In this document: in pieces, positions 1-64,000 of the stretch
Layout: every line of letters starts with the position of its first letter
Numbering within the stretch: the stretch's first letter is position 1
Assembly (NCBI RefSeq): GCF_030323145.1
Contig: NZ_CP100470.1
Coordinates: forward strand, 2,211,001-2,275,000
Reading direction: 5' to 3'
DNA length: 64,000 nucleotides
Origin: Mesorhizobium sp. C432A
GTDB taxonomy: Bacteria; Pseudomonadota; Alphaproteobacteria; Rhizobiales; Rhizobiaceae
Made by a program: the position numbers and the translations under genes
The notes under the pieces: generated by a model
Told to the model about the DNA's origin: nothing
Database searches by the model: none
Seen by the model: only the letters and a program-made list of their open reading frames with translations

Positions 1-241
1 GAAATCCCCGGCGCGCACGGCCGGCGACAGCGGCACGTGGGATGTTCCAAAACACTCTTTAGGCAAAGGAAACTCCTGTTCAGAATGGCGGGCCGCGCCC
101 CGTTTTCGACGACCGCTCTACGCCTGTCCCGGTGATCCTCATAGGGGGCTTTTTGGAAAGCAGCATTTTTCCAAACGCGTGTTGCTTTATCGCAGGCTCG
201 CCAGCATCTTGCGCGTCGCATTTTCCCGACAGGAGATTTCA

Positions 242-727
242 ATGACCTTCGACAAGAACCCGTTTCCAGAGGGCGATGCCGATCGCCACGCGCTCTGGGA
301 AATGTTGGTGCGGCGCGACATCGACGCCTTTATCGGTCAGGACTGGTCGATGGTCGAGGATGATTTCCTCGCCGACAGCTTCTTCGGCATGCATGCGCAT
401 TTCCTCAGCGATGCCGACGCCTGGCGTCTGCAATTCCCGAGCCTTGCCGTCTATCGCGACGAATGGCTGCGCCAGGCCAAGGAGACGGCGGCGGCCAGAT
501 TCGCCGAGCCGCTGCGCGAGGCGCTGTTTCGCGTCACCAACATGCGCGACATCGATGTCGATGGCGACCGCGCCGTGCTGCACAAGAAGTTCAACGGCTC
601 GGTGGCCAAGGCCGATGGCAGCGTCGACAAGCTGAAATGGCAGACGCTGTATTTTTGCAGGAAGGTGGCGGGCCACTGGAAGATCGGCGGCTTCGTCGGC
701 TACATGCCACATCCCTTGGGGATCTGA
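242..727 (+). CDS. NTF2-like (SnoaL-type) protein of unknown substrate
   Basis: 161 residues. The start is set at ATG 242 because an AGGAG sits a few bases upstream; a longer frame from 179 lacks such a site. Size and pattern (helical N-terminus, then alternating strands ending in WQTLYFCRKVAGHWKIGGFVG) resemble the cystatin-fold NTF2/SnoaL group, which includes small polyketide cyclases, isomerases and non-enzymatic binders. No signal peptide or membrane segment is present and there is no operon partner. The fold call is inference from the pattern; the function is unknown. Confidence 0.7.
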   Translation: MTFDKNPFPEGDADRHALWEMLVRRDIDAFIGQDWSMVEDDFLADSFFGMHAHFLSDADAWRLQFPSLAVYRDEWLRQAKETAAARFAEPLREALFRVTNMRDIDVDGDRAVLHKKFNGSVAKADGSVDKLKWQTLYFCRKVAGHWKIGGFVGYMPHPLGI

Positions 728-858
728 GGTTTACCCGCTTATGCTATTGCCGGCTTCGCGCACGAAGACGTCCGCTTCCGGGCTGCAGCTGTAAAAGCTC
801 GCCAACCGAACCCACTCGAGCTCAAGCGAGTTGAACGGGACAGGTTCGTCCCACAGGG

Positions 859-1089
859 CTAGCGGGAGCGGTGGTCGAACACGACCGCCATGGTCTTACC
901 AATTGCCGCCATGACGACGAGTTCGACGAGATCGTCGTCGCTGTCGACACAGGTTGGATCCATGCGGCGGATGGCGTCGAGCGCCGCTCTAGTCGAGACG
1001 GTATCGCCGGCGCGGAATCTGGAAAGCGCAGAGGAAACAAGGTTCTGGGTTGTCACGTCGATGACAGGTACGCTCGGCACTACGTTCAT
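859..1089 (-). CDS. small hypothetical protein
   Basis: 76 residues. ATG at 1089 on the minus strand is preceded by an AGGAGG-type ribosome site (TCCTCC on the plus strand near 1095), so the upstream extension to 1218 is not needed. The protein is soluble and acidic, with a helical stretch ALSRFRAGDTVSTRAALDAI and an acidic DSDDDLVELV segment. I do not recognise the family. It lies alone between two plus-strand genes. Confidence 0.6.
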   Translation of the reverse strand: MNVVPSVPVIDVTTQNLVSSALSRFRAGDTVSTRAALDAIRRMDPTCVDSDDDLVELVVMAAIGKTMAVVFDHRSR

Positions 1090-1235
1090 GGCTTCCTCCT
1101 GCCAAGAACCCTCTCCCGAAGGAAATAATACGCCGAACGACGGCGTGTGCCAGCGGAATCGTGGTCCGACCAGATTGCCGGGAGGGCACGTTTGCGTGTT
1201 TGATAGGGTCGAGCCCACAGCGTCCAGGACCGGAT

Positions 1236-1877
1236 ATGAAACTGTACTTCAGCCGCAATCCCAATCCGCGCCTTGCGGTAGCAACGGCACGTCATCTGCA
1301 GGCCAAGGTCGAGTGTGAGTTCGCGGCACCCATGGCGCCCCGGCAGGCTGAGCGGTTTCGTCAGCTCAATCCCAATCTTACCCTGCCGATATTGGCATGG
1401 ACGGGCGGCAGCCTGTGGGAAGCCGACGCCATAGCCTGCCTTCTGTCGCGCGAAGCGGGTTCGGATTTCTGGCGCGGCGGCGGCGACCAACCCGACATGA
1501 TCCGCTGGCTGAGCTGGGGCAAGGAAAATTTCGTGCGGGCCTGCGACACCGTGCATTTCGAGCGCGGAACCAAGCAGCGCTACGGGATTGGGCCCGTCGA
1601 CCAGACCAAGGTCGAGGAGGGGCTGGCGGAGTTCCGCATCGCGGCAGCGATTCTCGAGGCGGAGCTCGCCAAGCGGCCATGGCTTGTGGGCAAGTCGCTC
1701 TCCTATGCCGATTTCCGCATGGCGACGTTTTTGCCGTTCAACGATCCAGCCGGCCTGCCGCTGGCGGACTATCCCTCTGTTCTGGGTTGGTATCGCCGGC
1801 TCGAAGCCATCGATGCCTGGCGCGATCCCTTCGACGGGCTGGACGCGCCGCTTCTGCCGCCGGTCAACTCCGCTTGA
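1236..1877 (+). CDS. glutathione S-transferase family protein
   Basis: 213 residues from ATG 1236. The N-terminal part is thioredoxin-like (MKLYFSRNPNPRLAVATARH) with the loop-strand LNPNLTLPIL that supplies the cis-Pro of the GSH site, followed by WEADAIACLLSR, which matches the usual [ES]-[ST]-A-I region of GSTs. The C-terminal all-helical domain contains LSYADFRMATF, the N-capping and hydrophobic-staple motif of GST domain 2. A cytosolic glutathione-conjugating or peroxidase role is likely; the substrate cannot be read. No operon partner. Confidence 0.85.
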   Translation: MKLYFSRNPNPRLAVATARHLQAKVECEFAAPMAPRQAERFRQLNPNLTLPILAWTGGSLWEADAIACLLSREAGSDFWRGGGDQPDMIRWLSWGKENFVRACDTVHFERGTKQRYGIGPVDQTKVEEGLAEFRIAAAILEAELAKRPWLVGKSLSYADFRMATFLPFNDPAGLPLADYPSVLGWYRRLEAIDAWRDPFDGLDAPLLPPVNSA

Positions 1878-2013
1878 TGTGCTTCCCTTTGGGCAGATGG
1901 GCTGATGTGTGGCGCTTTGGCAGCATAGGTGTGGAACAGCGGGCGAGTTGCCATGGCGCGCTCGACGGCTCGCGGCCGGGTTGATAAGCCCTGTCCGCAA
2001 GGAGAGTCGTGAC

Positions 2014-3516
2014 ATGACCGTAGCCATCGAGATGGGACAGACGACGGCGGGTGCGTCGGTGGCGCTCGACCTTGAGGAGCTGCTGGCGACCCGGCTTCTG
2101 GTGCAAGGCAATTCCGGCTCCGGCAAATCGCACCTTTTGCGCCGGCTCCTGGAGCAGAGCGCGCCCTGGGTGCAGCAGACCATCATCGACCCGGAAGGCG
2201 ATTTCGTCTCGCTGGGCGACCATTACGGCCATCTGGTCATCGATGCCGAGGAGCATACGGAGCGTGGCCTGCAAGCAGCCGGCGAGCGGGCGCGCATCCA
2301 CCGCGTCTCCACCGTGCTCAATCTCGAAGGGCTCGATGCCGAGAACCAGATGCGGCGCGCCGCTGCCTTTCTCGGCGGGTTGTTCGAGGTTGCCCGCGAG
2401 CATTGGTATCCGATGCTGGTGGTGGTCGACGAAGCGCAGCTGTTCGCGCCGGCCGTGGCCGGCGAAGTGTCCGACGAGGCGCGAAAGCTCTCGCTCGGCG
2501 CCATGACCAATTTGATGTGCCGCGGCCGCAAGCGCGGCCTTGCCGGCATCATCGCCACGCAGCGGCTGGCAAAGCTCGCCAAGAATGTCGCGGCGGAGGC
2601 GTCCAATTTCCTCATGGGCCGTACCTTCCTCGATATCGACATGGCGCGCGCCGCCGACCTTCTGGGCATGGAACGGCGTCAGGCCGAGGCGTTTCGAGAC
2701 CTGGAGCGCGGGCACTTCATGGCGTTGGGCCCAGCGCTGTCGCGCCGCCCGCTCGGCGTGCGCATCGGCCAGACCGAGACCAGCCCGCGCAACGGTACGC
2801 CGCGGCTGATGGCAATGCCGGAAACAGCGCTCGAGGACGCACGGGCCATCATCCTGGCAGCGCCGCCGCCCGAGACGATGCGCGCGCCGCGCCGGATGGC
2901 GTCGCCCGATTTGCTCGACCAGCTGATGGCGGCGAAGTCTGCGGCGATGGAGATCCGCCCGGAACCTGCGGAACCGGCGGTAAGCGCCGAGGATATCGCC
3001 GACCGGCGAGAGCGGGTGGACCGTGTCCTGCGCGCCATCCTGGCGCAGCCCGATGCGGGTTTCCGCGTCATCGGCGTGCTTTATCAGGAGTTCGTCGTCC
3101 GCTGCCGCATCGAAGGCCTCGCTTCGGTGGTGCCGGACCTCTCAGAATTCCGTCGCATGCTGACGCGTGCCCGCGCCGGGCTCGGCGCCGACATGGCAGG
3201 CGATGACGCCTGGCAGGACGTTTCCGTGCGCGCCTCGCTGCTGCCCGAGGACATGCAGGGCGTGTTCATGATGATCGCCCGCGCCGCCAAGGAGGGCTGG
3301 CCGTGCCCGAGCGACGCGGCGATCGCGCGCGCCTACGGCTCGCATTCGCTGCGCCGCGCCCGGCGGCTGCTCACCTATATCGAGGAGCAGGGCCTCATCG
3401 TCTGCCAGCTCGACGGCACCGGCCGCCGCACGGTGACGCTGGTCGAGCTCGCCTGGGCGACGGCGCCGGGCGACCCCAATGCCGCGGAGGCGGAACAGGG
3501 CAGCCTGGCGCTCTGA
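2014..3516 (+). CDS. HerA/DUF87-type ATPase
   Basis: 500 residues; ATG 2014 follows GGAGAG at 2001. Walker A is GNSGSGKS near residue 36 and Walker B is MLVVVDEAQLFA near residue 133. The order of motifs and the ATQRLAKLAKNVAAEASNFL sensor-like segment (about 190) are those of HerA/FtsK-superfamily DUF87 ATPases. A C-terminal 200-residue region looks like winged-helix DNA-binding modules (RAYGSHSLRRARRLLTYIE). No NurA nuclease or methyltransferase partner is adjacent, so a defence or repair role is not indicated by context. A DNA-related motor or regulator is inference. Confidence 0.75.
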   Translation: MTVAIEMGQTTAGASVALDLEELLATRLLVQGNSGSGKSHLLRRLLEQSAPWVQQTIIDPEGDFVSLGDHYGHLVIDAEEHTERGLQAAGERARIHRVSTVLNLEGLDAENQMRRAAAFLGGLFEVAREHWYPMLVVVDEAQLFAPAVAGEVSDEARKLSLGAMTNLMCRGRKRGLAGIIATQRLAKLAKNVAAEASNFLMGRTFLDIDMARAADLLGMERRQAEAFRDLERGHFMALGPALSRRPLGVRIGQTETSPRNGTPRLMAMPETALEDARAIILAAPPPETMRAPRRMASPDLLDQLMAAKSAAMEIRPEPAEPAVSAEDIADRRERVDRVLRAILAQPDAGFRVIGVLYQEFVVRCRIEGLASVVPDLSEFRRMLTRARAGLGADMAGDDAWQDVSVRASLLPEDMQGVFMMIARAAKEGWPCPSDAAIARAYGSHSLRRARRLLTYIEEQGLIVCQLDGTGRRTVTLVELAWATAPGDPNAAEAEQGSLAL

Positions 3517-3644
3517 AAGGCGAACAGGCAGCTACCTGACTTGCTTGCGCGGTTCTGAACAAGATGTGTTTCGCCGATCGGCGCGCGACGATTTATGATG
3601 GGTTTCCGAGAATCGCAGAACGGTTCGGGCGGGAGGGTTGTCCG

Positions 3645-4610
3645 GTGCGGTTGAAATCTCTGGCTGTCTTTGTCTTTGGCCTCCTCGCCATCGCCGGCAT
3701 CGCCTTGACGATGTCTGCCCGGTCTTTTGCCGCGTCCTCCGATATACCGGCTTGGCTGCAGGCCCATGTCGGCAATGACGACGGCGAGATTTCGCAAGTG
3801 GTGCTGGAGCGGGCGCGCGCGCTTTACCTGAAAAAGGTCGCGCAAGGCCCGGTCCACAATGGCTGCTATTTCGCCATGGATGCGACGCGCCCCGGCGATC
3901 TCGGCAATGGCGTGCTAGGGCGGCGCTACTACGTCATTTGCGAGGCCAAGCAGTCGTTCAGGGCGATCTCGTCGGGCCATGGCGGCGGCCGCAATCTGAA
4001 GGGCGTGGTCGATTTCTCCAACGGCAAACGCTGCGCGAAAAACTTCGGCAATGCCCTGGACTCGTCCTTGACGACCGGCGGCGCCTATATGACCGGCGAG
4101 GCAAAGACCTCATTCAAGGGTTTTTACCGCATCGGCGCAAAAAAGGACCAGGCGCTGCTGCGCACCTTCATCCAGTTCGACGGTGAGGGAGAGACGGCGA
4201 ACGCCAGGCAGCGGGTGATCGGTGGCCACGCGGCGCGGCTGTTGCGCGGCATGTGCCTGCGCAAAAACCCGAACAGCTCCTATGCCGACCATGACGGCTT
4301 CGTGCCATACGGCAAGCTGGTGGATTATGCTGGCGGCCGCAGCAATGGCTGCACCAGCTGGTCGCCGTCCGACGCCGACCAGATCATTTCGATGGTGAAG
4401 GGCAATCCGACGACGCTCTATATCTACCCGGAATCGCGCGACATCACCGCCGTTGGTAAATCGGGCGCCTATTGGAATGCGTCCTGCCTGAAGGAGATCG
4501 GCAAGCCGAAATTCTGGCCGCGAAAGAGCCTTGAGCCGATCATCGCGCAATACGCCAAGGACAACCCGCCACCGCCGCCGCAACCGTTGCCGATCTGCAC
4601 CGGGCCGTGA
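3645..4610 (+). CDS. secreted YkuD_2-type L,D-transpeptidase-like protein
   Basis: 321 residues using GTG 3645, which has GGGAGG eight bases upstream and opens directly into a signal peptide (VRLKSLAVFVFGLLAIAGIA, cleavage probably after ARSFA). The mature part has a glycine-rich SGHGGGRNLKG segment, an HAARLLRG segment and GRSNGCTSWS. The last resembles the S-x-GC catalytic cysteine motif of the murein L,D-transpeptidase family PF13645, though Thr follows the Cys where that family usually has Pro. A proline run (PPPPPQP) ends the protein. Periplasmic peptidoglycan cross-linking or modification is inferred. Confidence 0.65.
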   Translation: MRLKSLAVFVFGLLAIAGIALTMSARSFAASSDIPAWLQAHVGNDDGEISQVVLERARALYLKKVAQGPVHNGCYFAMDATRPGDLGNGVLGRRYYVICEAKQSFRAISSGHGGGRNLKGVVDFSNGKRCAKNFGNALDSSLTTGGAYMTGEAKTSFKGFYRIGAKKDQALLRTFIQFDGEGETANARQRVIGGHAARLLRGMCLRKNPNSSYADHDGFVPYGKLVDYAGGRSNGCTSWSPSDADQIISMVKGNPTTLYIYPESRDITAVGKSGAYWNASCLKEIGKPKFWPRKSLEPIIAQYAKDNPPPPPQPLPICTGP

Positions 4611-4680
4611 GGGATGAGTCCTCGGCTCGGCATTGTCGGCGGCGCGGACTGGCTGGGCGGCGCCGCCGATCCGATGGGCT

Positions 4681-5124
4681 CTACTGATTGATCTCGGGTT
4701 CGACGAGCTTTGCCAGATTGCGCAGCGACTCCTGCCAGCCGAGATAGCAGGCTTCAGCCGGAATAACGTCCGGAATGCCGGCCTGCGTGATGTCGAGTTC
4801 CGTGCCGACCGACACTTTCTTCAGGAGCACGGTCACTTCGATCTGGCCGGGCAAATTGGGGTCGTCGAACCTGTCGGTGTAGCGCAGGCGCTCGCCGGGA
4901 ACGAGTTCGAGATATTCGCCGCCGAAGGAATGGCTGCCGCCCGTCGTGAAGTTTCGGAACGACATCTTGAAGGCGCCACCGACTTTCGCGTCGAAGCTGT
5001 GTACCGTGCAAGTGAAGCCGTTCGGCGGAAGCCATTTCGCCAGCGCGTCGGCTTCTGTGAATGCGCGGTAGACCTTCTCCGGGCTGGTCGTCAGAACGCG
5101 GTGCAAACGTACGGTGCTTGGCAT
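4681..5124 (-). CDS. SRPBCC / AHSA1-like protein
   Basis: 147 residues. The opening HRVLTTSPEKVYRAFTEADALAKWLPP is the signature of the activator-of-Hsp90-ATPase homologue (AHSA1) branch of the START/SRPBCC superfamily, and the ending YLGWQESLRNLAKLVEPEI matches its C-terminal helix. Such proteins form a hydrophobic cup; in alphaproteobacteria many are of unknown ligand and often sit beside ArsR regulators, which is not the case here. Cytosolic; monocistronic. Confidence 0.85.
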   Translation of the reverse strand: MPSTVRLHRVLTTSPEKVYRAFTEADALAKWLPPNGFTCTVHSFDAKVGGAFKMSFRNFTTGGSHSFGGEYLELVPGERLRYTDRFDDPNLPGQIEVTVLLKKVSVGTELDITQAGIPDVIPAEACYLGWQESLRNLAKLVEPEINQ

Positions 5125-5539
5125 CTCTTCGGTATCCTTTGTGGTTTCGTTGTTCGATGCCCCAAGGACGGGTGAACCTCACCCGGTCCGACATAGCCTG
5201 TCAAATTTTCTTGAGCCCTTTGCCCGCGGCCATCCGCCCGCGACTTCGACCGCCGCCTCAGGCAGGCGGTCGTGTCGCGTCAAATTGCATGCATCATTGA
5301 CAGGTTGCCTAACTTTTCGGCGCGGATCTCACAATTTATTAAAATTGTAAGTCTCTCCTACAAAGTTGTATTAGGATCAGCTTAACGCCTTCGGCATTAT
5401 CTATTAAATGATGGGCGACGATCTCCTTGGTGTACTATAGAATGATTCCCTGGAACGACGGATCAATTTAAGAGTTGATCCGAAATGGTCGCTCGAAGGT
5501 TGTCGAACGACCAAGGCAGCACGCGCAAGGAGTGTCGGA
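5125..5539. promoter_or_regulatory. AT-rich intergenic region upstream of the glycanase-secretion operon
   Basis: 415 bases without a convincing gene. The stretch from about 5310 to 5480 is much more AT-rich than the surroundings (for example TTATTAAAATTGTAAG near 5336 and TATCTATTAAATGATG near 5398). This is the only plausible place for the promoter of the downstream GH16-prsD-prsE genes. AT-rich upstream DNA is typical of exopolysaccharide genes controlled by Ros/MucR-type regulators in rhizobia; that link is inference. Confidence 0.45.
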
Positions 5540-6964
5540 ATGACCACAGTCCTCAACGCCAAAGGCATTCCACTTCCGTATACCGGCGCTTCCACCCATT
5601 GGTTCTCGGCGACTGGAGGCGCGCCTTACCGCTACGGCACCTCGGGCAACGATTCCTTCTGGGGCGACACCAACGTCAAGGTCACCATGTATGGCGGCGC
5701 GGGCGACGACTATTACCATCTCTATTCGACGATCAACAAAGCGGTCGAGAACTACGGCGCGGGCGTCGACACGATCGATACCTGGATGAGCTACAAGCTG
5801 CCCGCGAATTTCGAGAACCTCGTCGTCACCGGCGACGGCCACTATGCCTTCGGCAATGGTCAGGACAACATCATAACGGGCGGCGCTGGCAGCCAGACGC
5901 TGGACGGCGGCAAGGGCAATGACGTCCTGATCGGCGGCGCCGGCGCCGACACCTTCATCATCACCAAGGGCAATGGCAGCGACCTGATCTCCGATTTCGG
6001 CGCGACCGACACGGTGCGCCTCAACGGCTATGCTTTCACCTCGTTCGAGGCCGTCCACGCCAATATGGTCCAGGTGGGATCGAACGTGCAGCTGAACCTC
6101 GGCTCGAGCGAGGTGCTGGTGTTTCACAACACCACGATCGACAAGTTTCAGCCCGGGCAGTTCGAGCTGCCGATCGACAAGACCGGCATGACGCTGTCCT
6201 TCAACGACGATTTCAACACGCTGAGGCTGTGGAACGGCCAGAGCGGCATCTGGGATTCCAATTTCTGGTGGGGGGCGCAGAACGGCAGCTCGCAGCCCCA
6301 GAACGGCGAGCTGCAATGGTATATCGACGCCAATTATGCGCCGACCAGCTCGGTCCATCCGTTCAGCGTCGCAAGCGGCGTGCTCACCATAACCGCGGCG
6401 CATGCGCCCGACGACATCAAGCCGCTGATCAACAATTACGAATACACTTCCGGCATACTGACGACGCACGACACCTTCTCGCAGACCTATGGCTATTTCG
6501 AAATGCGGGCCGATCTCCCGGAAAACGCCGGCGCGTGGCCGGCCTTCTGGCTTCTGCCCGAAGACGGTTCATGGCCCCCGGAACTCGACGTGATCGAAAT
6601 GTATGGGCAGAACCCGAATGCGCTTCTCATGACCGCGCACACAAATGAGACGGGAACCCACACCGCGGTCGGGTCGACGGTGAATGTCTCCAACACCGAC
6701 GGCTATCACACCTATGGCCTGTTGTGGACGCCGGACAAGCTGGTCTGGACCTATGATGGCGTCCAGGTCGCGGAAGCGGCGACGCCGTCCGATATGAACA
6801 AGCCCATGTATATGCTGGTCGACCTTGCGGTCGGCGGTCAAGCCGGCGCGCCGCCCGACCATCTGGCGACGCCCGCGCAAATGAAGATCGACTATATCCA
6901 CGCCTATACGCTGAACGATTTGCAGCAGAGCCATCTGAGCACGACAGCCGAGCACGCGGTCTAG
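5540..6964 (+). CDS. RTX-containing GH16 endo-glycanase (ExsH/PlyA-like)
   Basis: 474 residues. Residues about 114-140 hold RTX calcium-binding nonapeptides (GGAGSQTLDGGKGND, then IGGAGADTF). The C-terminal half is a glycoside hydrolase family 16 beta-jelly-roll with the catalytic E-x-D-x-x-E signature ELDVIE near residue 348. There is no N-terminal signal peptide, as expected for type I secretion. In Sinorhizobium ExsH and Rhizobium PlyA/PlyB, proteins of this class are exported by PrsD-PrsE and cut acidic exopolysaccharide; here the exporter genes follow at once. Extracellular depolymerisation of the cell's own polysaccharide is the likely job. Confidence 0.9.
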   Translation: MTTVLNAKGIPLPYTGASTHWFSATGGAPYRYGTSGNDSFWGDTNVKVTMYGGAGDDYYHLYSTINKAVENYGAGVDTIDTWMSYKLPANFENLVVTGDGHYAFGNGQDNIITGGAGSQTLDGGKGNDVLIGGAGADTFIITKGNGSDLISDFGATDTVRLNGYAFTSFEAVHANMVQVGSNVQLNLGSSEVLVFHNTTIDKFQPGQFELPIDKTGMTLSFNDDFNTLRLWNGQSGIWDSNFWWGAQNGSSQPQNGELQWYIDANYAPTSSVHPFSVASGVLTITAAHAPDDIKPLINNYEYTSGILTTHDTFSQTYGYFEMRADLPENAGAWPAFWLLPEDGSWPPELDVIEMYGQNPNALLMTAHTNETGTHTAVGSTVNVSNTDGYHTYGLLWTPDKLVWTYDGVQVAEAATPSDMNKPMYMLVDLAVGGQAGAPPDHLATPAQMKIDYIHAYTLNDLQQSHLSTTAEHAV

Positions 6965-8725
6965 ATGTCACGGGACCGCGCGCCACTCAGGGATGCGGCC
7001 ATCGGCCTGCGCCCGGTTTTCCTGCGCGGCATCGCCGATATCGGCATCTTTTCGTTGCTGATCAACATCCTTCTCCTGGTGATCCCGCTCTATCTGCTGC
7101 AGGTCTATGACCGGGTGTTGCCGTCCTCCAGCGTCGAGACGCTGCTTTATCTCTCGGCCATGGCGGTCCTCGCGCTCGCCTTCCTCGGCCTGCTGGACGC
7201 GGTCCGCGCCATCTACGCGCAGCGTGTTGCGGCCACCGTCGACCAGAAACTGGGCGCGCGGACATTCGCCGCCTCGCTTGGCGCCAGACATGCCGGCAGC
7301 GGGCTGTCGCCGCTGAACGACCTTGCCACGACTTGCGCCTTCATCAGGTCGCGCGGCGTGGCGGTGTTGTTCGACCTGCCGTTTGCGCCCGTCTTCCTGG
7401 CCTTGCTCTATTTCATCCATCCCGTCCTGTTCTGGCTGACGCTCGCCGGCGCCGTGCTGCTGTTTCTCCTGGTTGTGGCCAACCAGCTTGCCATCGGCAG
7501 GAACGATGCCATGTCGGCGGAACGCTCGGCGGTGGCCAGCCAGGCGGAGCAGGCCTTCGCCCGCAACACCGACACGCTGCGCGCCATGGGCATGGTGCAA
7601 AATGCCGCCGCGGTCTGGGGACAACACGTTGCTGAGGCGCTGACCCTGCATGACCGTTCCGGAAGCGCCAATGCGATCTTCAGCGCGACGTCGCGGGCGC
7701 TGCGCATGATGCTGCAACTGGCGATCCTCGGCGCCGGCGCGTGGCTGGTGCTACAAGGGCAGATGACCGCCGGCATGATCTTCGCTTCGTCGCTGGTGTC
7801 GTCGCGCGCGCTGCAGCCGCTCGACCAGCTGATCGGATCCTGGCGGCAGATCGTCGACGCCAAGCGATGCTGGAAGCGGCTGGACACCGCCCTTGCGGCG
7901 CAACCAGCGCAGGGGCGCAAGCTCGCACTGCCCGATCCATTGGGCGCGATTTCGGTGCAGGATCTGTTCTTCATCGCGCCGACTGCGGCTTTCGGCACGG
8001 AGCCCATCCTCAAGCGGTTGAATTTTGCCATCGGCGCCGGCGAAGCGGTGGCGATCGTCGGCCCGAGCGGGGCCGGCAAATCGACGCTGGCGAAATTGCT
8101 TGTGGGCGCGCTGCAGCCGACCGGCGGCGCGGTCAGGGTCGACGGCGCCGACCTGAGGAGCTGGGACGAAACCCAGCTTGGCAGGCATATCGGCTATCTC
8201 GCGCAGGAGGTGGAGCTTTTCCCGGGATCGATCGCGCAAAATGTCGCCCGCTTCGAACCCGACGCCGATGACGCCGCGATCGTCGAAGCGGCCAGGCGCG
8301 CCGAGGCGCATGAGCTGATTCTCACGCTGCGCGACGGCTATCAGACCATGATAGGCCCGTCGCATACCGTGCTGTCGGGCGGCGAGCGCCAGCGGATAGG
8401 GCTGGCGCGCGCCTTCTACGGCAAGCCACGCATGCTGGTGCTGGACGAGCCCAACGCCCATCTCGACGGCAGTGGGGAGGCGGCGCTCGAAGGGATGCTT
8501 TCGGCCGCGCGAAGTGTAAGCGTCACGACAGTCGTCATCACGCATCGCCCTTCGATCGCCGCGGCCTGCGACCGCGTCATGGTCCTGCGCAACGGCATGG
8601 TCGAAGCTTTCGGCCCTGCGAGCGAGGTGCTGAGGCAACCGGCGGCCGGCAAGGCCGGGAGCGCGGTGGTGACAGGCTCGTTCGTGCCGACCGTGCGCCC
8701 GCACAGCGTCCGCTTCGGGTCATAG
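6965..8725 (+). CDS. prsD: type I secretion ABC transporter PrsD
   Basis: 586 residues; ATG 6965 directly abuts the stop of the glycanase gene, so translation is probably coupled. The N-terminal half has an ABC transmembrane domain (hydrophobic segments about 22-46, 56-80, 140-190, 240-270). The nucleotide-binding domain has Walker A GPSGAGKST near 366, signature LSGGERQ near 470 and Walker B MLVLDEP near 489. It has no C39 peptidase domain, matching the PrtD/PrsD branch that exports RTX proteins. It should work with PrsE and an outer-membrane TolC encoded elsewhere. Confidence 0.92.
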   Translation: MSRDRAPLRDAAIGLRPVFLRGIADIGIFSLLINILLLVIPLYLLQVYDRVLPSSSVETLLYLSAMAVLALAFLGLLDAVRAIYAQRVAATVDQKLGARTFAASLGARHAGSGLSPLNDLATTCAFIRSRGVAVLFDLPFAPVFLALLYFIHPVLFWLTLAGAVLLFLLVVANQLAIGRNDAMSAERSAVASQAEQAFARNTDTLRAMGMVQNAAAVWGQHVAEALTLHDRSGSANAIFSATSRALRMMLQLAILGAGAWLVLQGQMTAGMIFASSLVSSRALQPLDQLIGSWRQIVDAKRCWKRLDTALAAQPAQGRKLALPDPLGAISVQDLFFIAPTAAFGTEPILKRLNFAIGAGEAVAIVGPSGAGKSTLAKLLVGALQPTGGAVRVDGADLRSWDETQLGRHIGYLAQEVELFPGSIAQNVARFEPDADDAAIVEAARRAEAHELILTLRDGYQTMIGPSHTVLSGGERQRIGLARAFYGKPRMLVLDEPNAHLDGSGEAALEGMLSAARSVSVTTVVITHRPSIAAACDRVMVLRNGMVEAFGPASEVLRQPAAGKAGSAVVTGSFVPTVRPHSVRFGS

Positions 8726-8728
8726 ACG

Positions 8729-10048
8729 ATGATGCAGCAGAGCCTCGCCTTCGAAGGTCGACCGCGCACCGACTTCCGCCGCATGGCCGTCGTCGGCTAC
8801 GTGGCCATAGCGCTCTTCGTCGGCTGCTTCGGCTATTGGGCGGCGAACGCGCCGCTCTCCGGCGCGGTGATCACCTCCGGCACGATCTCGGCGACGGGCG
8901 GCAACATCCTCATCCAGCACCCCGAGGGCGGCATCATCGAGCAGTTGCTGGTGCATGAAGGCGACCGCGTGCAACAAGGCGAACCGCTGGTCCTGCTCGA
9001 CCGCAGGGCGGCTCAGACCGACCTCAACCGGCTGACCAGACAGACGATCGCGCTCAGGGCAAGTGCCGCGCGACTTGAGGCCGAGCGCGACGGATCGGAC
9101 AGGCTGGCGCCGATCGCCGAAGCAGCACCCGCGCCGTTCCAGCGCGATTTCGACAATCTGGTGCACGAACAGCAGAAGGAGTTCGAGGCCAGGCTCGCCC
9201 GGTTCCGCTCCGAGCAGTCGATCCTGGCGCAGCGCGTCGCCATGCATCGTGAGTCGGCGCTGGGACTGGAGGCGCAGAAACTCGCCATCCAGCAACAGGC
9301 CGAGATCGTGAAGAAGGAACTCGGCATCAAGACCGGCCTGCTCGACAAGGGTCTCACCAACCGCAGCGAATATTCGCAGCTTCTGCGCAGCGAGGCCGAT
9401 CTGGTCGGCCAGGCCGGCGCGCTGGAGGCGGATATCGCAGCGACCAAGACGCAGATCGTCGAAGCCCAGGCGCAGGTCGAGCGCGCGACCACGCAGCGCG
9501 TCGAGGACGCGCTGACCAAGCTCGACGAGGTTCGCACCAGCCTGGCCGACATCGGCGAACAGATCACCGCAGCCGAGGCGGTGCTGGGGCGCACGACGAT
9601 CAAGGCGCCGGCAGCCGGCATCGTGGTATCCTCGATCTACAACTCCAAAGGCAGCGTGATTGCGCCGGGGCAGAAGATCATGGAGATCCTGCCGACCGCG
9701 TCGGGCCTCATCGTCGACGCGAAGCTGCGGCCGAAAGACGTGGACCTGGTTCGCGTCGGCCAGCCGGCGAAGCTCAGGCTGTCCGCCCTGAACGCGCGCC
9801 TCACCCCTGAGGTCCCGGCTACGGTGACGCAAATTTCCGCCGACCGGCTGATCGATGAAACCACGCATGAGGCGTATTTCCGCGCCAGGCTGAAGATCAC
9901 CGACACGCTGCCGCAGGGCGTGAAAGCCGAGCAGCTTTACCCGGGAACGCCGGTCGAGGCGTTTATCAGCACCGGCGACCGAACCTTCCTCGAATATCTG
10001 GCGCGGCCGATGCTGGACTCGTTCGCGCGGGCGTTCACGGAGCGATAG
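8729..10048 (+). CDS. prsE: type I secretion membrane-fusion protein PrsE (HlyD family)
   Basis: 439 residues, three bases after prsD. One membrane segment lies near residues 17-38 (VGYVAIALFVGCFGYWAANA); next come a biotinyl-lipoyl half motif (ISATGGNILIQHPEGGIIEQLLVHEGD), a long alpha-helical hairpin rich in Gln/Glu/Ala (about 90-275) and a second lipoyl half (TTIKAPAAGIVVSSIYNSKG). This is the HlyD/PrtE layout. It bridges the inner-membrane PrsD to TolC. Its last 14 bases overlap the convergent parE-like gene. Confidence 0.92.
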   Translation: MMQQSLAFEGRPRTDFRRMAVVGYVAIALFVGCFGYWAANAPLSGAVITSGTISATGGNILIQHPEGGIIEQLLVHEGDRVQQGEPLVLLDRRAAQTDLNRLTRQTIALRASAARLEAERDGSDRLAPIAEAAPAPFQRDFDNLVHEQQKEFEARLARFRSEQSILAQRVAMHRESALGLEAQKLAIQQQAEIVKKELGIKTGLLDKGLTNRSEYSQLLRSEADLVGQAGALEADIAATKTQIVEAQAQVERATTQRVEDALTKLDEVRTSLADIGEQITAAEAVLGRTTIKAPAAGIVVSSIYNSKGSVIAPGQKIMEILPTASGLIVDAKLRPKDVDLVRVGQPAKLRLSALNARLTPEVPATVTQISADRLIDETTHEAYFRARLKITDTLPQGVKAEQLYPGTPVEAFISTGDRTFLEYLARPMLDSFARAFTER

Positions 10049-10349
10049 GCGCCAACTCGTCCTCCCAGTTGACGCCGCCGTAGAACACCCTGAGAATCAC
10101 CACCTGGTCGCCTTCTACGGTGAAGGCCACAGTCAGGCGGCGCTCGAAGCCAACGATGCAAAGCCCCGGCCGCACATCATCCCTTAGGGTTCCGCGTTCC
10201 GAGGCATAGTCGAGACCCAGGCAAAATCGCTCGATCCGCTCGATGTAGCGAAGGGCGGTGAGGTTGCCGGATGCGTGAGCGACCGTATCGTATATCCATA
10301 ACAGGTCCGTCTGGGCTTCCGGCAAAAGGACAACATGCCGGCGCTTCAC
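10035..10349 (-). CDS. parE: ParE/RelE-family toxin
   Basis: 104 residues from GTG 10349, which overlaps the antitoxin stop as GTGA, the common coupled arrangement. Features of the family are the basic start KRRHVVLLPEAQTDLLWIYD, the central YIERIERFC helix, and the end RRLTVAFTVEGDQVVILRVFYGG. ParE toxins poison DNA gyrase while RelE homologues cut mRNA; the antitoxin type favours the ParE branch. Convergent with prsE, overlapping its last 14 bases. Confidence 0.88.
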   Translation of the reverse strand: MKRRHVVLLPEAQTDLLWIYDTVAHASGNLTALRYIERIERFCLGLDYASERGTLRDDVRPGLCIVGFERRLTVAFTVEGDQVVILRVFYGGVNWEDELAPIAP

Positions 10350-10627
10350 ACGTTCCCCTTGAGGCGAGCTGCGTGATGTGCGCGAATGCTTTCAAAAGAC
10401 TTGTCGGCCGGGATGGCCTGGGAGGGGTCTGCCTTCCACCTATCATAGGTCGGCGCGACCTCCTCACGCAGCCAGCGCTCCACAGCGGCGTCGCGTTCCT
10501 GCAATGCGCGAAGACCGGCGCGGATCACTTCACTGCTGGTCGCGTATGTGCCGGACCGAACGAGCTGGTCGATGAAAGCAGCCTGCTCGGCCGGCAGGCT
10601 GAAGGTGCGTTTTTCGGTGGCGGACAT
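10346..10627 (-). CDS. parD: ParD-family ribbon-helix-helix antitoxin
   Basis: 93 residues. The N-terminal ribbon-helix-helix is clear: KRTFSLPAEQAAFIDQLVRS followed by GTYATSSEVIRAGLRALQERD, the standard CopG/ParD pattern (SEVIRAGLR). The C-terminal 45 residues would wrap the toxin. It precedes and overlaps the toxin gene by four bases. An 11-bp-arm palindrome 18 bases upstream of the start is its probable autoregulatory operator. Confidence 0.9.
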   Translation of the reverse strand: MSATEKRTFSLPAEQAAFIDQLVRSGTYATSSEVIRAGLRALQERDAAVERWLREEVAPTYDRWKADPSQAIPADKSFESIRAHHAARLKGNV

Positions 10628-10644
10628 GGATCCCTCCTATCAGG

Positions 10645-10667
10645 TTGGTATGATATTATCATACCAA
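10645..10667. promoter_or_regulatory. perfect palindrome, probable ParD operator
   Basis: A 23-bp sequence made of two perfect 11-base arms (TTGGTATGATA and its complement) around a single central T. It lies 17 bases upstream of the antitoxin start on the minus strand, where ParD-type RHH proteins usually repress their own operon. The AT-rich core may also contain the -10 element. Seen directly; the protein partner is inferred. Confidence 0.8.
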
Positions 10668-10695
10668 CGGCGAGATCGCACGCCCCAATATAGGC

Positions 10696-11691
10696 TTAGG
10701 GACCGCTCCCCTTGCCGTCGGCAAAGACACCGGACATTCGGTTCGGATGCCTGAGATGGGTCGGCGTGATACCGGTCTGATGGCGGAAGACACGGCTGAA
10801 ATGGCCGGCATTGGGAAAACCGCAGCGGTAGGCGATGTCGCCGATTGCCAAGTCGCTCCCCTCCAGCAGCGACTTGGCCTGATGTACGCGCAGCGCAAGA
10901 TAGGCGGCCATCGGGCCGATGCCGAGCTCGGCGCAGAACAGCCGCTCAAGCTGGCGCCGGGATAAATGCAACCGGCCCGCGATCTCGGCGACCGACAGCG
11001 TCTCCTGGAGATTGCTTTCCATCAGAAGCAGCGCCCGTTTCACCGCTCGGCTCGACGCGGCCGGAAAGAGATCGCCGACGGGCTGCACATCCAGGCTCGA
11101 GCGGATGCGGTCGAGCACGAGGATCTTGGCGGCTTTTTCCGCAGCCTTGCGGCCGATGAACTGCGACACGAAATGGCCGGCAAGGTCGGCCGCACCCGTG
11201 CCGCCGGCGCAGGTCGAGCGGCCCCTATCGACGGAAAACAGGCTGTCGGCATGGGCGTTCACGTCAGGGAATTGGCTGCGGAAATCCTTGATATGGAACC
11301 AGCTGACGGCGGCACTGTAGCCATCGAGCAGGCCGTAGCGCGCGAGCACGAAGCTGCCGGTGCAGAGTGCCGTCAGCGGCACGCACTTTTCGGCCGCCCG
11401 CAACAGGAAGGCCTCCTTTTCGGAGCTGAGGCTGCGGTTGGTGTCGAGCAGACCGCCGACCACGACGACATTGTCGAACTCCTGCGGATTGCCGATCGCC
11501 TTGGTCGGCAGCAACTCGACACCGCAACTCGCGCGGATCGGCAGGCCACGCTCGCCGACGATCTCCCAGTCGAACTCGATCCGGCGGCTGCGGTCGCCTT
11601 CATCGCCGGCCAGCCGCAGCGTGTCGATGAACAGCGACAGCGGCGACAGCGTGAAGTCGCGAACCAAGAGAAACGCAAACCGCCTGGCCAT
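10696..11691 (-). CDS. GlxA-type transcriptional regulator (DJ-1/PfpI domain + AraC HTH)
   Basis: 331 residues. Residues about 5-190 form a class I glutamine-amidotransferase-like/DJ-1 domain with the nucleophile-elbow region PLTALCTGSFVLARYGLLDG; the Cys sits in ALCTGS. Residues about 225-320 form two AraC helix-turn-helix units (VAEIAGRLHLSRRQLERLF and IGDIAYRCGFPNAGHFSRVF). Such regulators control amino-acid, carnitine, betaine or arginine catabolism. It is transcribed away from the M20 amidohydrolase at 11970, its most likely target. Confidence 0.9.
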   Translation of the reverse strand: MARRFAFLLVRDFTLSPLSLFIDTLRLAGDEGDRSRRIEFDWEIVGERGLPIRASCGVELLPTKAIGNPQEFDNVVVVGGLLDTNRSLSSEKEAFLLRAAEKCVPLTALCTGSFVLARYGLLDGYSAAVSWFHIKDFRSQFPDVNAHADSLFSVDRGRSTCAGGTGAADLAGHFVSQFIGRKAAEKAAKILVLDRIRSSLDVQPVGDLFPAASSRAVKRALLLMESNLQETLSVAEIAGRLHLSRRQLERLFCAELGIGPMAAYLALRVHQAKSLLEGSDLAIGDIAYRCGFPNAGHFSRVFRHQTGITPTHLRHPNRMSGVFADGKGSGP

Positions 11692-11969
11692 TGTTGCTCC
11701 GAAACGTTCCTTCGGGTGGATGGAAGCAAAGATGTCGCACAGGCGAGCACGCGGCGCTTTTCAGGAGAAGCCACCGGATGTCGGAGATGAGATCGACGGC
11801 CTCAGTGCGGAGCTGGAAATTCTCTGGGTTGTGTGGTGGTCATGGGATGTCGTCATCTACGCTCACACAAGACAGGCAGATGGACCAGTGGAATTGATCA
11901 GCATGGCACGGCGTGAGAAAAACCCTATCGTGTTTGTGTAACCTGCAGCACCAAAGCGGAGCCCAAGCC

Positions 11970-13118
11970 ATGACCCTCACCAATCGCGATATCATCGAGC
12001 TGACGGCATGGCGCCGCAAGCTGCACCAAAACCCGGAAATCTCCAACGAGGAAGAACAGACCGCCAAGGAAGTCGTCAGCTTCCTCGCCGATACAGCGCC
12101 GGACAAGGTGCTGACCGGCCTCGGCGGTCATGGCGTGGCGGCGGTCTATGACAGCGGCCAGGCGGGACCGACGGTGCTGTTCCGCTCGGAGATCGATGCG
12201 CTGCCGATCGAGGAGCTTTCGGGCGTCGAGCATGCCTCGCAGGTGCCGGGAAAATCGCATATGTGCGGCCATGACGGCCACACCGCGATCCTGGCCGCAC
12301 TTGGCCGCCAGCTCGGGCGTGAGCGGCCGGCCCGCGGCCGCGTCGTCTTGATGTTCCAGCCGGCGGAGGAGACCGGCAATGGTGCGGCCGGCGTCGTCGC
12401 CGATCCACGCTTTGGCGAGATCGCGCCGGACTTCGCCTTCTCGCTGCACAATCTGCCGGGCGTGCCGTTCGGCGAGGTGCGGCTCAAGCCCGGCGTCGTC
12501 AACTGCGCCTCGCGCGGCATCCGCATCGTGCTGGAGGGCAAGACCGCGCATTCCTCCATGCCCGAAACCGGCGTGTCGCCGATGCCGGCGGTGAGCGAGC
12601 TCATGCCGCTGCTGCCGGCGCTCGGACGCGGCACCTTTGCCGACGATGTTTTCAGCATGGTCACCGTCACCCATGCGACGATGGGCGAGGCCGTGTTCGG
12701 CATCGCGCCCGGCTACGCCGAGGTGTGGGCGACGCTGCGTACAAGGCGCGACGAGCGCATGGCGGAACTGGTCGCGGCGGCGGAAGCGTTGGCCACCAGG
12801 ATCGCGGCCGAGCACCGTCTTTCCGTGCACTGCGATTATCATGAGATTTTCGTCGCCAGCGTCAACGCTCCAGACGCGGTGGAACATCTCAACCGCGCGC
12901 TGGACGAAGAGGGCGTCGCGCGCAGCGAGGAAGCCTTGCCGATGCGCGCTTCGGAAGATTTTGGCATCTTCGGCCACAAGGCGAGGTCGGCGATGTTCTT
13001 CCTCGGCGCGGGCGAGCGCACCCCGTCATTGCACAATCCCGATTATGATTTTCCCGACGATCTGATCCCGATCGGTTCGAAGATCTTCATGCGCACGGCG
13101 CGCAACCTGCTGGGGTGA
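11970..13118 (+). CDS. M20 family aminoacylase/amidohydrolase
   Basis: 382 residues from ATG 11970 (GGAG at 11957). The opening LTAWRRKLHQNPEISNEEEQ is typical of the M20D hippuricase/IAA-amino-acid hydrolase branch. Metal ligands are visible in KSHMCGHDGHTAIL, QPAEETGNGA and near the end in the HNPDYDFPDDLIPIG region; the dimerisation domain occupies about 180-290. It hydrolyses an N-acyl amino acid or similar amide in the cytosol; the substrate is not readable. Divergent from the GlxA-type regulator. Confidence 0.9.
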   Translation: MTLTNRDIIELTAWRRKLHQNPEISNEEEQTAKEVVSFLADTAPDKVLTGLGGHGVAAVYDSGQAGPTVLFRSEIDALPIEELSGVEHASQVPGKSHMCGHDGHTAILAALGRQLGRERPARGRVVLMFQPAEETGNGAAGVVADPRFGEIAPDFAFSLHNLPGVPFGEVRLKPGVVNCASRGIRIVLEGKTAHSSMPETGVSPMPAVSELMPLLPALGRGTFADDVFSMVTVTHATMGEAVFGIAPGYAEVWATLRTRRDERMAELVAAAEALATRIAAEHRLSVHCDYHEIFVASVNAPDAVEHLNRALDEEGVARSEEALPMRASEDFGIFGHKARSAMFFLGAGERTPSLHNPDYDFPDDLIPIGSKIFMRTARNLLG

Positions 13119-13206
13119 GCGGCCCTGCAAAATCCGCATCCTGAAGCTGCCTTTTTCCCGCTGGAATCGTCTTGTAGTCGCCTCCTACATTAGGAGGGGC
13201 TTTTGG

Positions 13207-13566
13207 ATGAGAATTGCAATGGTCGTCGCGTTGACTGCGACAGTGGCAGGGTGCGTATCGTCTCCGGTCCAGTATGGAGCCTCGCTCTCGACCCAAGACC
13301 CGAAATGGGCGACGCCGGAATGCCAGCAGGCCCGCACCGATGCCATGAATTACGACGCGCGCGAGAGGGAGCATCCGGGATGGGCCGCCGGGGTCGTGCT
13401 GGGGCCATACAGCATGGGTCTGGTGGCGGCCATCAAGGAGCATGAGCAGCAGCAGCGAAGGCTGTTGGCGCGCGAGGTGCATTTGCAGTGCTCAAGCCTG
13501 CCGCTGCCGAAGGATTTGGACTTCGATCCGCAAATCTACGCACCAAAGCCGGGGAAATATCCGTAG
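13207..13566 (+). CDS. small lipoprotein, unknown function
   Basis: 119 residues; ATG 13207 has AGGAGGGG about 8 bases upstream. The N-terminus MRIAMVVALTATVAGC ends in a lipobox (VAGC), so it should be lipidated at Cys16. The rest is hydrophilic with EREHPGWAAGVVLGPYSMGL and a Gln/Arg-rich helix EHEQQQRRLLAREV, ending in a proline-rich tail. I do not recognise a family. Envelope location is a firm inference from the lipobox. Confidence 0.75.
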   Translation: MRIAMVVALTATVAGCVSSPVQYGASLSTQDPKWATPECQQARTDAMNYDAREREHPGWAAGVVLGPYSMGLVAAIKEHEQQQRRLLAREVHLQCSSLPLPKDLDFDPQIYAPKPGKYP

Positions 13567-14012
13567 GGCTGGGATTGGTTTGCACAGGGACAATAGCGGA
13601 GGCTTGCGCCCTACGAATACCCCCACCCTCAATCCCTCCCAACAAGGGGGAGGGAGACTAGGTTGGCGCTGATTTCCGCAAAACCGTCTAAGTCGACTTA
13701 AAAAAGGGCTGGGCGTGCGGCAGCGTTCCCTCCGCCTTGTGAGGGTCCGAAGGACGGGCGAAACCCTGGCTCGCCCCGGCAAGTTAGAGTGGTGGTCCTC
13801 TTCGTACAAGCTCATATGCGATAGCCCTTGCCCCGAGGCATTGGCATTGCCAGCTCTGTATGAAGCGCTCCTCCGCTCTCCCCACCAGCTTTGCGCCTTG
13901 ACCCACCGAGGGCTCTCCCTGGAACCAAATCCAAGCCTAAACTGTTCAAGTTGGTTACGACGCCGACGAGCCCTGCCGGTTGGGCAAGCGGCGCACTTGA
14001 GGAGCTCCCATC
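13567..14012. repeat. gene-free stretch with dispersed repeat fragments
   Basis: 446 bases without a convincing gene. Two fragments of dispersed intergenic repeats are visible. CCCCCACCCTCAATCCCTCC followed by AAGGGGGAGGGAGAC lies at about 13620-13662. A second unit at about 13746-13784 (GGTCCGAAGGACGGGCGAAA, then CCTGGCTCGCCCCGGCAAG) recurs almost exactly, inverted, at about 47105-47146. Both look like remnants of palindromic elements rather than functional genes. Confidence 0.6.
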
Positions 14013-14453
14013 ATGACCATCTCGTCCAGCTTTCATTCGCTTGCGGTTGCGGCCATCGCCACTGTTGCCGTCGGGGCGGCCAGTGCCGCGCATGCCGATA
14101 GCGGCACGATCCGCTTTGCCGTCTACAAGGCGGCCTTCTTCGTCGGCGGCTCGGGCGGCGAGGGCACGCTTACCTTCCACGGCCGCTCCTATCCCATCAC
14201 GATCGGCGGCGTTTCGGGCGGCTTCGCCTTCGGGGTTTCCAAGACCTATTTCCGGGGCACCGTGCGCCATATCCGCAGGGTGCGGGATGCGACCGGCGTT
14301 TATGGCGCGGCCGGCGGTGGCGGCGCGCTCGGCAAGGGGGCGCAGGTGATCGTCATGACCAACGACAAGGGCGCCCAGCTCGAGCTTACCGGCCGGCAGG
14401 TGGGCCTGCAGGTGAATGCGGATCTGAGCGGGATGGCGATTTCGTTGAAGTAA
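14013..14453 (+). CDS. exported EipA/DUF1134-like envelope protein
   Basis: 146 residues with a signal peptide (about 1-29, cleavage after AAHA). The mature domain is a compact glycine-rich barrel: FVGGSGGEGTLTFHGRSYPI, then IGGVSGGFAFGVSKTYFRG and GRQVGLQVNADLSGMAISL. This pattern, including the closing DLSGM-x-ISL, resembles the periplasmic DUF1134/EipA family known in Brucella and Caulobacter for envelope integrity, but the protein is shorter. The family link is from memory of the motif pattern and is moderate. Confidence 0.6.
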   Translation: MTISSSFHSLAVAAIATVAVGAASAAHADSGTIRFAVYKAAFFVGGSGGEGTLTFHGRSYPITIGGVSGGFAFGVSKTYFRGTVRHIRRVRDATGVYGAAGGGGALGKGAQVIVMTNDKGAQLELTGRQVGLQVNADLSGMAISLK

Positions 14454-14510
14454 GGGGCGTTGCGTCTGGGTGGGCAAGGTCGCCCAGGATGGTGGCAATC
14501 AGTAGGTCGG

Positions 14511-14718
14511 TCCCCCACTCCGTCTCGGCTTCGCCGAGCCACCTCTACCCCCACTTTCGTGGGGGAGAGGAAACGCTAATTTTGGAAGTCGCGGCTTCAA
14601 AGGCTTAGGTTCTGCCTCAAGAAAAACTTGGATTTCCTTCCTATGAAAGCTTGGCATTTCCTCTCCCCCACGGACGTGGGGGTAGAGGTGGCTCGGCGAA
14701 GCCGAGACGGAGTGGGGG
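14511..14718. repeat. inverted-repeat intergenic element, type A
   Basis: Two arms of about 62 bases in opposite orientation (14511-14573 and 14657-14718) flank an 83-base centre. Each arm carries TCCCCCACTCCGTCTCGGCT, the small palindrome CTCGGCTTCGCCGAG, and a CCCCCAC...GTGGGGG hairpin. A second copy lies at 47074-47268. The element has no coding capacity and looks like a rhizobial palindromic mosaic (RIME-like) or a MITE. It separates the exported protein gene from the transporter operon. Confidence 0.8.
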
Positions 14719-14806
14719 CTGGCGCTGCCGTAGGCGATAGCCTTGCGCTTCTGACGGGTAAGCCTGGCTTGCAGCGCCGGACCGGCGCCACTACTGCCGC
14801 CAGCCC

Positions 14807-15787
14807 CTACCGCTCCTCCACAATCCGCAAATACGCCGCCGTCACGAACAGCACGATCAGCCCGAACAAGATCCGCCGTGCCCCCTCCGGCATCTGCAGG
14901 ATGGTCAGCAGTGTTGTCAGCACGGTCAGGATCAGGGCGCCGATGATGGTGCCGGTGTAGCCGCCGCGGCCGCCGAAGATGGAGGTGCCGCCGATGACGG
15001 CGGCGGCGACCGAGGGCAGCACCAGCGGTTCGGCGAGCGACAGCGACGGCGCCTTGATCAAGCCGATATAGAGCAGGCCGGTGATGCCGGCGAGCACGCT
15101 GGAGGTGACGTAGAGCGCGGTGATGACCTGCCAGTATTGCACGCCCGACAGGCGGGTCGCGCGCTCATTGTCGCCGACGGCGTAGAGCAGGCGGCCGAAG
15201 CCGGTGCGGGCGAGCGTGAAGACGATGAGGGCGGCGAGCGGCACGAACAAAAGCAGCGCGTTGGGGAAGCCCCATGTCACGCCGGTGCCGAGCCAAGCCA
15301 GGAAGTCGGGGATTTTTGCGCCCGACGCGATCACCGTGCGCTGGTAGACCTGCAGGCAGCCGGTGCCGATCAGGCTGGTGCCCAGCGTCATGATCAGCGG
15401 GTGGACGCGGAAGACGCCGACGCCGATGCCATTGACGAGGCCGATCAGCACCGCCGGCATCATCGCCAGGAGGAACGCCACCGCCGGATCCTGGTTGACC
15501 ACTTGCGTGGCCATGATGAAGGCGCTCATCGTCGCCACCGTGCCGACCGACAGGTCGATGCCGCCGGTCAGCATGGTTATGGTCTGGCATCCCGAGAGGA
15601 TCGCCAGCGGGATGGCGAATTTGATGGTGTTGGCGATCCAGCGCTCGTTGACGATGCCGGGGCGCAGGACCTGCAGGATTATAACCAGGATGGCGAGCAG
15701 GACGATCAGCGGGATGAGCGGGCGATCGGCCATGAAGCGCTTTATGCGGCGGCCGAAGGGGACCGGGGTGATGGCGGTGGTGCTCAT
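14807..15787 (-). CDS. ribose-type sugar ABC transporter permease
   Basis: 326 residues from ATG 15787 (an upstream ATG at 15829 would add 14 non-hydrophobic residues and is less likely). About ten membrane segments. The family signature GGIDLSVGTVATMSAFIMA lies near residue 80, and the conserved EPLVLPSVAAAVIGGTSIFG stretch lies near 255. This is the RbsC/BPD_transp_2 family. It is the last gene of the minus-strand operon that also holds a second permease, a double ATPase and a binding protein. Confidence 0.92.
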   Translation of the reverse strand: MSTTAITPVPFGRRIKRFMADRPLIPLIVLLAILVIILQVLRPGIVNERWIANTIKFAIPLAILSGCQTITMLTGGIDLSVGTVATMSAFIMATQVVNQDPAVAFLLAMMPAVLIGLVNGIGVGVFRVHPLIMTLGTSLIGTGCLQVYQRTVIASGAKIPDFLAWLGTGVTWGFPNALLLFVPLAALIVFTLARTGFGRLLYAVGDNERATRLSGVQYWQVITALYVTSSVLAGITGLLYIGLIKAPSLSLAEPLVLPSVAAAVIGGTSIFGGRGGYTGTIIGALILTVLTTLLTILQMPEGARRILFGLIVLFVTAAYLRIVEER

Positions 15788-15845
15788 GGGGCGGCTCTTG
15801 CTCGCGATGAGGTTTGCAAGGTGCGGCAAGTTGGCGAGGACAGTG

Positions 15846-16012
15846 CTCTACGGCGCCCCCCTCTGGCCTGCCGGCCATCTCCCCCACTTGTGGGGAGATT
15901 GGCAGCTTCATCGCCTCGCTCATTCTTGCAAGGTTGGAGATTGGCGAAGGTCGTCGCGACATCCAATCTCCCCCCTTGTGGGGGAGATGTCCGGCAGGAC
16001 AGAGGGGGGCGC
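15846..16012. repeat. inverted-repeat intergenic element, type B
   Basis: Arms of about 50-58 bases (15846-15903 and 15964-16012) in inverted orientation. Each contains GGCGCCCCCCTCTG, a CTGCC(GG) stretch, CATCTCCCCCAC and GGGGAGATTG or their complements. The same design occurs at 18603-18776. It lies between the two permease genes of one operon, so it would be transcribed as a long stem-loop and could set relative expression or mRNA stability. Confidence 0.8.
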
Positions 16013-16049
16013 GAAGGAACGCCGACGTCTCTCTGCGACAGCCCTCCCA

Positions 16050-17021
16050 TCATTGCCGCCCCCGCATGGTGATAAACGCGCCGAACATCACCACCGCCAC
16101 CATGATCAGCCCCTCGATAATAGCCGTGACATTCGGGTCGATAGCGAGCAGCGTCAAATCCGTGCGCACCAGGCGCAACACGAAGACGGCGACAATGGGG
16201 CCTAGCAGGCCGCCCTTGCCGCCGCCGAGGGCGACGCCGCCCAGCACCACGGCGGCGACGCTGGCCAAGAGATAAGGGCCGGGGATGGGGGCGCCGATGC
16301 CGGTGCTCATGGTCAGCGCCAGGCCACCGAAGGCGGCGAACAGGCCCGACAGCGCATAGGCGATGATACGGGTGCGCTTGACCGGCACGCCGGAGCGAAA
16401 CGCCGCCAGTTCGCTCGAGCCGATGGCGTAGATGGAGAGGCCGAGGCGCGAGCGCCGCAGCGGTATCCAGATGACGCAGAGGCACACGATCAGCACCAGC
16501 AGCGCCTTGGGCAGCCAGGCATCTACGGCGTCGGGCAGGCCGGGGATCGGTACGGTGCCAGAGATCAGCGCCTTCAGCCATTCGGCGATGCCGCCGCCCG
16601 GCGCGTCGAGTACCAGCAGGGCTGCACCCTGCAGCACGAACAGCATGGCCAGCGTCACGACAATGTCGGGCACGCGGGTGACGACGATGAGCAGGCCGTT
16701 GAGTGCGCCGAGCACGAAACCCATGGCCAGCACGAAGGGCACCACGAACAGCGCGTATTCCTCGCTCGCGCCATTCATCATCGACGCCGCGGTGACGCTG
16801 GTCAGCGCCATCATGGCGGCGACCGACAGGTCAATGCCGCCGGCGATGACGACCACCGTCTGCGCGGCGACTGCGAAGGCATAGGGCAGAACGGCGCGGG
16901 CGAGCGAGCCGAAATCATTGCTGCCATAGGCCGGCTGGATGATCCTGGTGGCGATGAACAGGACGATGAGCAGGGCGAACAGGCCGACAACCCAGCCCTG
17001 GCGGCGCAGGAAATGGCTCAT
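16050..17021 (-). CDS. ribose-type sugar ABC transporter permease
   Basis: 323 residues, BPD_transp_2/RbsC family, about nine to ten membrane segments. The signature AGGIDLSVAAMMALTSVTAA is near residue 62 and the later loop LLASVAAVVLGGVALGGGKG near 255. Its ATG overlaps the stop of the ATPase gene by four bases (17018-17021). It should form a heterodimeric channel with the permease at 14807. Confidence 0.92.
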   Translation of the reverse strand: MSHFLRRQGWVVGLFALLIVLFIATRIIQPAYGSNDFGSLARAVLPYAFAVAAQTVVVIAGGIDLSVAAMMALTSVTAASMMNGASEEYALFVVPFVLAMGFVLGALNGLLIVVTRVPDIVVTLAMLFVLQGAALLVLDAPGGGIAEWLKALISGTVPIPGLPDAVDAWLPKALLVLIVCLCVIWIPLRRSRLGLSIYAIGSSELAAFRSGVPVKRTRIIAYALSGLFAAFGGLALTMSTGIGAPIPGPYLLASVAAVVLGGVALGGGKGGLLGPIVAVFVLRLVRTDLTLLAIDPNVTAIIEGLIMVAVVMFGAFITMRGRQ

Positions 17022-18568
17022 GGCGTCGCCTCCGGCGAAGCCGAAGTGTTCGCGGTCGGATCAGCCAATATGCCGATATCGGCCTTGGCGCCGCGCGGCA
17101 GGCCGTAGGCGGCGCGCATCAGCGCCGGCTCGTCGGCCTCCTCGACCGGAAAAATGTCGACCAGGCGGCCGCCGAAGATGACGATGACGCGGTCGCAGAC
17201 GCGCTGCACCTCCTCCAGCTCCGAGGTGTAGAACAGCACCGACTTGCCGTTGCCGGCGAGTTCGCGCAGCAGCTTGTAGATCTCCTGCTTGGTGCCGACA
17301 TCGATGCCGCGCGTCGGGTCGAAGCACAGGATGGTGCGGGCATCCGCCGCGATCCAGCGGGCGATGGTCACCTTCTGCTGATTGCCCCCGGACAGGCGCT
17401 GCACCTCGCCTTGCGCGCGGGTGTCGATCTGCAGCCGCTCGATGGCGCTGAGCACGGTCGTGCGTTCGCGGCGCCTGTTGATCGGGCCCCAGTTGCGCAG
17501 CGCGGCACTGAAAGGCAGCGCGATGTTTTCGCGCACCGAGCGCTGCATGGCGAGCGCTTCCGAGCGGTCGCCCGGCACATAGGCAATGCCGGCGCGGATG
17601 GCGTCGATCGGATGCGAGAATTTCACCGGCTGGCCATCGACTTCGATCGTGCCGCCGGAGGGCCGGATCGAGCCGGCAAGGGCGGCGAACAACTCGTCCT
17701 GGCCCTGGCCTTCGAGCGCCACGACGCCGGCCACCTCGCCGTCGGCGAGATCGAAGGAGACATCGCTGAGCTTGGCGCCGACGCGCAGGTTTCGCACCGA
17801 AATGCGCGGCCGGGTGGTCGCGGGCGCGGCCTTCTCGGCGGCGCTGCGGGCGGCGACATGAGTTTTCACGATACGGGTGCCGAGCATCAGCTCGACGATC
17901 TTTTCCTCGACGCCCGGCACGATGTCGACGACGCCGACGGTCTCGCCGTCGCGCAGCACGGTGGCGCGGTCGCATAGTGCGGAGATTTCGACGAAGCGGT
18001 GCGAGATGAAGATCACGGCGCGGCCTGAATCGCCCTGGCGGCGCACCACTTCCAGCACCTTTTCGGCGAGGTTGGCGGGCAGGGCCGCCGTCATCTCGTC
18101 AAGCAGCAGCACGTCGGGCCCGACGGCGAGCGCCCGCGCCAGGTCGAGCACGCGCAGCACGGCCAGCGGAATGTCGCGCGCGGTGTCGCGCAGATCGAGG
18201 TCAAGAATGCCGAGCTCGCGCACCCAGGCGCGGAACGGCTCGACCGGCGTGCCGGTGAGCCTGAGATTGGAGAGAACGTCGAGATCGGGGATCAGCGACG
18301 GCTCCTGGTAGACCGGCAGCAGCCCGGCGCGGCGCGCGGCGGCGGGCGAGCGAATGTCGCGCGCTTCGTCGCGGATCAGGATGCGGCCGGCATTGGCGGG
18401 AATGGCGCCGGTCAGGATCTTTACCAGCGTCGACTTGCCGGCGCCATTGGCGCCCATAAGCGCGTGGACTTCGCCGGGCCGGACGGAGAGCGACGCGTTG
18501 CGCAAGGCCGCGACCGCGCCGTAGTTCTTGGCGACGCCGGTGGCGTCGAGGAGGGGGCTGGTGGTCAA
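17018..18568 (-). CDS. sugar ABC transporter ATP-binding protein (two NBDs)
   Basis: 516 residues. NBD1 has Walker A GANGAGKST (39-47), a degenerate signature (LAVLRVLDLARAL) and Walker B LLLDEMTAALP. NBD2 has a degenerate Walker A (LEGQGQDELF), an intact signature LSGGNQQKV and a Walker B reading LCFDPTRGIDVG near residue 415, so the residue after the Asp is Pro and the usual catalytic Glu is absent. Degenerate NBD halves are usual in RbsA/MglA-type ATPases; loss of the NBD2 Glu is less so. It powers the two neighbouring permeases. Confidence 0.9.
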   Translation of the reverse strand: MTTSPLLDATGVAKNYGAVAALRNASLSVRPGEVHALMGANGAGKSTLVKILTGAIPANAGRILIRDEARDIRSPAAARRAGLLPVYQEPSLIPDLDVLSNLRLTGTPVEPFRAWVRELGILDLDLRDTARDIPLAVLRVLDLARALAVGPDVLLLDEMTAALPANLAEKVLEVVRRQGDSGRAVIFISHRFVEISALCDRATVLRDGETVGVVDIVPGVEEKIVELMLGTRIVKTHVAARSAAEKAAPATTRPRISVRNLRVGAKLSDVSFDLADGEVAGVVALEGQGQDELFAALAGSIRPSGGTIEVDGQPVKFSHPIDAIRAGIAYVPGDRSEALAMQRSVRENIALPFSAALRNWGPINRRRERTTVLSAIERLQIDTRAQGEVQRLSGGNQQKVTIARWIAADARTILCFDPTRGIDVGTKQEIYKLLRELAGNGKSVLFYTSELEEVQRVCDRVIVIFGGRLVDIFPVEEADEPALMRAAYGLPRGAKADIGILADPTANTSASPEATP

Positions 18569-18602
18569 ATCGATGTCCGCATCAGAAATTCTCTTGCTGG
18601 CA

Positions 18603-18776
18603 CTCTACGGCGCCCCCCTCTGTCCTGCCGGACATCTCCCCCACTTGGGGGGAGATTGGCAGTTCCGGCGCCGTCCCTCGTCTTGCGACGTAGAAAATTA
18701 GCGAAAGCCGAGATGACAGCCAATCTCCCCACCCGTGGGGGAGATGTCCGGCAGGACAGAGGGGGGCGCCGTAGAG
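18603..18776. repeat. inverted-repeat intergenic element, type B
   Basis: Near-perfect long inverted repeat. The outer ends are CTCTACGGCGCCCCC and its complement, continuing through TGTCCTGCCGGACATCTCCC and GGGGAGATTGGC, with a centre of about 58 bases (18661-18719). Same family as 15846-16012. It occupies the gap between the binding-protein gene and the ATPase gene of the operon, a position where a stem-loop commonly lowers downstream expression relative to the binding protein. Confidence 0.85.
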
Positions 18777-18836
18777 CGCTAGTCTGTGTGGCGAGGACGG
18801 CCGTTCGCCGTCCTCGCCAGTTCATTCAAACCAGGC

Positions 18837-19871
18837 TTACTCCCCCGGCCCCTTGCAGGCCACGATCTGCTCCTTCGTGTAGGTCGTCCACTCCGGGATC
18901 GAGATCGAGACCGGCCATTCCGGGCTCAGCGACGGGTCGGCGGCTGCCTTCAGCTTGGCCTTGCCTTCGTCGGTGGCGTTGTCCCACAGCTGCGGGTCGA
19001 CCAGCACTGTCTGCTGCGCCGGCTTCTTGCCGTCGAGGATCTGCAGCGCCAGCGTCACGCCCGCGCCGCCGATCGAGCCGGGGTTGGTGACGGCTGCACC
19101 GACGAGACCTTTCACCGAGCTCAGCTGGCCGACGAAGCCGGCATTGTCGGCGCCGACCACCGGCACCAGCGGCGCCTGCGATTCGACCAGCGCGTCGACG
19201 ATGACGTTGTCGATGCCCGACGTCCACACGCCGTTGAACGGCGTGCCGGTGGCCAGGAACGACAGCATCTGCTGCTTGGCCTGATCCTGCTGCCAGCCGG
19301 TGAAGACTTCCTGCGCCACCTTCACGCCGGGGTTTTCGGCCAGCGCCTTCTTGAAGCCTTTGTCGCGATCGCTATCGGCCGAGGCGCCGGCGGCGCCGCG
19401 CATGTAGAACACTTCGCCCTTGCCGCCCATCTGCTGGAACAGCCATTTGGCGCCGAGATAGGCATACTGTTCCTGGTTGTTGGAGATGATGTAGGCCGAC
19501 GGTTCGGTCACCGCTTGGTCGACGGCAACGACGACGATGCCGGCCTTGGTGGCTTCTTCCAGGCCCGCCTTGATGCCGGCGGGATCAGCGGGGTTGACGA
19601 CGATGGCGTCGACCTTGGCGCTGATCAGATTGCGAATGTCTTCGAGCTGGCCGGCGGCATCGGTGTTGCGGTGGGCGATGTTGAGCTTCGTCACTTCGCC
19701 CGAAGCCAGCGCCTGCGCCTTCATGGCGCAGACCATTTCCTCGCGCCAGCCATTGCCCTGCACGGTGTTGGAAATGCCGATCGTATATTTGGCTTCGGCC
19801 GACGACACGCCCATCGATGCCAGCAAGGCAGCGCCCGCAAGCAACGGGACCATGGTCAGTATTTTCTTCAT
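18837..19871 (-). CDS. periplasmic sugar-binding protein of ribose-type ABC importer
   Basis: 344 residues from ATG 19871 (GGAGGAGT upstream). Signal peptide about 1-27 (MVPLLAGAALLASMGVSSAEA). The mature part is a periplasmic-binding-protein type 1 fold: YTIGISNTVQGNGWREEMVC, then ISAKVDAIVVNPADPAG, VAVDQAVTEPSAYIISN and VVGADNAGFVGQL. First gene of the transporter operon; downstream genes follow after element 18603-18776. The sugar is unknown; the adjacent polyol dehydrogenase genes suggest a sugar alcohol or ketose. Confidence 0.92.
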   Translation of the reverse strand: MKKILTMVPLLAGAALLASMGVSSAEAKYTIGISNTVQGNGWREEMVCAMKAQALASGEVTKLNIAHRNTDAAGQLEDIRNLISAKVDAIVVNPADPAGIKAGLEEATKAGIVVVAVDQAVTEPSAYIISNNQEQYAYLGAKWLFQQMGGKGEVFYMRGAAGASADSDRDKGFKKALAENPGVKVAQEVFTGWQQDQAKQQMLSFLATGTPFNGVWTSGIDNVIVDALVESQAPLVPVVGADNAGFVGQLSSVKGLVGAAVTNPGSIGGAGVTLALQILDGKKPAQQTVLVDPQLWDNATDEGKAKLKAAADPSLSPEWPVSISIPEWTTYTKEQIVACKGPGE

Positions 19872-19949
19872 GTCAGTACTCCTCCACATTGTTGTTTTTC
19901 GTCTCAGGGCCAGACCCTTCGGCAGGATCGGACCAAGTCATTCACCTCG

Positions 19950-20864
19950 TCATTTGACGAAGGGGCGCAGCACGTCGCGGGCGAGCAGGAAGCCCCGCTT
20001 CACCGCATCGTCGTTGCCTTCAAACCGCCTGTCCTCATGTTCGATGATGACCGAGCCGTCATAGCCGGCGCGGTAGAGGCCGGAGAAGAAGCCTCTCCAG
20101 TCGACATCGCCCAATCCCGGCATGCGCGGCACCTGCCAGCCTATCCCGGCGGAAAGAATCCCGCGCTCATACAAACCATCATGATCGATCATCAAATCCT
20201 TGGCGTGGACATGCAGCATGTAGGGGCCGAACTCCCGGATGAAGCGGCCCTGGTCGATCATCTGCCAGACCAGATGCGAGGGGTCGAAATTCATGCCGAC
20301 CTCGCCGCCCCAGGCCTCGAGGATGCGCCGCCAGATGTAGGGCGAATAGGCGATGTTGTGCCCGCCCGGCCATTCGTCATAACTGAAGATCATCGGGCAG
20401 TTCTCGAAGGTGAGTTTTACCCCGTGATCGCGCGCATAGGCGACGGTCTCGGGCCAGACTTTCAGCGCGTCCTGCCAGTTGACGTCGACGGTCTTCGAGG
20501 CATCGCCACCGCAGAAGGTGTTGACCACCGGCACGCCCATATTGGCGGCCAGCACGATGACCTTCTTCAGATGGCCGATGACGGCCTCGCGATGGGCGGG
20601 GTCCGGATGCAACGGGTTGGGATAGTAGCCGAGGCCGGAGACCGTCAGCTTCTTCTCCGTCAGCGAAGCGACGATCTCCTTGGCCTGCGCGGGCGAGGTG
20701 GAAGCGGCATCGATATGGCTGGTGCCGGCATAGCGTCGCGTCGCGCCGGATGTCTTCGGCCAGCAGGCGATTTCCAGCGCCTCGAAGCCGGCCGAGTGCG
20801 CCCAGTCGGCGACCTCGCCAAGCGGCGTCTCCGCAAACGGTGCTGTAAGCACTCCAAGTTTCAT
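19950..20864 (-). CDS. sugar phosphate isomerase/epimerase (AP-endonuclease 2-type TIM barrel)
   Basis: 304 residues. TIM-barrel features are LGVLTAPFAETPLGEVADWA, FEALEIACWPKTSG, VKLTFENCPMIF with a conserved Glu, NFDPSHLVWQ with the metal-binding Asp/His, HVHAKDL and VIIEHEDRRFEG with the final Glu. These match the xylose-isomerase-like family. It sits 22 bases after the mannitol-dehydrogenase-family gene and about 80 bases before the binding protein. A carbohydrate ketose/aldose isomerisation or epimerisation is likely. Confidence 0.88.
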   Translation of the reverse strand: MKLGVLTAPFAETPLGEVADWAHSAGFEALEIACWPKTSGATRRYAGTSHIDAASTSPAQAKEIVASLTEKKLTVSGLGYYPNPLHPDPAHREAVIGHLKKVIVLAANMGVPVVNTFCGGDASKTVDVNWQDALKVWPETVAYARDHGVKLTFENCPMIFSYDEWPGGHNIAYSPYIWRRILEAWGGEVGMNFDPSHLVWQMIDQGRFIREFGPYMLHVHAKDLMIDHDGLYERGILSAGIGWQVPRMPGLGDVDWRGFFSGLYRAGYDGSVIIEHEDRRFEGNDDAVKRGFLLARDVLRPFVK

Positions 20865-20885
20865 TCTGCCTCCCTAGACCGACGA

Positions 20886-22421
20886 CTATAATGCCGATTG
20901 TTTGGATCGCTTCAACCTCGCGACCTCATCTTGTTCGAGACTGTGCCGGACAGCCGCCATCGGATCGTCCGACAGCAGGTCGCCCAGCGCCGATATCACG
21001 GCCGCGCGGAACGTATCGTCGGCGGCAAGGCCGGGGCCGAATATCCCGTCGATGGCAAGGATGGCGGACACCAGCGCGCTGGCATCGTGACCGGTCGCGT
21101 CGGCGATTGCGGCGACCTTGCCGGCATAGGGGTCCGACACCGGCCAGCGTCTGCCGAAACGTCCCGAGGCCTGGATCAGATAGGCCATCCAGCCGGCGAC
21201 CGGCACCGACAGCAGCCCGATGCTTTGGCCCTGGCTCAGCCGGTCGCGGATCGGGTTGAGCAGGCGCTGGACGATCTTCTGCGAACCGTCGGTCGCGACC
21301 TGGTGGTTGCGGTGGCGGATCGCGGTGTTCTTCAGCCGGGCAAGGCTCTGCTCGACATAGGCGAGCGGCAGGACGCCGGATACCGGCATCAGCGTCGGCA
21401 CAGTCTCCTCGACCAGCATGCGCCTGATGAAGTCCGACAGCAGCGGGTTGGCTATGGCATCCGATGTGTGCTCGAGCCCGGCCAGCACGCCGAGCGTAGC
21501 CAGTGTCGTCTGGGCGCCGTTCAGCACCCGCATCTTGAGATGCTCGAACGGCGTGACGTCGTCGACGAAGGTGGCGCCGACCAGATCCCAGCGCGGCATG
21601 CGGCCGGCGAATTTTTCCTCGATCACCCACTGCCGGAACGGCTCACCGACAGCGACGGCGGCATCGTGGTAGCCGAACCATTGTTCGACACTATCGAGGT
21701 CATCCTGCGTCACCGCCGGCGCAATGCGGTCGACCATGGCCGAGGGGAATGCGACGTTGGCCGCGATCCAATCGGCCAGCCCATTGCCGCGCGGTTCGGC
21801 AAAGCTGCGCACGACGTTGCCGAGGATGACGCCATTGGCCGGAATGTTGTCGCAGGACAGCAGCGTCAGCGGCCGCCCATGCGTGGCCCTGCGCTGCTCC
21901 AGCGCCCGCACCAGCAGGCCGGGGACGCTGCGAGGCGTCTCGGGGTTGGCGAGGTCGTGGACGATATCGGGATGGCCAAGGTCGAGTTCGCCGCTGGACG
22001 GGACGTGGCAATAGCCTTTTTCGGTCACCGTCATCGTCACCAGCTCGATATCGGGTGAGATCAGCACACCCAGCGCCGGTGCGGCACTCTCCTGGCTGTC
22101 GACCACCCGGACGATGCTGCCGATCACACGTGCCTCGATATGGCTGTTCTCGCGGATCAGCCTTGTGTACAGCCCGCCCTGCCGTCCCAGCGTGTCGGCA
22201 AGGCTGGGCGGACGGATGTTGATGCCGACGATGCCCCAGCGGTCGAAGCGCAGCGAGATGAGATCGTCGGTGTATTCGGCCTGGTGGCAGCGGTGGAAGG
22301 CGCCGACGCCGAGATGCGCCATCCCTGCGGCAAGCACGGTGCGATCGTAGGACGGTGTCTGCACCGATGCCGGCAAGCGATCGAGCAGCGCCGGCCCAAG
22401 CGTTTCGGTGGAAGCGCTCAC
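20886..22421 (-). CDS. mannitol dehydrogenase / uronate reductase family oxidoreductase
   Basis: 511 residues, starting with GTG 22421, which overlaps the stop of the preceding SDR gene (GTGA). The N-terminal NAD-binding part has AHLGVGAFHRCHQAEYTDDL near 35. The family's Lys-x4-Asn-x2-His catalytic signature reads K296-MRVL-N301-GA-Q304: the His of Pseudomonas mannitol 2-dehydrogenase (K295, N300, H303) is replaced by Gln. Overall length fits polyol dehydrogenases and fructuronate/mannonate reductases. It probably oxidises the imported polyol or reduces a uronate; the His change makes the exact reaction uncertain. Confidence 0.88.
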   Translation of the reverse strand: MSASTETLGPALLDRLPASVQTPSYDRTVLAAGMAHLGVGAFHRCHQAEYTDDLISLRFDRWGIVGINIRPPSLADTLGRQGGLYTRLIRENSHIEARVIGSIVRVVDSQESAAPALGVLISPDIELVTMTVTEKGYCHVPSSGELDLGHPDIVHDLANPETPRSVPGLLVRALEQRRATHGRPLTLLSCDNIPANGVILGNVVRSFAEPRGNGLADWIAANVAFPSAMVDRIAPAVTQDDLDSVEQWFGYHDAAVAVGEPFRQWVIEEKFAGRMPRWDLVGATFVDDVTPFEHLKMRVLNGAQTTLATLGVLAGLEHTSDAIANPLLSDFIRRMLVEETVPTLMPVSGVLPLAYVEQSLARLKNTAIRHRNHQVATDGSQKIVQRLLNPIRDRLSQGQSIGLLSVPVAGWMAYLIQASGRFGRRWPVSDPYAGKVAAIADATGHDASALVSAILAIDGIFGPGLAADDTFRAAVISALGDLLSDDPMAAVRHSLEQDEVARLKRSKQSAL

Positions 22422-23200
22422 CGGTTCGCCCCGATCACCGCCTGCTCCTGGTCGATGACCGCGCCGGTCATCGGGCCGGCCGCGTCGGACAGCAGGAAGA
22501 CGGCGAGGCTGGCGATGTCGTCCGGCGTCAGCAGCCGGCCGAAAGGCTGCGCGGCATTGGCCTTGTCGAGCCAGCCGGGGCCGTTGCCCAATGTCTCCGC
22601 CTGCATGATGCGTTCGGCCGGCGTGTCGGTCCAGCCGACATTGATGCCGTTGACGCGGATGCGATCGAAACGGTGGGCGTTGGCGGCGTTCCTGGTCAGC
22701 GTCGCCAGCGCGCCCTTGGTGGCGGAATAGACGGCGAGTTCCGGCGAACCGCAATGGGCGTTGATCGACAGGATGTTGAGAATGGCGCCGCCCTGTCCGC
22801 GCTGCTTCATGTCGGCAATCGCCGCCTGCATCAGGAAGAACGGCGCGCGCGTGTTGACGGCAAACAGCGCCGCCCAATCGTCGAGGCTGGCGTCGAGGAA
22901 AGAGGCGCGATCGGTCAGGCCGGCGGCGTTGACCAGCGCATCGATGCGGCCGAAGCGCTCGATGCAGGCCTGCGCCAGAAGGGTGGGGGCGTCAGCATCG
23001 GCAAGGTCGGCGGTGACGAAGATGGTCGGCGTGCCCAATTGCGAAAGCTCGGCCGCCACGGCCTCGCCACGCGCCCTCTCGCGCCCGGTGACCAACAGCC
23101 CGGCGGCACCGGAACGCGCCAGCGTCTCGGCAATGGCGCGGCCAATGCCTTGCGTCGACCCGGTGACCAGAGCCACCTTGCCGTCAAGCCGGATCTCCAT
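22418..23200 (-). CDS. SDR family oxidoreductase
   Basis: 260 residues; ATG 23200 has a strong GGGAGGAGG site, so the upstream extension is rejected. Cofactor motif TGSTQGIGRAIAETLA at about 14, NAAG-type motif (VNAAGLTDRASF), catalytic Ser region ILNILSINAHCG and YSATKGALATLTRN with the Tyr-x3-Lys pair. Classical short-chain dehydrogenase acting on a sugar or polyol. Translationally coupled to the mannitol-dehydrogenase-family gene. Confidence 0.92.
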   Translation of the reverse strand: MEIRLDGKVALVTGSTQGIGRAIAETLARSGAAGLLVTGRERARGEAVAAELSQLGTPTIFVTADLADADAPTLLAQACIERFGRIDALVNAAGLTDRASFLDASLDDWAALFAVNTRAPFFLMQAAIADMKQRGQGGAILNILSINAHCGSPELAVYSATKGALATLTRNAANAHRFDRIRVNGINVGWTDTPAERIMQAETLGNGPGWLDKANAAQPFGRLLTPDDIASLAVFLLSDAAGPMTGAVIDQEQAVIGANR

Positions 23201-23220
23201 TCCTCCTCCCGGGAATAAAG

Positions 23221-23236
23221 TTTCTATTTTGAGAAA
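23221..23236. promoter_or_regulatory. small inverted repeat upstream of the SDR operon
   Basis: TTTCT-6-AGAAA inverted repeat in an AT-rich patch about 20 bases upstream of the SDR start and just past the end of the RpiR gene. Position and symmetry would suit a regulator site, possibly for the adjacent RpiR protein. Short arms make chance occurrence possible. Confidence 0.35.
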
Positions 23237-23279
23237 TATGGAACGACAATTCCCGATAGTCAATTGGACCAGTGATGCC

Positions 23280-24167
23280 TCATTCGCCGCGCCGCGCCGC
23301 CACGCCATGGACCAGCGCCATCCCAACGGCGAGCGAGGCCGCCAGTGAGCGGAAGCCGGCAAAGTCGGATTCCACCACTTCCAGCCAGCTGTCCGAGAGC
23401 GGGATCAGCGGGCTGAAGGTGCTGTCGGTGACGGTGACGATACGCGCCTTGCGCTCATGCGCCACCGCGACGAGATCGGGCGTGATCGAATTGTAGGGGC
23501 TAAACGAGACAGCGAGCACGGCATCCCGGCCGCTGATGCAGCCGATCTGGTCGAGTGCGGAGGAGCCGACATTGTCGACCAGCACATTGCGCACGCCCTG
23601 CTGCGACAGTGTCAGGGAGAGATAGGCGGTGACGGGAAAGGCGCGCTTGGAGCCGATGACATAGATCAGCTCGGCGGCCGCCAGCAGCGCCACCATCTTG
23701 TCGAAACTCGCGACATCGAAGCCCGCCTCGATGCGGCCAAGCGAGGCCTGCGACGCGCCGACCATGCCGTGCAGGAAATGCAGATTGGGCTCGGTCTCGG
23801 TGCGCGGTTCGCCGCGCCCTTCCGGCCATGAGCCCTTGATGTGCTCCTTGAACAGGCCCTGGAAATCGGAAAAGCCAGAATAGCCGAAGATCTGGGCAAA
23901 GCGCACCAGCGTCGAGGGCTGCACGCCGGCCTGTGCCGCAACCTGCGCGATGGTGCCGAGCGCGACGTCGCTCGGATGCTGCCACAGGAAGATTGCCACC
24001 TGGCGCAGCCGCTTGGGGAAATGCACCGTGCCCGACGACAGCACCGCGCGCAGCTCCTCATAGGTCTGCGGCTGGATGTAGCCAAGCGCGGCCAGCGAGC
24101 GCCCGCGCTTGCGCGTCGCCGCCTCGTCGGTGCTGGACCGTCCGGATGCCTTGCTTGCCCCACTCAT
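23280..24167 (-). CDS. MurR/RpiR family transcriptional regulator
   Basis: 295 residues. The N-terminal HTH_6 domain is about 45-120 (LRQVAIFLWQHPSDVALGTI then QPSTLVRFAQIFGYSGFSDF). A SIS sugar-phosphate-binding domain follows at about 150-285 (LIYVIGSKRAFPVTAYLSL and AVLAVSFSPYNSITPDLVA). It lies upstream of, and in line with, the SDR/polyol operon and divergent from the Gfo/Idh/MocA gene, so it probably senses a phosphosugar and controls both. Confidence 0.92.
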   Translation of the reverse strand: MSGASKASGRSSTDEAATRKRGRSLAALGYIQPQTYEELRAVLSSGTVHFPKRLRQVAIFLWQHPSDVALGTIAQVAAQAGVQPSTLVRFAQIFGYSGFSDFQGLFKEHIKGSWPEGRGEPRTETEPNLHFLHGMVGASQASLGRIEAGFDVASFDKMVALLAAAELIYVIGSKRAFPVTAYLSLTLSQQGVRNVLVDNVGSSALDQIGCISGRDAVLAVSFSPYNSITPDLVAVAHERKARIVTVTDSTFSPLIPLSDSWLEVVESDFAGFRSLAASLAVGMALVHGVAARRGE

Positions 24168-24253
24168 GATTTCAGGCTAGCGCGACACGATCGTTTTACA
24201 ATATGAAAATTGGAAATCATGTTCGAAAGCGGTCTGCCGGGAGGAGCTTGAAA

Positions 24254-25438
24254 ATGGTCTACGCAACATCGGACGGGTCGGCCGGCAAGCGGCTGCGGGT
24301 CGGCATGGTCGGCGGCGGCCGCAACGCTTTCATCGGCGCGGTGCATCGGCTCGCCATGCGCCTCGACGACCAGATCGTGCTGGTCGCCGGCGCGCTGTCG
24401 TCGGACCCGGAAAACGCCGCCGCATCGGCCGCCGAGATCGGCATCGCGCCGGATCGCAGCTATGCCGACTATCGCGAGATGGCGCGAACCGAAGCAGCGC
24501 GGCCGGACGGCATCGAGGCGGTGGTCATCGTCACGCCCAACCATCTGCACGCGCCGATCGCCACGGCCTTTCTCGAGGCCGGCATCGACGTGATCTGCGA
24601 CAAGCCGCTGTCGACGACGCTGGCCGATGCAGAGGCACTGGTGGCGCTGGCGCGGGAGAAAAAGCGTCGCTTCGTCGTCACGCTCAACAACACCGGCTAC
24701 GCCATGGTCCGCCAGGCGCGCGAGATGGTGGCGGCGGGCGCGCTTGGCCGCATGGTGTCCGTGCATGGCGCCTACATCCAGGACTGGCTGACCAAGCCGA
24801 TCGACGCCGAGGGCCAGAAGCAGGCGGAGTGGCGCACCGATCCGGCGCGCGCCGGGCAGTCGGCGGTGCTGGCCGACATCGGCGTGCATGCCTTCAACCT
24901 GGCAAGCTATATCTCCGGCTGTGAGGCCGAGGCGGTGTCGGCGGATCTGTTCACTGCCGTGCCGGGACGCCGGCTCGACGACAATGCGCATGTGCTGGTG
25001 CGCTGGACCGGCGGGGCGCGCGGCACGATCCTCGCCAGCCAGACCTCGCCCGGCCACTACAATGATCTCTCGGTGCGCATCTATGGCGACAAAGCCGGGC
25101 TCGAATGGTCGGGTGGCCGGCCGGAGGAATTGCGCTTCTCCATCTACGGCGAGGAGACCCGCACGCTGGTGCGCGGCGGCCATGGCTCGACGACGGAAAG
25201 CCAACGCGTGTCGCGCATGCCGGCGGCGCATCCGGAAGGCTATATCGAGGCCTTCGCCAATTTCTACCGCGACGCCGCCGATATCATTCGCGCCCATCGC
25301 TCTGGTGGGGTGGTGGATGCGGCGCGCGCAGCGCAGGTGCCCGATGTGGTGGAGGGCGCGCGCGGGGTGAAGTTTGTTGCGGCGGCGGTGGAGTCGAATG
25401 CAGCGGGTGGGGCTTGGACGGCGGCAAGGTTTGGGTGA
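24254..25438 (+). CDS. Gfo/Idh/MocA family oxidoreductase
   Basis: 394 residues from ATG 24254 (GGGAGGAG upstream). Rossmann start VGMVGGGRNAFIGAVHRLAM at about 17, the second family motif at ICDKPLSTTLADAEALVALA (Asp for Glu in the usual EKP), and a C-terminal alpha/beta domain with DIGVHAFNLASYISG. NAD(P)-dependent sugar or inositol-type dehydrogenase. Divergent from the RpiR gene with which it shares an 86-base promoter region; probably part of the same pathway. Confidence 0.92.
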   Translation: MVYATSDGSAGKRLRVGMVGGGRNAFIGAVHRLAMRLDDQIVLVAGALSSDPENAAASAAEIGIAPDRSYADYREMARTEAARPDGIEAVVIVTPNHLHAPIATAFLEAGIDVICDKPLSTTLADAEALVALAREKKRRFVVTLNNTGYAMVRQAREMVAAGALGRMVSVHGAYIQDWLTKPIDAEGQKQAEWRTDPARAGQSAVLADIGVHAFNLASYISGCEAEAVSADLFTAVPGRRLDDNAHVLVRWTGGARGTILASQTSPGHYNDLSVRIYGDKAGLEWSGGRPEELRFSIYGEETRTLVRGGHGSTTESQRVSRMPAAHPEGYIEAFANFYRDAADIIRAHRSGGVVDAARAAQVPDVVEGARGVKFVAAAVESNAAGGAWTAARFG

Positions 25439-25665
25439 GGACGGGAGCTGCCGTGGTTCAGCGGTAGAAGCAATCACCTGGGGGACTGGCGCTGCCCTAA
25501 GGGATTGACCTGCCGAAGGCGCTACCGCCGCCGCAGCAGACCTGGCAGCGGCGGGGCGCCAAGTACTCTTCGGTCGCTTTACTGGGCAAAACGCTGCTAT
25601 GCATGTGTTAATCATGATATGGGTTGTTCATTGTCAGAGCATCGGCCCAGCCGTATTCGGTAACA

Positions 25666-25917
25666 ATGCGCAACTTGTCTCTCTTCCTTGCTGCCAGCCT
25701 CGGCTGCCTCGTTCTCTCGGCGGTTTCCTTCGGCGCTCCGCAAGGCCTGCTCGTCACCCTGTTCCCGGACAGCAATGCAGCGAAGGTGGCGCAGTGCAGA
25801 AGCCTACTCAAAATCCGTTTCGACACGGGCGAATGGCCGGACAAGGGCGCGGCTGACTACATGCGCTATGACGAGTGCTACTATCTGATCTGTGGCGGAA
25901 CCAGGCCGAGCGCTTGA
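25666..25917 (+). CDS. small exported hypothetical protein
   Basis: 83 residues from ATG 25666 (an upstream ATG at 25624 is also possible). The N-terminus is a signal-peptide-like hydrophobic stretch (LSLFLAASLGCLVLSAVSFG). The remaining 60 residues contain three Cys (AQCRSLL, DECYYLIC), which could form a disulphide. No recognised family and no clear ribosome site, so moderate confidence. The preceding 225 bases hold only a worn fragment of a dispersed repeat near 25480. Confidence 0.45.
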   Translation: MRNLSLFLAASLGCLVLSAVSFGAPQGLLVTLFPDSNAAKVAQCRSLLKIRFDTGEWPDKGAADYMRYDECYYLICGGTRPSA

Positions 25918-25930
25918 AGGCTTGGTGCAG

Positions 25931-26794
25931 CTATCCCTTGATCGCCGAGCCGACGATGGAATCGACGAAGAAGCGCTGCAGGACGGCGAACAGGATGAGC
26001 GGCGGCAGCACGGCCAGCGTCGCGCCGGCCATCACCAGGCCGGTGTTGACCGCGCCCCTGTTGTAGCTCAGCAACCGGCTCAGGCTGATGACGATCGGAT
26101 AGGCGTCGGCATTGCCCTGCAGCACGGTCAGCGGCCACAGATAGCTGTTCCAGTGATAGACGAAGGCGAAGAGGGCCAGAGCCGCGATTGCGGGGGCGAC
26201 GCTCGGCGCGACGATCTTGTAGAGGATCAAGAACTCCGAGGCGCCGTCCATGCGCGCGGCGTCGATGAGCTCGTCGGGCACGCCGGAGATGAACTGGCGC
26301 ATCAGGAAGATGCCGAAAGCATTGGCGAGATTGGGCACGATGATGCCGGCGAGGCTGGCGTTGAGGCCGATCGAGCCGACCAGGCGATAGAGCGGGATCA
26401 GCGTCACGATCGGCGGCAGGAACATGGTGGCGATCAGCACAGAAAACAGCAGCGACTTGGCGGGGAAGTGGTATTTGGCGAAGGCGTAGCCGGCCATCAT
26501 GCTGGTCAGCAGAATGCCGGCGGTGGTGATCGAGGCGATGACCAGAGAATTCCACATCGAGCGGCCAACATTGACCACGCCCGACACCTTCTCATAGGCG
26601 TCGAAGCTCGGCGTAAGGGGGATCCACACCGGCGGCACCTGCATGCTCTCGGCCGGCGTCTTGAGGCTCGACAGCACCATCCATACCAGCGGGAAGGCCG
26701 AGGCGACGGCGACCAGCAGCATCAGCGTCGCCAGCAGCGCCTTGCGGCCGGACGGGCGCCGGCGCGACAGCCGGCTCGACGATCCCGCGCTCAT
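25931..26794 (-). CDS. maltose-type sugar ABC permease (MalG family)
   Basis: 287 residues, six membrane segments. The binding-protein-dependent transport motif EAA-x3-G-x9-I-x-LP appears as DAARMDGASEFLILYKIVAP near residue 195, with Asp in place of the first Glu. Overlaps the preceding permease by four bases (ATGA). Belongs to a three-gene importer (binding protein, MalF-like, MalG-like) that has no ATPase gene. Confidence 0.92.
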   Translation of the reverse strand: MSAGSSSRLSRRRPSGRKALLATLMLLVAVASAFPLVWMVLSSLKTPAESMQVPPVWIPLTPSFDAYEKVSGVVNVGRSMWNSLVIASITTAGILLTSMMAGYAFAKYHFPAKSLLFSVLIATMFLPPIVTLIPLYRLVGSIGLNASLAGIIVPNLANAFGIFLMRQFISGVPDELIDAARMDGASEFLILYKIVAPSVAPAIAALALFAFVYHWNSYLWPLTVLQGNADAYPIVISLSRLLSYNRGAVNTGLVMAGATLAVLPPLILFAVLQRFFVDSIVGSAIKG

Positions 26795-27681
26795 TCGTCG
26801 TTCTTCCGGTTGGCGAAGGCAAACAGCGCGCAGACGACGACAATCAGCGAAAGCATCAGCATGACCGCCATGGCCGAACCCAGTCCACCCTGCGCACGCT
26901 CGATGCCGACGCGGCGGATGTGGTAGGTGAGCACATTGGTCGAGCCGACCGGCCCGCCCTGCGTGATCAGGGCAACCGGCTCGAACACCTGCACGGCGTT
27001 GATGATGGCGATGACGGCGCTGAACAGAAGCGTGCGCCGCATCAGCGGCAGGGTGATGAAGCGGAACTGCTCGAAGCGGCTGGCGCCATCGAGCTTCGCC
27101 GCCTCGTAGAGGCTGCCTTGGATCTGCGTCAGCCCGGCGATCGCCAGCACGGTGAAATAGCCGACCTGCTGCCAGACATTGAGGAAGACGATGGAGATCA
27201 GCGCCGAGCGCGGTGACGACAGAAAGGGCTGTGGTCCCACGCCGATTAGACCGAGCATCTGATTGAGCGGGCCTTCGCTCGGCGAATAGAGTTTCGACCA
27301 GACCAGCGCCACGGCGATCATCGGCACCATGTAGGTGGCAAACAGCACCGTGCGCAGCGCCGTGCCGCCGGCGACATCGCGCTGGTAGACCATCAGCCCA
27401 AAGGCCACCGACAGCGGCAGGATGAGGATGACGGAGAGCGCGGTGTAGATCGCGGTGTTAGCCAGCGCGCCCTTGAAGTCGCGGCCGACCGAGGAGACCC
27501 CAAAAATCTCGCGGAAATTGTCGAGGCCGATAAAGCCGGCGCTGGAAAACGGTGTCTGCGTCGACCAGTCCTGGAACGACAGCCAGACGGTGAGCAGCAT
27601 CGGCAACAGGACGAAGATGCCGATCAGCGTCACGGCGGGCGCCAGCATGATGCCCGCCGAGGCACGGTACCTCTGAATCAT
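26791..27681 (-). CDS. maltose-type sugar ABC permease (MalF family)
   Basis: 296 residues from ATG 27681, whose A is also the last base of the binding-protein stop (TAATG). Six membrane segments (first about 14-34, MLAPAVTLIGIFVLLPMLLT). The coupling-loop motif is YEAAKLDGASRFEQFRFITL near 190. Pairs with the MalG-like protein downstream; an ATPase of the MsmK/UgpC type encoded elsewhere must energise them. Confidence 0.92.
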   Translation of the reverse strand: MIQRYRASAGIMLAPAVTLIGIFVLLPMLLTVWLSFQDWSTQTPFSSAGFIGLDNFREIFGVSSVGRDFKGALANTAIYTALSVILILPLSVAFGLMVYQRDVAGGTALRTVLFATYMVPMIAVALVWSKLYSPSEGPLNQMLGLIGVGPQPFLSSPRSALISIVFLNVWQQVGYFTVLAIAGLTQIQGSLYEAAKLDGASRFEQFRFITLPLMRRTLLFSAVIAIINAVQVFEPVALITQGGPVGSTNVLTYHIRRVGIERAQGGLGSAMAVMLMLSLIVVVCALFAFANRKNDE

Positions 27682-28973
27682 TATTTGGCGGCGCGCTCCA
27701 GGATCGAAATGGCGTCGGCCTGCGCCGTCGCCTGCGCATCCTTGGCCGAGACCTGGCCATACTGCAACGCCTCGAGCGTCTGCTGCAGCGATTCCGAGAA
27801 TTCCTGGCCGCCGGGCACGACAGGGAACGGCTTGGCATCGGTGAGCACGCTGACATAGCCGGAGAGGAATTCCGAGCCGAGCTTGTCTTTGTGCGCCTCG
27901 ATGTCGGAGAGGCGTGAGGGCAGGATGCCCATCGACATCAGGATATCCGACATCGCGGAAGCACCGTTCTTGCCGGACTTTGGATTGTTCAGCCAGGCGA
28001 GGAAGTCCCACGCCGCCTTCTGCTCGGCGGCACCTGCATTGGCGTTGACCACGGTCATCCAGGAGTAGGATATCGAATGCGGCTTGTCGCCGCTCGGGCC
28101 GACGGGAATCGGCGCCGTTGCAATGTCGGCGAACTTGTCGCCCATGCCGGCCTTCAGCGCGCTCTCCCACCAATTGGCCATGATGATCATGCCGGTCTTG
28201 CCGGAGACGAAATTGTCGAGGAAGGGGCCGGTGGTGTTGGCGTCGGCTGTCGCCATCGAAGGCACGCTGGCGCCCGACTTGATCAGGTCTTCATAGAGCT
28301 GGAAAGTCTCGGCGGCCTGCGGGCTGTCCAGCACCGGCTTGCCGTCCTTGACCAGGTCGCCGCCATTGGAGACCAGCAGCGAGGCGAAGGGGTGGACGAC
28401 GCCGGCGGCCCAGGAATTGATCATGCCGAACCCTTGCCGTCCCGCATCCTTGTTGGTCAGCTTCTTGGCCGCGTCCTTGAACTCGTCCCAGGTCTTGGGT
28501 GGCGCCGCGATGCCGGCCTGCTTGAACAGCGCCTGGTTGTAGTTCAGCGCGTAGACGTCGATTTCGTTGGGGATGCCGTAGAGCGTGCCGCCGGCCGAAG
28601 CGGCGCTGGTGATGCCCGCCGGCCATGCGCCCTTGACCTCGCCGGCCACCGCATCGGGGGCGGGCGCGACCAGCTTGTCGCGGGCGAGTTCCGGCAGCCA
28701 CAGATCGTAGATGCCGCCGATGGTCGGGCCGTCCGCGCCACCACCTTGCGAGCGCAGCGTGGTCAGGAGATCGCCGAAGGGAACGGCGCGCACGGTGACA
28801 CTGACATCCGGATTGGTCTTGGCGAAATCCTTGGCTGCGGCTTCCAGCAGCGCGACCGTCTCCGGCGACCAGTGGGTGAGGTAGGAGATGTTGACCGATT
28901 GCGCCCAGCCGGTGGCGGGCAGGATGGCGAGGCCCGCGGCCAGTGCCAGTTTCGAAGTCCAAGCAAACGACAT
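27681..28973 (-). CDS. extracellular sugar-binding protein (SBP_bac_1)
   Basis: 430 residues; ATG 28973 has GGGAGGA upstream. Signal peptide about 1-24 (LALAAGLAILPATGWAQ). The mature protein has the MalE-type fold: NISYLTHWSPETVALLEAAA, LTTLRSQGGGADGPTIGGIY and GIPNEIDVYALNYNQALFKQ. First gene of the minus-strand importer; divergent from another binding protein at 29290, with which it shares only modest similarity by eye. Confidence 0.92.
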   Translation of the reverse strand: MSFAWTSKLALAAGLAILPATGWAQSVNISYLTHWSPETVALLEAAAKDFAKTNPDVSVTVRAVPFGDLLTTLRSQGGGADGPTIGGIYDLWLPELARDKLVAPAPDAVAGEVKGAWPAGITSAASAGGTLYGIPNEIDVYALNYNQALFKQAGIAAPPKTWDEFKDAAKKLTNKDAGRQGFGMINSWAAGVVHPFASLLVSNGGDLVKDGKPVLDSPQAAETFQLYEDLIKSGASVPSMATADANTTGPFLDNFVSGKTGMIIMANWWESALKAGMGDKFADIATAPIPVGPSGDKPHSISYSWMTVVNANAGAAEQKAAWDFLAWLNNPKSGKNGASAMSDILMSMGILPSRLSDIEAHKDKLGSEFLSGYVSVLTDAKPFPVVPGGQEFSESLQQTLEALQYGQVSAKDAQATAQADAISILERAAK

Positions 28974-29289
28974 TCCTCATCCTCCCTATCGGTTCACATG
29001 AGGTTATGACAAGTCAGCGCGGCGACGCAAGGGCTTGCTGGCGAAAAAGTCTCACATGGTACGGTCACAGATTTCTTTGCGGCGCTGGAATGTGGATATT
29101 TATCGTTAGATAACAAATGGATGCAGGTACTGCAATGTCGTGAGCGGGCCAACACCGCCATTCCTGAGGCGTAGCAGACCCCTTGCGAATACCGCTATGT
29201 CGTTATAATGACTTTTGCCGAACCAATGACCTCTCACGGCACGGGAACGCCGCGGGACGCCAAGGACAGAGAACAATGGGAGACTGGCA
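28974..29289. promoter_or_regulatory. divergent promoter region between two sugar importers
   Basis: 316 bases with no gene. AT-rich islands (about 29040-29125, including GTGGATATTTATCGTTAGAT near 29091, and TATGTCGTTATAATGACTTT near 29195) are the likely promoter positions for the two opposite operons. TCGTTATAATGA at about 29199-29210 is an imperfect palindrome that could be an operator for the GntR/UTRA regulator at 34005. Assignment is inference. Confidence 0.45.
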
Positions 29290-30564
29290 ATGAGCATGCT
29301 TTCACTTCACCGGCGCGCAGCACTTGGGCTGATCGGCGGCCTTGCCGCCGCCTGCGCCGGCGTCTTCGCCTCATTGCCGGCGCGAGCCGCCGACAGCACG
29401 GTGACGCTGTGGAGCTGGCGCACCGAGGACGAGGCCGCGATGCGCCGCATCTTCGATGCCTTCGAGGCGAAGAGCCCCGGCATCAAGGTCGCCATCCAGT
29501 TCACGCCCGATGCCGACTACCAGAACCGGCTGAGTACGGCGCTGCGCGGCGGGCGCGGGCCCGACATCGCCCAGCTCAAGGCCTATGGCGAATTGCAGCC
29601 CTTCGTCGAGGCGGGCTATCTCGACGCGCTGGACGACAGCGTGCCGGAGCTGAAGAACATGGAGGACGCAGCGCTTGGCGGCGCGCGTGGCCGCGCTGAC
29701 GGCAAGCTCTACGGCGTGCCCTACTCGGTGCCGATGATGGGCGTCTTCTACAACCAGGATATCTTCGCCGCCCAGGGCATCGAGATCCCCAAGACCTACA
29801 AGGATTTCACCGCCGTCTGCGAGAAGCTGAAGGCGGCCGGCATCACCCCGATCGCCACCGGTGGCGCCAACGGCTCGGCCTGGGAACTGGAGATCGCCGT
29901 CGGCGTCGTCGGCCCGACCGTCTATGGTCCCGGCTTCTACGACGAGATGATGAGCGGCAAGGCGACCTTCGAGGATCAGCGCTATGTGGCGGCGCTGAAG
30001 CGCTTCGCCGAGCTGAAGCCGTATTTCCCCGACGGCTTCGCCGGCATCGACTACACCACCGCCACGCAGCAGTTCATCGGCGGCAAGGCGGCGATGTTCC
30101 TCGGCGGTTCGTTCGAGAACGGCAGCTTCAAGGCGCAGAACCCGAAGCTGAAATTCTCGATCTTCCCGTTCCCCGCCGACGATGCCGGTGCAAAACTCTA
30201 CACCTCGGCCTTCTCCGACGGCTCCTATGGCCTGGTCTCCGAGAGCCAAAACAAGGAGGCCGCGACCAAGGTGCTGGGCTTCATCGCTTCGGCAGAGTTC
30301 GCGCAGATGTTCGCCGACGAGCTCGGCTGGCCGCCGGCCCGCACGGATGTGACGGTGAAGGATCCAGTGCTGGCCTCGATGATGGAGATGGCGAAGAATT
30401 CGACGCCCTATCTGACGCTGGTCGGCTTCCGCTGGCAGTCGCCGACGGCGTCTTCGGTGCTGCAGTCGGAGATCATCGACATGGTCGAAGGCAACATCGC
30501 GCCGGAGAAGCTGGCGGCCGACATGCAGGCCGCAGTCGCCACCTGGTTCAAGCCGAAGCAGTAG
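29290..30564 (+). CDS. extracellular sugar-binding protein (SBP_bac_1)
   Basis: 424 residues. GGGAGACTGGCA precedes ATG 29290; a second ATG lies two codons later. Signal peptide to about residue 34 (ALGLIGGLAAACAGVFASLPARA). MalE-type fold: VTLWSWRTEDEAAMRRIFDA, ALRGGRGPDIAQLKAYGE and YGVPYSVPMMGVFYNQDIF. Leads the seven-gene plus-strand cluster with two permeases, a PIG-L-like hydrolase, kinase, regulator and isomerase. Substrate probably an amino or otherwise modified sugar. Confidence 0.92.
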   Translation: MSMLSLHRRAALGLIGGLAAACAGVFASLPARAADSTVTLWSWRTEDEAAMRRIFDAFEAKSPGIKVAIQFTPDADYQNRLSTALRGGRGPDIAQLKAYGELQPFVEAGYLDALDDSVPELKNMEDAALGGARGRADGKLYGVPYSVPMMGVFYNQDIFAAQGIEIPKTYKDFTAVCEKLKAAGITPIATGGANGSAWELEIAVGVVGPTVYGPGFYDEMMSGKATFEDQRYVAALKRFAELKPYFPDGFAGIDYTTATQQFIGGKAAMFLGGSFENGSFKAQNPKLKFSIFPFPADDAGAKLYTSAFSDGSYGLVSESQNKEAATKVLGFIASAEFAQMFADELGWPPARTDVTVKDPVLASMMEMAKNSTPYLTLVGFRWQSPTASSVLQSEIIDMVEGNIAPEKLAADMQAAVATWFKPKQ

Positions 30565-30568
30565 GCGC

Positions 30569-30591
30569 GGCCGGTCGCAAAGCGGCCGGCC
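30569..30591 (+). terminator. intercistronic stem-loop after binding-protein gene
   Basis: GGCCGGTCGC-AAA-GCGGCCGGCC, a 10-bp stem (one G-T pair) with a three-base loop, directly after the binding-protein stop and before the first permease. No T-run follows, so it is more likely an attenuating or mRNA-stabilising hairpin than a full terminator, in keeping with higher expression of binding proteins. Confidence 0.65.
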
Positions 30592-30612
30592 TCTCACGGA
30601 CCAGAAAAGCGC

Positions 30613-31545
30613 ATGAGCACCCTTCGCCGCACCAGCAGCCTTCGCCGCACGCAGCAGCGCATGGCCGTGCTGTTCACCCTGCCGGCGCTGGCGGTCTATG
30701 CGCTGTTCGTCCTCTATCCCCTGGGGATGTCGCTCTGGGGCAGCTTCTTCGTCTGGAAGGGGCTGCGCATGGTCGAGTTCGCCGGCCTGTCGAATTTCTC
30801 AAGGCTGTTCGTTTTCCCCAGCGGCGCGCGGCTCTACGGCGCGCTGTGGCACAACACCGCCTGGTTCTTCGGCATCATGCTGTTCCAGAACGGAATCGGG
30901 CTTTTGTTCGCCTGGCTGCTGTTCCTGCGCGACAGGGGTGCTGCGTTCTTCCAGTCGGTGTTCTTCTTTCCGGCGGTGCTGAGCCCGGTCATCGTCGGCG
31001 CGCTGTGGCGGTTGCTTTTGGCACCGGGCGGCGTCGTCGAATGGGCGCTGAACGGGCTCGGCCTGCACCAGGGCAGCCTGACTGTGCTCGGCAACAGCCA
31101 CACCGCGCTCGCCATGCTGATCGCCGTCGATGCCTGGAACTGGATGGGCCTGCCGGTGCTGATCTACACGGCAGGTCTGCGGCAGATTTCCGGCCAGATT
31201 TTCGAGGCGGCAAAACTTGACGGCGCCGGCAATGCGCGCATGCTGTTCTCGATCGCGCTGCCGCTGCTGATGCCGGCGCTGGGCACGCTGACGACGCTGT
31301 CGTTCATCAACACCTTCAACCAGTTCGACATCGTCTATGTCATGCAGGGCGTGCAGGGCAATCCGAGCTATTCGACCGACACGCTGGTGACGTACTTCTA
31401 CCGGCTGGCCTTCGGCGCGGAAGGTGCTGTCGGCATCACCGATATCGGTCTGGCTTTGGCGCTCGGCACCGTGCTGTTTTTGATCCTCAGCATCGGCACG
31501 CTCATGATGCTGCGCTTCTTCGACCGCCGCACGGTGCAGCTATGA
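30613..31545 (+). CDS. maltose-type sugar ABC permease (MalF family)
   Basis: 310 residues, six membrane segments beginning at about 20 (MAVLFTLPALAVYALFVLYP). The conserved coupling loop is FEAAKLDGAGNARMLFSIAL near 196. Follows the binding-protein gene after a stem-loop and overlaps the next permease by four bases (ATGA). No ATPase gene is present in this cluster either. Confidence 0.92.
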   Translation: MSTLRRTSSLRRTQQRMAVLFTLPALAVYALFVLYPLGMSLWGSFFVWKGLRMVEFAGLSNFSRLFVFPSGARLYGALWHNTAWFFGIMLFQNGIGLLFAWLLFLRDRGAAFFQSVFFFPAVLSPVIVGALWRLLLAPGGVVEWALNGLGLHQGSLTVLGNSHTALAMLIAVDAWNWMGLPVLIYTAGLRQISGQIFEAAKLDGAGNARMLFSIALPLLMPALGTLTTLSFINTFNQFDIVYVMQGVQGNPSYSTDTLVTYFYRLAFGAEGAVGITDIGLALALGTVLFLILSIGTLMMLRFFDRRTVQL

Positions 31546-32399
31546 GCGCGCTGGCGATTTCGCAAAGACCGGCCATCTCTCGGCAGCTGGCGCGGCTGCC
31601 CGGCTGGACGGTGCTGGTCGTTTGGACGGCGGCCGTGCTGTTGCCGCTCTACATCCTCATCGTCTCCTGTTTCAAGACCACGGCCGAGATCTACGACAAC
31701 AGGCTCGGCCTGCCGCAAAGCTTTGCCCTCGACAATTTCATCAACGCCTGGACGCGCGCCGATCTCGGCCAGAATTTCATCAACAGCCTGATCGTCACGG
31801 GCGGCGCCGTCATCCTCACCATCGTCGTCTCGGCGATGGCCGCCTATCCGCTCAGCCGCTACAAGCTTGGCTGGAATGCCATCATGCTCGGCCTGTTCCT
31901 GTCCGGCATCATGCTGCCCATCCGGTTGGCCTCGGTCGAACTGTTCACGCTGATGCGCAATCTCGGCCTGCTGGATTCGCTGACCGGGCTGATCCTGGTC
32001 TATTCGGCGATCCGCATTCCCTTCGCCGTCTTCATCTTCGCCAATTTCATGCGCGTCTTGCCCTCCGAGTTGGACGAGGCGGCGCGCATGGACGGCGCCG
32101 GCGAGGTCCGCATCCTGTTCCAGATCATCCTGCCGATGGTCAAGCCGGCGGTGTCGATCGTGGCAATCTTCACCGCGATCGCGGTGTGGAACGATTTCTT
32201 CTTCCCGCTGATCTTCATCTTCGACGACCGCTACAAGACGGTGCCGCTGGCGATCAGCGTCTTCGTCGGCCAGTTCCGCACCGACTGGGGTCTGGTGTTC
32301 GCCTCGCTGGCGATATCCATGGCGCCCATCCTGATCATGTATTGTCTGCTGGCGCGCCAGATTCGCGAAGGCGTCGGTACCGGAGGGGGCATGAAATGA
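31542..32399 (+). CDS. maltose-type sugar ABC permease (MalG family)
   Basis: 285 residues, six membrane segments. Coupling loop DEAARMDGAGEVRILFQIIL near 183. Overlaps both neighbours by four bases: ATGA with the upstream permease, and ATGA with the PIG-L-like gene. This tight packing shows that the downstream hydrolase belongs to the same transcription and translation unit. Confidence 0.92.
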   Translation: MSALAISQRPAISRQLARLPGWTVLVVWTAAVLLPLYILIVSCFKTTAEIYDNRLGLPQSFALDNFINAWTRADLGQNFINSLIVTGGAVILTIVVSAMAAYPLSRYKLGWNAIMLGLFLSGIMLPIRLASVELFTLMRNLGLLDSLTGLILVYSAIRIPFAVFIFANFMRVLPSELDEAARMDGAGEVRILFQIILPMVKPAVSIVAIFTAIAVWNDFFFPLIFIFDDRYKTVPLAISVFVGQFRTDWGLVFASLAISMAPILIMYCLLARQIREGVGTGGGMK

Positions 32400-33136
32400 T
32401 CGAAGACAGGATTTATGCGGCGAAATCGATCCTGGTGGTCGGCGCGCACGCCTTCGATGCCGAGGTGATGGCCGGGCCGCTGGCGGCCGCTGCCGTCAAG
32501 CGCGGCGCCACGGTGACCTTCCTGCATCTGACCATGGGTGAGCAGGGCCATCCGTACCTGGTTCCCGCGCATTATTGCGTGCAGAAGGAAGAGGAAGCGG
32601 GCAGCGCGGCGGAGCGGCTCGGCGTCACCATGCGTGGCTTTGGCCTGCGCGACGGCTTCCTGCCCACAGACGATCAGACGGCGCTCGAAGTGGGCGACAT
32701 CATTCGCGAGCTGAAACCCGAGATCGTCATCACCCATTGGCATGGCAGTTGGCACAAGGACCATCGCGCCGCCGCGCATTTGACGAAGACCGGTATCTTC
32801 TTCGCCGGACTGCCGACCGTTGCCAGCGACCATCCGGCGCACACGCCGCAACTGCTGCTGTTCGGCGAGAACTGGGAGGACGATGACGGCTTCCGGCCCG
32901 AGCATCTCGTCGATGTCAGCGACGGGTTCGAGGCCTGGCGCGACGCGGTCATGGAGTATGAGCTGGCGCGCGGCCTGAGCAGCTTCCCCTATGTCGACTA
33001 TTACAGTTCGCTCTACCGGCTGCGCGGCTGCCTGCGCGGCACGCGCCATGCACAGGCCTTCGCGGCGGCGTCGCATTCGTGGAATGCCGGCAGCGGCCTG
33101 TTCTCGCTCCCCTTCGGCAAAGGGTCCGGTCGATGA
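32396..33136 (+). CDS. PIG-L/LmbE-like hydrolase with altered active site
   Basis: 246 residues from ATG 32396. The family's N-terminal AHPDDxE motif appears as A17-H18-A19-F20-D21-A22-E23: the zinc-binding His and second Asp are kept, but the first Asp, the general base in enzymes such as MshB, is Phe. A second metal or catalytic region HWHGSWHKDHRAAAH lies near 113. PIG-L enzymes remove N-acetyl groups from GlcNAc-type sugars. Position between permeases and a ROK kinase supports a role on the imported sugar, but deacetylase activity is uncertain because of the substitution. Confidence 0.8.
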   Translation: MIEDRIYAAKSILVVGAHAFDAEVMAGPLAAAAVKRGATVTFLHLTMGEQGHPYLVPAHYCVQKEEEAGSAAERLGVTMRGFGLRDGFLPTDDQTALEVGDIIRELKPEIVITHWHGSWHKDHRAAAHLTKTGIFFAGLPTVASDHPAHTPQLLLFGENWEDDDGFRPEHLVDVSDGFEAWRDAVMEYELARGLSSFPYVDYYSSLYRLRGCLRGTRHAQAFAAASHSWNAGSGLFSLPFGKGSGR

Positions 33137-34008
33137 GGCGGGTACTCGCCATCGATCTCGGCGGCACCAATCTGCGCGCCGCCGTATCTACGGGCGATGT
33201 CGGTGCGTTGGAGGCGCTGGGCAGCGAGCCGGCGCCGGCAACCCTTGGTGCCTTCATTGCGCGAATCGACGCGCTGTGCGCTGAGGCCGGGTCGGTCTCA
33301 GCGCTTGGTATCGCGGTGCCGGGTCTGGTCGAGGGCTCAATCTGCCGCTGGATCCCCAACTTGCCGTTCCTCGACGGCGCCGATATCCAGCCGCTGTTTC
33401 CCAAACTGCGCGTAGCGCTCGGCAATGACGCGCAGATTGCGCTGCTGGCGGAGGCTGTCGAAGGCAGTGCGAAAAACATGTCGGATGCGATCCTGCTCGC
33501 CATCGGCACCGGCATCGGTTCGGCGGTGCTGGCCAATGGCCGCATCGTTGCCGGCGCGCATGGCGGCGCCTGCTCGTTCGGCTGGGCCTGCGCCGACGTC
33601 AAAGATCATGGCGAGGAGCGCAGCGGCTGGCTGGAGCGCGTCGCGTCGGGCCGGGCGCTTGATGCCCTTGCCGGACAGATCGGCCTTGCCGACGGCCGCC
33701 AGCTGATCGCCGCTGCCCAGGCCGGCGAACTGGCCGCACTCACCTTGCTTGAACTGCCGGCGCGACAGCTCGGCACCGCGCTTGCAGGCGCTGTCGCGCT
33801 GCTCGATCCGCAAGCGGTTCTGATTTCGGGTGGTTTGGCGGAGGCGCTGGATGTGATCCGGCCGCCGCTGCTTGCAGCGCTGCGACGCCAACTGCCGCCG
33901 CATCTGCGCGGCATCGACGTCAAGCCCGGAAAATTCGGTCCCCGCGCCGGCCTCGTCGGCGCGGCGCTGGCCGGCGCCGTTGGGCAAGGGTGGAGGCAGG
34001 TGCGATGA
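33133..34008 (+). CDS. ROK family sugar kinase
   Basis: 291 residues from ATG 33133, overlapping the previous stop (ATGA). Phosphate-binding motif AIDLGGTNLRAAV at about 6-18, LGNDAQIALLAEA near 96, and ATP-site LLAIGTGIGSAVLANG near 118. The ROK zinc motif CxCGxxGCxE is missing; the region reads GGACSFGWACADVKDHGEE. Phosphorylation of the internalised sugar, perhaps an N-acetylhexosamine or its deacetylated product, is likely; the altered zinc loop leaves specificity open. Confidence 0.88.
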   Translation: MRRVLAIDLGGTNLRAAVSTGDVGALEALGSEPAPATLGAFIARIDALCAEAGSVSALGIAVPGLVEGSICRWIPNLPFLDGADIQPLFPKLRVALGNDAQIALLAEAVEGSAKNMSDAILLAIGTGIGSAVLANGRIVAGAHGGACSFGWACADVKDHGEERSGWLERVASGRALDALAGQIGLADGRQLIAAAQAGELAALTLLELPARQLGTALAGAVALLDPQAVLISGGLAEALDVIRPPLLAALRRQLPPHLRGIDVKPGKFGPRAGLVGAALAGAVGQGWRQVR

Positions 34009-34775
34009 GCGAAGCAAGCTTTCAGCAGCCGGACCGCAGACGGCCGGAGCCGCTCTGGTATCAGGTCGAAGAGGCGATCCGCGCCATCGTCAAGAGCGGC
34101 GAATGGGCAACGGGCGACCAGATCCCGGCGGAGGACAGGCTGTGCGCCCTGTTCGGCGTCAGCCGTATCACGCTGCGCCACGCGCTGCGCAATCTCGAGG
34201 AGGCCGGGCTGCTCAGGCGCGAACATGGCCGCGGCACGTTCGTGCGCTCGACCACGCTGGTCGCCGGCACGCGCGAGCTGACCAGCTTCACCCAGGAGAT
34301 GGGCAATATGGGCGTGGTCGCGGGCTCGCGTCTGCTCGACTGCAGCCTGACCACCGCCAACGCGGCGGCTGCCGGCGCGCTGGAGATCGAAGAGGGCGAT
34401 CCGGTGGTGCGCATTCGCAGGCTGCGGCTCGGCAACAACGAGCCGATCGGCATCCAGACGGCGCAGCTGTCGGAGGTGCGCGTGCCGGGCTTCCTCGATG
34501 CCGGCCTGCTGCAGGGCTCGCTCTACGAGGCGCTGGAGCGCCATTACGGGATCGTGCCGGTGGCCGCGCGGGAGAACTACCGGGTCGGCGCGGTCGGCGC
34601 GGCGGACGCCGAACTGCTCGACCTCGCCGTCGGCAGCCCGGCCTTCGTCGTCGAACGCATCACCACCGACGAGCGCGGCCCGTTCGAATTCACCGTCTCG
34701 ATCATGCGCGGCGACCGCTACGAAATCCGCTCGACGCTGCGCGCCGGACGCGTGCCACTGAACCCGAGAAGCTGA
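34005..34775 (+). CDS. GntR family regulator with UTRA domain
   Basis: 256 residues from ATG 34005 (GGAGG upstream; ATGA overlap with the kinase). Winged helix about 20-85: LWYQVEEAIRAIVKSGEWAT then DRLCALFGVSRITLRHALRN. UTRA effector domain about 100-250 (GDPVVRIRRLRLGNNEPIGI). This HutC-type branch senses phosphorylated sugars such as GlcN6P (NagR). Being inside the operon, it probably controls this cluster and possibly the divergent importer. Confidence 0.92.
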   Translation: MSEASFQQPDRRRPEPLWYQVEEAIRAIVKSGEWATGDQIPAEDRLCALFGVSRITLRHALRNLEEAGLLRREHGRGTFVRSTTLVAGTRELTSFTQEMGNMGVVAGSRLLDCSLTTANAAAAGALEIEEGDPVVRIRRLRLGNNEPIGIQTAQLSEVRVPGFLDAGLLQGSLYEALERHYGIVPVAARENYRVGAVGAADAELLDLAVGSPAFVVERITTDERGPFEFTVSIMRGDRYEIRSTLRAGRVPLNPRS

Positions 34776-34812
34776 TCCATTCCAGACCGACACAGCAAAC
34801 AGGAGTATCCAC

Positions 34813-35604
34813 GTGTCCGATCTCTACATCCACCGTCTCGCCGCCCTCATCGACCAGGCTGCGAAAGCCAATGAAGAGGCCTTTGGCCAGGCCGCCAGCC
34901 GCTTTGCCGACTCCCTCGAGGGCGGCGGGCTGGTGCATCTCTATGGCTCCGGCCATTCGGTGCTGCCGGTGCAGGAAGTGTTTCCGCGCTATGGCAGCTA
35001 TGTCGGCTTCAACCCCCTGACCGACCCGCGCGTGATGTGGCACAATGTGCTCGGCGCCGGCGGCGTGCGCGAGCTTTTGTGGCTGGAGCGTACGGAAAAA
35101 TACGCCGAAAAATTCCTCGACCATCAGCCGCTCAACAAGGGCGATTCGATCATCATCTTCGGCCATAGCGGCCGCAACTCGTCGGGCATCGACACCGCGC
35201 TATACGCCAGGAAGCGCGGCATCTTCGTCGTCGCGGTCACCAGCAAGAACAATCTGGACAAACCGGCGACGCATTCGTCCGGCAAGCGGCTGGCCGATGC
35301 CGCCGACCTCGTCATCGACACCTGCTCGCCGATCGAGGACGCCATCGTGCCGGTCGAGGGCTGGAGCCGGCCGGTGTCGGGCTCGTCGACGGTGCTTGCC
35401 ATGATCCTGGCGCATGAGCTGATCGCGCGCACGGCCGAGCAGCTCGCCAAGCGCGGCATCGAACTGCCGGTCTTCGCCTCGCCGACCATTGCCGGCGTGA
35501 CGCTGCACGACACCGACGTCATCTACGGCGTCTACCGCGAGCGCATGCTGGAGGCGCAGCAGAAGCACCTGCCGACCTTCCAGGCAACGATGCGCGGAGA
35601 GTGA
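34813..35604 (+). CDS. SIS-domain sugar isomerase family protein
   Basis: 263 residues from GTG 34813 (AGGAG upstream). Core SIS elements: GGGLVHLYGSGHSVLPVQEV (about 35-55), DSIIIFGHSGRNSSGIDTAL (about 112-131), FVVAVTSKNN. Matches the UPF0309/sugar isomerase-domain family, which acts on phosphosugars. A candidate aminosugar-phosphate isomerase or deaminase step after the ROK kinase. Last gene of the operon. Confidence 0.88.
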   Translation: MSDLYIHRLAALIDQAAKANEEAFGQAASRFADSLEGGGLVHLYGSGHSVLPVQEVFPRYGSYVGFNPLTDPRVMWHNVLGAGGVRELLWLERTEKYAEKFLDHQPLNKGDSIIIFGHSGRNSSGIDTALYARKRGIFVVAVTSKNNLDKPATHSSGKRLADAADLVIDTCSPIEDAIVPVEGWSRPVSGSSTVLAMILAHELIARTAEQLAKRGIELPVFASPTIAGVTLHDTDVIYGVYRERMLEAQQKHLPTFQATMRGE

Positions 35605-35610
35605 AAAAAG

Positions 35611-35636
35611 GGAGGCCCGGCACATGCCGGGCCTCC
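35611..35636 (-). terminator. bidirectional terminator between SIS gene and rsgA
   Basis: Perfect 12-bp stem GGAGGCCCGGCA with a two-base loop and its complement. A run of A residues lies just before it on the plus strand, giving a T-run after the hairpin on the minus strand. It therefore ends rsgA transcription well and probably also the plus-strand sugar operon. Confidence 0.85.
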
Positions 35637-35664
35637 GAAGTCTCGTTCCTCAATTCCTATCCGC

Positions 35665-36879
35665 TCAACGCCGCTTCGGGCGGCCCGCGGGCGATTTGTT
35701 GCCGCGCGGCCCGCTCTGAACCGGCGTGTTGCCCTGGTTTTCCTCCGACAGCTTGCGCCAGCGGGCAAGGCGCTCGGGGTCGAGCGTACCCGCCTTCAAC
35801 GCAGCCTGCACCGCGCAGCCCGGTTCGTGGACATGGGTGCAGTCGCGGAATTTGCACAGCGGTGCGAGCTCGGTGATTTCGGCAAACAGCGTGTCGATGC
35901 CGGAGGCGACGTCGCTGACATGCAGTGTGCGCATGCCCGGCGTGTCGATTACCCAGCCGCCGCCGGCAATGGCGTGCAGCGATCTGGCTGTGGTGGTGTG
36001 GCGACCCTTGGCATCGTGTTCCCGGATGCCCGCGGTCTGTTGCGGCGATTGCTGCGCCGATCCGGCCAGCGTGTTGACCAGCGTCGATTTGCCGACGCCG
36101 GAGGAGCCGACCAGCGCCACCGTCTGCCCTGCGCCACACCAGGGAGCAAGCGCCGCTGCGGCATCGGCGACGCGCGGGTTCAGCGTCACTACTGGCAAAC
36201 CACGCTGAAGGGCGGCAGCCTGGCTTTGGTATCTCTCGACATCGTCAGCGGTGTCGGCCTTGGTCAGCAGGATCACCGGCGTCGTTCCGGCCTGGTTGGC
36301 CAGCGCCAGATAGCGCTCGAGCCGGGCGATGTTGAAATCGGCATTGCAGGACGTCACGATGAACAGCGTGTCGACATTGGCCGCGGCCAGCTGCGGGATC
36401 CTGCCTCCCTGTGTGCGGCGCTCCAGCACCGTCTTGCGGGTCAGGCGGCGGCGCAGCAGATGCGTATGCGGCTCGACCAGCACCCAGTCGCCGACGGCGT
36501 AGTCGCCGGTGTTGGCATTGGCCGGCAGCGTCAGATCCACTGGCCCTGCCCGGGACAGGCCGGCCAGGCGGTCGCGGTGCACCGAGGCGATGCGCGTCGG
36601 CACGAGGTCTGCCTCATCGGCTTCAAGCTGGTCGCCGAAGAAATCCGTCCAGCCCAGGCTTGCGAGGGAAGCCGTCACGGTTTTGACCACGGCGACGGCG
36701 TCACAGACATCGGAGAGTATCCTTTGGCAAAATGGGCGCGGACCCTCGGGGCGGTTGTTCAAGCCGTGTATGGGCGGCATGGCGGCATTTGGCAAGCCGA
36801 ACCGCGCCGATGGCCGAGCCGTTTCGCGCACCACGTTGGAACGCATCGCGGCGGTGGTTCGCTGAACGTCACCAGACAC
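35665..36879 (-). CDS. rsgA: ribosome small-subunit-dependent GTPase A
   Basis: 404 residues if GTG 36879 is used; conservation seems to begin near residue 68 (TASLASLGWTDFF), so the true start may be internal (for example GTG or ATG between 36780 and 36680). OB-fold, then circularly permuted GTPase order: G4 LLTKADTADD, G1 GSSGVGKSTLVNTLAG, G3 VIDTPGMRTLHV. C-terminal zinc knuckle CKFRDCTHVHEPGCAV. RsgA (YjeQ) helps late 30S ribosome maturation. Lys/Arg-rich tail after the knuckle. Monocistronic with its own terminator. Confidence 0.9.
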   Translation of the reverse strand: MSGDVQRTTAAMRSNVVRETARPSARFGLPNAAMPPIHGLNNRPEGPRPFCQRILSDVCDAVAVVKTVTASLASLGWTDFFGDQLEADEADLVPTRIASVHRDRLAGLSRAGPVDLTLPANANTGDYAVGDWVLVEPHTHLLRRRLTRKTVLERRTQGGRIPQLAAANVDTLFIVTSCNADFNIARLERYLALANQAGTTPVILLTKADTADDVERYQSQAAALQRGLPVVTLNPRVADAAAALAPWCGAGQTVALVGSSGVGKSTLVNTLAGSAQQSPQQTAGIREHDAKGRHTTTARSLHAIAGGGWVIDTPGMRTLHVSDVASGIDTLFAEITELAPLCKFRDCTHVHEPGCAVQAALKAGTLDPERLARWRKLSEENQGNTPVQSGPRGNKSPAGRPKRR

Positions 36880-36947
36880 GGAATCCTATCGTGGCACCTA
36901 TCCGCGTCGCGTGCGTCGAGGGTCGTTCAACATTGAGGAAAAGTCCT

Positions 36948-37165
36948 ATGCGCTTACGCGTCGTTACTCTCAATGTCTGCAACACGGAAGGCGAACCGGA
37001 GCGCCTGGCGGCCATCAACCGGGAGCTGAGGCGGCTCGACCCCGATCTGTCGCTCTCCAGGACGTCGTCCAGACAGCCGATGTGAAATCCCTCGATACGC
37101 TGCCGATGGTCTTGATTTGCATGCCACGCATCAGGCCTCGTCGTCGACCTCGAAGTTGGCAGGGA
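36948..37165 (+). pseudogene. decayed N-terminal fragment of an endonuclease/exonuclease/phosphatase (EEP) protein
   Basis: ATG 36948 with GAGGAAAAG upstream opens RLRVVTLNVCNTEGEPERLA, the classic EEP start (VVTLNVWN...). Reading then has to change frame near 37050 (SVALQDVVQTAD, matching the family's VALQEVV metal-binding Glu region) and again near 37108 (LDLHATHQA). Each piece lies in a different frame and homology stops soon after, so this is a truncated, multiply frameshifted remnant. The remaining 37166-37544 region shows no supportable feature. Confidence 0.7.
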
Positions 37166-37544
37166 CGGCTGAGGATGGCAGGTCGAGAAGCCTGCCAAAA
37201 GGGGGAGGGGGATGGCCGGTACCGCAGGGGGCGGGGGGTTGGGATGGGGTTGCCTGAAGCACCGGCCAAAGCGGGACAAGTCCCACGCCCACAAGCTAGC
37301 AGAGCTTGGATCGGTTCATATGGTGTGATCGCGGAACTGGCGCAAAAGCGCTTTCACATCCCCGCGCAGGCGTCGGCAACGAGCCCGCAACCGGGGGTTT
37401 CCTGTCGGTTGGTGGGTTGCGCAAGCGTCGGTTGAAGGCGCTGCGGGAGGCTGTCGTTTTTAGTGCGGTTCGAGTGCTATGCGCTCAGCGACAGGTGCTC
37501 AAGGCAGGGCAATCGCGTGGCGCCACCACATGCGATTGTCCTGC

Positions 37545-39140
37545 TTACGCCACCGGCAGCGTTCGCCCCGCAATCAGATCCGCAGCCTTCTCCGCAATCA
37601 TGACCACGGCGGCGTTGGTGTTCGACGACACGATGCTTGGCATGACCGAGCTGTCGCAGACACGCAGGCCTTGCAGCCCGCGCACGCGAAGCTCGGGGTC
37701 GACGACGCTGTCGGCATCGCCGCCCATCCGGCAGGTGCCGACTGGGTGATAGGCGCTGCGGCCATGTTCTCGGGCGAAGGCTTCGAGTGCTGAGCGCCCC
37801 TGCATCGCCTTGCCGGGCAGATGCTCGCGGCTGATGTATCTGGCGAAGGCTGGCTGCGACAGGATTTCGCGGCTGATCTCGATGCCGTCGATGGCGCGTT
37901 CGAGATCATAGCGCTCGGCGAACGGGTTGGGGTCGATGATGGGCGCATCGCGCAGGTCCGCGGACTTGAGCGTGACGCTGCCGCGCGAACGCGGGCGCAC
38001 ATGGTAGGAGTTCAGCGTGCAGCCATTGCCGCCGGGAACCGAGCCGATGCCTTCCTCGACGCCGGCGCCGGGCAGGAAATGGAACTGGATGTCCGGCGTC
38101 TTCTCCGCGCGGTCGCCCCACCAGAAGCCGCCGGCCTCGACGATGTTGGAGGCCACCGGCCCCTTGCCGAACAGCGCATATTCAAGACCGGCAACCGCCT
38201 GCCAGCGCTTCTTCTTGTAACGGTCGATGCCATGCGGTCCGTTGAGCTCGGCGACGACATCGACGTCCATGTGATCGTGCAGATTCTGGCCGACGTTTTT
38301 GGAATCGTGGACCACCTCGATGCCGTGATGGCCGAGATGCACGGCCGGGCCGATGCCGGACAGCATCAGCAATTTCGGCGAGCCGATGGCGCCGGCGGCG
38401 ACGATGACTTCGCGCTCGGCGCGGAGCAGTTCGGTGCGGCCATTGACGATGATCTCGACACCGATGGCGCGGCCGTTCTCGACCACGATGCGGCTGACGG
38501 AGGCGTCGGTGCGTAGCGTCAGATTCTTGCGGCCGAGCGCCGGCTTCAGATAGGCGACCGCCGTGCTCGAGCGTTTCCCCCGACGCGTCGTCGTCTGGTA
38601 GAAGCCGGCGCCCGCCTGCTCACCGGCGTTGAAGTCGGCGCGGAAAGGAAGGCCCGCCTGCTGCGCCGCCTTGACGAAGATGCGGGTCAGCGGATGCGGC
38701 GCGCCGCTGGAGACGCCGAGCGGGCCGTCAGTGCCGTGCTGCGCATCGGCAAAAGTGTCGTTGCCCTCGGAGCGGACGAAGTAGGGCAGCACGTCGGCAT
38801 AGCTCCAGCCGGCACAGCCATTCTCAGTCGCCCAGCCGTCATAATCCTCAGGGCAGCCGCGGGTGAACACCTGGGCGTTGATCGAGGAGCCGCCGCCCAG
38901 CACGCGGGCCTGCGGATAGACCATGGTGCGGCCATCGATCTCCTTGCCGGGCGCGGTGTCATAACCCCAGATCAGCGGCCCCGACGTCATCTTGAAGAAG
39001 CCGACCGGCAGATGGATGTAGCGGTCGGTGTCGGGCGGACCGGCCTCGAGCAGCACGACGGACACGTCCGGGTCCTCGCTCAGCCGGGCGGCCAGAATGC
39101 AGCCAGCCGAACCGCCGCCGACAATGATGTAATCCGTCAT
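37545..39140 (-). CDS. GMC family (choline-dehydrogenase-like) FAD oxidoreductase
   Basis: 531 residues from ATG 39140 (GGGAG upstream). FAD-binding GGGSAGCILAARLSEDPDVS near residue 8, VLGGGSSINAQVFTRGCPED near 84 (GMC signature 1), EVIVAAGAIGSPKLLMLSGI near 245 (signature 2), and the catalytic His in RSAYHPVGTCRMGGD near 464. Oxidises an alcohol such as choline or a polyol, electrons passing to FAD. Divergent from the ABC importer at 39446, so the importer may bring in its substrate. Confidence 0.92.
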   Translation of the reverse strand: MTDYIIVGGGSAGCILAARLSEDPDVSVVLLEAGPPDTDRYIHLPVGFFKMTSGPLIWGYDTAPGKEIDGRTMVYPQARVLGGGSSINAQVFTRGCPEDYDGWATENGCAGWSYADVLPYFVRSEGNDTFADAQHGTDGPLGVSSGAPHPLTRIFVKAAQQAGLPFRADFNAGEQAGAGFYQTTTRRGKRSSTAVAYLKPALGRKNLTLRTDASVSRIVVENGRAIGVEIIVNGRTELLRAEREVIVAAGAIGSPKLLMLSGIGPAVHLGHHGIEVVHDSKNVGQNLHDHMDVDVVAELNGPHGIDRYKKKRWQAVAGLEYALFGKGPVASNIVEAGGFWWGDRAEKTPDIQFHFLPGAGVEEGIGSVPGGNGCTLNSYHVRPRSRGSVTLKSADLRDAPIIDPNPFAERYDLERAIDGIEISREILSQPAFARYISREHLPGKAMQGRSALEAFAREHGRSAYHPVGTCRMGGDADSVVDPELRVRGLQGLRVCDSSVMPSIVSSNTNAAVVMIAEKAADLIAGRTLPVA

Positions 39141-39164
39141 TTCCACTCCCGGGTTCTCTTTGTT

Positions 39165-39240
39165 GGAGCATGATCTCCGGACAAAACGGTTTCCCGATTT
39201 GTCCGAGAAAACCGGTTCCCACTTCTAGGGATCATGCTCC
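39165..39240. repeat. rhizobial palindromic repeat (GGAGCATGAT type)
   Basis: A 76-base element bounded by GGAGCATGAT (39165) and ATCATGCTCC (39240), with inner GGTTTCCCGATTTGTCCGAG and AAAACCGGTTCCCACTT segments. This is a familiar intergenic palindrome in Rhizobiales genomes. It sits in the 305-base gap between the GMC gene and the importer; the rest of the gap (39241-39445) has no gene and must hold the importer promoter. Confidence 0.75.
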
Positions 39241-39445
39241 GGCGGGCGATGAAAATCACCGCCCCTTCCTCTTGCGCGCGACGATCTCAAGTCGCTTGTG
39301 CCACGTCAAGAGAAAGGGTATGGTTATCGTGTTGAAGGGTTGTCGTACAAGTGGAGGAGCTTGACGACCCTCACCAGGAGGTCCCGGCCGCGCTCCCCGC
39401 GCAAGATGCCGGGCGGAACAGAATTCAATCGGGAGGATTCGAGGT

Positions 39446-40516
39446 ATGAACGACACGAAGAATTTTGCGGTCAACCGGCGCACGCTGATGATGGGCGCCA
39501 CCGCCGGCGTGGCGGCACTCGCCATGCCGAGCGTGCTGCGCGCGCAGGACAAGCCGACGCTGGTGACGTCGATCCGCTCGCTGTCCAACCCCTATCACGC
39601 GGTGTGGAAGACCGGCGCGGAAGCGTATGCCAAATGGGCCGGGCTGGAACACGTCACGCTGGTTTCGGAAGGCAACAGCGAGAAGGGCATTGCCGACATC
39701 AAGGCGATGCTGGCCAAGACCGGCGGCAACATGGTGCTGAATTCCGATCCCAACGACACGCCCGATGCGCGCCCGATCGTCGAGGCCTGCGCCAAGGCCG
39801 GCGCCTATGTGGTGACGCAGTGGAACAAGCCTGGGGATCTGCACCCGAAGGATTTCAACCCGAACTATGTCTCGCATATCGAGTTCGACGGCATCGACAG
39901 CGGCAAGACCATCGCCGAGATCCTGTTCAAGACCATTGGCGGCAAGGGCGGCATCGTCGCACTCGGCGGCCTGATCTCGACCACGGCGGCGATCGAACGC
40001 AAGAAGGGCCTCGATGCGGCGCTCGCCGCCAACCCGGACATCAAGCTGCTCGACTTCCAGGTCGCCAACTGGAAGTCGACCGAAGCCTTCGACCTGATGG
40101 GCAATCTGCTCACCCGCTTCGGCGACGACATCAAGGGCATCTGGGCCGCCAATGACGATATGGGCTCCGGTGCACTGGAAGCGCTGCGTGCCGAAAATCT
40201 CGCCGGCAAGGTGCCGATCGTCGGCGTCGACGGCATCAAGACGGCGGTCGATGCGGTGCGCACCGGCGAGTTCGCCTGCACCGTCACTTCGGATCCGTTC
40301 TGGCAGGGCGGCATGGGTCTGGCCATCGGCTACAACGCCAAGATCGGCAAGTTCGACCCGACCAAGGAGCCCCCGGAGCACCGCGAGTTCTACGGCAAGG
40401 CGGTGCTGATCTCGCACGACAATGTCGAGGAATATTACAAGACCAATGTCGATGCGAAGCCCGAGATCGACTGGAACGATCTGTGGGGCCGGGTCACCGG
40501 AGCAATCCGCACCTGA
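39446..40516 (+). CDS. periplasmic sugar-binding protein of second ribose-type importer
   Basis: 356 residues. The N-terminus FAVNRRTLMMGATAGVAALA carries twin arginines followed by a hydrophobic segment, so Tat export is possible; cleavage probably after VLRAQ. PBP type 1 fold: TLVTSIRSLSNPYHAVWKTG, GNSEKGIADIKAMLAKTGGN, KGIWAANDDMGSGALEALRA and VPIVGVDGIKTAVDAV. GGGAGGATT upstream of the start. Heads the importer operon running to 44140. Confidence 0.92.
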   Translation: MNDTKNFAVNRRTLMMGATAGVAALAMPSVLRAQDKPTLVTSIRSLSNPYHAVWKTGAEAYAKWAGLEHVTLVSEGNSEKGIADIKAMLAKTGGNMVLNSDPNDTPDARPIVEACAKAGAYVVTQWNKPGDLHPKDFNPNYVSHIEFDGIDSGKTIAEILFKTIGGKGGIVALGGLISTTAAIERKKGLDAALAANPDIKLLDFQVANWKSTEAFDLMGNLLTRFGDDIKGIWAANDDMGSGALEALRAENLAGKVPIVGVDGIKTAVDAVRTGEFACTVTSDPFWQGGMGLAIGYNAKIGKFDPTKEPPEHREFYGKAVLISHDNVEEYYKTNVDAKPEIDWNDLWGRVTGAIRT

Positions 40517-40561
40517 TCCATCGGAGTGGGCTGCAACTCCCTGGCGGCCCGCTTCCTCCCG

Positions 40562-40593
40562 CAGCCGTCGCGATCCCCTTGTCGCGACGGCTG
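40562..40593 (+). terminator. intercistronic stem-loop after binding-protein gene
   Basis: Perfect 12-bp stem CAGCCGTCGCGA with an eight-base loop and its complement, in the 159-base gap between the binding protein and first permease. No T-run. Likely an attenuator or mRNA-stability hairpin, the third binding-protein gene in this window followed by such a structure. Confidence 0.75.
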
Positions 40594-40675
40594 TCACCAG
40601 CAGACGGGAAGCGGTTTCTTGACAATCCATACAGAACCCCTGAAGTCCGTTTCGGACATCGAGCGGACGACGCCC

Positions 40676-41659
40676 ATGACACCGTTCCCCGGCCGCATCG
40701 CGACATTCCTGGGCGGCAGGCGCTGGCGCAGCCTGGCGCCGCTGGCGGTGCTGATTGTACTCTGCGTACTCATCGCCATTGCCAACCCCAATTTCATCGA
40801 GCTGCGCAATCTGGTGCGGCTTGCGAATTCCGCCGCCGTGCCGCTGACGCTGGCGATGGGGCTGACCTTCATCATCCTGATGGGCAGCATCGACCTCGCA
40901 GTCGAAGGCACGCTTTCGGTGGCGGCGATGGTGCTTGTGCTGCTCGCCGCCAATGACGGCAACGGCAACGACTATGGCTGGTGGGCGGTGCTCGCTGCCA
41001 TCGCCGCCGGCACCGCCATGGGCTTCGTCAGCGGTCTCATCCAGACCATGCTGCGCATCCCGTCCTTCATGGGCACGCTCGGCATGTGGTTCATCGGCCT
41101 CGGCCTGTCGGTCTATATGCTGGGCGGCACGGCCATCAAGCTGAACGACGCCTCGATCCGCGACCTGGCCTTGCACCGTTTCCTCGGCCTGCCGGTGGCG
41201 GTCTGGGTCGCGTTCGGCGCCTTCCTGCTCGCCACTGTCATCCAGTATCACACCAAGCTCGGCCGCCACATATTGGCGATCGGCGGTGATGAGGATGTCG
41301 CCAAGCTCTCCGGCGTCAATGTCGTGCGCGTGCGCATCACCGCTTTTGCGCTGGCCGGGTTCTTCTTCGGCATTGCCGGCGTGCTGGCCGCGGCACAGCT
41401 CGGCCAGTCGCACGCCGTCATCGGCGACGGCAGGCTGTTTGCAGCGGTCACCGCAGTGGTCGTCGGCGGCACCGCTTTGACCGGCGGCGAGGGCGGCGTC
41501 GTCAACACGCTGATCGGTGTGCTGATCGTCACCGTGCTTGCCAATGGCATGATCCTGCTCGGCATCTCGCCCTACATCCAGCAGACGGTGCAGGGTCTGA
41601 TGATCATCGCCGCGGTGGCGCTGTCGCTCGACCGTGTCCGCCTGAAAATCGTCAAGTGA
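40676..41659 (+). CDS. ribose-type sugar ABC permease
   Basis: 327 residues from ATG 40676. RbsC family signature ILMGSIDLAVEGTLSVAAMV near 65, with Ser-Ile-Asp in place of Gly-Ile-Asp. Later conserved GRLFAAVTAVVVGGTALTGG near 250. About ten membrane segments. Its TGA overlaps the GTG of the ATPase gene (GTGA). Confidence 0.92.
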   Translation: MTPFPGRIATFLGGRRWRSLAPLAVLIVLCVLIAIANPNFIELRNLVRLANSAAVPLTLAMGLTFIILMGSIDLAVEGTLSVAAMVLVLLAANDGNGNDYGWWAVLAAIAAGTAMGFVSGLIQTMLRIPSFMGTLGMWFIGLGLSVYMLGGTAIKLNDASIRDLALHRFLGLPVAVWVAFGAFLLATVIQYHTKLGRHILAIGGDEDVAKLSGVNVVRVRITAFALAGFFFGIAGVLAAAQLGQSHAVIGDGRLFAAVTAVVVGGTALTGGEGGVVNTLIGVLIVTVLANGMILLGISPYIQQTVQGLMIIAAVALSLDRVRLKIVK

Positions 41660-43167
41660 ACGCCATGCTGCAGGCGTCCAGCATCATCAAGAATTTCCCC
41701 GGCGTCCAGGCGCTGCGCGACGTCTCAATCGAGGTGCGGCCCAATGAAGTTGTCGGGCTGATCGGCGAGAACGGCGCCGGCAAGTCGACGCTGATGCGGG
41801 TGCTGGCCGGCGGCTACCGGCCGGATAGCGGCTCGCTGACGCTGGATGGCGAACAGCTGCGCATGCGCAACGCCCGTGATGCGGCCAGGCATGGCATCGG
41901 CATGGTGTTCCAGGAGCAGTCGCTGGTGCTGAACCTGACGGTTGCCGAAAACATCTATCTCGGCGAAGAGGACCGCTTCACCCGCTTCGGCCTCGTCAAT
42001 TGGCGCGCCATGAACGCGGCGGCGCGGCGGCAACTGGCCAAGATCGGCATCGACATCGACGTCACCGCGCGCACCTCCGAACTCACCTTCGCCGCACGCC
42101 AGATGGTCGAGCTCGCCAAGGCGCTGACCTTGGAGGAAGTGGTCGAGCGGCAGTTGCTGATCCTGCTCGACGAGCCGACCTCGGTGCTCAACGCCGCCGA
42201 CATCGAGGTGCTGTTCGCGCGGGTGCGGTCGCTCAAATCCCGCGCCAGCTTCGTCTTCGTCTCGCACCGCCTCGAAGAGGTGCTCAATATCTCCGACCGC
42301 GTCTACACGATGAAGGATGGCGCCGTCGTTGCCGAACATCGTGCAGCCGAAGTCACCGCGCCTGAGCTGCACGAGATCATGGTCGGGCGCGGCCTGCAGG
42401 CCGAATATTACCGCGAGGCCCGCCAGCTCGCGCCGCGCGATATCGTGATGGTCGAGGCCAAGGGGCTTGGCGCCAACGGTTTCTATCACGGCGTCGATCT
42501 CTCGATCCGGGCCGGCGAGATTGTCGGCATTGCCGGCGTCGTCGGCTCCGGCCGCGAGGAGGTGACGCGCACCGTTGGCGGCTTCGTCCAGCATGATGCC
42601 GGCGAGATGAAAATCGCCGGCGATGCCGTGCGCTTCTCCTCGCCGGAGCCGGCTGTGCGCAAGGGCATCGGCTATGTCCCGCGCGAGCGCCGGCTCGAAG
42701 GGCTGGTGATGTTCCTGTCGATCGCGGAGAACATTTCGCTGGCCGATCTCTCCAGCGTCATGCGCCATGGCGCCATCGACTATGGCAAGGAGCGCCGGCT
42801 TGCCGCCGACTGGATCAAGCGGCTGCGCATCAAGGCGCCCGGTCCCGATGCCGCCTGCCGCAAGCTCAGCGGCGGCAACCAGCAGAAGGTGGTGCTGGCG
42901 CGCTGGATGACGGCGGGCTCGCGCATCCTGGTGCTCGACCATCCCACACGCGGGCTCGATGTCGGCGCCAAGGAAGAGGTCTACGAATTGGTGCGCGACC
43001 TCTCCGCGCAAGGCGTGGCGATCCTTTTGATTTCCGACACGCTGGAGGAAACGATCGGTCTGTCGCACCAGGTGCTGGTGATGCGCGACGGTGCAATCAC
43101 CGCGCGCTTCGATGCCAGTCCGGGCAACAAGCCGAACCAGGTCGATCTTCTCAGGGCAATGGTGTGA
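41656..43167 (+). CDS. sugar ABC transporter ATP-binding protein (two NBDs)
   Basis: 503 residues from GTG 41656 (ATG 41665 is an alternative). NBD1: Walker A GENGAGKST near 37, Walker B LLILLDEPTSVLN near 167. NBD2: degenerate Walker A (GVVGSGREEV), signature LSGGNQQKV, Walker B LVLDHPTRGLDVG near 425, where His replaces the catalytic Glu. The other double ATPase in the window (17018) also lacks that Glu. Powers the permeases on either side. Confidence 0.9.
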   Translation: MNAMLQASSIIKNFPGVQALRDVSIEVRPNEVVGLIGENGAGKSTLMRVLAGGYRPDSGSLTLDGEQLRMRNARDAARHGIGMVFQEQSLVLNLTVAENIYLGEEDRFTRFGLVNWRAMNAAARRQLAKIGIDIDVTARTSELTFAARQMVELAKALTLEEVVERQLLILLDEPTSVLNAADIEVLFARVRSLKSRASFVFVSHRLEEVLNISDRVYTMKDGAVVAEHRAAEVTAPELHEIMVGRGLQAEYYREARQLAPRDIVMVEAKGLGANGFYHGVDLSIRAGEIVGIAGVVGSGREEVTRTVGGFVQHDAGEMKIAGDAVRFSSPEPAVRKGIGYVPRERRLEGLVMFLSIAENISLADLSSVMRHGAIDYGKERRLAADWIKRLRIKAPGPDAACRKLSGGNQQKVVLARWMTAGSRILVLDHPTRGLDVGAKEEVYELVRDLSAQGVAILLISDTLEETIGLSHQVLVMRDGAITARFDASPGNKPNQVDLLRAMV

Positions 43168-43171
43168 ACCG

Positions 43172-44140
43172 ATGAATGAGGCGTTCTCCATCAGGCAGGT
43201 TTTCGAGGGCAAGTGGACGCAAGGCGCCATTCCGCTGATCCTGCTTGTGGGCCTGCTTTTGATCATTGAGATCGCCGCGCCCGGCTTCCTCACCGGCGAA
43301 ACCGTGGCGCTTTTGTTTGCCAACACTGCCGTGCTGTTCATCCTGGCGACCGGCGTCACCTTCGCCATCCTGCTTGGCGGCATCGATTTGTCGATCCAGG
43401 CGGTGGCATCGCTGGCCAGCGTCATCCTGGCGCAATTGCTGCCTTCGCTCGGCCTTGCCGCCTTTCCGGTGGCGATCCTGTCGGGGCTCGCCTTCGGCGT
43501 GTTGAGCGGTGTCGTCCATGTCAAGCTGCGCGTGCCGTCCTTCGTCGCGACACTCGCCACCGGCGGCGTGGTCACCGGCCTGGCGCTCTGGGTCTCCAAT
43601 GGCCGCGCCATCACCATCGAGGAAGGTGGCCGAGAAAACACGGCGTGGATCAACGCCACCATCATCGGCATTCCGGTGGTGGTGCTGATTTCGGCGGTCA
43701 TCGGCATCGCCGCCTTTCTGGCGCTGCGCTACACACGCTTCGGCCGGCAAGCGATCGCGGTCGGCGCCGGCGAACCGGCGGCGTGGGCCGCGGGCATCAA
43801 TGTCGACCGCACCAAGATCATCGCCTTTGCCGCGTCGGGTATGCTCGCGGCCATCGCCGGCATCGTGCTGGCAGCCAGGCTGTCGAGCGGTTCGCCGGTG
43901 CTGGCCAACCAGCTGCTGCTGCCGGCCATCGCCGCCGTCATCGTCGGCGGCACGGCGATCACCGGCGGGCTCGGCGGCGTTGCCCGCACGGCGGTCGGCG
44001 CGCTGATCATCTCGATCGTGCGCATCGGCATGACCTTCGTCGGCGTCAATATTTTCCTGGAAAACATGGTGTTCGGCGCGGTGCTCATTGCCGCCGTCGC
44101 CATTACCATCGACCGCAGCAAGATCGCGGTCATCAAGTGA
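43172..44140 (+). CDS. ribose-type sugar ABC permease
   Basis: 322 residues from ATG 43172, four bases after the ATPase stop. RbsC-type signature LLGGIDLSIQAVASLASVIL near 68 and LPAIAAVIVGGTAITGGLGG near 250. About ten membrane segments. Completes the importer with the permease at 40676. Followed by a strong hairpin before the convergent glyoxalase gene. Confidence 0.92.
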   Translation: MNEAFSIRQVFEGKWTQGAIPLILLVGLLLIIEIAAPGFLTGETVALLFANTAVLFILATGVTFAILLGGIDLSIQAVASLASVILAQLLPSLGLAAFPVAILSGLAFGVLSGVVHVKLRVPSFVATLATGGVVTGLALWVSNGRAITIEEGGRENTAWINATIIGIPVVVLISAVIGIAAFLALRYTRFGRQAIAVGAGEPAAWAAGINVDRTKIIAFAASGMLAAIAGIVLAARLSSGSPVLANQLLLPAIAAVIVGGTAITGGLGGVARTAVGALIISIVRIGMTFVGVNIFLENMVFGAVLIAAVAITIDRSKIAVIK

Positions 44141-44171
44141 TCCCGCCTCCCAGGCAAGCGCGGACAGGACG

Positions 44172-44202
44172 GGACCGCATCGGCGCGAGGCCGATGCGGT
44201 CC
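44172..44202. terminator. hairpin between convergent operon and gloA
   Basis: Perfect 13-bp stem GGACCGCATCGGC, five-base loop, and its complement, in the 74-base gap between convergent genes. No clear T-run on either side; position supports a bidirectional terminator. Confidence 0.7.
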
Positions 44203-44214
44203 GGCCCGATCGGA

Positions 44215-44598
44215 TTACATCGTGTCGAGGCCGATCAGCTCGATCTTGTAGCCATCGGGGTCTTCGACGAAAGCGATGTGGGTGGTGCCGTGCTGCATCG
44301 GGCCGGGCTTGCGCGGGATCTTGGCGCCGCGCTTTTCCAGTTCGGCGCAGACCGCGTAGATGTCATTGACGCCGAGCGCCAGGTGGCCGAAGCCGGTGCC
44401 GATCTCATAGGGTTCCTCGCGGCCCCAGTTCAGCGTCAGCTCGACGACGGCTTCCTTGTCCTCGGGGCCGTAGCCGACAAAGGCGTTGGTGAACTTGCCG
44501 CCGGGGTAGTCGTCGCGGCGCAGCAGGGTCATGCCGAGCACCTCGGTGTAGAAGGCGATCGACTTGTCGAGGTCGAGCACCCTGATCATGGTGTGCAT
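44215..44598 (-). CDS. gloA: lactoylglutathione lyase (glyoxalase I)
   Basis: 127 residues, the usual bacterial GloA size. Starts MHTMIRVLDLDKSIAFYTEV with the first metal His, then the VELTLNWG metal Glu, GFGHLALGVND with the second His, and ends IAFVEDPDGYKIELIGLDTM with the final metal Glu. Converts the methylglyoxal-glutathione hemithioacetal to S-lactoylglutathione. Its position beside sugar catabolic genes fits methylglyoxal detoxification. Confidence 0.93.
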   Translation of the reverse strand: MHTMIRVLDLDKSIAFYTEVLGMTLLRRDDYPGGKFTNAFVGYGPEDKEAVVELTLNWGREEPYEIGTGFGHLALGVNDIYAVCAELEKRGAKIPRKPGPMQHGTTHIAFVEDPDGYKIELIGLDTM

Positions 44599-44711
44599 AG
44601 CGAAAGCCCGGGGCGTCGCTCATTGGGGAAGTCCTCCGAATTCTGTGATTTGCGGGTCCGATCATCCACATCGAACGCTTGGCGGCAAGCCTCGCTTGAT
44701 GTTCTCAATCA

Positions 44712-44728
44712 GGGTTGTATGATAACAC
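44712..44728. promoter_or_regulatory. candidate FadR-subfamily GntR operator
   Basis: GGGTTGTATGATAACAC, an imperfect dyad with the same left half-site GGGTTGT as the perfect site at 51770. It lies 52 bases upstream of the FAD-dependent dehydrogenase start, whose downstream partner at 46227 is a FadR-type regulator. The right half deviates (ATAACAC versus ACAACCC), so moderate confidence. Confidence 0.5.
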
Positions 44729-44780
44729 GACAACACCGGTATTTGTCCAGCCGTTTTGCCGAGGGGCCCAGAGCCAATCC

Positions 44781-46223
44781 ATGAATGCCGTGCCGCCACC
44801 CTCCGGATCGCAGATCGCAGCCCTGGCCGGCCTGCTGCCGAATGGCGGGCTGCTGACCGAGGAAGCGGATCTGGCGCGCTACAGCCGCGATTGGTCGGGC
44901 GATCATTTCGGCCGGCCGCTGGCCGTGGCGCGGCCCTCTTCGGTGGAGGAGATGTCGGCGCTGATGCGGTTCTGCCATGCCGAGCGCATTCCGGTGGTGC
45001 CGCAAGGCGGCCTGACCGGGCTCGTGGGCGCCGCAGTGGCGGCGGATGGCGGCGAGGTCGTCATCTCGCTGGAGCGGATGACCAGGATTCGCTCGATCAG
45101 CCCGATCGATTTCGCCATGGTGGTCGAGGCCGGCTGCATCCTCGAGGACGCCAAGCGCGCCGCCGAAGCGAGCGACTGCCTGCTGCCGATCACCTTCGGC
45201 GCGCAAGGCAGCTGCCGCATCGGCGGCAATGTCGCCACCAATGCCGGCGGCTTCAACGTGCTGCGCTACGGCATGACGCGCGACCTGGTGCTTGGCCTCG
45301 AAGTGGTGCTGGCCGACGGCCGCATCTGGAACGGGCTGAAAGTGCTGCGCAAGGACAACCGCGGCTATGATCTGAAGCAGATCTTCATCGGCTCGGAGGG
45401 CACGCTAGGCGTCGTCACCGCGGCGGCGCTGAAGCTGTTCCCCAAGCCGACGCAGATCGAAACCGCGCTGGTCGGCTTGCGCTCCGTCGAGGATGCGATG
45501 GCACTCTATGCCCGCGCCCGGCGCGATTGTAGCGACCTGCTCACCGCCTTCGAACTGATCCTGCGCGTCGGCATCCAGATCACCATGCGCGAGGGCAAGG
45601 ATTTTCCCGATCCGCTCAGCCAGCCTTACCCGGCCTATGTGCTGATCGAGGTGTCCTCCGGCGGGCTGATCGACCTCTCCAACATGCTGCTGGGGTTTCT
45701 CGGCAGCGTCGAGGACATCGTCGAGGACGGCGTCATCGCTTCGACCAGGGCTCAAGGTGAGCGGTTGTGGCTCTACCGCGAGATCATGGTCGAGCGGCAG
45801 GGCAGGGGCGGGCGCTACCTGCGCACCGATGTGTCGGTGCCGATCTCCAGGCTTGCCGATTTCGTCACCGATGCGCTGGCCGCCTTGGAGAAAGCCCGGC
45901 CCGACGCGCTGGCCGTCACCTACGGCCATGTCGGCGACGGCAACATCCACCTCAACGTCGTGCCGCCGGAAGGCATGGGCACCGAGGCGATGGAACATTT
46001 GTTCGAGCAGGCGGAAGCCGAGATCTTCACCGTCGTCGATCGCTATGGCGGCTCTATCAGCGCCGAGCACGGCATCGGCCGGGTCAAGCAGAAGGCGTTC
46101 CTCGAACGCATCGATCCGGTGACGCTCGACCTCGCCGCCGGCATCAAGGACGCATTCGACCCGCGCTACATTCTCAGCAACGGCCGCATTCTGGCGTCCG
46201 CATCCGCCGTCGACTATAGGTGA
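44781..46223 (+). CDS. FAD-dependent D-2-hydroxyacid dehydrogenase (GlcD/D2HGDH type)
   Basis: 480 residues from ATG 44781. FAD-PCMH domain: IPVVPQGGLTGLVGAAVA near 70 and GGNVATNAGGFNVLRYGMTR near 152. C-terminal domain with TYGHVGDGNIHLNV near 379 (metal His) and SAEHGIGRVKQKAF near 431. Oxidises a D-2-hydroxyacid such as D-lactate, glycolate or 2-hydroxyglutarate. Three bases separate it from the FadR-type regulator, which probably controls it. Neighbouring gloA yields D-lactate after glyoxalase II, a possible link. Confidence 0.9.
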   Translation: MNAVPPPSGSQIAALAGLLPNGGLLTEEADLARYSRDWSGDHFGRPLAVARPSSVEEMSALMRFCHAERIPVVPQGGLTGLVGAAVAADGGEVVISLERMTRIRSISPIDFAMVVEAGCILEDAKRAAEASDCLLPITFGAQGSCRIGGNVATNAGGFNVLRYGMTRDLVLGLEVVLADGRIWNGLKVLRKDNRGYDLKQIFIGSEGTLGVVTAAALKLFPKPTQIETALVGLRSVEDAMALYARARRDCSDLLTAFELILRVGIQITMREGKDFPDPLSQPYPAYVLIEVSSGGLIDLSNMLLGFLGSVEDIVEDGVIASTRAQGERLWLYREIMVERQGRGGRYLRTDVSVPISRLADFVTDALAALEKARPDALAVTYGHVGDGNIHLNVVPPEGMGTEAMEHLFEQAEAEIFTVVDRYGGSISAEHGIGRVKQKAFLERIDPVTLDLAAGIKDAFDPRYILSNGRILASASAVDYR

Positions 46224-46226
46224 GCG

Positions 46227-47021
46227 ATGACGCTGAAACTCGACAAGGTCAATCGCGGCCCACACCTCTCCACTCTGGTGGCCAGTTCCATCTCGCGCGA
46301 GATCGCGCAAGGCCGGCTGAAGCCGGGTGACCAGCTGCCGACCGAGGCGGCGCTGGCAACCACTTTCGGGGTCAGCCGCAACGTGGTGCGCGAGGCGATC
46401 GCGCGGCTGCGCTCGGAAGGCCGAATCTGGTCGCAGCAGGGGCGCGGCGCCTTCGTGGTCGAGAGCAACAACCCGACGGTGCTGACCATCGACCATGAGA
46501 CGCTGCAGCGCGCCGACTCGTTTCGCAATCTGTTCGAACTGCGTGGCATCCTCGAAGTGCAGGCGGCGGCCCTTGCCGCAAAACGGCGCAGCGACGCCGA
46601 TCTCAAAGCCATGGGCGATGCGCTGTCCGGCATGCGCCCCGCCCCCTATGGCAGCGTCGCCTGGCTGCGCAGCGACCTCGAATTCCACCGCACCGTCGCC
46701 GAGGCGACGCGCAATTCCTACATGGGCCAATTCCTGGTCTTCGTGTCCGAGCGGGTGCGCGAAAGCATTCTCGCCGCCGGCAACCAGCAAAAGTCGGACG
46801 ACATGGCCCGCATCACGCTCGGCGAACATGAGCGCATCCTGAGAGCGATCCGTGCCGGCGACGCCGAAGGGGCGCAAGCCGCGATGCGCGACCATCTGGC
46901 GGGCGCGGCGCTGCGGGTGGGGTTGCATGAGGGGGAAGCTGCGGAGATAGCGCCGGGGCCCGAGGCAGCGTCTCCGGTACGGCATTCGCGGTTGCGGAAG
47001 GCTGTGCGCGGGCAGGCTTAG
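46227..47021 (+). CDS. FadR-subfamily GntR transcriptional regulator
   Basis: 264 residues. Winged helix at about 12-75: LVASSISREIAQGRLKPGDQ then ALATTFGVSRNVVREAIARL. FCD effector domain about 95-235 (LFELRGILEVQAAALAAKRR, WLRSDLEFHRTVAEATRNSY, LGEHERILRAIRAGDAEGAQ) with the His residues that bind metal in this family. Co-transcribed with the 2-hydroxyacid dehydrogenase, whose substrate or product is the likely effector. Confidence 0.92.
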   Translation: MTLKLDKVNRGPHLSTLVASSISREIAQGRLKPGDQLPTEAALATTFGVSRNVVREAIARLRSEGRIWSQQGRGAFVVESNNPTVLTIDHETLQRADSFRNLFELRGILEVQAAALAAKRRSDADLKAMGDALSGMRPAPYGSVAWLRSDLEFHRTVAEATRNSYMGQFLVFVSERVRESILAAGNQQKSDDMARITLGEHERILRAIRAGDAEGAQAAMRDHLAGAALRVGLHEGEAAEIAPGPEAASPVRHSRLRKAVRGQA

Positions 47022-47073
47022 GGATAGCCTTGCCTTGTCCGCGCGCTGGGCCAATCGCCTATGGCGGCGCTGA

Positions 47074-47268
47074 CCCCCACTCCGTCTCGGCTTCGCCGAG
47101 CCACCTTGCCGGGGCGAGCCACGGGTCTCGCCCGTCCTTCGGACCCCCCATTTCATGGGGATGAGGAATGCCATCTCCGAGATCGCAGCCCTTCAAAAGC
47201 TTGGGTTTCCTCTCCCCCACGAATGTGGGGGTAGAGGTGGCTCGGCGAAGCCGAGACGGAGTGGGGGA
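47074..47268. repeat. inverted-repeat intergenic element, type A (with inserted extra unit)
   Basis: Arms starting CCCCCACTCCGTCTCGGCTT (47074) and ending in its complement (47268), the same family as 14511-14718. The left arm is interrupted by a unit at about 47105-47146 (CTTGCCGGGGCGAGCCACGG, then GTCTCGCCCGTCCTTCGGACC) that also occurs, inverted, near 13746. The 320-base gap between the FadR-type gene and the AraC-GyrI locus holds nothing else. Confidence 0.75.
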
Positions 47269-47341
47269 GCGCCATATCAGATTTCACACGGTCGTCGGCT
47301 CAACCAGCTCAGGGCCGGAGATAGGCCGCCACCCCACCGCG

Positions 47342-48227
47342 CTATTTCAGCGGCAGAAACAGCTCAAGCACCACCTCACGCACCGGTCCGTTCGACGAAA
47401 AGTGCCGTTGGCAATAGATCGGAAAGTCGCGCGCCTCCTCGCCGCTGGCCGGAAGCCATTCGCGGTACAGGTAAAGCGCTGCCGGCTCGAGATTGTTGGT
47501 GTTGCCGGGATAGCGCAGCACCGCGCATCGTCCGGCGGGGATCACGCCGGCCTTCATCTGCGCGTCCTCGATCGGCCCGCCTTCTACCGGCAGGTCGGTT
47601 CCGGCACAAATATCCATGCTGTAATCGGCCGGGTTCGCCGGCTCCCTTTCGGAACGGAAGATGTTGAAGGTCGGGCTTGTCTCGGGCGAGAGGCCGGCCG
47701 CCTTGCGCCAGGCGATGAAGCGCTGGATGGTGTCCTGGAGCGTCGCCCGGTCGCCGCGATGCTCCATGATCGCCACCGGCGTCGGCGGCACATCGCGGAT
47801 CATCACGTCGGCGGGTTCGAAGATTATCTGCATGGAGCGTGGTCCTTGCTTTGTCGAGCGGCCCGAAGGCCATGAGCCACGCACCCCAGTCGGGAGACTT
47901 CCGGAACGACGAAGGCGATTGTCCGAACCGTTGCCGAAAGGCGCGGGCGAAGGCATCCGGTGCGTCGTAACCGGCATCCATCGCTACGTCGGTGACGCTT
48001 TGGGCGCCGCTCTCGGCAAGCCTGTAAGAAGCGCGCTTCAGGCGGGCGAGCTGGACATAGCGATGCACGGACAGCCCGAAGGTTGATGTGAACTGCCGGT
48101 GGAAATGGAATTTCGAGAACGCCGCGACGCCGCTTAGCGCCTCCAGGCCCAGATCGTCGTCCAGATGCTGGTCTATGTGGTCCAGCACCCTCTGCATCCG
48201 GGCATGGTAGTTTTCAAGTGGCGTCAT
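47342..48227 (-). pseudogene. AraC-GyrI-like transcriptional regulator split by a frameshift
   Basis: The N-terminal part from ATG 48227 has two AraC HTH units (LGLEALSGVAAFSKFHFHRQ and VTDVAMDAGYDAPDAFARAF). The C-terminal part is a GyrI-like effector domain (FEPADVMIRDVPPTPVAIME onward, ending at 47342) but lies in a different frame. In this family both are one polypeptide. The break is near 47835-47860, after FGPLDKAR. Either a one-base indel (or sequencing error) has split the gene, or the GyrI domain is made separately from ATG 47833, which has AAGGA nine bases upstream. Confidence 0.75.
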
Positions 48228-48448
48228 CAAACGTCTCGTCCTGCGTGGCGACACCAGATAGGCGCTCCGGGGCATGTCGCGCTCGACCGATCTTGCGGTT
48301 TGACATGGCCAAAGAGGAGGTATGCGCAGCTAGGACGCGGGATAGTGGTTACCTAAGTCGATTTTAACGTGCCGGCTGCCTCTACTAGGCGCTGACAGAT
48401 CGAAGTACTGGCCGGTCGCCATCTGGTTATGCGAATTTATCAATTTGT

Positions 48449-49033
48449 ATGGCCGACGCCACAGGCGCACCATTGCGTGACCGGCTGAGAATCCGCATAG
48501 AATACAAAGTTATGAGGGTAGCAGGGGTAATTGGACCGAAAAAAGCAAACGTCGTATTCTCTCTATGGAGCGACGAGAAGCTGAAAACAAAGGACTTCCC
48601 TCTCAGCAAGAAGAGAGGGAAAGCCTATCCTCTTACGCGCCGCTATCGATGGCAAACCATAAGCTTTGCCACAAAGGGGCGTAACTACAGAGTGCTGGTT
48701 GCCTATCACACACTTGTTCCAGAGTTTATCGCCACCTTGGGCGAAGAAATCGGCGGGGATTTCCGAATTTTGGCGAGGTGGGAGTTTCACGCGACCCATG
48801 GTGGCTGGCATGTGCACACAGCTTGCGGGGACACTGATAACTTGTCAGTAGGCATCATAAAACCGTCAGGAACCAAGCGCATTCCTGATCCGAAGTCCTA
48901 CCATCGCCACATGAAAATGCTTAACGATGGACATGCTATGAGTGATGGGGTCGCTACGGCGATCGCGTGCAGCCTTGTCGGCATAGACCACCAACACGAT
49001 ATGTTTGTGATAGACGCGATGCCATGGGCTTGA
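48449..49033 (+). CDS. hypothetical protein of low-GC cassette
   Basis: 194 residues; base composition is visibly lower in GC (about 50%) than neighbours, with non-rhizobial codon use (many AAA, ATA, AGA), suggesting transfer. Basic, soluble, mostly beta-like; contains FRILARWEFHATHGGWHVHT with an H-x-H pair and FPLSKKRGKAYPLTRRYRW. No family recognised. Its last ten bases overlap the start of the DUF1828-type reading frame, so the two genes are coupled. No clear ribosome site at 48449; an internal ATG at 48512 is possible. Confidence 0.65.
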   Translation: MADATGAPLRDRLRIRIEYKVMRVAGVIGPKKANVVFSLWSDEKLKTKDFPLSKKRGKAYPLTRRYRWQTISFATKGRNYRVLVAYHTLVPEFIATLGEEIGGDFRILARWEFHATHGGWHVHTACGDTDNLSVGIIKPSGTKRIPDPKSYHRHMKMLNDGHAMSDGVATAIACSLVGIDHQHDMFVIDAMPWA

Positions 49034-49820
49034 AGGAACAAATATGTAGGGCGTTCTGCGAGAACGTCCGAATAACTGCCTTCAGCGGTGGTGTGGCTAT
49101 TTGCACGCCCTATAAAACTTCATTTCTGGAGACCTAATAGGCATATACGCGCTTGGTCCTAAGAGTGGCCTGTACCGTCTTGTCGACAACGCCCTCACGA
49201 TTGCGTTCCTGGAAGCGGAGGGTGCCACTATGGATGCTGCCAGTCGCAGAGAGGCATTGTCCCAAATCTTGGTGCAACACGGTGCGGCCTATGACGAGGA
49301 AATGGGAGAAATATTCATAGACGGCATAACAGAAGCCGATCTACCCAAGGCTGTTCTCGAATTTTCAGCTTTGCTCCTACGTCTGAACGATTTGATTCTT
49401 TTGACTGTCGAACGTGTAAAGAATGCATTCGAGGACGATGTGAGGGCCGCGATTAGAGACGAGATGGATAAGCGCCATGTCCGCTATGTCGAGGGCCAAC
49501 CAGTTTCTCCGGACTTGACAGATGTCACACCAGATATGGTTTTTTATCCGGAAGATCGCGATCCTGTGGCTTTGTTTATAGCGACGAATGATTCAAAGCT
49601 ATGGCAAGCAATGTTATTGCGAGTGATCGCGGATAGCGAGCGACACCTACCATTGTCGGTAGTTGCAGTCTTGGAAACCGAAACGTCCGTGAGTCAGAAA
49701 GTACGTCTACAGGCGGACAACCGCCTTGACGCGGCACCGCGATATAAGAGCGGCCCTATTGACACGATCCAACGAATAGCCCGTGTCGTTGTTGGCAACG
49801 AAGCTGCAACTGTCCACTGA
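49024..49820 (+). pseudogene. DUF1828/DUF1829-type protein with single -1 frameshift
   Basis: ATG 49024 reads KEQICRAFCENVRITAFSGG then AICTPYKTSF, and stops soon after at 49135. Moving back one base at about 49125 continues as GDLIGIYALGPKSGLYRLVD, NALTIAFLEAEGATM and on to 49820. The composite matches the DUF1828 pattern (TPF...D-x-I-x-IY...L-x-DxGxTI-x-x-LE...G-x-x-I-x-F...L-x-x-FxxAL). The C-terminal half fits a DUF1829-like domain. The shift falls in a short T-run, consistent with a one-base deletion, sequencing error or slippage. Low GC like its partner. Confidence 0.75.
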
Positions 49821-49897
49821 CGCTGAGCGCTTCGGCCAAACGCTGAGGGCGAATGACTTGTGATGTGCAGAAGGCGAGGCCTGCCCATGCTTCGCTA

Positions 49898-50800
49898 TCA
49901 CTCCGCCGCCTCCAAAAGCGACACCCCATTCAACCCCGCCACAATATCCGACAGCGCCGGCACGAACTTCTCGCCATGGCCTGTTGTGACGGCCGTGGCG
50001 AACCCATTGCGCACAGCGGCGCCGATCGGGTTGGCGATGCCGGCGGCGTGGGCGAAGGAGGCGAGATAGGTCATGTCCTTCAGCGCATTGGCGATGGCGA
50101 AGCGCTGGGCGTTTTCGTTGCGGTTCAAGACGAAATCGAAGAAGGCCTGGTAGAAGCCGCAATCCATGCGGCTGCCGGAGATGACGCTGTTGAAGACCTG
50201 CGGCGTCAGGCCGGCCTTGGCGCCGAGGCTCAGCGCTTCCGAATAGATCGCGGAATAGCCCATCGAAACGAAATTGTTGAGCAGCTTCATGGTGTGGCCG
50301 CTGCCGGTCGGGCCGGTGTGGACGACACGCGCGGCGAAGGCTTCGAGCACCGGCCGCGCTCGGGCGACGATCTCGGCCGCATCGCCGACCATGACGTCGA
50401 GCTTGCCCTCGGCGGCTTCCTTGGGCGTGCGCGCCAGCGGCGCGTCGATCAGCGTCATGCCCTGCTCCGCGAGGTCGGCGGCAAGCGCTGTCGTCGATGA
50501 GGGGTTGGAGGTCGAGCAGTCGATGATCAGCAACGGCTTAGCTGCCGCAGCAAGGCCATCCTGGCCTTTGACCAGCGCTTCGACCTCGTGCGAGCCGGTG
50601 ACGCACAGGATGACGATGTCGCTCGCGGTGGCGAGCGCGCGCGGGCTTGGCGCTTCGGTGGCGCCGGCGGCGATCAGCCGGTCGGCGGCCGTGCGGCTGC
50701 GGTGGACATGCACCGTCAGCGGCCAGCCCTTGCGCAGCAGATTGTCGGCCATGCCGGCGCCCATGCTGCCCAGGCCGATGAAACCGATGCGTTCTTTCAT
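49898..50800 (-). CDS. beta-hydroxyacid dehydrogenase (3-HIBADH / tartronate-semialdehyde reductase family)
   Basis: 300 residues from ATG 50800 (GGGAGGATT upstream; longer extension rejected). NAD-binding GFIGLGSMGAGMADNLLRKG at about 6, substrate motif DAPLARTPKEAAEGKLDVMV near 120 and the catalytic Lys in TGSGHTMKLLNNFVSMGYSA near 170. Reduces or oxidises a 3-hydroxyacid such as tartronate semialdehyde or 3-hydroxyisobutyrate. Divergent from a FadR-type regulator 123 bases away. Confidence 0.92.
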   Translation of the reverse strand: MKERIGFIGLGSMGAGMADNLLRKGWPLTVHVHRSRTAADRLIAAGATEAPSPRALATASDIVILCVTGSHEVEALVKGQDGLAAAAKPLLIIDCSTSNPSSTTALAADLAEQGMTLIDAPLARTPKEAAEGKLDVMVGDAAEIVARARPVLEAFAARVVHTGPTGSGHTMKLLNNFVSMGYSAIYSEALSLGAKAGLTPQVFNSVISGSRMDCGFYQAFFDFVLNRNENAQRFAIANALKDMTYLASFAHAAGIANPIGAAVRNGFATAVTTGHGEKFVPALSDIVAGLNGVSLLEAAE

Positions 50801-50922
50801 GCAATCCTCCCATGGCCCGTGCCGACGGGCCGAATTTTCGTCACCTTGCGGCGAGCACCTGTCGATGCAATTCTTTGAATAAGATTCGGCCTTCGAACAA
50901 GAATCGAACCGGAGTGCCACCG

Positions 50923-51663
50923 ATGGCGGAGCCCATGACTTTCGACGCCATACCGCAGGCGCCCAACCTGCGGACGGGTCTGGTCAACACGCTGATTGCG
51001 CAGATCGAATCCGGTGACCTTGCGCCGGGGCAGCGGCTGCCGACCGAGCAGGAGATTGTTGCTGCCACGGGCGTCAGCCGCACCGTGGTGCGCGAGGCGC
51101 TGGCGGCGCTGCGTGCGCGCGGGCTGATTACCACGCGCCAGGGGCTCGGCGCCTTCGTCGCCAAGGATCCGCCGCCGAAGACGTTTTCCGTGCTGCCCGA
51201 CGATCTCGAATCGATCGACGAGGTGCTGCGCGTGCTCGAACTGCGCATGGGCATCGAGGTCGAAGCGACAGGCCTCGCCGCCGAACGGCGCAGCGAGGCA
51301 GCGCTCCAGCAGATGAGCGCGCGGCTCGACGCGCTGGAGGCGGCGGTGCGCGCCGGCGGCTCCGGCTCGGAAGAGGATTTCGGCTTCCACCGCGCCATTC
51401 TGGCGGCGACGCAGAACCCGAATTTCACCCGGCTGTTCGATACGTTCGGCAGCGCCATGGTCCCGCGCCATTGGACGCGGCTCGACCGCATGACGGAGGC
51501 CGAGCGGGAAAAATATCTCGACCGCATGCAGCGCGAGCATCGCGCCATTCTCGGGGCAATCGAAGCCAGGGACGTCAACGCCGCGCGGCGCGCCATGCGC
51601 AGCCATCTGACCAAAAGCTATGCCCGCTTCGAGGACCTGCGCGACAAGGCTGTTCACGATTAG
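50923..51663 (+). CDS. FadR-subfamily GntR transcriptional regulator
   Basis: 246 residues from ATG 50923 (GGAG nine bases upstream). Winged helix: LVNTLIAQIESGDLAPGQRL and EIVAATGVSRTVVREALAAL at about 18-70. FCD domain about 90-230 (VLELRMGIEVEATGLAAERR, DFGFHRAILAATQNPNFTRL, EHRAILGAIEARDVNAARRA). Divergent from the beta-hydroxyacid dehydrogenase and upstream of an aldo/keto reductase with a perfect FadR-type site, so it probably regulates one or both. Confidence 0.92.
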   Translation: MAEPMTFDAIPQAPNLRTGLVNTLIAQIESGDLAPGQRLPTEQEIVAATGVSRTVVREALAALRARGLITTRQGLGAFVAKDPPPKTFSVLPDDLESIDEVLRVLELRMGIEVEATGLAAERRSEAALQQMSARLDALEAAVRAGGSGSEEDFGFHRAILAATQNPNFTRLFDTFGSAMVPRHWTRLDRMTEAEREKYLDRMQREHRAILGAIEARDVNAARRAMRSHLTKSYARFEDLRDKAVHD

Positions 51664-51769
51664 GGAGCCAACCACGGTTGACTGACTGCTCATCCGGCGA
51701 CCCCGTCGGAGATCGAGTTCGCGAATCAGCGACATGTTCCTCCCGGCTCGAAATCGTTGCAATCTTACC

Positions 51770-51786
51770 GGGTTGTCATACAACCC
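51770..51786. promoter_or_regulatory. FadR-subfamily GntR operator upstream of aldo/keto reductase
   Basis: GGGTTGT-CAT-ACAACCC, a perfect 7-bp dyad containing the TNGTNNNACNA core recognised by FadR-subfamily GntR proteins. It lies between the FadR-type gene ending at 51663 and the reductase starting at 51891. Seen directly; the link to the regulator at 50923 is inferred from adjacency. Confidence 0.75.
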
Positions 51787-51890
51787 TGTGATCTGGTAAA
51801 TCCAGGGAAGAGGGATGTCAATCGCGTTGCCATGCGGTATGAGGCTCCCGAAATCAGAACCGTCATCAAAGCCGCAAGTCAGGAAGCAAA

Positions 51891-52877
51891 ATGCAGTCAC
51901 GGAAATTTGGCCGTACCGGCAGATCAGTCAGCGAGATCGGCTTCGGCGCCTGGGCGATCGGCGCCGCCTGGGGCGAGGTAAATGACGACGATGCGGTCGC
52001 CGCCCTGCATGCCGCGCTCGATGCCGGCGTCAGCTTCCTCGACACCGCCGACGTCTATGGCGACGGCCGTTCGGAAAAGCTGATCGCACGGGTGATGAAG
52101 GAACGCGGCGGCGGGCGCCCGTTCATCGCCACCAAGGCCGGACGGCGGCTGCCGAAGCAGACGGTCGAGGGCTACAGCGTCGAGAACCTCACCGGCTGGA
52201 TCGACCGCAGCCTGAAATACCTCGAGACCGACACGCTGGACCTGGTGCAACTGCATTGCCCGCCGACCGATCTCTACTATCATCCGGAGGTGTTCGAGCG
52301 TCTCGACAAGCTCACCGAGCAGGGCAAGATCCGCAATTACGGCGTCAGCGTCGAGCGCGTCGAAGAGGCGCTGAAGGCGATGCAATATCCCGGTGTCGTC
52401 AGCGTGCAGATCATCTTCAACGCCTTCCGCCAGCGCCCGGCCGAGCTGTTCTTCGCTGAGGCGAAAAAGAACGATGTCGCCATCATCGCCCGGGTGCCGC
52501 TGGCCAGCGGCCTGCTGTCAGGCAAGTTCAAGGCGGACACCAAGTTCGAGAGCACCGATCATCGCCTGTTCAACAGGAATGGCGAAGTCTTCGATGTCGG
52601 CGAGACGTTTTCGGGCGTGCCCTATGAGGTCGGCCTGGCGGCCGTCGAGAAGGTGCGGCCGCTGGTGTCAGGCGACACCACGATGGCGAAATTCGCTCTG
52701 CGCTGGATCCTGATGTTCGACGCTGTGACGGTCGTCATTCCCGGCGCCCGCAATCCGGCGCAGGCGGTTTCCAATGCGGAAGCGGCGGAGCTTGCGCCGT
52801 TGTCCTCCGAGTTGATGGCCAAGGTGAAGGCGGTCTACGACGAGAACATCAAGCCCTACGTGCATCAGCGCTGGTGA
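51891..52877 (+). CDS. aldo/keto reductase
   Basis: 328 residues. The N-terminal RKFGRTGRSVSEIGFGAWAI is standard. The catalytic tetrad is visible: Asp and Tyr in FLDTADVYGDGRSE, Lys in FIATKAGRR, His in TLDLVQLHCPP. C-terminal NADPH-site helix region ARNPAQAVSNAEAAELAPLS. Reduces sugar aldehydes or ketones with NADPH; the exact substrate is unknown. Probably under the FadR-type operator at 51770. Confidence 0.92.
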   Translation: MQSRKFGRTGRSVSEIGFGAWAIGAAWGEVNDDDAVAALHAALDAGVSFLDTADVYGDGRSEKLIARVMKERGGGRPFIATKAGRRLPKQTVEGYSVENLTGWIDRSLKYLETDTLDLVQLHCPPTDLYYHPEVFERLDKLTEQGKIRNYGVSVERVEEALKAMQYPGVVSVQIIFNAFRQRPAELFFAEAKKNDVAIIARVPLASGLLSGKFKADTKFESTDHRLFNRNGEVFDVGETFSGVPYEVGLAAVEKVRPLVSGDTTMAKFALRWILMFDAVTVVIPGARNPAQAVSNAEAAELAPLSSELMAKVKAVYDENIKPYVHQRW

Positions 52878-53084
52878 GCCAGCGCCTGCCGCCCTCGACC
52901 GGCTGACTGACCAGAGGCCAGCCGGGCAAAATTGCGCTCGTCGTTACAAGCTGTGCAGCGGATCCTTTGATCCACCGGTCATTTAATCGGCCGTGCCGCT
53001 TGTTATTGTGCAGTGCAGCAACGATATTGCTGCGTGTGCGTTGTGTGCACGAGTCTGCCCATTCCGGCGCGCAAGGATAACGAT

Positions 53085-54233
53085 TTGCGAGACATATCCG
53101 ATACGATCGCCCGGCTGAGCGCGATGCGCGGCCGGCCAGCCGGTGCAGGACAGAGCAAGGACGATCACCTGTCCGAGATGACAGGGTTCGGGTCCAATCC
53201 CGGCGCCTTGCGCGCGCGGTTTTATCGTCCTGAAAACCTACCGAAGCAGGCGGCGCTGGTCGTGGTGCTGCATGGCTGTACCCAGACTGCCGCCGGCTAC
53301 GACCATGGTTCCGGCTGGACCGAACTCGCCGACGAGCAGGGTTTTGCCGTGCTTTTCCCCGAGCAGCAGCGCGCCAACAACGCCAATCTTTGCTTCAACT
53401 GGTTCGTGCCAGGCGATATAAGCCGCGACAGCGGCGAGGCGCTGTCCATCCGCCAGATGATCGAGGCGGCGGTGGTCACCCACGGTCTCGACCGCAAGCG
53501 GATATTCGTCACCGGTCTTTCCGCCGGCGGCGCCATGGCGGCGGTGATGCTGGCGACCTACCCGGACGTGTTTGCCGGTGGCGCGATCATTGCCGGGCTT
53601 GCCTATGGCAGCGCCTCGACCATCCCCGAAGCCTTCGACCGCATGCGTGGTCATGGCGGACCGTCCAGAAGCGACCTGCAGCGTCTGTTGCGGGAAGCTT
53701 CGCCGCACAAGGGGCCGTGGCCGAGGATTTCGGTCTGGCAGGGCTCGGCCGATACGACCGTGGTGCCTTCCAATGCCGACGCGGTGCTGGCGCAATGGCA
53801 GGGCGTGCACGGCCTCGCTCAAGCGCCGACACGCACGGAAAAGGTCGACGGTCAGAGCCGAAAAGTCTGGTCCGATGGCAAAGGCCGCGACGTGGTCGAG
53901 GCATACAGCATTGCCGGCATGGGCCATGGCACACCATTGCAGGCGAGCGGCGACAATGCTCTCGGCAAAGCAGGGCCGTTCATGTTGGATGTCGGGATTT
54001 CCTCGACGCGCCACATCGCCCGTTTCTGGGGGCTGACGAAGCCAGAGGTACGACGCACGGCGAAAGCCGAGGCCGCTTCAGGCACTGCATTGCAGCCTTT
54101 CTCGCCGAAGGAAAAACCGCGAGCTGTCCGTGTCGATCCGGCCCCGGAGCCTGTCAATCCGCCAGGCGGTCCGGCGGGCGGGATTACCAAGGTCATCGAG
54201 GACGCGCTGCGGGCAGCGGGATTGATGCGCTGA
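53085..54233 (+). CDS. PHB-depolymerase-family esterase
   Basis: 382 residues if TTG 53085 is the start (AAGGA seven bases upstream); the frame is open from 53013 but the extra Cys-rich residues look non-coding. Alpha/beta hydrolase: VVVLHGCTQTAAGYDHGSGW (oxyanion region), lipase box GLSAG near 144, Asp in WQGSADTTVVPSNAD, His in IAGMGHGTPLQ. Matches family PF10503. No signal peptide; probably a cytosolic esterase or intracellular polyhydroxybutyrate oligomer hydrolase. A proline-rich linker ends the protein. Confidence 0.85.
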   Translation: MRDISDTIARLSAMRGRPAGAGQSKDDHLSEMTGFGSNPGALRARFYRPENLPKQAALVVVLHGCTQTAAGYDHGSGWTELADEQGFAVLFPEQQRANNANLCFNWFVPGDISRDSGEALSIRQMIEAAVVTHGLDRKRIFVTGLSAGGAMAAVMLATYPDVFAGGAIIAGLAYGSASTIPEAFDRMRGHGGPSRSDLQRLLREASPHKGPWPRISVWQGSADTTVVPSNADAVLAQWQGVHGLAQAPTRTEKVDGQSRKVWSDGKGRDVVEAYSIAGMGHGTPLQASGDNALGKAGPFMLDVGISSTRHIARFWGLTKPEVRRTAKAEAASGTALQPFSPKEKPRAVRVDPAPEPVNPPGGPAGGITKVIEDALRAAGLMR

Positions 54234-54280
54234 GGCGGAGGCTCGCCCCGCACGAAGGACAAGGGCAAGCACCAGCATCA

Positions 54281-54901
54281 TTATCGCAGCAGGCCTTCGT
54301 CCTCGAACGCATCCCAGCCCTTCAGTCCGGGCGGCGGGCCCTCCGTGTCCCGGGCGTTCCTCGCAGTGCGCGCTTGGCCGGTGCCCTTTCCCGCGCGCGT
54401 CAACGCGGCCTTGCCCGCGCCGCGCCGCCTGTTCTCGGCGACTTCCTGGACATCCTGCTCTCTCCAGACTGTTGCCAAATCGCGGTCCAGGACGTCTTCG
54501 ATGTGGCGCGGGTCGAAAACGTGGAAGGTGACAGACTTTGATCGCCCACGCATCTTGACGGTACGTGTGCCGGTGCTTTGCAGCCGACCGTCCTTGAGCC
54601 ATTTGTGGCGCTCGCGCGAAGAGATCGTAAGGATATCCTCGACCTCGCGCGGAAGCACAGGCAGCGCCTCCACTCCCTCCAGTGTTTTGGAGATGCTGGC
54701 AGAGGCGGCCTTGAACGCTTCCGCTTCGGATTTCGACATTCGCAATGCGATGCGGCCCGTCTCGGCCTTGACGTGCTTCCTGACTGCCCATGGCAGGCGG
54801 GCTCTGACTTCACGTTCGATCCCCTTGGAGCGCACGGCGGACCCGAGTGTCGCTGACGGCGACAACGGCCATTCGGCAATCAGTTGCGGGGACGGGCTCA
54901 T
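54281..54901 (-). CDS. hypothetical protein with MerR-like helix-turn-helix segment
   Basis: 206 residues from ATG 54901 (AGGAAAGC upstream; an ATG at 54940 would add 13 residues). A central segment DILTISSRERHKWLKDGRLQ followed by basic TVKMRGRSKSVTFHVFDPRH resembles a winged helix with recognition helix and wing. The C-terminus is rich in Arg/Ala. No family recognised; DNA binding is a guess from the pattern. Convergent with the esterase gene. Confidence 0.6.
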   Translation of the reverse strand: MSPSPQLIAEWPLSPSATLGSAVRSKGIEREVRARLPWAVRKHVKAETGRIALRMSKSEAEAFKAASASISKTLEGVEALPVLPREVEDILTISSRERHKWLKDGRLQSTGTRTVKMRGRSKSVTFHVFDPRHIEDVLDRDLATVWREQDVQEVAENRRRGAGKAALTRAGKGTGQARTARNARDTEGPPPGLKGWDAFEDEGLLR

Positions 54902-54975
54902 GCTTTCCTGGGGCTGGTTCCGTTGGTTCGATGCTAACACGGCAAGAGCCGGTCAAGCCAAGGCAACAGCGAAAA

Positions 54976-55001
54976 GGGGCAGGTCCGAATAGACCCGCCC
55001 C
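54976..55001. terminator. imperfect hairpin
   Basis: GGGGCAGGTC and GACCCGCCCC separated by six bases, one mismatch, with an A-run before it on the plus strand (T-run on the minus strand). It is a plausible terminator for the minus-strand genes ending at 55083. Confidence 0.5.
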
Positions 55002-55049
55002 TTATGGCCGAAATTGAATGTCGCTCGCAGCGCGCCGACAGCACCCTTG

Positions 55050-55075
55050 GCCCCGCCGCCGTATGGCGGCGGGGC
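55050..55075. terminator. strong GC hairpin after the YflT-like gene
   Basis: Perfect 11-bp stem GCCCCGCCGCC, loop GTAT, and its complement, starting seven bases beyond the stop of the minus-strand gene at 55083. No T-run of its own; together with the hairpin at 54976 it probably ends the stress-gene transcript. Confidence 0.65.
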
Positions 55076-55082
55076 TCGATGA

Positions 55083-55688
55083 TCAAAGTGGGCTGGCGTT
55101 GCGCGTTCTGTCGCGCTCGGCCTCGATGTCGGTGTAGGGGTCGGCATTGGCATCGAAGCCGGTCCAGCCACCGGCTTCGTAGGCGCGTCGGCGGTCTTGC
55201 AGATCGACCGAGTTGGACTCGCCAAGAATACGCTCGGCCTCATCGGCGAGTTCGTCGCTGACCCTGGCGGTCACCATCGTGCCACCGCGGCGAACGCCCT
55301 CCGCATAGACATGCGCATCCCTTTCGGGGACGCCTGACTCGGTCAGCGCCCCGACGATGCCACCGGCAGCGCCACCGACGACCGCGCCGCCAACGGCGCC
55401 GACCGCGGTGGCGGCCAGCCATCCTGCGGCCACGACCGGACCGACGCCAGGAATGGCCATGATGCCGAGCCCTGTCAGAAGCCCGCCGGCGCCGCCAATG
55501 ACGGCTCCAAGACCGGCGCCGCCGGCTGCATCCTCGGCGGCGTTGGAAGTGTCGCCGTCGTCGTACCAGTCATCCGAATTGTTGGCGACGATGCTGATGT
55601 CGGCCTGCGGCACTCCGATTGCCTCCAGTTCGCCGACGGCATCGGAGGCATCATCGTAGTTGTCGAAAAGTCCGGTTACGGTTTTCAT
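55083..55688 (-). CDS. YflT-like general stress protein with glycine-zipper region
   Basis: 201 residues from ATG 55688 (GAGGAGAT upstream). The N-terminal 45 residues KTVTGLFDNYDDASDAVGEL EAIG fit the heat-induced stress protein YflT domain. Residues about 58-115 are a long Gly/Ala-rich hydrophobic stretch (GLGAVIGGAGGLLTGLGIMA and AVGGAVVGGAAGGIVGALTE), likely membrane-associated. Then a BON/YflT-like segment YAEGVRRGGTMVTARVSDEL. Frequently stress-induced in rhizobia. Downstream of the DUF4142 gene by 31 bases. Confidence 0.8.
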   Translation of the reverse strand: MKTVTGLFDNYDDASDAVGELEAIGVPQADISIVANNSDDWYDDGDTSNAAEDAAGGAGLGAVIGGAGGLLTGLGIMAIPGVGPVVAAGWLAATAVGAVGGAVVGGAAGGIVGALTESGVPERDAHVYAEGVRRGGTMVTARVSDELADEAERILGESNSVDLQDRRRAYEAGGWTGFDANADPYTDIEAERDRTRNASPL

Positions 55689-55719
55689 GGTCTTGATCTC
55701 CTCGATCTGGTTCAGAGGT

Positions 55720-56472
55720 TCAGTTGGCGCCGGCAACGACGTTGCCCTGATAATCGAGCGCCACGGTCGTGGTCTTGCCATCCTTGGTGGCCTGACCGCG
55801 CCAGATGCCCTGGTCGTCTTTGGTCAGCTTGGACACGCCGGAGAAGCCGGCATCCTGAATGCGGCTCTTCGCCTGATCCTCGGTGAAGCTGTTGGCACCC
55901 GGGATCGGGGCGGCCGGATTGGTGGTGTCGGTCGTGCTCACGGCCGGGGTGGTGGAGCTGGTGGTCGACGATGCATTGTCGGCGGAAGCGATCTTCTCGA
56001 CCATTTCCTGATGCATTTTGAGCGTCGGCAAGGTCTCGGAGGCGAAGGTCTTCAACTGCGCGTTGTCGCCGTCCTTGGCGTAGCTCTCGAACAGCGTGAC
56101 CGCCTCCGAATGCGCATCGCGCTGCATCTGGACATAGGGCTTGTCGACGGCATCGTTGGCATTCTGCAGAGCCTCCAGATCGGCCTTGTGCTTGGCGTCC
56201 AGCTCCGTCGGCACTTTCAGCTTCTGTTCGCCGGCGATGGTCGCAAGCTTGGCGTTGGCGGCGCCGTGATCGTCGATCATCTTCTTGGCGAAATCCTTGA
56301 CGCCTTGATCCTGGGCCTTGCCTTCTGCGATCTTGCTGGAGTCCACTTCGAACAGGCCGCCGATGGCAGCCTTGTCGACAAAGTCCTGAGCACTGTCGGC
56401 GGCGAAGGCGGGCAGGGCGAAGACCATGGCTGTGGCGGTGGCCAGCGAAGCTAGAAGAACACGTGTTTTCAT
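55720..56472 (-). CDS. exported DUF4142-family protein
   Basis: 250 residues from ATG 56472 (GAGGA upstream). Signal peptide about 1-24 (LLASLATATAMVFALPAFAA). A ferritin-like four-helix DUF4142 domain follows: DFVDKAAIGGLFEVDSSKIA, VKDFAKKMIDDHGAANAKLA, ETLPTLKMHQEMVEKI. A Ser/Thr-rich linker leads to a C-terminal YSIRK-free, beta-rich tail (GIWRGQATKDGKTTTVALDY). Periplasmic, function unknown; often found with stress genes. Confidence 0.88.
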   Translation of the reverse strand: MKTRVLLASLATATAMVFALPAFAADSAQDFVDKAAIGGLFEVDSSKIAEGKAQDQGVKDFAKKMIDDHGAANAKLATIAGEQKLKVPTELDAKHKADLEALQNANDAVDKPYVQMQRDAHSEAVTLFESYAKDGDNAQLKTFASETLPTLKMHQEMVEKIASADNASSTTSSTTPAVSTTDTTNPAAPIPGANSFTEDQAKSRIQDAGFSGVSKLTKDDQGIWRGQATKDGKTTTVALDYQGNVVAGAN

Positions 56473-56727
56473 GGACAGAGATCCTCGTTGGGGCACACAT
56501 CGTGCTGTGAGCCTAACCAGTGCGGCCAAGCTTTGTTCCGCCGCCCAAGCGTTATAACCGGGAGGGTCGATGCCGCGATGATGGCCCCTCGTCAGCGGCT
56601 TTTTGCGCCTTTGCCATGCCGACGCTGAGGACGGCGACCCGCTCGATGGGCGCCTTGCAAGTCGATCAAAAAGGGAAACGAGGCCCTTCGCCGCCGGCAA
56701 GTGAACACCGCGGTGACCTATCGAAGT

Positions 56728-56916
56728 TCAGCGATCGTTGCGTTCGAGGCGGCGCGCAACCTCTGTTTGTGCGACCTGCAGCAGCGTGTCTATTTCGAAC
56801 ATCGCCGCCGCATGGCCGCCGTCGCGAATGACACGGCGGGCGCGGTGCAGCAGGTCGGAGACCGTCCGCAGCGTTTCAGCATGGCTCGATCGATTCGACA
56901 AATGCGTGCCCTCCAT
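56728..56916 (-). CDS. small hypothetical protein
   Basis: 62 residues from ATG 56916, or 90 residues from ATG 57000. Neither start has a good ribosome site. The C-terminal 50 residues look like a helical domain (TLRTVSDLLHRARRVIRDGG, IDTLLQVAQTEVARRLERND), which supports real coding, but no family is recognised. Confidence 0.45.
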   Translation of the reverse strand: MEGTHLSNRSSHAETLRTVSDLLHRARRVIRDGGHAAAMFEIDTLLQVAQTEVARRLERNDR

Positions 56917-57045
56917 CAGCCACAACCGTTGGATCGGGAGAGTGTTCCCAAAGTTAGCGGCCGGCCGGGCGAATGACTGTGACGCAGGCAGCGGAACCAT
57001 CCTTGTCCGTTGGCCGTTCCCCCTGCCTCAACGAAAGGAACAGCC

Positions 57046-57420
57046 ATGGCCGACAACGACACCCCGAAGGACACCGCGAAGGACACCCCCAAGGACACCC
57101 CGAAGATTTCCGCCCGAGAGGCCCAGGAGGCCCTGGAGAAGCAGGTCGCATCGCTGAGGCGCGAGATCAGCAAGATCAACCGGACGCTTGCCGACCGCGC
57201 AGAAGATGCCGTCGGCGAAGCCGGCGGCTGGTACGGCAGCGCGACCGAGCGCGCGGCACGGGCAACGCAGCAGCTGAGATCGCAGGCGCAGACGGTGTCC
57301 GAAGCCGTCCAGCAAAATCCCGGCACCATCAGCAGCGCTTTCGTGCTTGGTGGCATTGCCGGGTTGTTGATCGGCATGCTGCTCGGGCAAAGCCAGGAAC
57401 GCGACCGAGGCTGGTTCTAG
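57046..57420 (+). CDS. DUF883/ElaB-like membrane-anchored protein
   Basis: 124 residues from ATG 57046 (AAAGGAA upstream). The N-terminus carries imperfect repeats of DTPKDTAKD type, then a long amphipathic helix (EALEKQVASLRREISKINRT) and one C-terminal membrane segment (VLGGIAGLLIGMLLG) followed by QERDRGWF. This layout is that of ElaB/YqjD-type ribosome- or membrane-associated stress proteins. Followed by a terminator at 57444. Confidence 0.75.
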   Translation: MADNDTPKDTAKDTPKDTPKISAREAQEALEKQVASLRREISKINRTLADRAEDAVGEAGGWYGSATERAARATQQLRSQAQTVSEAVQQNPGTISSAFVLGGIAGLLIGMLLGQSQERDRGWF

Positions 57421-57443
57421 CGAGGTATCTTACGACCTATTGC

Positions 57444-57466
57444 GCCCGCCGGCTTTGCCGGCGGGC
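57444..57466 (+). terminator. intrinsic terminator after the DUF883-like gene
   Basis: Perfect 10-bp stem GCCCGCCGGC, loop TTT, and its complement, followed by CTTGTATTTAT. Lies 23 bases after the stop. Confidence 0.8.
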
Positions 57467-57543
57467 CTTGTATTTATGGACGCCAGATCAGTATCGCTTG
57501 AGTGAAAAGCTCCCCGCTCCGAAATTCGGCGTTGACGGCTAGT

Positions 57544-57561
57544 CCTACTAGTAGGTAGGTA
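57544..57561. promoter_or_regulatory. TetR operator at its own gene
   Basis: CCTACTAGTAGG, a perfect 12-bp palindrome, continuing as TAGGTA; it ends six bases before the TetR start codon and overlaps the ribosome site. The motif CTAGTAGGTA is shared with the site at 58219, pointing to autoregulation. Confidence 0.75.
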
Positions 57562-57567
57562 AACGCC

Positions 57568-58155
57568 ATGAGCAACCTTGTGGCGACCTCCGATCAGATT
57601 CTGGCGTCCGCGCGAAACTTCATCGTGGCCGGCGGCTACAACGGATTCAGCTATGCCGATATCGCCGGCGAGGTGGGGATCCGCAAGGCGAGCATCCACC
57701 ATCATTTCCCCAGCAAGGTCGATCTTGTCCGCACGCTTGTGGCGCGCCATCGCGAGCGTACCGAGGCCGGCATGGCAGATCTGGAAAGTAAACTCCCAGA
57801 CCCGCTTGCACTGCTTCAGACCTATGCCGACTACTGGGCAAAATGCATCGAGGATGCGAGCGTTCCGTTTTGCGTCTGCGCGCTGCTTGCCAGCGAACTC
57901 CCGGCGCTCCCGGCTGAAATTGCCGTCGAAGTGCGGGCTTACTTCAGGTTTCTGTCGTCCTGGTTGACCAGGGTCATGGAGCGCGGCGCCGAGCAGGGGG
58001 TTCTCGGATTTGCAGGCTCGGCGGAGCTGGAGGCAGAGACCTTCATGGCGACCGTTCATGGCGCCATGCTGTCCGCGCGCGCCTATGGCAACCCCGCCAT
58101 CTTCGGCGCCATTCTGACGCCGACCGTTCAGCGTCTGTCTCGGAAGGTTCACTAA
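57568..58155 (+). CDS. TetR/AcrR family transcriptional regulator
   Basis: 195 residues. HTH at about 8-55: ILASARNFIVAGGYNGFSYA then IAGEVGIRKASIHHHFPSKV. The ligand domain has a CVCALLASELPALPAEIAVE segment with two Cys near 105, which could serve as a redox or electrophile sensor (inference). Operator-like palindromes occur directly upstream of it and of the DUF308 gene that follows, so both are likely repressed together. Confidence 0.92.
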   Translation: MSNLVATSDQILASARNFIVAGGYNGFSYADIAGEVGIRKASIHHHFPSKVDLVRTLVARHRERTEAGMADLESKLPDPLALLQTYADYWAKCIEDASVPFCVCALLASELPALPAEIAVEVRAYFRFLSSWLTRVMERGAEQGVLGFAGSAELEAETFMATVHGAMLSARAYGNPAIFGAILTPTVQRLSRKVH

Positions 58156-58218
58156 CAGGGAATTTGCGCGACAGGGGCGGCGAGCCCCTCCGCCGAATTC
58201 TCTTCGACGCATCCATCG

Positions 58219-58238
58219 TACCTACCTTCTAGTAGGTA
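58219..58238. promoter_or_regulatory. TetR operator at the DUF308 gene
   Basis: TACCTAC-6-GTAGGTA, perfect 7-bp arms, 23 bases before the DUF308-type gene start. Shares CTAGTAGGTA (AAAC) with the site in front of the TetR gene at 57544. Confidence 0.8.
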
Positions 58239-58261
58239 AACACAAAAAGGAAAATCCGAAA

Positions 58262-58837
58262 ATGCTTGTCAAGACGAATGAAGCCAACCAATCCTCGTGG
58301 CTCAAGAGCTACTATTTCATACGCTTTGCCGTGGCGGCGGCCTGGGTGCTGCTGGCCTTTACTGCCTCCAGGACAATGACGTCCCTGGCAGCCATCATGT
58401 TGGTCGCCTATCCCGCCTGGGATGCGCTGGCCAATTTCGTCGACGCCCAGCGCAGCGGCGGGCTAAGCCGCAACAAGACGCAGCTGCTGAATTTGGTCAT
58501 CAGCATCATCACCACGGCGGCGGTCGCCATTGCTCTGGGCAAAAGCATGAATGCGGTGCTCGCGGTGTTCGGCGTCTGGGCGGTCCTGTCGGGCCTTTTT
58601 CAGTTGGCAACCGCAGTCCGGCGCTGGAAGTCCGGCGCGCAGTGGGCAATGGTGCTGAGTGGCGCCCAGTCGGCGCTGGCCGGCATCTTTTTTGTGAGGA
58701 TGGCTGGCAGCGCTGCGACGGTCGGCATCACCGATGTCGCGCCCTATGCCGCGTTCGGCGCCTTTTACTTCCTGGTCTCGGCAGCCTGGCTGACGGTGAG
58801 CGACGCGCGGCGCAAGGCGGCTGAGGCCGCCGGCTGA
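58262..58837 (+). CDS. DUF308/HdeD-like integral membrane protein
   Basis: 191 residues with about six hydrophobic segments (YYFIRFAVAAAWVLLAFTAS, LVISIITTAAVAIALG, AVLAVFGVWAVLSGLFQLAT and others). HdeD-type DUF308 proteins are inner-membrane stress proteins of unclear mechanism. The TetR-type operator upstream and the adjacent TetR gene make it the probable regulated effector. Short Lys/Arg-rich C-terminus in the cytosol. Confidence 0.8.
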   Translation: MLVKTNEANQSSWLKSYYFIRFAVAAAWVLLAFTASRTMTSLAAIMLVAYPAWDALANFVDAQRSGGLSRNKTQLLNLVISIITTAAVAIALGKSMNAVLAVFGVWAVLSGLFQLATAVRRWKSGAQWAMVLSGAQSALAGIFFVRMAGSAATVGITDVAPYAAFGAFYFLVSAAWLTVSDARRKAAEAAG

Positions 58838-58954
58838 GGCGCCGATCGTTCGAAACGGGATTTGTGGTCGGCGCCGCCCGCGCGGCGCCCTCGACAGGTG
58901 AGTTGAGTTTCCCTGCCGCGGTCGTATGTTGTTGACCGTAGTGGAGGATCACAA

Positions 58955-59164
58955 ATGCCCATTCGACGCAAAGCCACCGAGGCCGGCGTTTTGCAGCCAT
59001 CCGAACTCGAGCTGTTGGGCCGTGTATTCGAGCAGCTTAAGCGCGACGGTCAGTCGCCCGAAGCACGCGACGCCATCGCATCCCGGATTATCGCGAACTA
59101 TATGGCCGGCGTGGTCGACGAAGCCGAGCTCGTCAGTCTTTCGAGGCAACCGCTGGGCCGGTAG
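58955..59164 (+). CDS. small conserved-looking hypothetical protein
   Basis: 69 residues; GGAGG seven bases before ATG 58955 strongly supports translation. Mostly helical: SELELLGRVFEQLKRDGQSP and RDAIASRIIANYMAGVVDEA. No signal peptide. Function unknown. Precedes the PilZ gene by 59 bases. Confidence 0.7.
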   Translation: MPIRRKATEAGVLQPSELELLGRVFEQLKRDGQSPEARDAIASRIIANYMAGVVDEAELVSLSRQPLGR

Positions 59165-59223
59165 TGCGCTTTCCATTCCGGGTTCAGAAGAGTTTCAGGT
59201 CGTCACATCAGAGGGATAAGGCA

Positions 59224-59493
59224 ATGCCGACTGACCCACCGATAGAGCGACGGTCGCATATCCGTGATCTTGTTCTGAAGGAAGCGACAATCCGCGTTGG
59301 CGACGCCAGTATCAATTGTCTGGTTTGCAACCAGCACGCCCACGGTGCGGAGCTGCGGGTGAAGGCCGATATCGCAATCCCCGACCGTTTCGTGCTTCAC
59401 GTGCCGGTCGATCATACCAGCTATCGCGCCGTGGTGCGGTGGAGACGGAACGAGCGACTTGGGGTGCAACTCGATTCGGGACGGCAGGCGTAG
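59224..59493 (+). CDS. PilZ-domain protein
   Basis: 89 residues from ATG 59224 (GATAAGG upstream). The single domain begins RRSHIRDLVLKEATIRVGDA, corresponding to the RxxxR c-di-GMP motif (R-x-x-x-R as RSHIR), and has the later (D/N)xSxxG equivalent replaced by NQHAHGAEL, followed by the beta strand YRAVVRWRRNERLGVQLDSG. Single-domain PilZ proteins in alphaproteobacteria may or may not bind c-di-GMP; the second motif is weak here. Confidence 0.8.
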   Translation: MPTDPPIERRSHIRDLVLKEATIRVGDASINCLVCNQHAHGAELRVKADIAIPDRFVLHVPVDHTSYRAVVRWRRNERLGVQLDSGRQA

Positions 59494-59663
59494 ATGGCGG
59501 TAGCCGGGACGGATCACCCAGCTGTTCAAGTGCAGGGTTGATGGGACAAGGCAGGGCTCGTTTGCGGCACGAACGCTTCCTTCCATGCTGCTTGCGATTT
59601 GCAATCAGTTGCGATAGCCTCTGACCGCTTGCATTACAAGCGGTTGGTCCGTGGACCCACTAG

Positions 59664-60227
59664 GTGAAGGCGCTGCTTTTGGGCAAACTTATCTTGGGAA
59701 TGAACGTTTCCATCGATGGCTATGTCGATGACCTTGCCGGAAATCTGGTCATGGGCGCACCAAGCCAGAAGCACTTCGAGTACTGGATCGAGACGATTCG
59801 CAACCATGCCGGCGCTGTGTATGGCCGCCGGATGTACGAGGTCATGCGCTATTGGGACGATGATCACGCGGAATGGGATGCTTCGCTTCGCCAGTTCGCG
59901 ACACTCTGGCGCAAGCTGCCCAAATGGGTCGTTTCGCGCACACTTTCACGGGTCGGCCCGAACGCCACCCTCATCTCCGGCGATATTGAAACGCAGATTC
60001 GCGAGATCGCGGCCCGCAAGGAGGGTATCCTGAGCGTTTCCGGTCCGGAACTGGCCGGTCTTATGACCGGGCTGGGCCTGATTGAGGAATATCACCTGCA
60101 CGTGAGGCCGTTCGTGCTCGGCAAGGGCAAGCCTTTCTTCCACGAGGCAAGGCCTCCGCTGCAACTGGTGTCGAGCACATTGATCGATGACGATACGGTT
60201 CATATGATCTATGTGCCGCGAGGCTGA
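59664..60227 (+). CDS. dihydrofolate-reductase-like (RibD C-terminal) protein
   Basis: 187 residues if GTG 59664 is used; TTG 59679 with GAAGG upstream, or ATG 59700, are alternatives. Pattern: KLILGMNVSIDGYVDDLAGN (cofactor and substrate strand), YGRRMYEVMRYW, KWVVSRTL, ILSVSGPELAGLMTGLGLIE and EYHLHVRPFVLGKGKPFF. Typical of the yyaP/RibD C-terminal family; probably an NADPH-dependent reductase of unknown substrate. Confidence 0.85.
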   Translation: MKALLLGKLILGMNVSIDGYVDDLAGNLVMGAPSQKHFEYWIETIRNHAGAVYGRRMYEVMRYWDDDHAEWDASLRQFATLWRKLPKWVVSRTLSRVGPNATLISGDIETQIREIAARKEGILSVSGPELAGLMTGLGLIEEYHLHVRPFVLGKGKPFFHEARPPLQLVSSTLIDDDTVHMIYVPRG

Positions 60228-60919
60228 ACGATGAGGCGCTTCAGCGCCAACATGCGAACCAACACGTACGTTCGCAGTGGGCCTGGTCCCGGCCTTCGCA
60301 CCGAGGTCTCACATGTCAGCTTGCGTGCTGGGTACCCAAGCAGCAGAGGGTCTGCTGTCGGCCGAAAATCTGCCGGTCAGCAATGCGCCCCACGCCGGTC
60401 AAAGAGGCCTTGCCGCCGTTCCTCCATAAGCAGACATTGCAGACCTACAAGGACATCGCTTTTACGCCCGAAGCGCCGCTTGGGTTGGTCCTTCAGTGAC
60501 CTGGCGGCCCAAGGGCGTCGTCCTCCACCGCCCGCCCTGGTCCGCAACTCACCGTTGCCAGCGGCTCTGCTCCTGGCCTTCCCGCGATGACCGAGCGGGT
60601 AGTGAAACATCATGGTCAAGCCTGAAAAGCAAGGTCCAACCTAGCCGCCTTTCCAGGCCTGCGTCATCATCGTCCAGCAGTTCAGGATCCTGCGTGCGCC
60701 AGCCGGGTCCGTCGGGTCGGCCGGCCGCACAGTTTTTTTCATCCCGCTGGAACATTGGCGAAGGAATGCAGTTGGTGTCGCTGCAGATGCCGCCGCGTGG
60801 TGCCTGTGGCGATTGGTGGCAACACCTGATCGGCCGCCGCTCCTTTACGAGGCGGCTTAGCGTGTGAGCCAATCCTGCAGCAAAGGCCTAGGGATTGGAA
60901 CGGCCAACAGGAGGCAGTC
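60228..60919. other. 692-base region without a supported gene
   Basis: No frame combines a ribosome site with convincing protein character. One short frame, 60383-60499 (38 residues, MRPTPVKEALPPFLHKQTLQ and onward), has reasonable composition but no clear start signal. The composition is less GC-rich in codon third positions than flanking genes, so this may be decayed coding sequence. The promoter of the 60920 gene should lie at its right end. Confidence 0.4.
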
Positions 60920-61354
60920 ATGAAGCACCAGACACTCGATCAACTCCAGTCAGTCGCGGACATCAGTCCACTATCGCCGGCTCTGCTGGCTACAAGGACG
61001 CAACGGATAGAGCGGTGGGCGGAACTGCTCTATCGAAATCCGACGCGCTCCCTTGTGGCTCTCACCGGGACTGAGCATCTGCATCCCTCTGTCCGCGGAG
61101 AAGCGCGCGCGGTCGGATCGGCGATCAGTGTCGCCTTTGACGATCCACTGCTGCGTGCATCGGGCATGCAATCGGATACCTACGGGGAAGCCAGACGCTT
61201 CTTCGAACTCTCCGATTGGCAGTTGCATGAGATCGTCTGCAGTTGCCACACCGGCGCCACCATGCAGGCTGGCTGGGCCGCCGGGCGTGTCCGCAGGGTC
61301 CTCAATGGGAGCAAGATATTGGCTTGGCTGAGAAAAGGATTCATGCCGCACTGA
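60920..61354 (+). CDS. hypothetical protein
   Basis: 144 residues; AGGAGGC eight bases before ATG 60920 supports the start. Soluble and helical, with LATRTQRIERWAELLYRNPT, LRASGMQSDTYGEARRFFEL and a CSCHTGATMQAGWAAGRVRR segment with two Cys. The C-terminus WLRKGFMPH is compact. No family recognised; flanked by gene-poor DNA on both sides. Confidence 0.65.
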   Translation: MKHQTLDQLQSVADISPLSPALLATRTQRIERWAELLYRNPTRSLVALTGTEHLHPSVRGEARAVGSAISVAFDDPLLRASGMQSDTYGEARRFFELSDWQLHEIVCSCHTGATMQAGWAAGRVRRVLNGSKILAWLRKGFMPH

Positions 61355-61763
61355 GACACAGCGCTTGCGCCTGAAGAAGCATGCAGGCTCCAGCAGAGAT
61401 TGCGTCGGCTCCGCGAAGGCATGGCTGACCTCAATGGAGTAGGGCGGCCGAGTTGCTTGCGACTTCAGAAATGACGTTCACCATTGCTTAGTGGACCTCG
61501 TCAGGGTGATCGGCAAGTTCGTGAATAGCGAGTACCAGCGCCAGTTTCGACCAACCGGTCGGCAGCGCCCTCGTGACCAAGCGGGGTTACTTATCCTCGG
61601 TGCGTCACATGTGCGCTTCGTCAGCGGTATAGCCTGCCAATCCCTCCACAGCCGTTTTGACGCTGCGAAAAGCTCGAGGCGTGAGGGGGCAATTTAACCG
61701 AGGAATCCCGAAAACGGACCTTCCGCTTTCGGCCCCGAAATTGAAATCCGAGGCACCCCGCCA
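61355..61763. other. 409-base region without a supported gene
   Basis: Only weak frames on either strand. A minus-strand segment near 61490-61590 reads LVTRALPTGWSKLALVLAIH without a start or stop context that would make it a gene; it may be a remnant. Nothing else stands out. Confidence 0.35.
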
Positions 61764-62576
61764 TCACCCCGGAAAGATCGTAAACCCGCCATCGACGCGG
61801 AGCACCTGCCCATTGATAAATCGTGCGCGGGGGCCGGCTAGAAAGGCCACCGCCTCGGCGATCTCCTCCGGCTCGGCATAGCGGTTCAGCGACTTCTTGC
61901 TCGAATCCATGCGCTCCGGATCGACCGTGCGGGTCGCCTGGAAGCGTGCCGTCTTCGTGGCGCCTGGGCTGACCGCGTTGATGCGCACGCCGTCGTCGAT
62001 CAGTTCCTTGGCGAGACAGCGCGTGTAATGCACGACCGCGGCCTTCAAGGTGGAGTAAACGACCTCGGGCGAGCAGCCGAGATGTGCCGCCGCGGAGGCG
62101 ATGTTGATGACGGAGCCGCCGCCGCGCTGCTTCATCGGCGGCAAGAAGGCCTGGCAGACCAGCATCGTGCCGATCAGATTGTTCTCGGTGAGCACGCGGA
62201 TGTCGTCCAGTTCGATGTCGAGGGCGTTGTTCGGGTTCGGCTTGCCGCCCTTGGCGCCGATGTCGCCGCCGGCGCAATTGACCAGCACATGGACGTCGCC
62301 GAGATCGGCCTCGATCCTGCGCTTCATCTCGGCCACCGCCTTCTGGTCGCCAATGTTGCCGGTCACCGACGTGACCTTCGTGCCGTGCCGCTTCAGGCGC
62401 TCGACCACTTCGCCGAGATTGGCGAACTCGCCGTATTTGGCCGGCGCCGTTTCGTCCATGTCGTGGATCGCGACATTGGCGCCGAGTTCCGCCAGGCGCT
62501 CGGCCATCACGCGGCCGAGGCCACGGCCGGAGCCGGTTACGAAGGCGGTCAGTCCATCGAGTTCACGTGCCGTCAT
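61764..62576 (-). CDS. SDR family oxidoreductase
   Basis: 270 residues. Cofactor motif TGSGRGLGRVMAERLAELGA near 15, NCAGG near 86 (VLVNCAGGDIGAKGG), Ser region INIASAAAHLG and YSTLKAAVVHYTRCLAKELI with the Tyr-x3-Lys pair. ATG overlaps the stop of the upstream TIM-barrel gene by one base (TGATG). Third gene of the right-hand operon and probably a sugar-acid or polyol dehydrogenase. Confidence 0.92.
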   Translation of the reverse strand: MTARELDGLTAFVTGSGRGLGRVMAERLAELGANVAIHDMDETAPAKYGEFANLGEVVERLKRHGTKVTSVTGNIGDQKAVAEMKRRIEADLGDVHVLVNCAGGDIGAKGGKPNPNNALDIELDDIRVLTENNLIGTMLVCQAFLPPMKQRGGGSVINIASAAAHLGCSPEVVYSTLKAAVVHYTRCLAKELIDDGVRINAVSPGATKTARFQATRTVDPERMDSSKKSLNRYAEPEEIAEAVAFLAGPRARFINGQVLRVDGGFTIFPG

Positions 62577-63598
62577 CAGATCTTCTCCATCAAACCAAAT
62601 TTGCGCATGTTGGCCGCGCTGCGCCGGATCATGTCGAGCTCATAGGAAATCAGTGAGACGTCGTCTTCGCGCTCCCAGGGCGTGCGGGTGTCGGCATCGT
62701 CGGGCAGCCGGTTGCGCTGGGCTGCCGCCAGGCAGGCGGCAAACTCGCGCGCCGTCTTCGGGGGATAGCCTCGCCACCAGTCGTCGCTGAGATAGCGGAC
62801 ATGCCGGGCCTCCAAGGCGCCCGGTTCGAGAACGGCGGTCATGCGATCGTGGTGCTGGCCAAGAATGGCGAACAGCTCGGCAAACGGCACCGCACCGTCG
62901 CCGATGGCACAACGGATCAGCCGATAGCCTTCGGTCGTGAACTGCACGCGGTAGTCCTTGAGGTGGACATGGCGGACATAGGGGGCGATCACCTTCGTAA
63001 AATCGAGCGGCGCTTCGCCGACCGGGAACGTGTTGCCGGTGTCGAAGGTGACGCCCACACTGTCACCACCTAGCGCGCAGAATTCGACGAGTTCCCGGCT
63101 GGTGAAGTCCTGGTGGTTTTCGATCGCAAGGACATACCCTTCGGCATTCGCGCGGGGACCCCATTCCACCAATCGCTCTCGAATGATGCCGACGTACTCG
63201 CTCCATTTTTCGCCGGCGGCGTTGCGGTCTCCGCAGAGAATGGGCGTCAGCGCCGTCCGGATGATTTTGGCCTTGAGCAGGCGCGCGGCCCGAAACGCAT
63301 CGTCGAGCGGTTCGCCCACCAGCAGGCCGCCGCTGACGACCGGCGTGATGCCAAGGCCGGCGAGCCGTTCGCGCAGCGCGATCACCGCGTCGTCGGAAAG
63401 CTCGCTCAGCCATGGCACCCAGATCTCCAGCACGCGCGCGCCGAGTTCGGTCGCGAGCGCGATGAAACCTTCGAGCCCCGCTGGCTGCGGATTGGCGCGT
63501 GGCGTGCCGCGGCCCTGGAGGCCGAGATGATAGGTCAGGCCGTAGGGGTTCAGGCCGACCTCGAGCATGAAGCGATCCTTTGAGTCAGGTGTCGTCAT
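62576..63598 (-). CDS. sugar phosphate isomerase/epimerase-like TIM-barrel protein
   Basis: 340 residues from ATG 63598, which overlaps the stop of the upstream SDR (ATGA); an internal ATG at 63568 begins the conserved part (MLEVGLNPYGLTYHLG). Xylose-isomerase-like barrel features: YVLAIENHQDFTSRELVEFC (metal Glu), VTFDTGNTFPVGEAPLDFTK (metal Asp), RHVHLKDYRVQF (His-Lys-Asp) and MTAVLEPGALEARHVRYL (last Glu). Works with the flanking SDRs in a carbohydrate pathway. Confidence 0.9.
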   Translation of the reverse strand: MTTPDSKDRFMLEVGLNPYGLTYHLGLQGRGTPRANPQPAGLEGFIALATELGARVLEIWVPWLSELSDDAVIALRERLAGLGITPVVSGGLLVGEPLDDAFRAARLLKAKIIRTALTPILCGDRNAAGEKWSEYVGIIRERLVEWGPRANAEGYVLAIENHQDFTSRELVEFCALGGDSVGVTFDTGNTFPVGEAPLDFTKVIAPYVRHVHLKDYRVQFTTEGYRLIRCAIGDGAVPFAELFAILGQHHDRMTAVLEPGALEARHVRYLSDDWWRGYPPKTAREFAACLAAAQRNRLPDDADTRTPWEREDDVSLISYELDMIRRSAANMRKFGLMEKI

Positions 63599-64000
63599 CT
63601 CAGGCCGGCATCCACGGTGATCGACTGCTTGGTGATCATGCGGCTGTCGTCGGCGGCGAGGAACAGCACCGTGCGCGCGATCTCCTCGCCGAGCAGAACC
63701 TTGCGGATCACCTGGCGCTGCACGACCTGATCGACCGAACCTTGGGTCTTGTACCAAAGCTCCCGCTGCCGGTCGGTGATGACGGCGCCCGGCTCGATGG
63801 CGTTGACGCGGATGTTGTCGGGGCCAAACGCCCGCGCCAGCGCGAAGGTCAGCCCGACCACCGCAGCCTTGGCCGCCGCATAGGGCGCCATCTCTGATGC
63901 GCCGAAACGCCAGGCGATCGAGGAAAAATTGACGATCGAACCAAAGCCCAATTCCTGCATGTGCGGATGCACGGCCTGGGCGGCAAAGAAGTGGTGCCTG
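63595..64000 (-). CDS. SDR family oxidoreductase, N-terminus beyond the window
   Basis: Partial: about 134 C-terminal residues are visible and the frame stays open to the window edge. Ser region GSIVNFSSIAWRFG, YAAAKAAVVGLTFALARAFG with Tyr-x3-Lys, and the usual SDR ending VLFLAADDSRMITKQSITVD. First visible gene of the overlapping SDR / TIM-barrel / SDR operon. Confidence 0.92.
   Translation of the reverse strand, partial: RHHFFAAQAVHPHMQELGFGSIVNFSSIAWRFGASEMAPYAAAKAAVVGLTFALARAFGPDNIRVNAIEPGAVITDRQRELWYKTQGSVDQVVQRQVIRKVLLGEEIARTVLFLAADDSRMITKQSITVDAGLR

Follow-up and report, generated by a model that had tools for sequence, protein, structure and literature searches.

In lambda, RexAB consists of two genes expressed with the prophage repressor; PrrC is a second-line module found within a type I restriction operon, between the hsd genes, and transposons of the IS1595 family can carry passenger genes. 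As for proteins of the DUF1828/DUF1829 type, PADLOC holds a candidate defence system, PDC-M24 (DUF6978 + DUF1828/DUF1829), for which no literature was found by name. Moreover, phage defence has been reported for HipAD/DS-6, a pair made of a HipA-like kinase and a DUF3037-DUF1829 protein, in the available passages of that report (PMC13092281).

The locus described here lies in a stretch of 64,000 nucleotides of Mesorhizobium sp. C432A, the whole of which is called the window, and consists of two genes, the second of the DUF1828 family. An initial annotation, made from the letters of the sequence, had proposed that they could be an undescribed defence or addiction module; this is true of one half only, since PADLOC already lists the DUF1828 half and its two-gene layout as candidate PDC-M24, whereas gene 1 matches no library family. 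In fact, neither the gene 1 family, nor its place in phage repressor operons, nor its IS1595 carrier was found in Pfam, PADLOC, PHROG, NCBIfam or the literature matches listed. Through the analysis this unnamed family acquires a partner, a vehicle and a setting in phage immunity, and a defence candidate present only in a database is extended to a partner that its models miss.

The low-GC cassette and gene 1

The GC content of gene 1 and gene 2 is 51.5% and 50.7%, respectively, against 64.2% for the whole window, and the cassette is the GC minimum among 1253 sliding windows of 1372 bp, the next lowest value outside the region being 57.4%; the low GC noticed against neighbours of about 64% was thus borne out. 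The features of the cassette, in window coordinates, are the following:

48309..49897, no strand assigned: low-GC cassette, GC 51.7%; in the relative G001 its position is taken by 110 bp of different sequence
48466..48511, plus strand: strip upstream of gene 1, kept with the relatives G012 and G007 in the DNA alignment; possible promoter
48512..49033, plus strand: gene 1, intact, 173 aa; no match in the family libraries searched, 91 related proteins at E up to 0.001
48782..48817, plus strand: gene 1 cluster E91-x-H93-x6-H100-x-H102, spread over two strands predicted side by side (83-93 and 96-104)
49024..49033, plus strand: ten-base overlap of the gene 1 stop and the gene 2 start, ATGGGCTTGA; same arrangement in G012 and G007
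49024..49137, plus strand: 5' piece of gene 2, 37 codons followed by TAA (49135-49137)
49116..49820, plus strand: remainder of gene 2 (DUF1828), read in another frame, with its first ATG at 49230; 44.7 bits with PDC-M24B for 49143-49817

In G001 (locus L038) the sequences matching window positions 47316-48308 (89% identity in this left flank) and 49898-52000 are only 110 bp apart, against 1589 bp in the window; the cassette is absent at the same site in this relative. No long flanking repeats were found around the cassette, and a search of the window for the ends of the G006 transposon, described below, gave none. Copies of the pair at DNA level were found in 3 of 146 genomes of the genus, after a 26-bp match in G710 had been dropped from the count; G006 is a fourth carrier, divergent and seen by protein. 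The DNA homology starts at 48468-48470 and ends at 49818 in G007 and at 49830 in G012, the latter being the end of the query and, therefore, a minimum.

The frame of gene 1 had been taken to start at 48449, which is too early: the frame upstream of 48512 is not conserved, with an indel in comparison to two relatives, and the conserved protein begins at the ATG in 48512. A protein search with gene 1 gave 23 relatives, 17 of them of 169-174 aa and the rest ranging from 112 to 230 aa, and an alignment-based search raised the number to 91. The dN/dS of the window gene versus two relatives was 0.10 and 0.13, and ranged from 0.10 to 0.17 among three loci; gene 1 is under purifying selection, and the first frame is conserved as a protein in its relatives. 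We aligned 85 members, namely the window, four loci and 80 of 93 database proteins, leaving out 13 (11 shorter than 160 aa and two of 164 aa). Eight residues, W19, W47, E91, H93, G98, W99, H100 and H102, are invariant in 85/85 members and contain the H-x-H pair already seen in the first protein. In the AlphaFold model (mean pLDDT 92.5) the protein forms a succession of strands, and E91/H93 lie on one strand next to that of H100/H102.

The first protein had been described as having no recognised family, and four libraries agree with this: the window protein has no match in Pfam, PADLOC, PHROG or NCBIfam at E up to 1, and the 85 members gave no match in PADLOC and, in Pfam, one weak match each to 12 families. 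No solved fold stood out when the model was compared by Foldseek and VIA-align; a weak fold match was observed with a phage protein in BFVD (A0A8S5NGZ0, 154 aa, TM 0.40, E 0.32). Sequence searches of the PDB returned nothing useful for gene 1, gene 2, the transposase and one repressor-like ORF, and one weak match for a second repressor-like ORF. By eye, the order of the strands and the H-x-H hairpin are alike in gene 1 and DUF6978; the profile comparison did not support gene 1 as a divergent DUF6978 (hhalign probability 0.2%).

The reading frame and domains of gene 2

In the window, the second gene is not one open frame, as the frame starting at ATG 49024 runs into its stop and DUF1828 lies in another frame, a break that the initial annotation had missed. 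The ten-base overlap that it reported is real, with the arrangement kept in two relatives, but the overlapping frame is the one that stops after 37 codons. Similarly, the description as a DUF1828/DUF1829-type protein stands for DUF1828 (PF08861, 31 bits against a gathering cut-off of 22), but DUF1829 was not detected in the window piece, nor in the intact relatives L003 and L004. Intact versions in a single frame are present in G012, in G007 and in the database protein P0098 (265 aa), whose 90%-identity cluster has 18 members, with a longest contig of 394 kb. Programmed frameshifting was considered and rejected, no convincing slippery site being recognised by eye, and the break may have arisen by mutation or in sequencing. 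A match of gene 2 to type IV Cas6 (E 0.033 for the window piece and 0.009 for L003) was weak and was taken as chance.

Since gene 2 is frame-broken, the window copy is probably inactive or mis-sequenced. In this strain only, the transferred pair could be a decaying remnant, with gene 2 a pseudogene and without function, an explanation that we take seriously while leaning against it. It would account for the stop after 37 codons and for a further frame-changing difference nearby: the neighbouring regulator (47342-48275), labelled by eye as AraC-type with a GyrI-like domain, is split by a one-base difference near 47834, is a single frame in G001, and G018 shares the G001 state at that point. On the other hand, the rest of gene 2 has a dN/dS of about 0.04 among three loci, and residues 32-265 of P0098 equal the second frame of the window residue for residue, so that any decay would be very recent; moreover, two frame differences so close together may be sequencing errors. 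In a frame check versus G001 and G018 over about 17 kb and 24 ORFs, 14 ORFs were unflagged and 10 flagged; two of the latter cover the regulator (47345-48266, one antisense), and the other eight have one or two stops, several of these eight being antisense or overlong.

Structural models predict a PD-(D/E)XK nuclease fold for the C-domain of gene 2, and possibly a fold like that of type III secretion chaperones for its N-domain. In the DUF1828 alignment, from which 9 of 68 proteins were left out, the catalytic D...(D/E)-x-K pattern is incomplete: D171 is present in 61/61 members and no acidic-x-Lys pair is found at 182-187. At the level of the fold, the models suggest for DUF1828 a role of holder and sensor.

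Pairing with DUF1828 and vehicles of the pair

The functional pairing of the two genes, at first a supposition, is supported by the finding that, at all loci examined but the marginal G078, gene 1 relatives have a DUF1828 protein next to them. Among 101 related genomes both genes occur in the same 4, adjacent in 4/4 and in the same order; the pair is also adjacent in 6/6 named genome loci, two of which coincide with the G012 and G007 loci. A search of 297 genomes of the order gave gene 1 in 7 and DUF1828 in 6, with five genomes having both by these searches, and 6 of the 7 gene 1 matches adjoin a DUF1828 protein. The partner in G299 is DUF1828-like and was missed by the Pfam search (88.8 bits with a model built in this analysis). 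The match in G078 (E 1.6e-4), which has no partner in its 3.2-kb locus and was counted as the single miss, is probably a chance one. In G338, instead, DUF1828 is paired with DUF6978. In IMG/VR, 23 distinct contigs, several of them near copies, hold the 18 DUF1828 and 17 gene 1 loci found, and the pair is adjacent in 23/23; these loci came from a wider alignment, a first scan of viral contigs with the narrower alignment A3 having given nothing, and the various pairing counts come from overlapping sets. Gene 2 is split over frames in the viral contigs L125 and L130. A plasmid search with gene 2 of L003 gave no match. The protein distances of the two genes are congruent (r=0.949 over 11 loci, 0/9999 permutations as high), a value to which common ancestry of the host loci may add. 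The pairing is far from chance and, as in toxin-antitoxin systems, the two genes are tightly linked and co-inherited.

The pair is a mobile unit, and the lateral transfer proposed from composition is supported by its relatives in phages, chromosomes and a transposon. In Rhizobium phage RHph_N28_2 it comes directly after an annotated S24-type repressor, in the same direction, and in several phage-like loci it follows a CI/S24-type repressor. In L010, L011, L127, L128 and L140 the gene just before the pair is repressor-like; in L008 one small gene separates the two. A repressor model built from five proteins picked by eye or annotation (L008, L010, L011, L128 and L140, which match it by construction) also found L127 (94.7 bits) and, weakly, L129 and L130, and none in the other loci searched. 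From sequence, this position in phages suggests expression in the lysogen. In G006 (L102 4881-7688) the pair is carried by a complete IS1595-type transposon of 2808 bp, which encodes a PF12762 transposase and is bounded by 27-nt inverted repeats (93%) and an 8-bp target duplication; G224 and G012 also have PF12762 transposases next to the pair, and a transposase remnant (label by eye) is upstream of it in L135. In L009 the pair sits between apparent carotenoid genes (label by eye). The phage or defence flavour suspected for the cassette is supported by the phage loci, the repressor neighbours and the match of DUF1828 to PDC-M24B.

The pairing is mutual only in part: gene 1 relatives stand beside DUF1828, but DUF1828 outside this group has other small partners. 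Among 398 genomes of the phylum, DUF1828 was found in 11, in 11/11 with a small upstream gene, or its remnant, on the same strand, and gene 1-type partners account for 3 of these 11 loci. The partners in L031 and L032 are weakly related to DUF6978, just under the Pfam cut-off, that in L028 is DUF6978-like by eye, and those in L030, L033 and L034 have no clear family match; in L023, from the order search, the partner is a DUF6978 protein (144 bits; 180 bits with PDC-M24A). In L027 (1161-1376) the small partner is a 71-codon remnant and DUF1828 is intact, the reverse of the window. A scan of the neighbours with PADLOC placed L027 between BrxC and PglX and L028 between HsdS and HsdR, and found type IIG enzymes adjoining L030 and L031, a reverse transcriptase at L029, PDC-M59A at L032 and a SIR2-type protein (best matches ThsA) adjoining L023; defence matches were obtained for 9/10 proteins and 7/7 loci, with neighbours chosen by eye and without a random-gene control. 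A DUF1828 pair with a DUF6978-type or other partner is present also on a plasmid.

In the Firmicutes phage records viewed, which hold DUF6978-side pairs, the DUF1828 gene is upstream of the integrase in 9/9 and follows a same-strand ORF of 144-157 aa in 9/9; an annotated repressor or HTH gene is upstream, on the same strand, in 7/9. Of the 9 partners, 6 carry H-x-H; the streptococcal phage partners L092, L093 and L096 have N-R-I/V-N at that place. Two of the small partner ORFs were unannotated, at L093 2474-2947 (Streptococcus phage Javan249) and L095 2514-2978 (satellite phage Javan357).

The position next to integrases and repressors, in these records as well as in RHph_N28_2, would be expected also if the pair were phage cargo concerned with lysogeny (superinfection exclusion or regulation), neither a toxin-antitoxin system nor a general defence. 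However, the pair is found within an IS1595 transposon, and pairs with DUF6978-type or other partners are found on a plasmid and in or beside restriction and BREX genes, all settings with no lysogeny to keep, and we judge this explanation unlikely.

A possible immune function

The best reading of the pair is a toxin-antitoxin-like or guard-type immune module. We suggest, with a probability of about one half, that this mobile two-gene module is a toxin-antitoxin-like anti-phage system that protects the lysogen, in which gene 1 is the probable effector and DUF1828 the probable holder and sensor. One message with overlapping genes would yield both proteins, and the N-domain of the DUF1828 protein, possibly chaperone-like according to the models, would bind gene 1 and keep it silent. 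The C-domain, predicted to have a PD-(D/E)XK fold without the catalytic E-x-K, might sense a phage product or some nucleic acid. Infection would free gene 1, which could then work as an enzyme through its invariant Glu/three-His cluster, most likely on a nucleic acid or nucleotide, with the outcome that the cell or the phage is stopped.

Conservation points to gene 1 as the harmful partner, and the broken gene 2 of the window points to the opposite. The roles could be reversed, with DUF1828 as the harmful effector and gene 1 as its antidote or regulator, in which case the loss of gene 2 in the window would be harmless, but the predicted third core strand of gene 2 has no E-x-K in 61 members (position 184 is L/I/V/F in 61/61) and in L027 it is the small partner that is broken beside a whole DUF1828 gene, so that we consider this arrangement improbable. 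If lysogen protection, or abortive infection, were true, a single small pair would connect the immunity operons of prophages with restriction-associated defence and with transposon cargo.

Comparison with known systems

As in PDC-M24, a small gene, here the partner of 150-170 aa, comes first and DUF1828 second, directly downstream on the same strand; the genes overlap or are closely spaced, and the contexts are mobile and defence-related. Gene 2 matches PDC-M24B with 44.7 bits for the window piece and with 58.7 and 58.9 bits for the intact L003 and L004. Unlike PDC-M24, gene 1 fits none of the PDC-M24A/DUF6978 models (PADLOC 0/85 members at E up to 10 and no DUF6978 in Pfam, with HMMER filters dropping most very weak matches), and DUF1829 is undetected in gene 2 and its intact relatives.

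HipAD/DS-6 also has two genes, with a DUF1829-domain protein as the non-kinase partner, but the other partner there is a kinase and DUF1828 is not mentioned in the available passages (PMC13092281); the 173 aa of gene 1 gave no kinase match, nor any Pfam match, at E up to 1. Since a DUF3037-DUF1829 protein and a HipA-like kinase have been published as a defence pair, as far as the same passages go, an exchange of partners is plausible (PMC13092281). A broader proposal, which we advance tentatively and at somewhat less than even odds, is that a modular immune system is built on DUF1828/DUF1829 proteins as a shared chassis: their chaperone-like domain and dead nuclease fold would hold effectors that can be swapped (DUF6978, HipAD's HipA-like kinase, the E-x-H/GWH-x-H family), and the system would travel as lysogenic cargo of phages, as passenger of IS1595 elements and as second-line insert in restriction and BREX operons.

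The small gene and the DUF1828 gene located between HsdS and HsdR in L028 recall PrrC, although the proteins are different and no member of the gene 1 family was seen in an operon of this kind. No description of the pair as IS1595 cargo was recognised among the literature matches listed; the element in G006 is like the IS1595 transposons with passengers in its transposase, inverted repeats, 8-bp duplication and cargo. Finally, the pair resembles lambda RexAB in being two genes tied to a prophage repressor, a likeness of arrangement for which no sequence relation is claimed.
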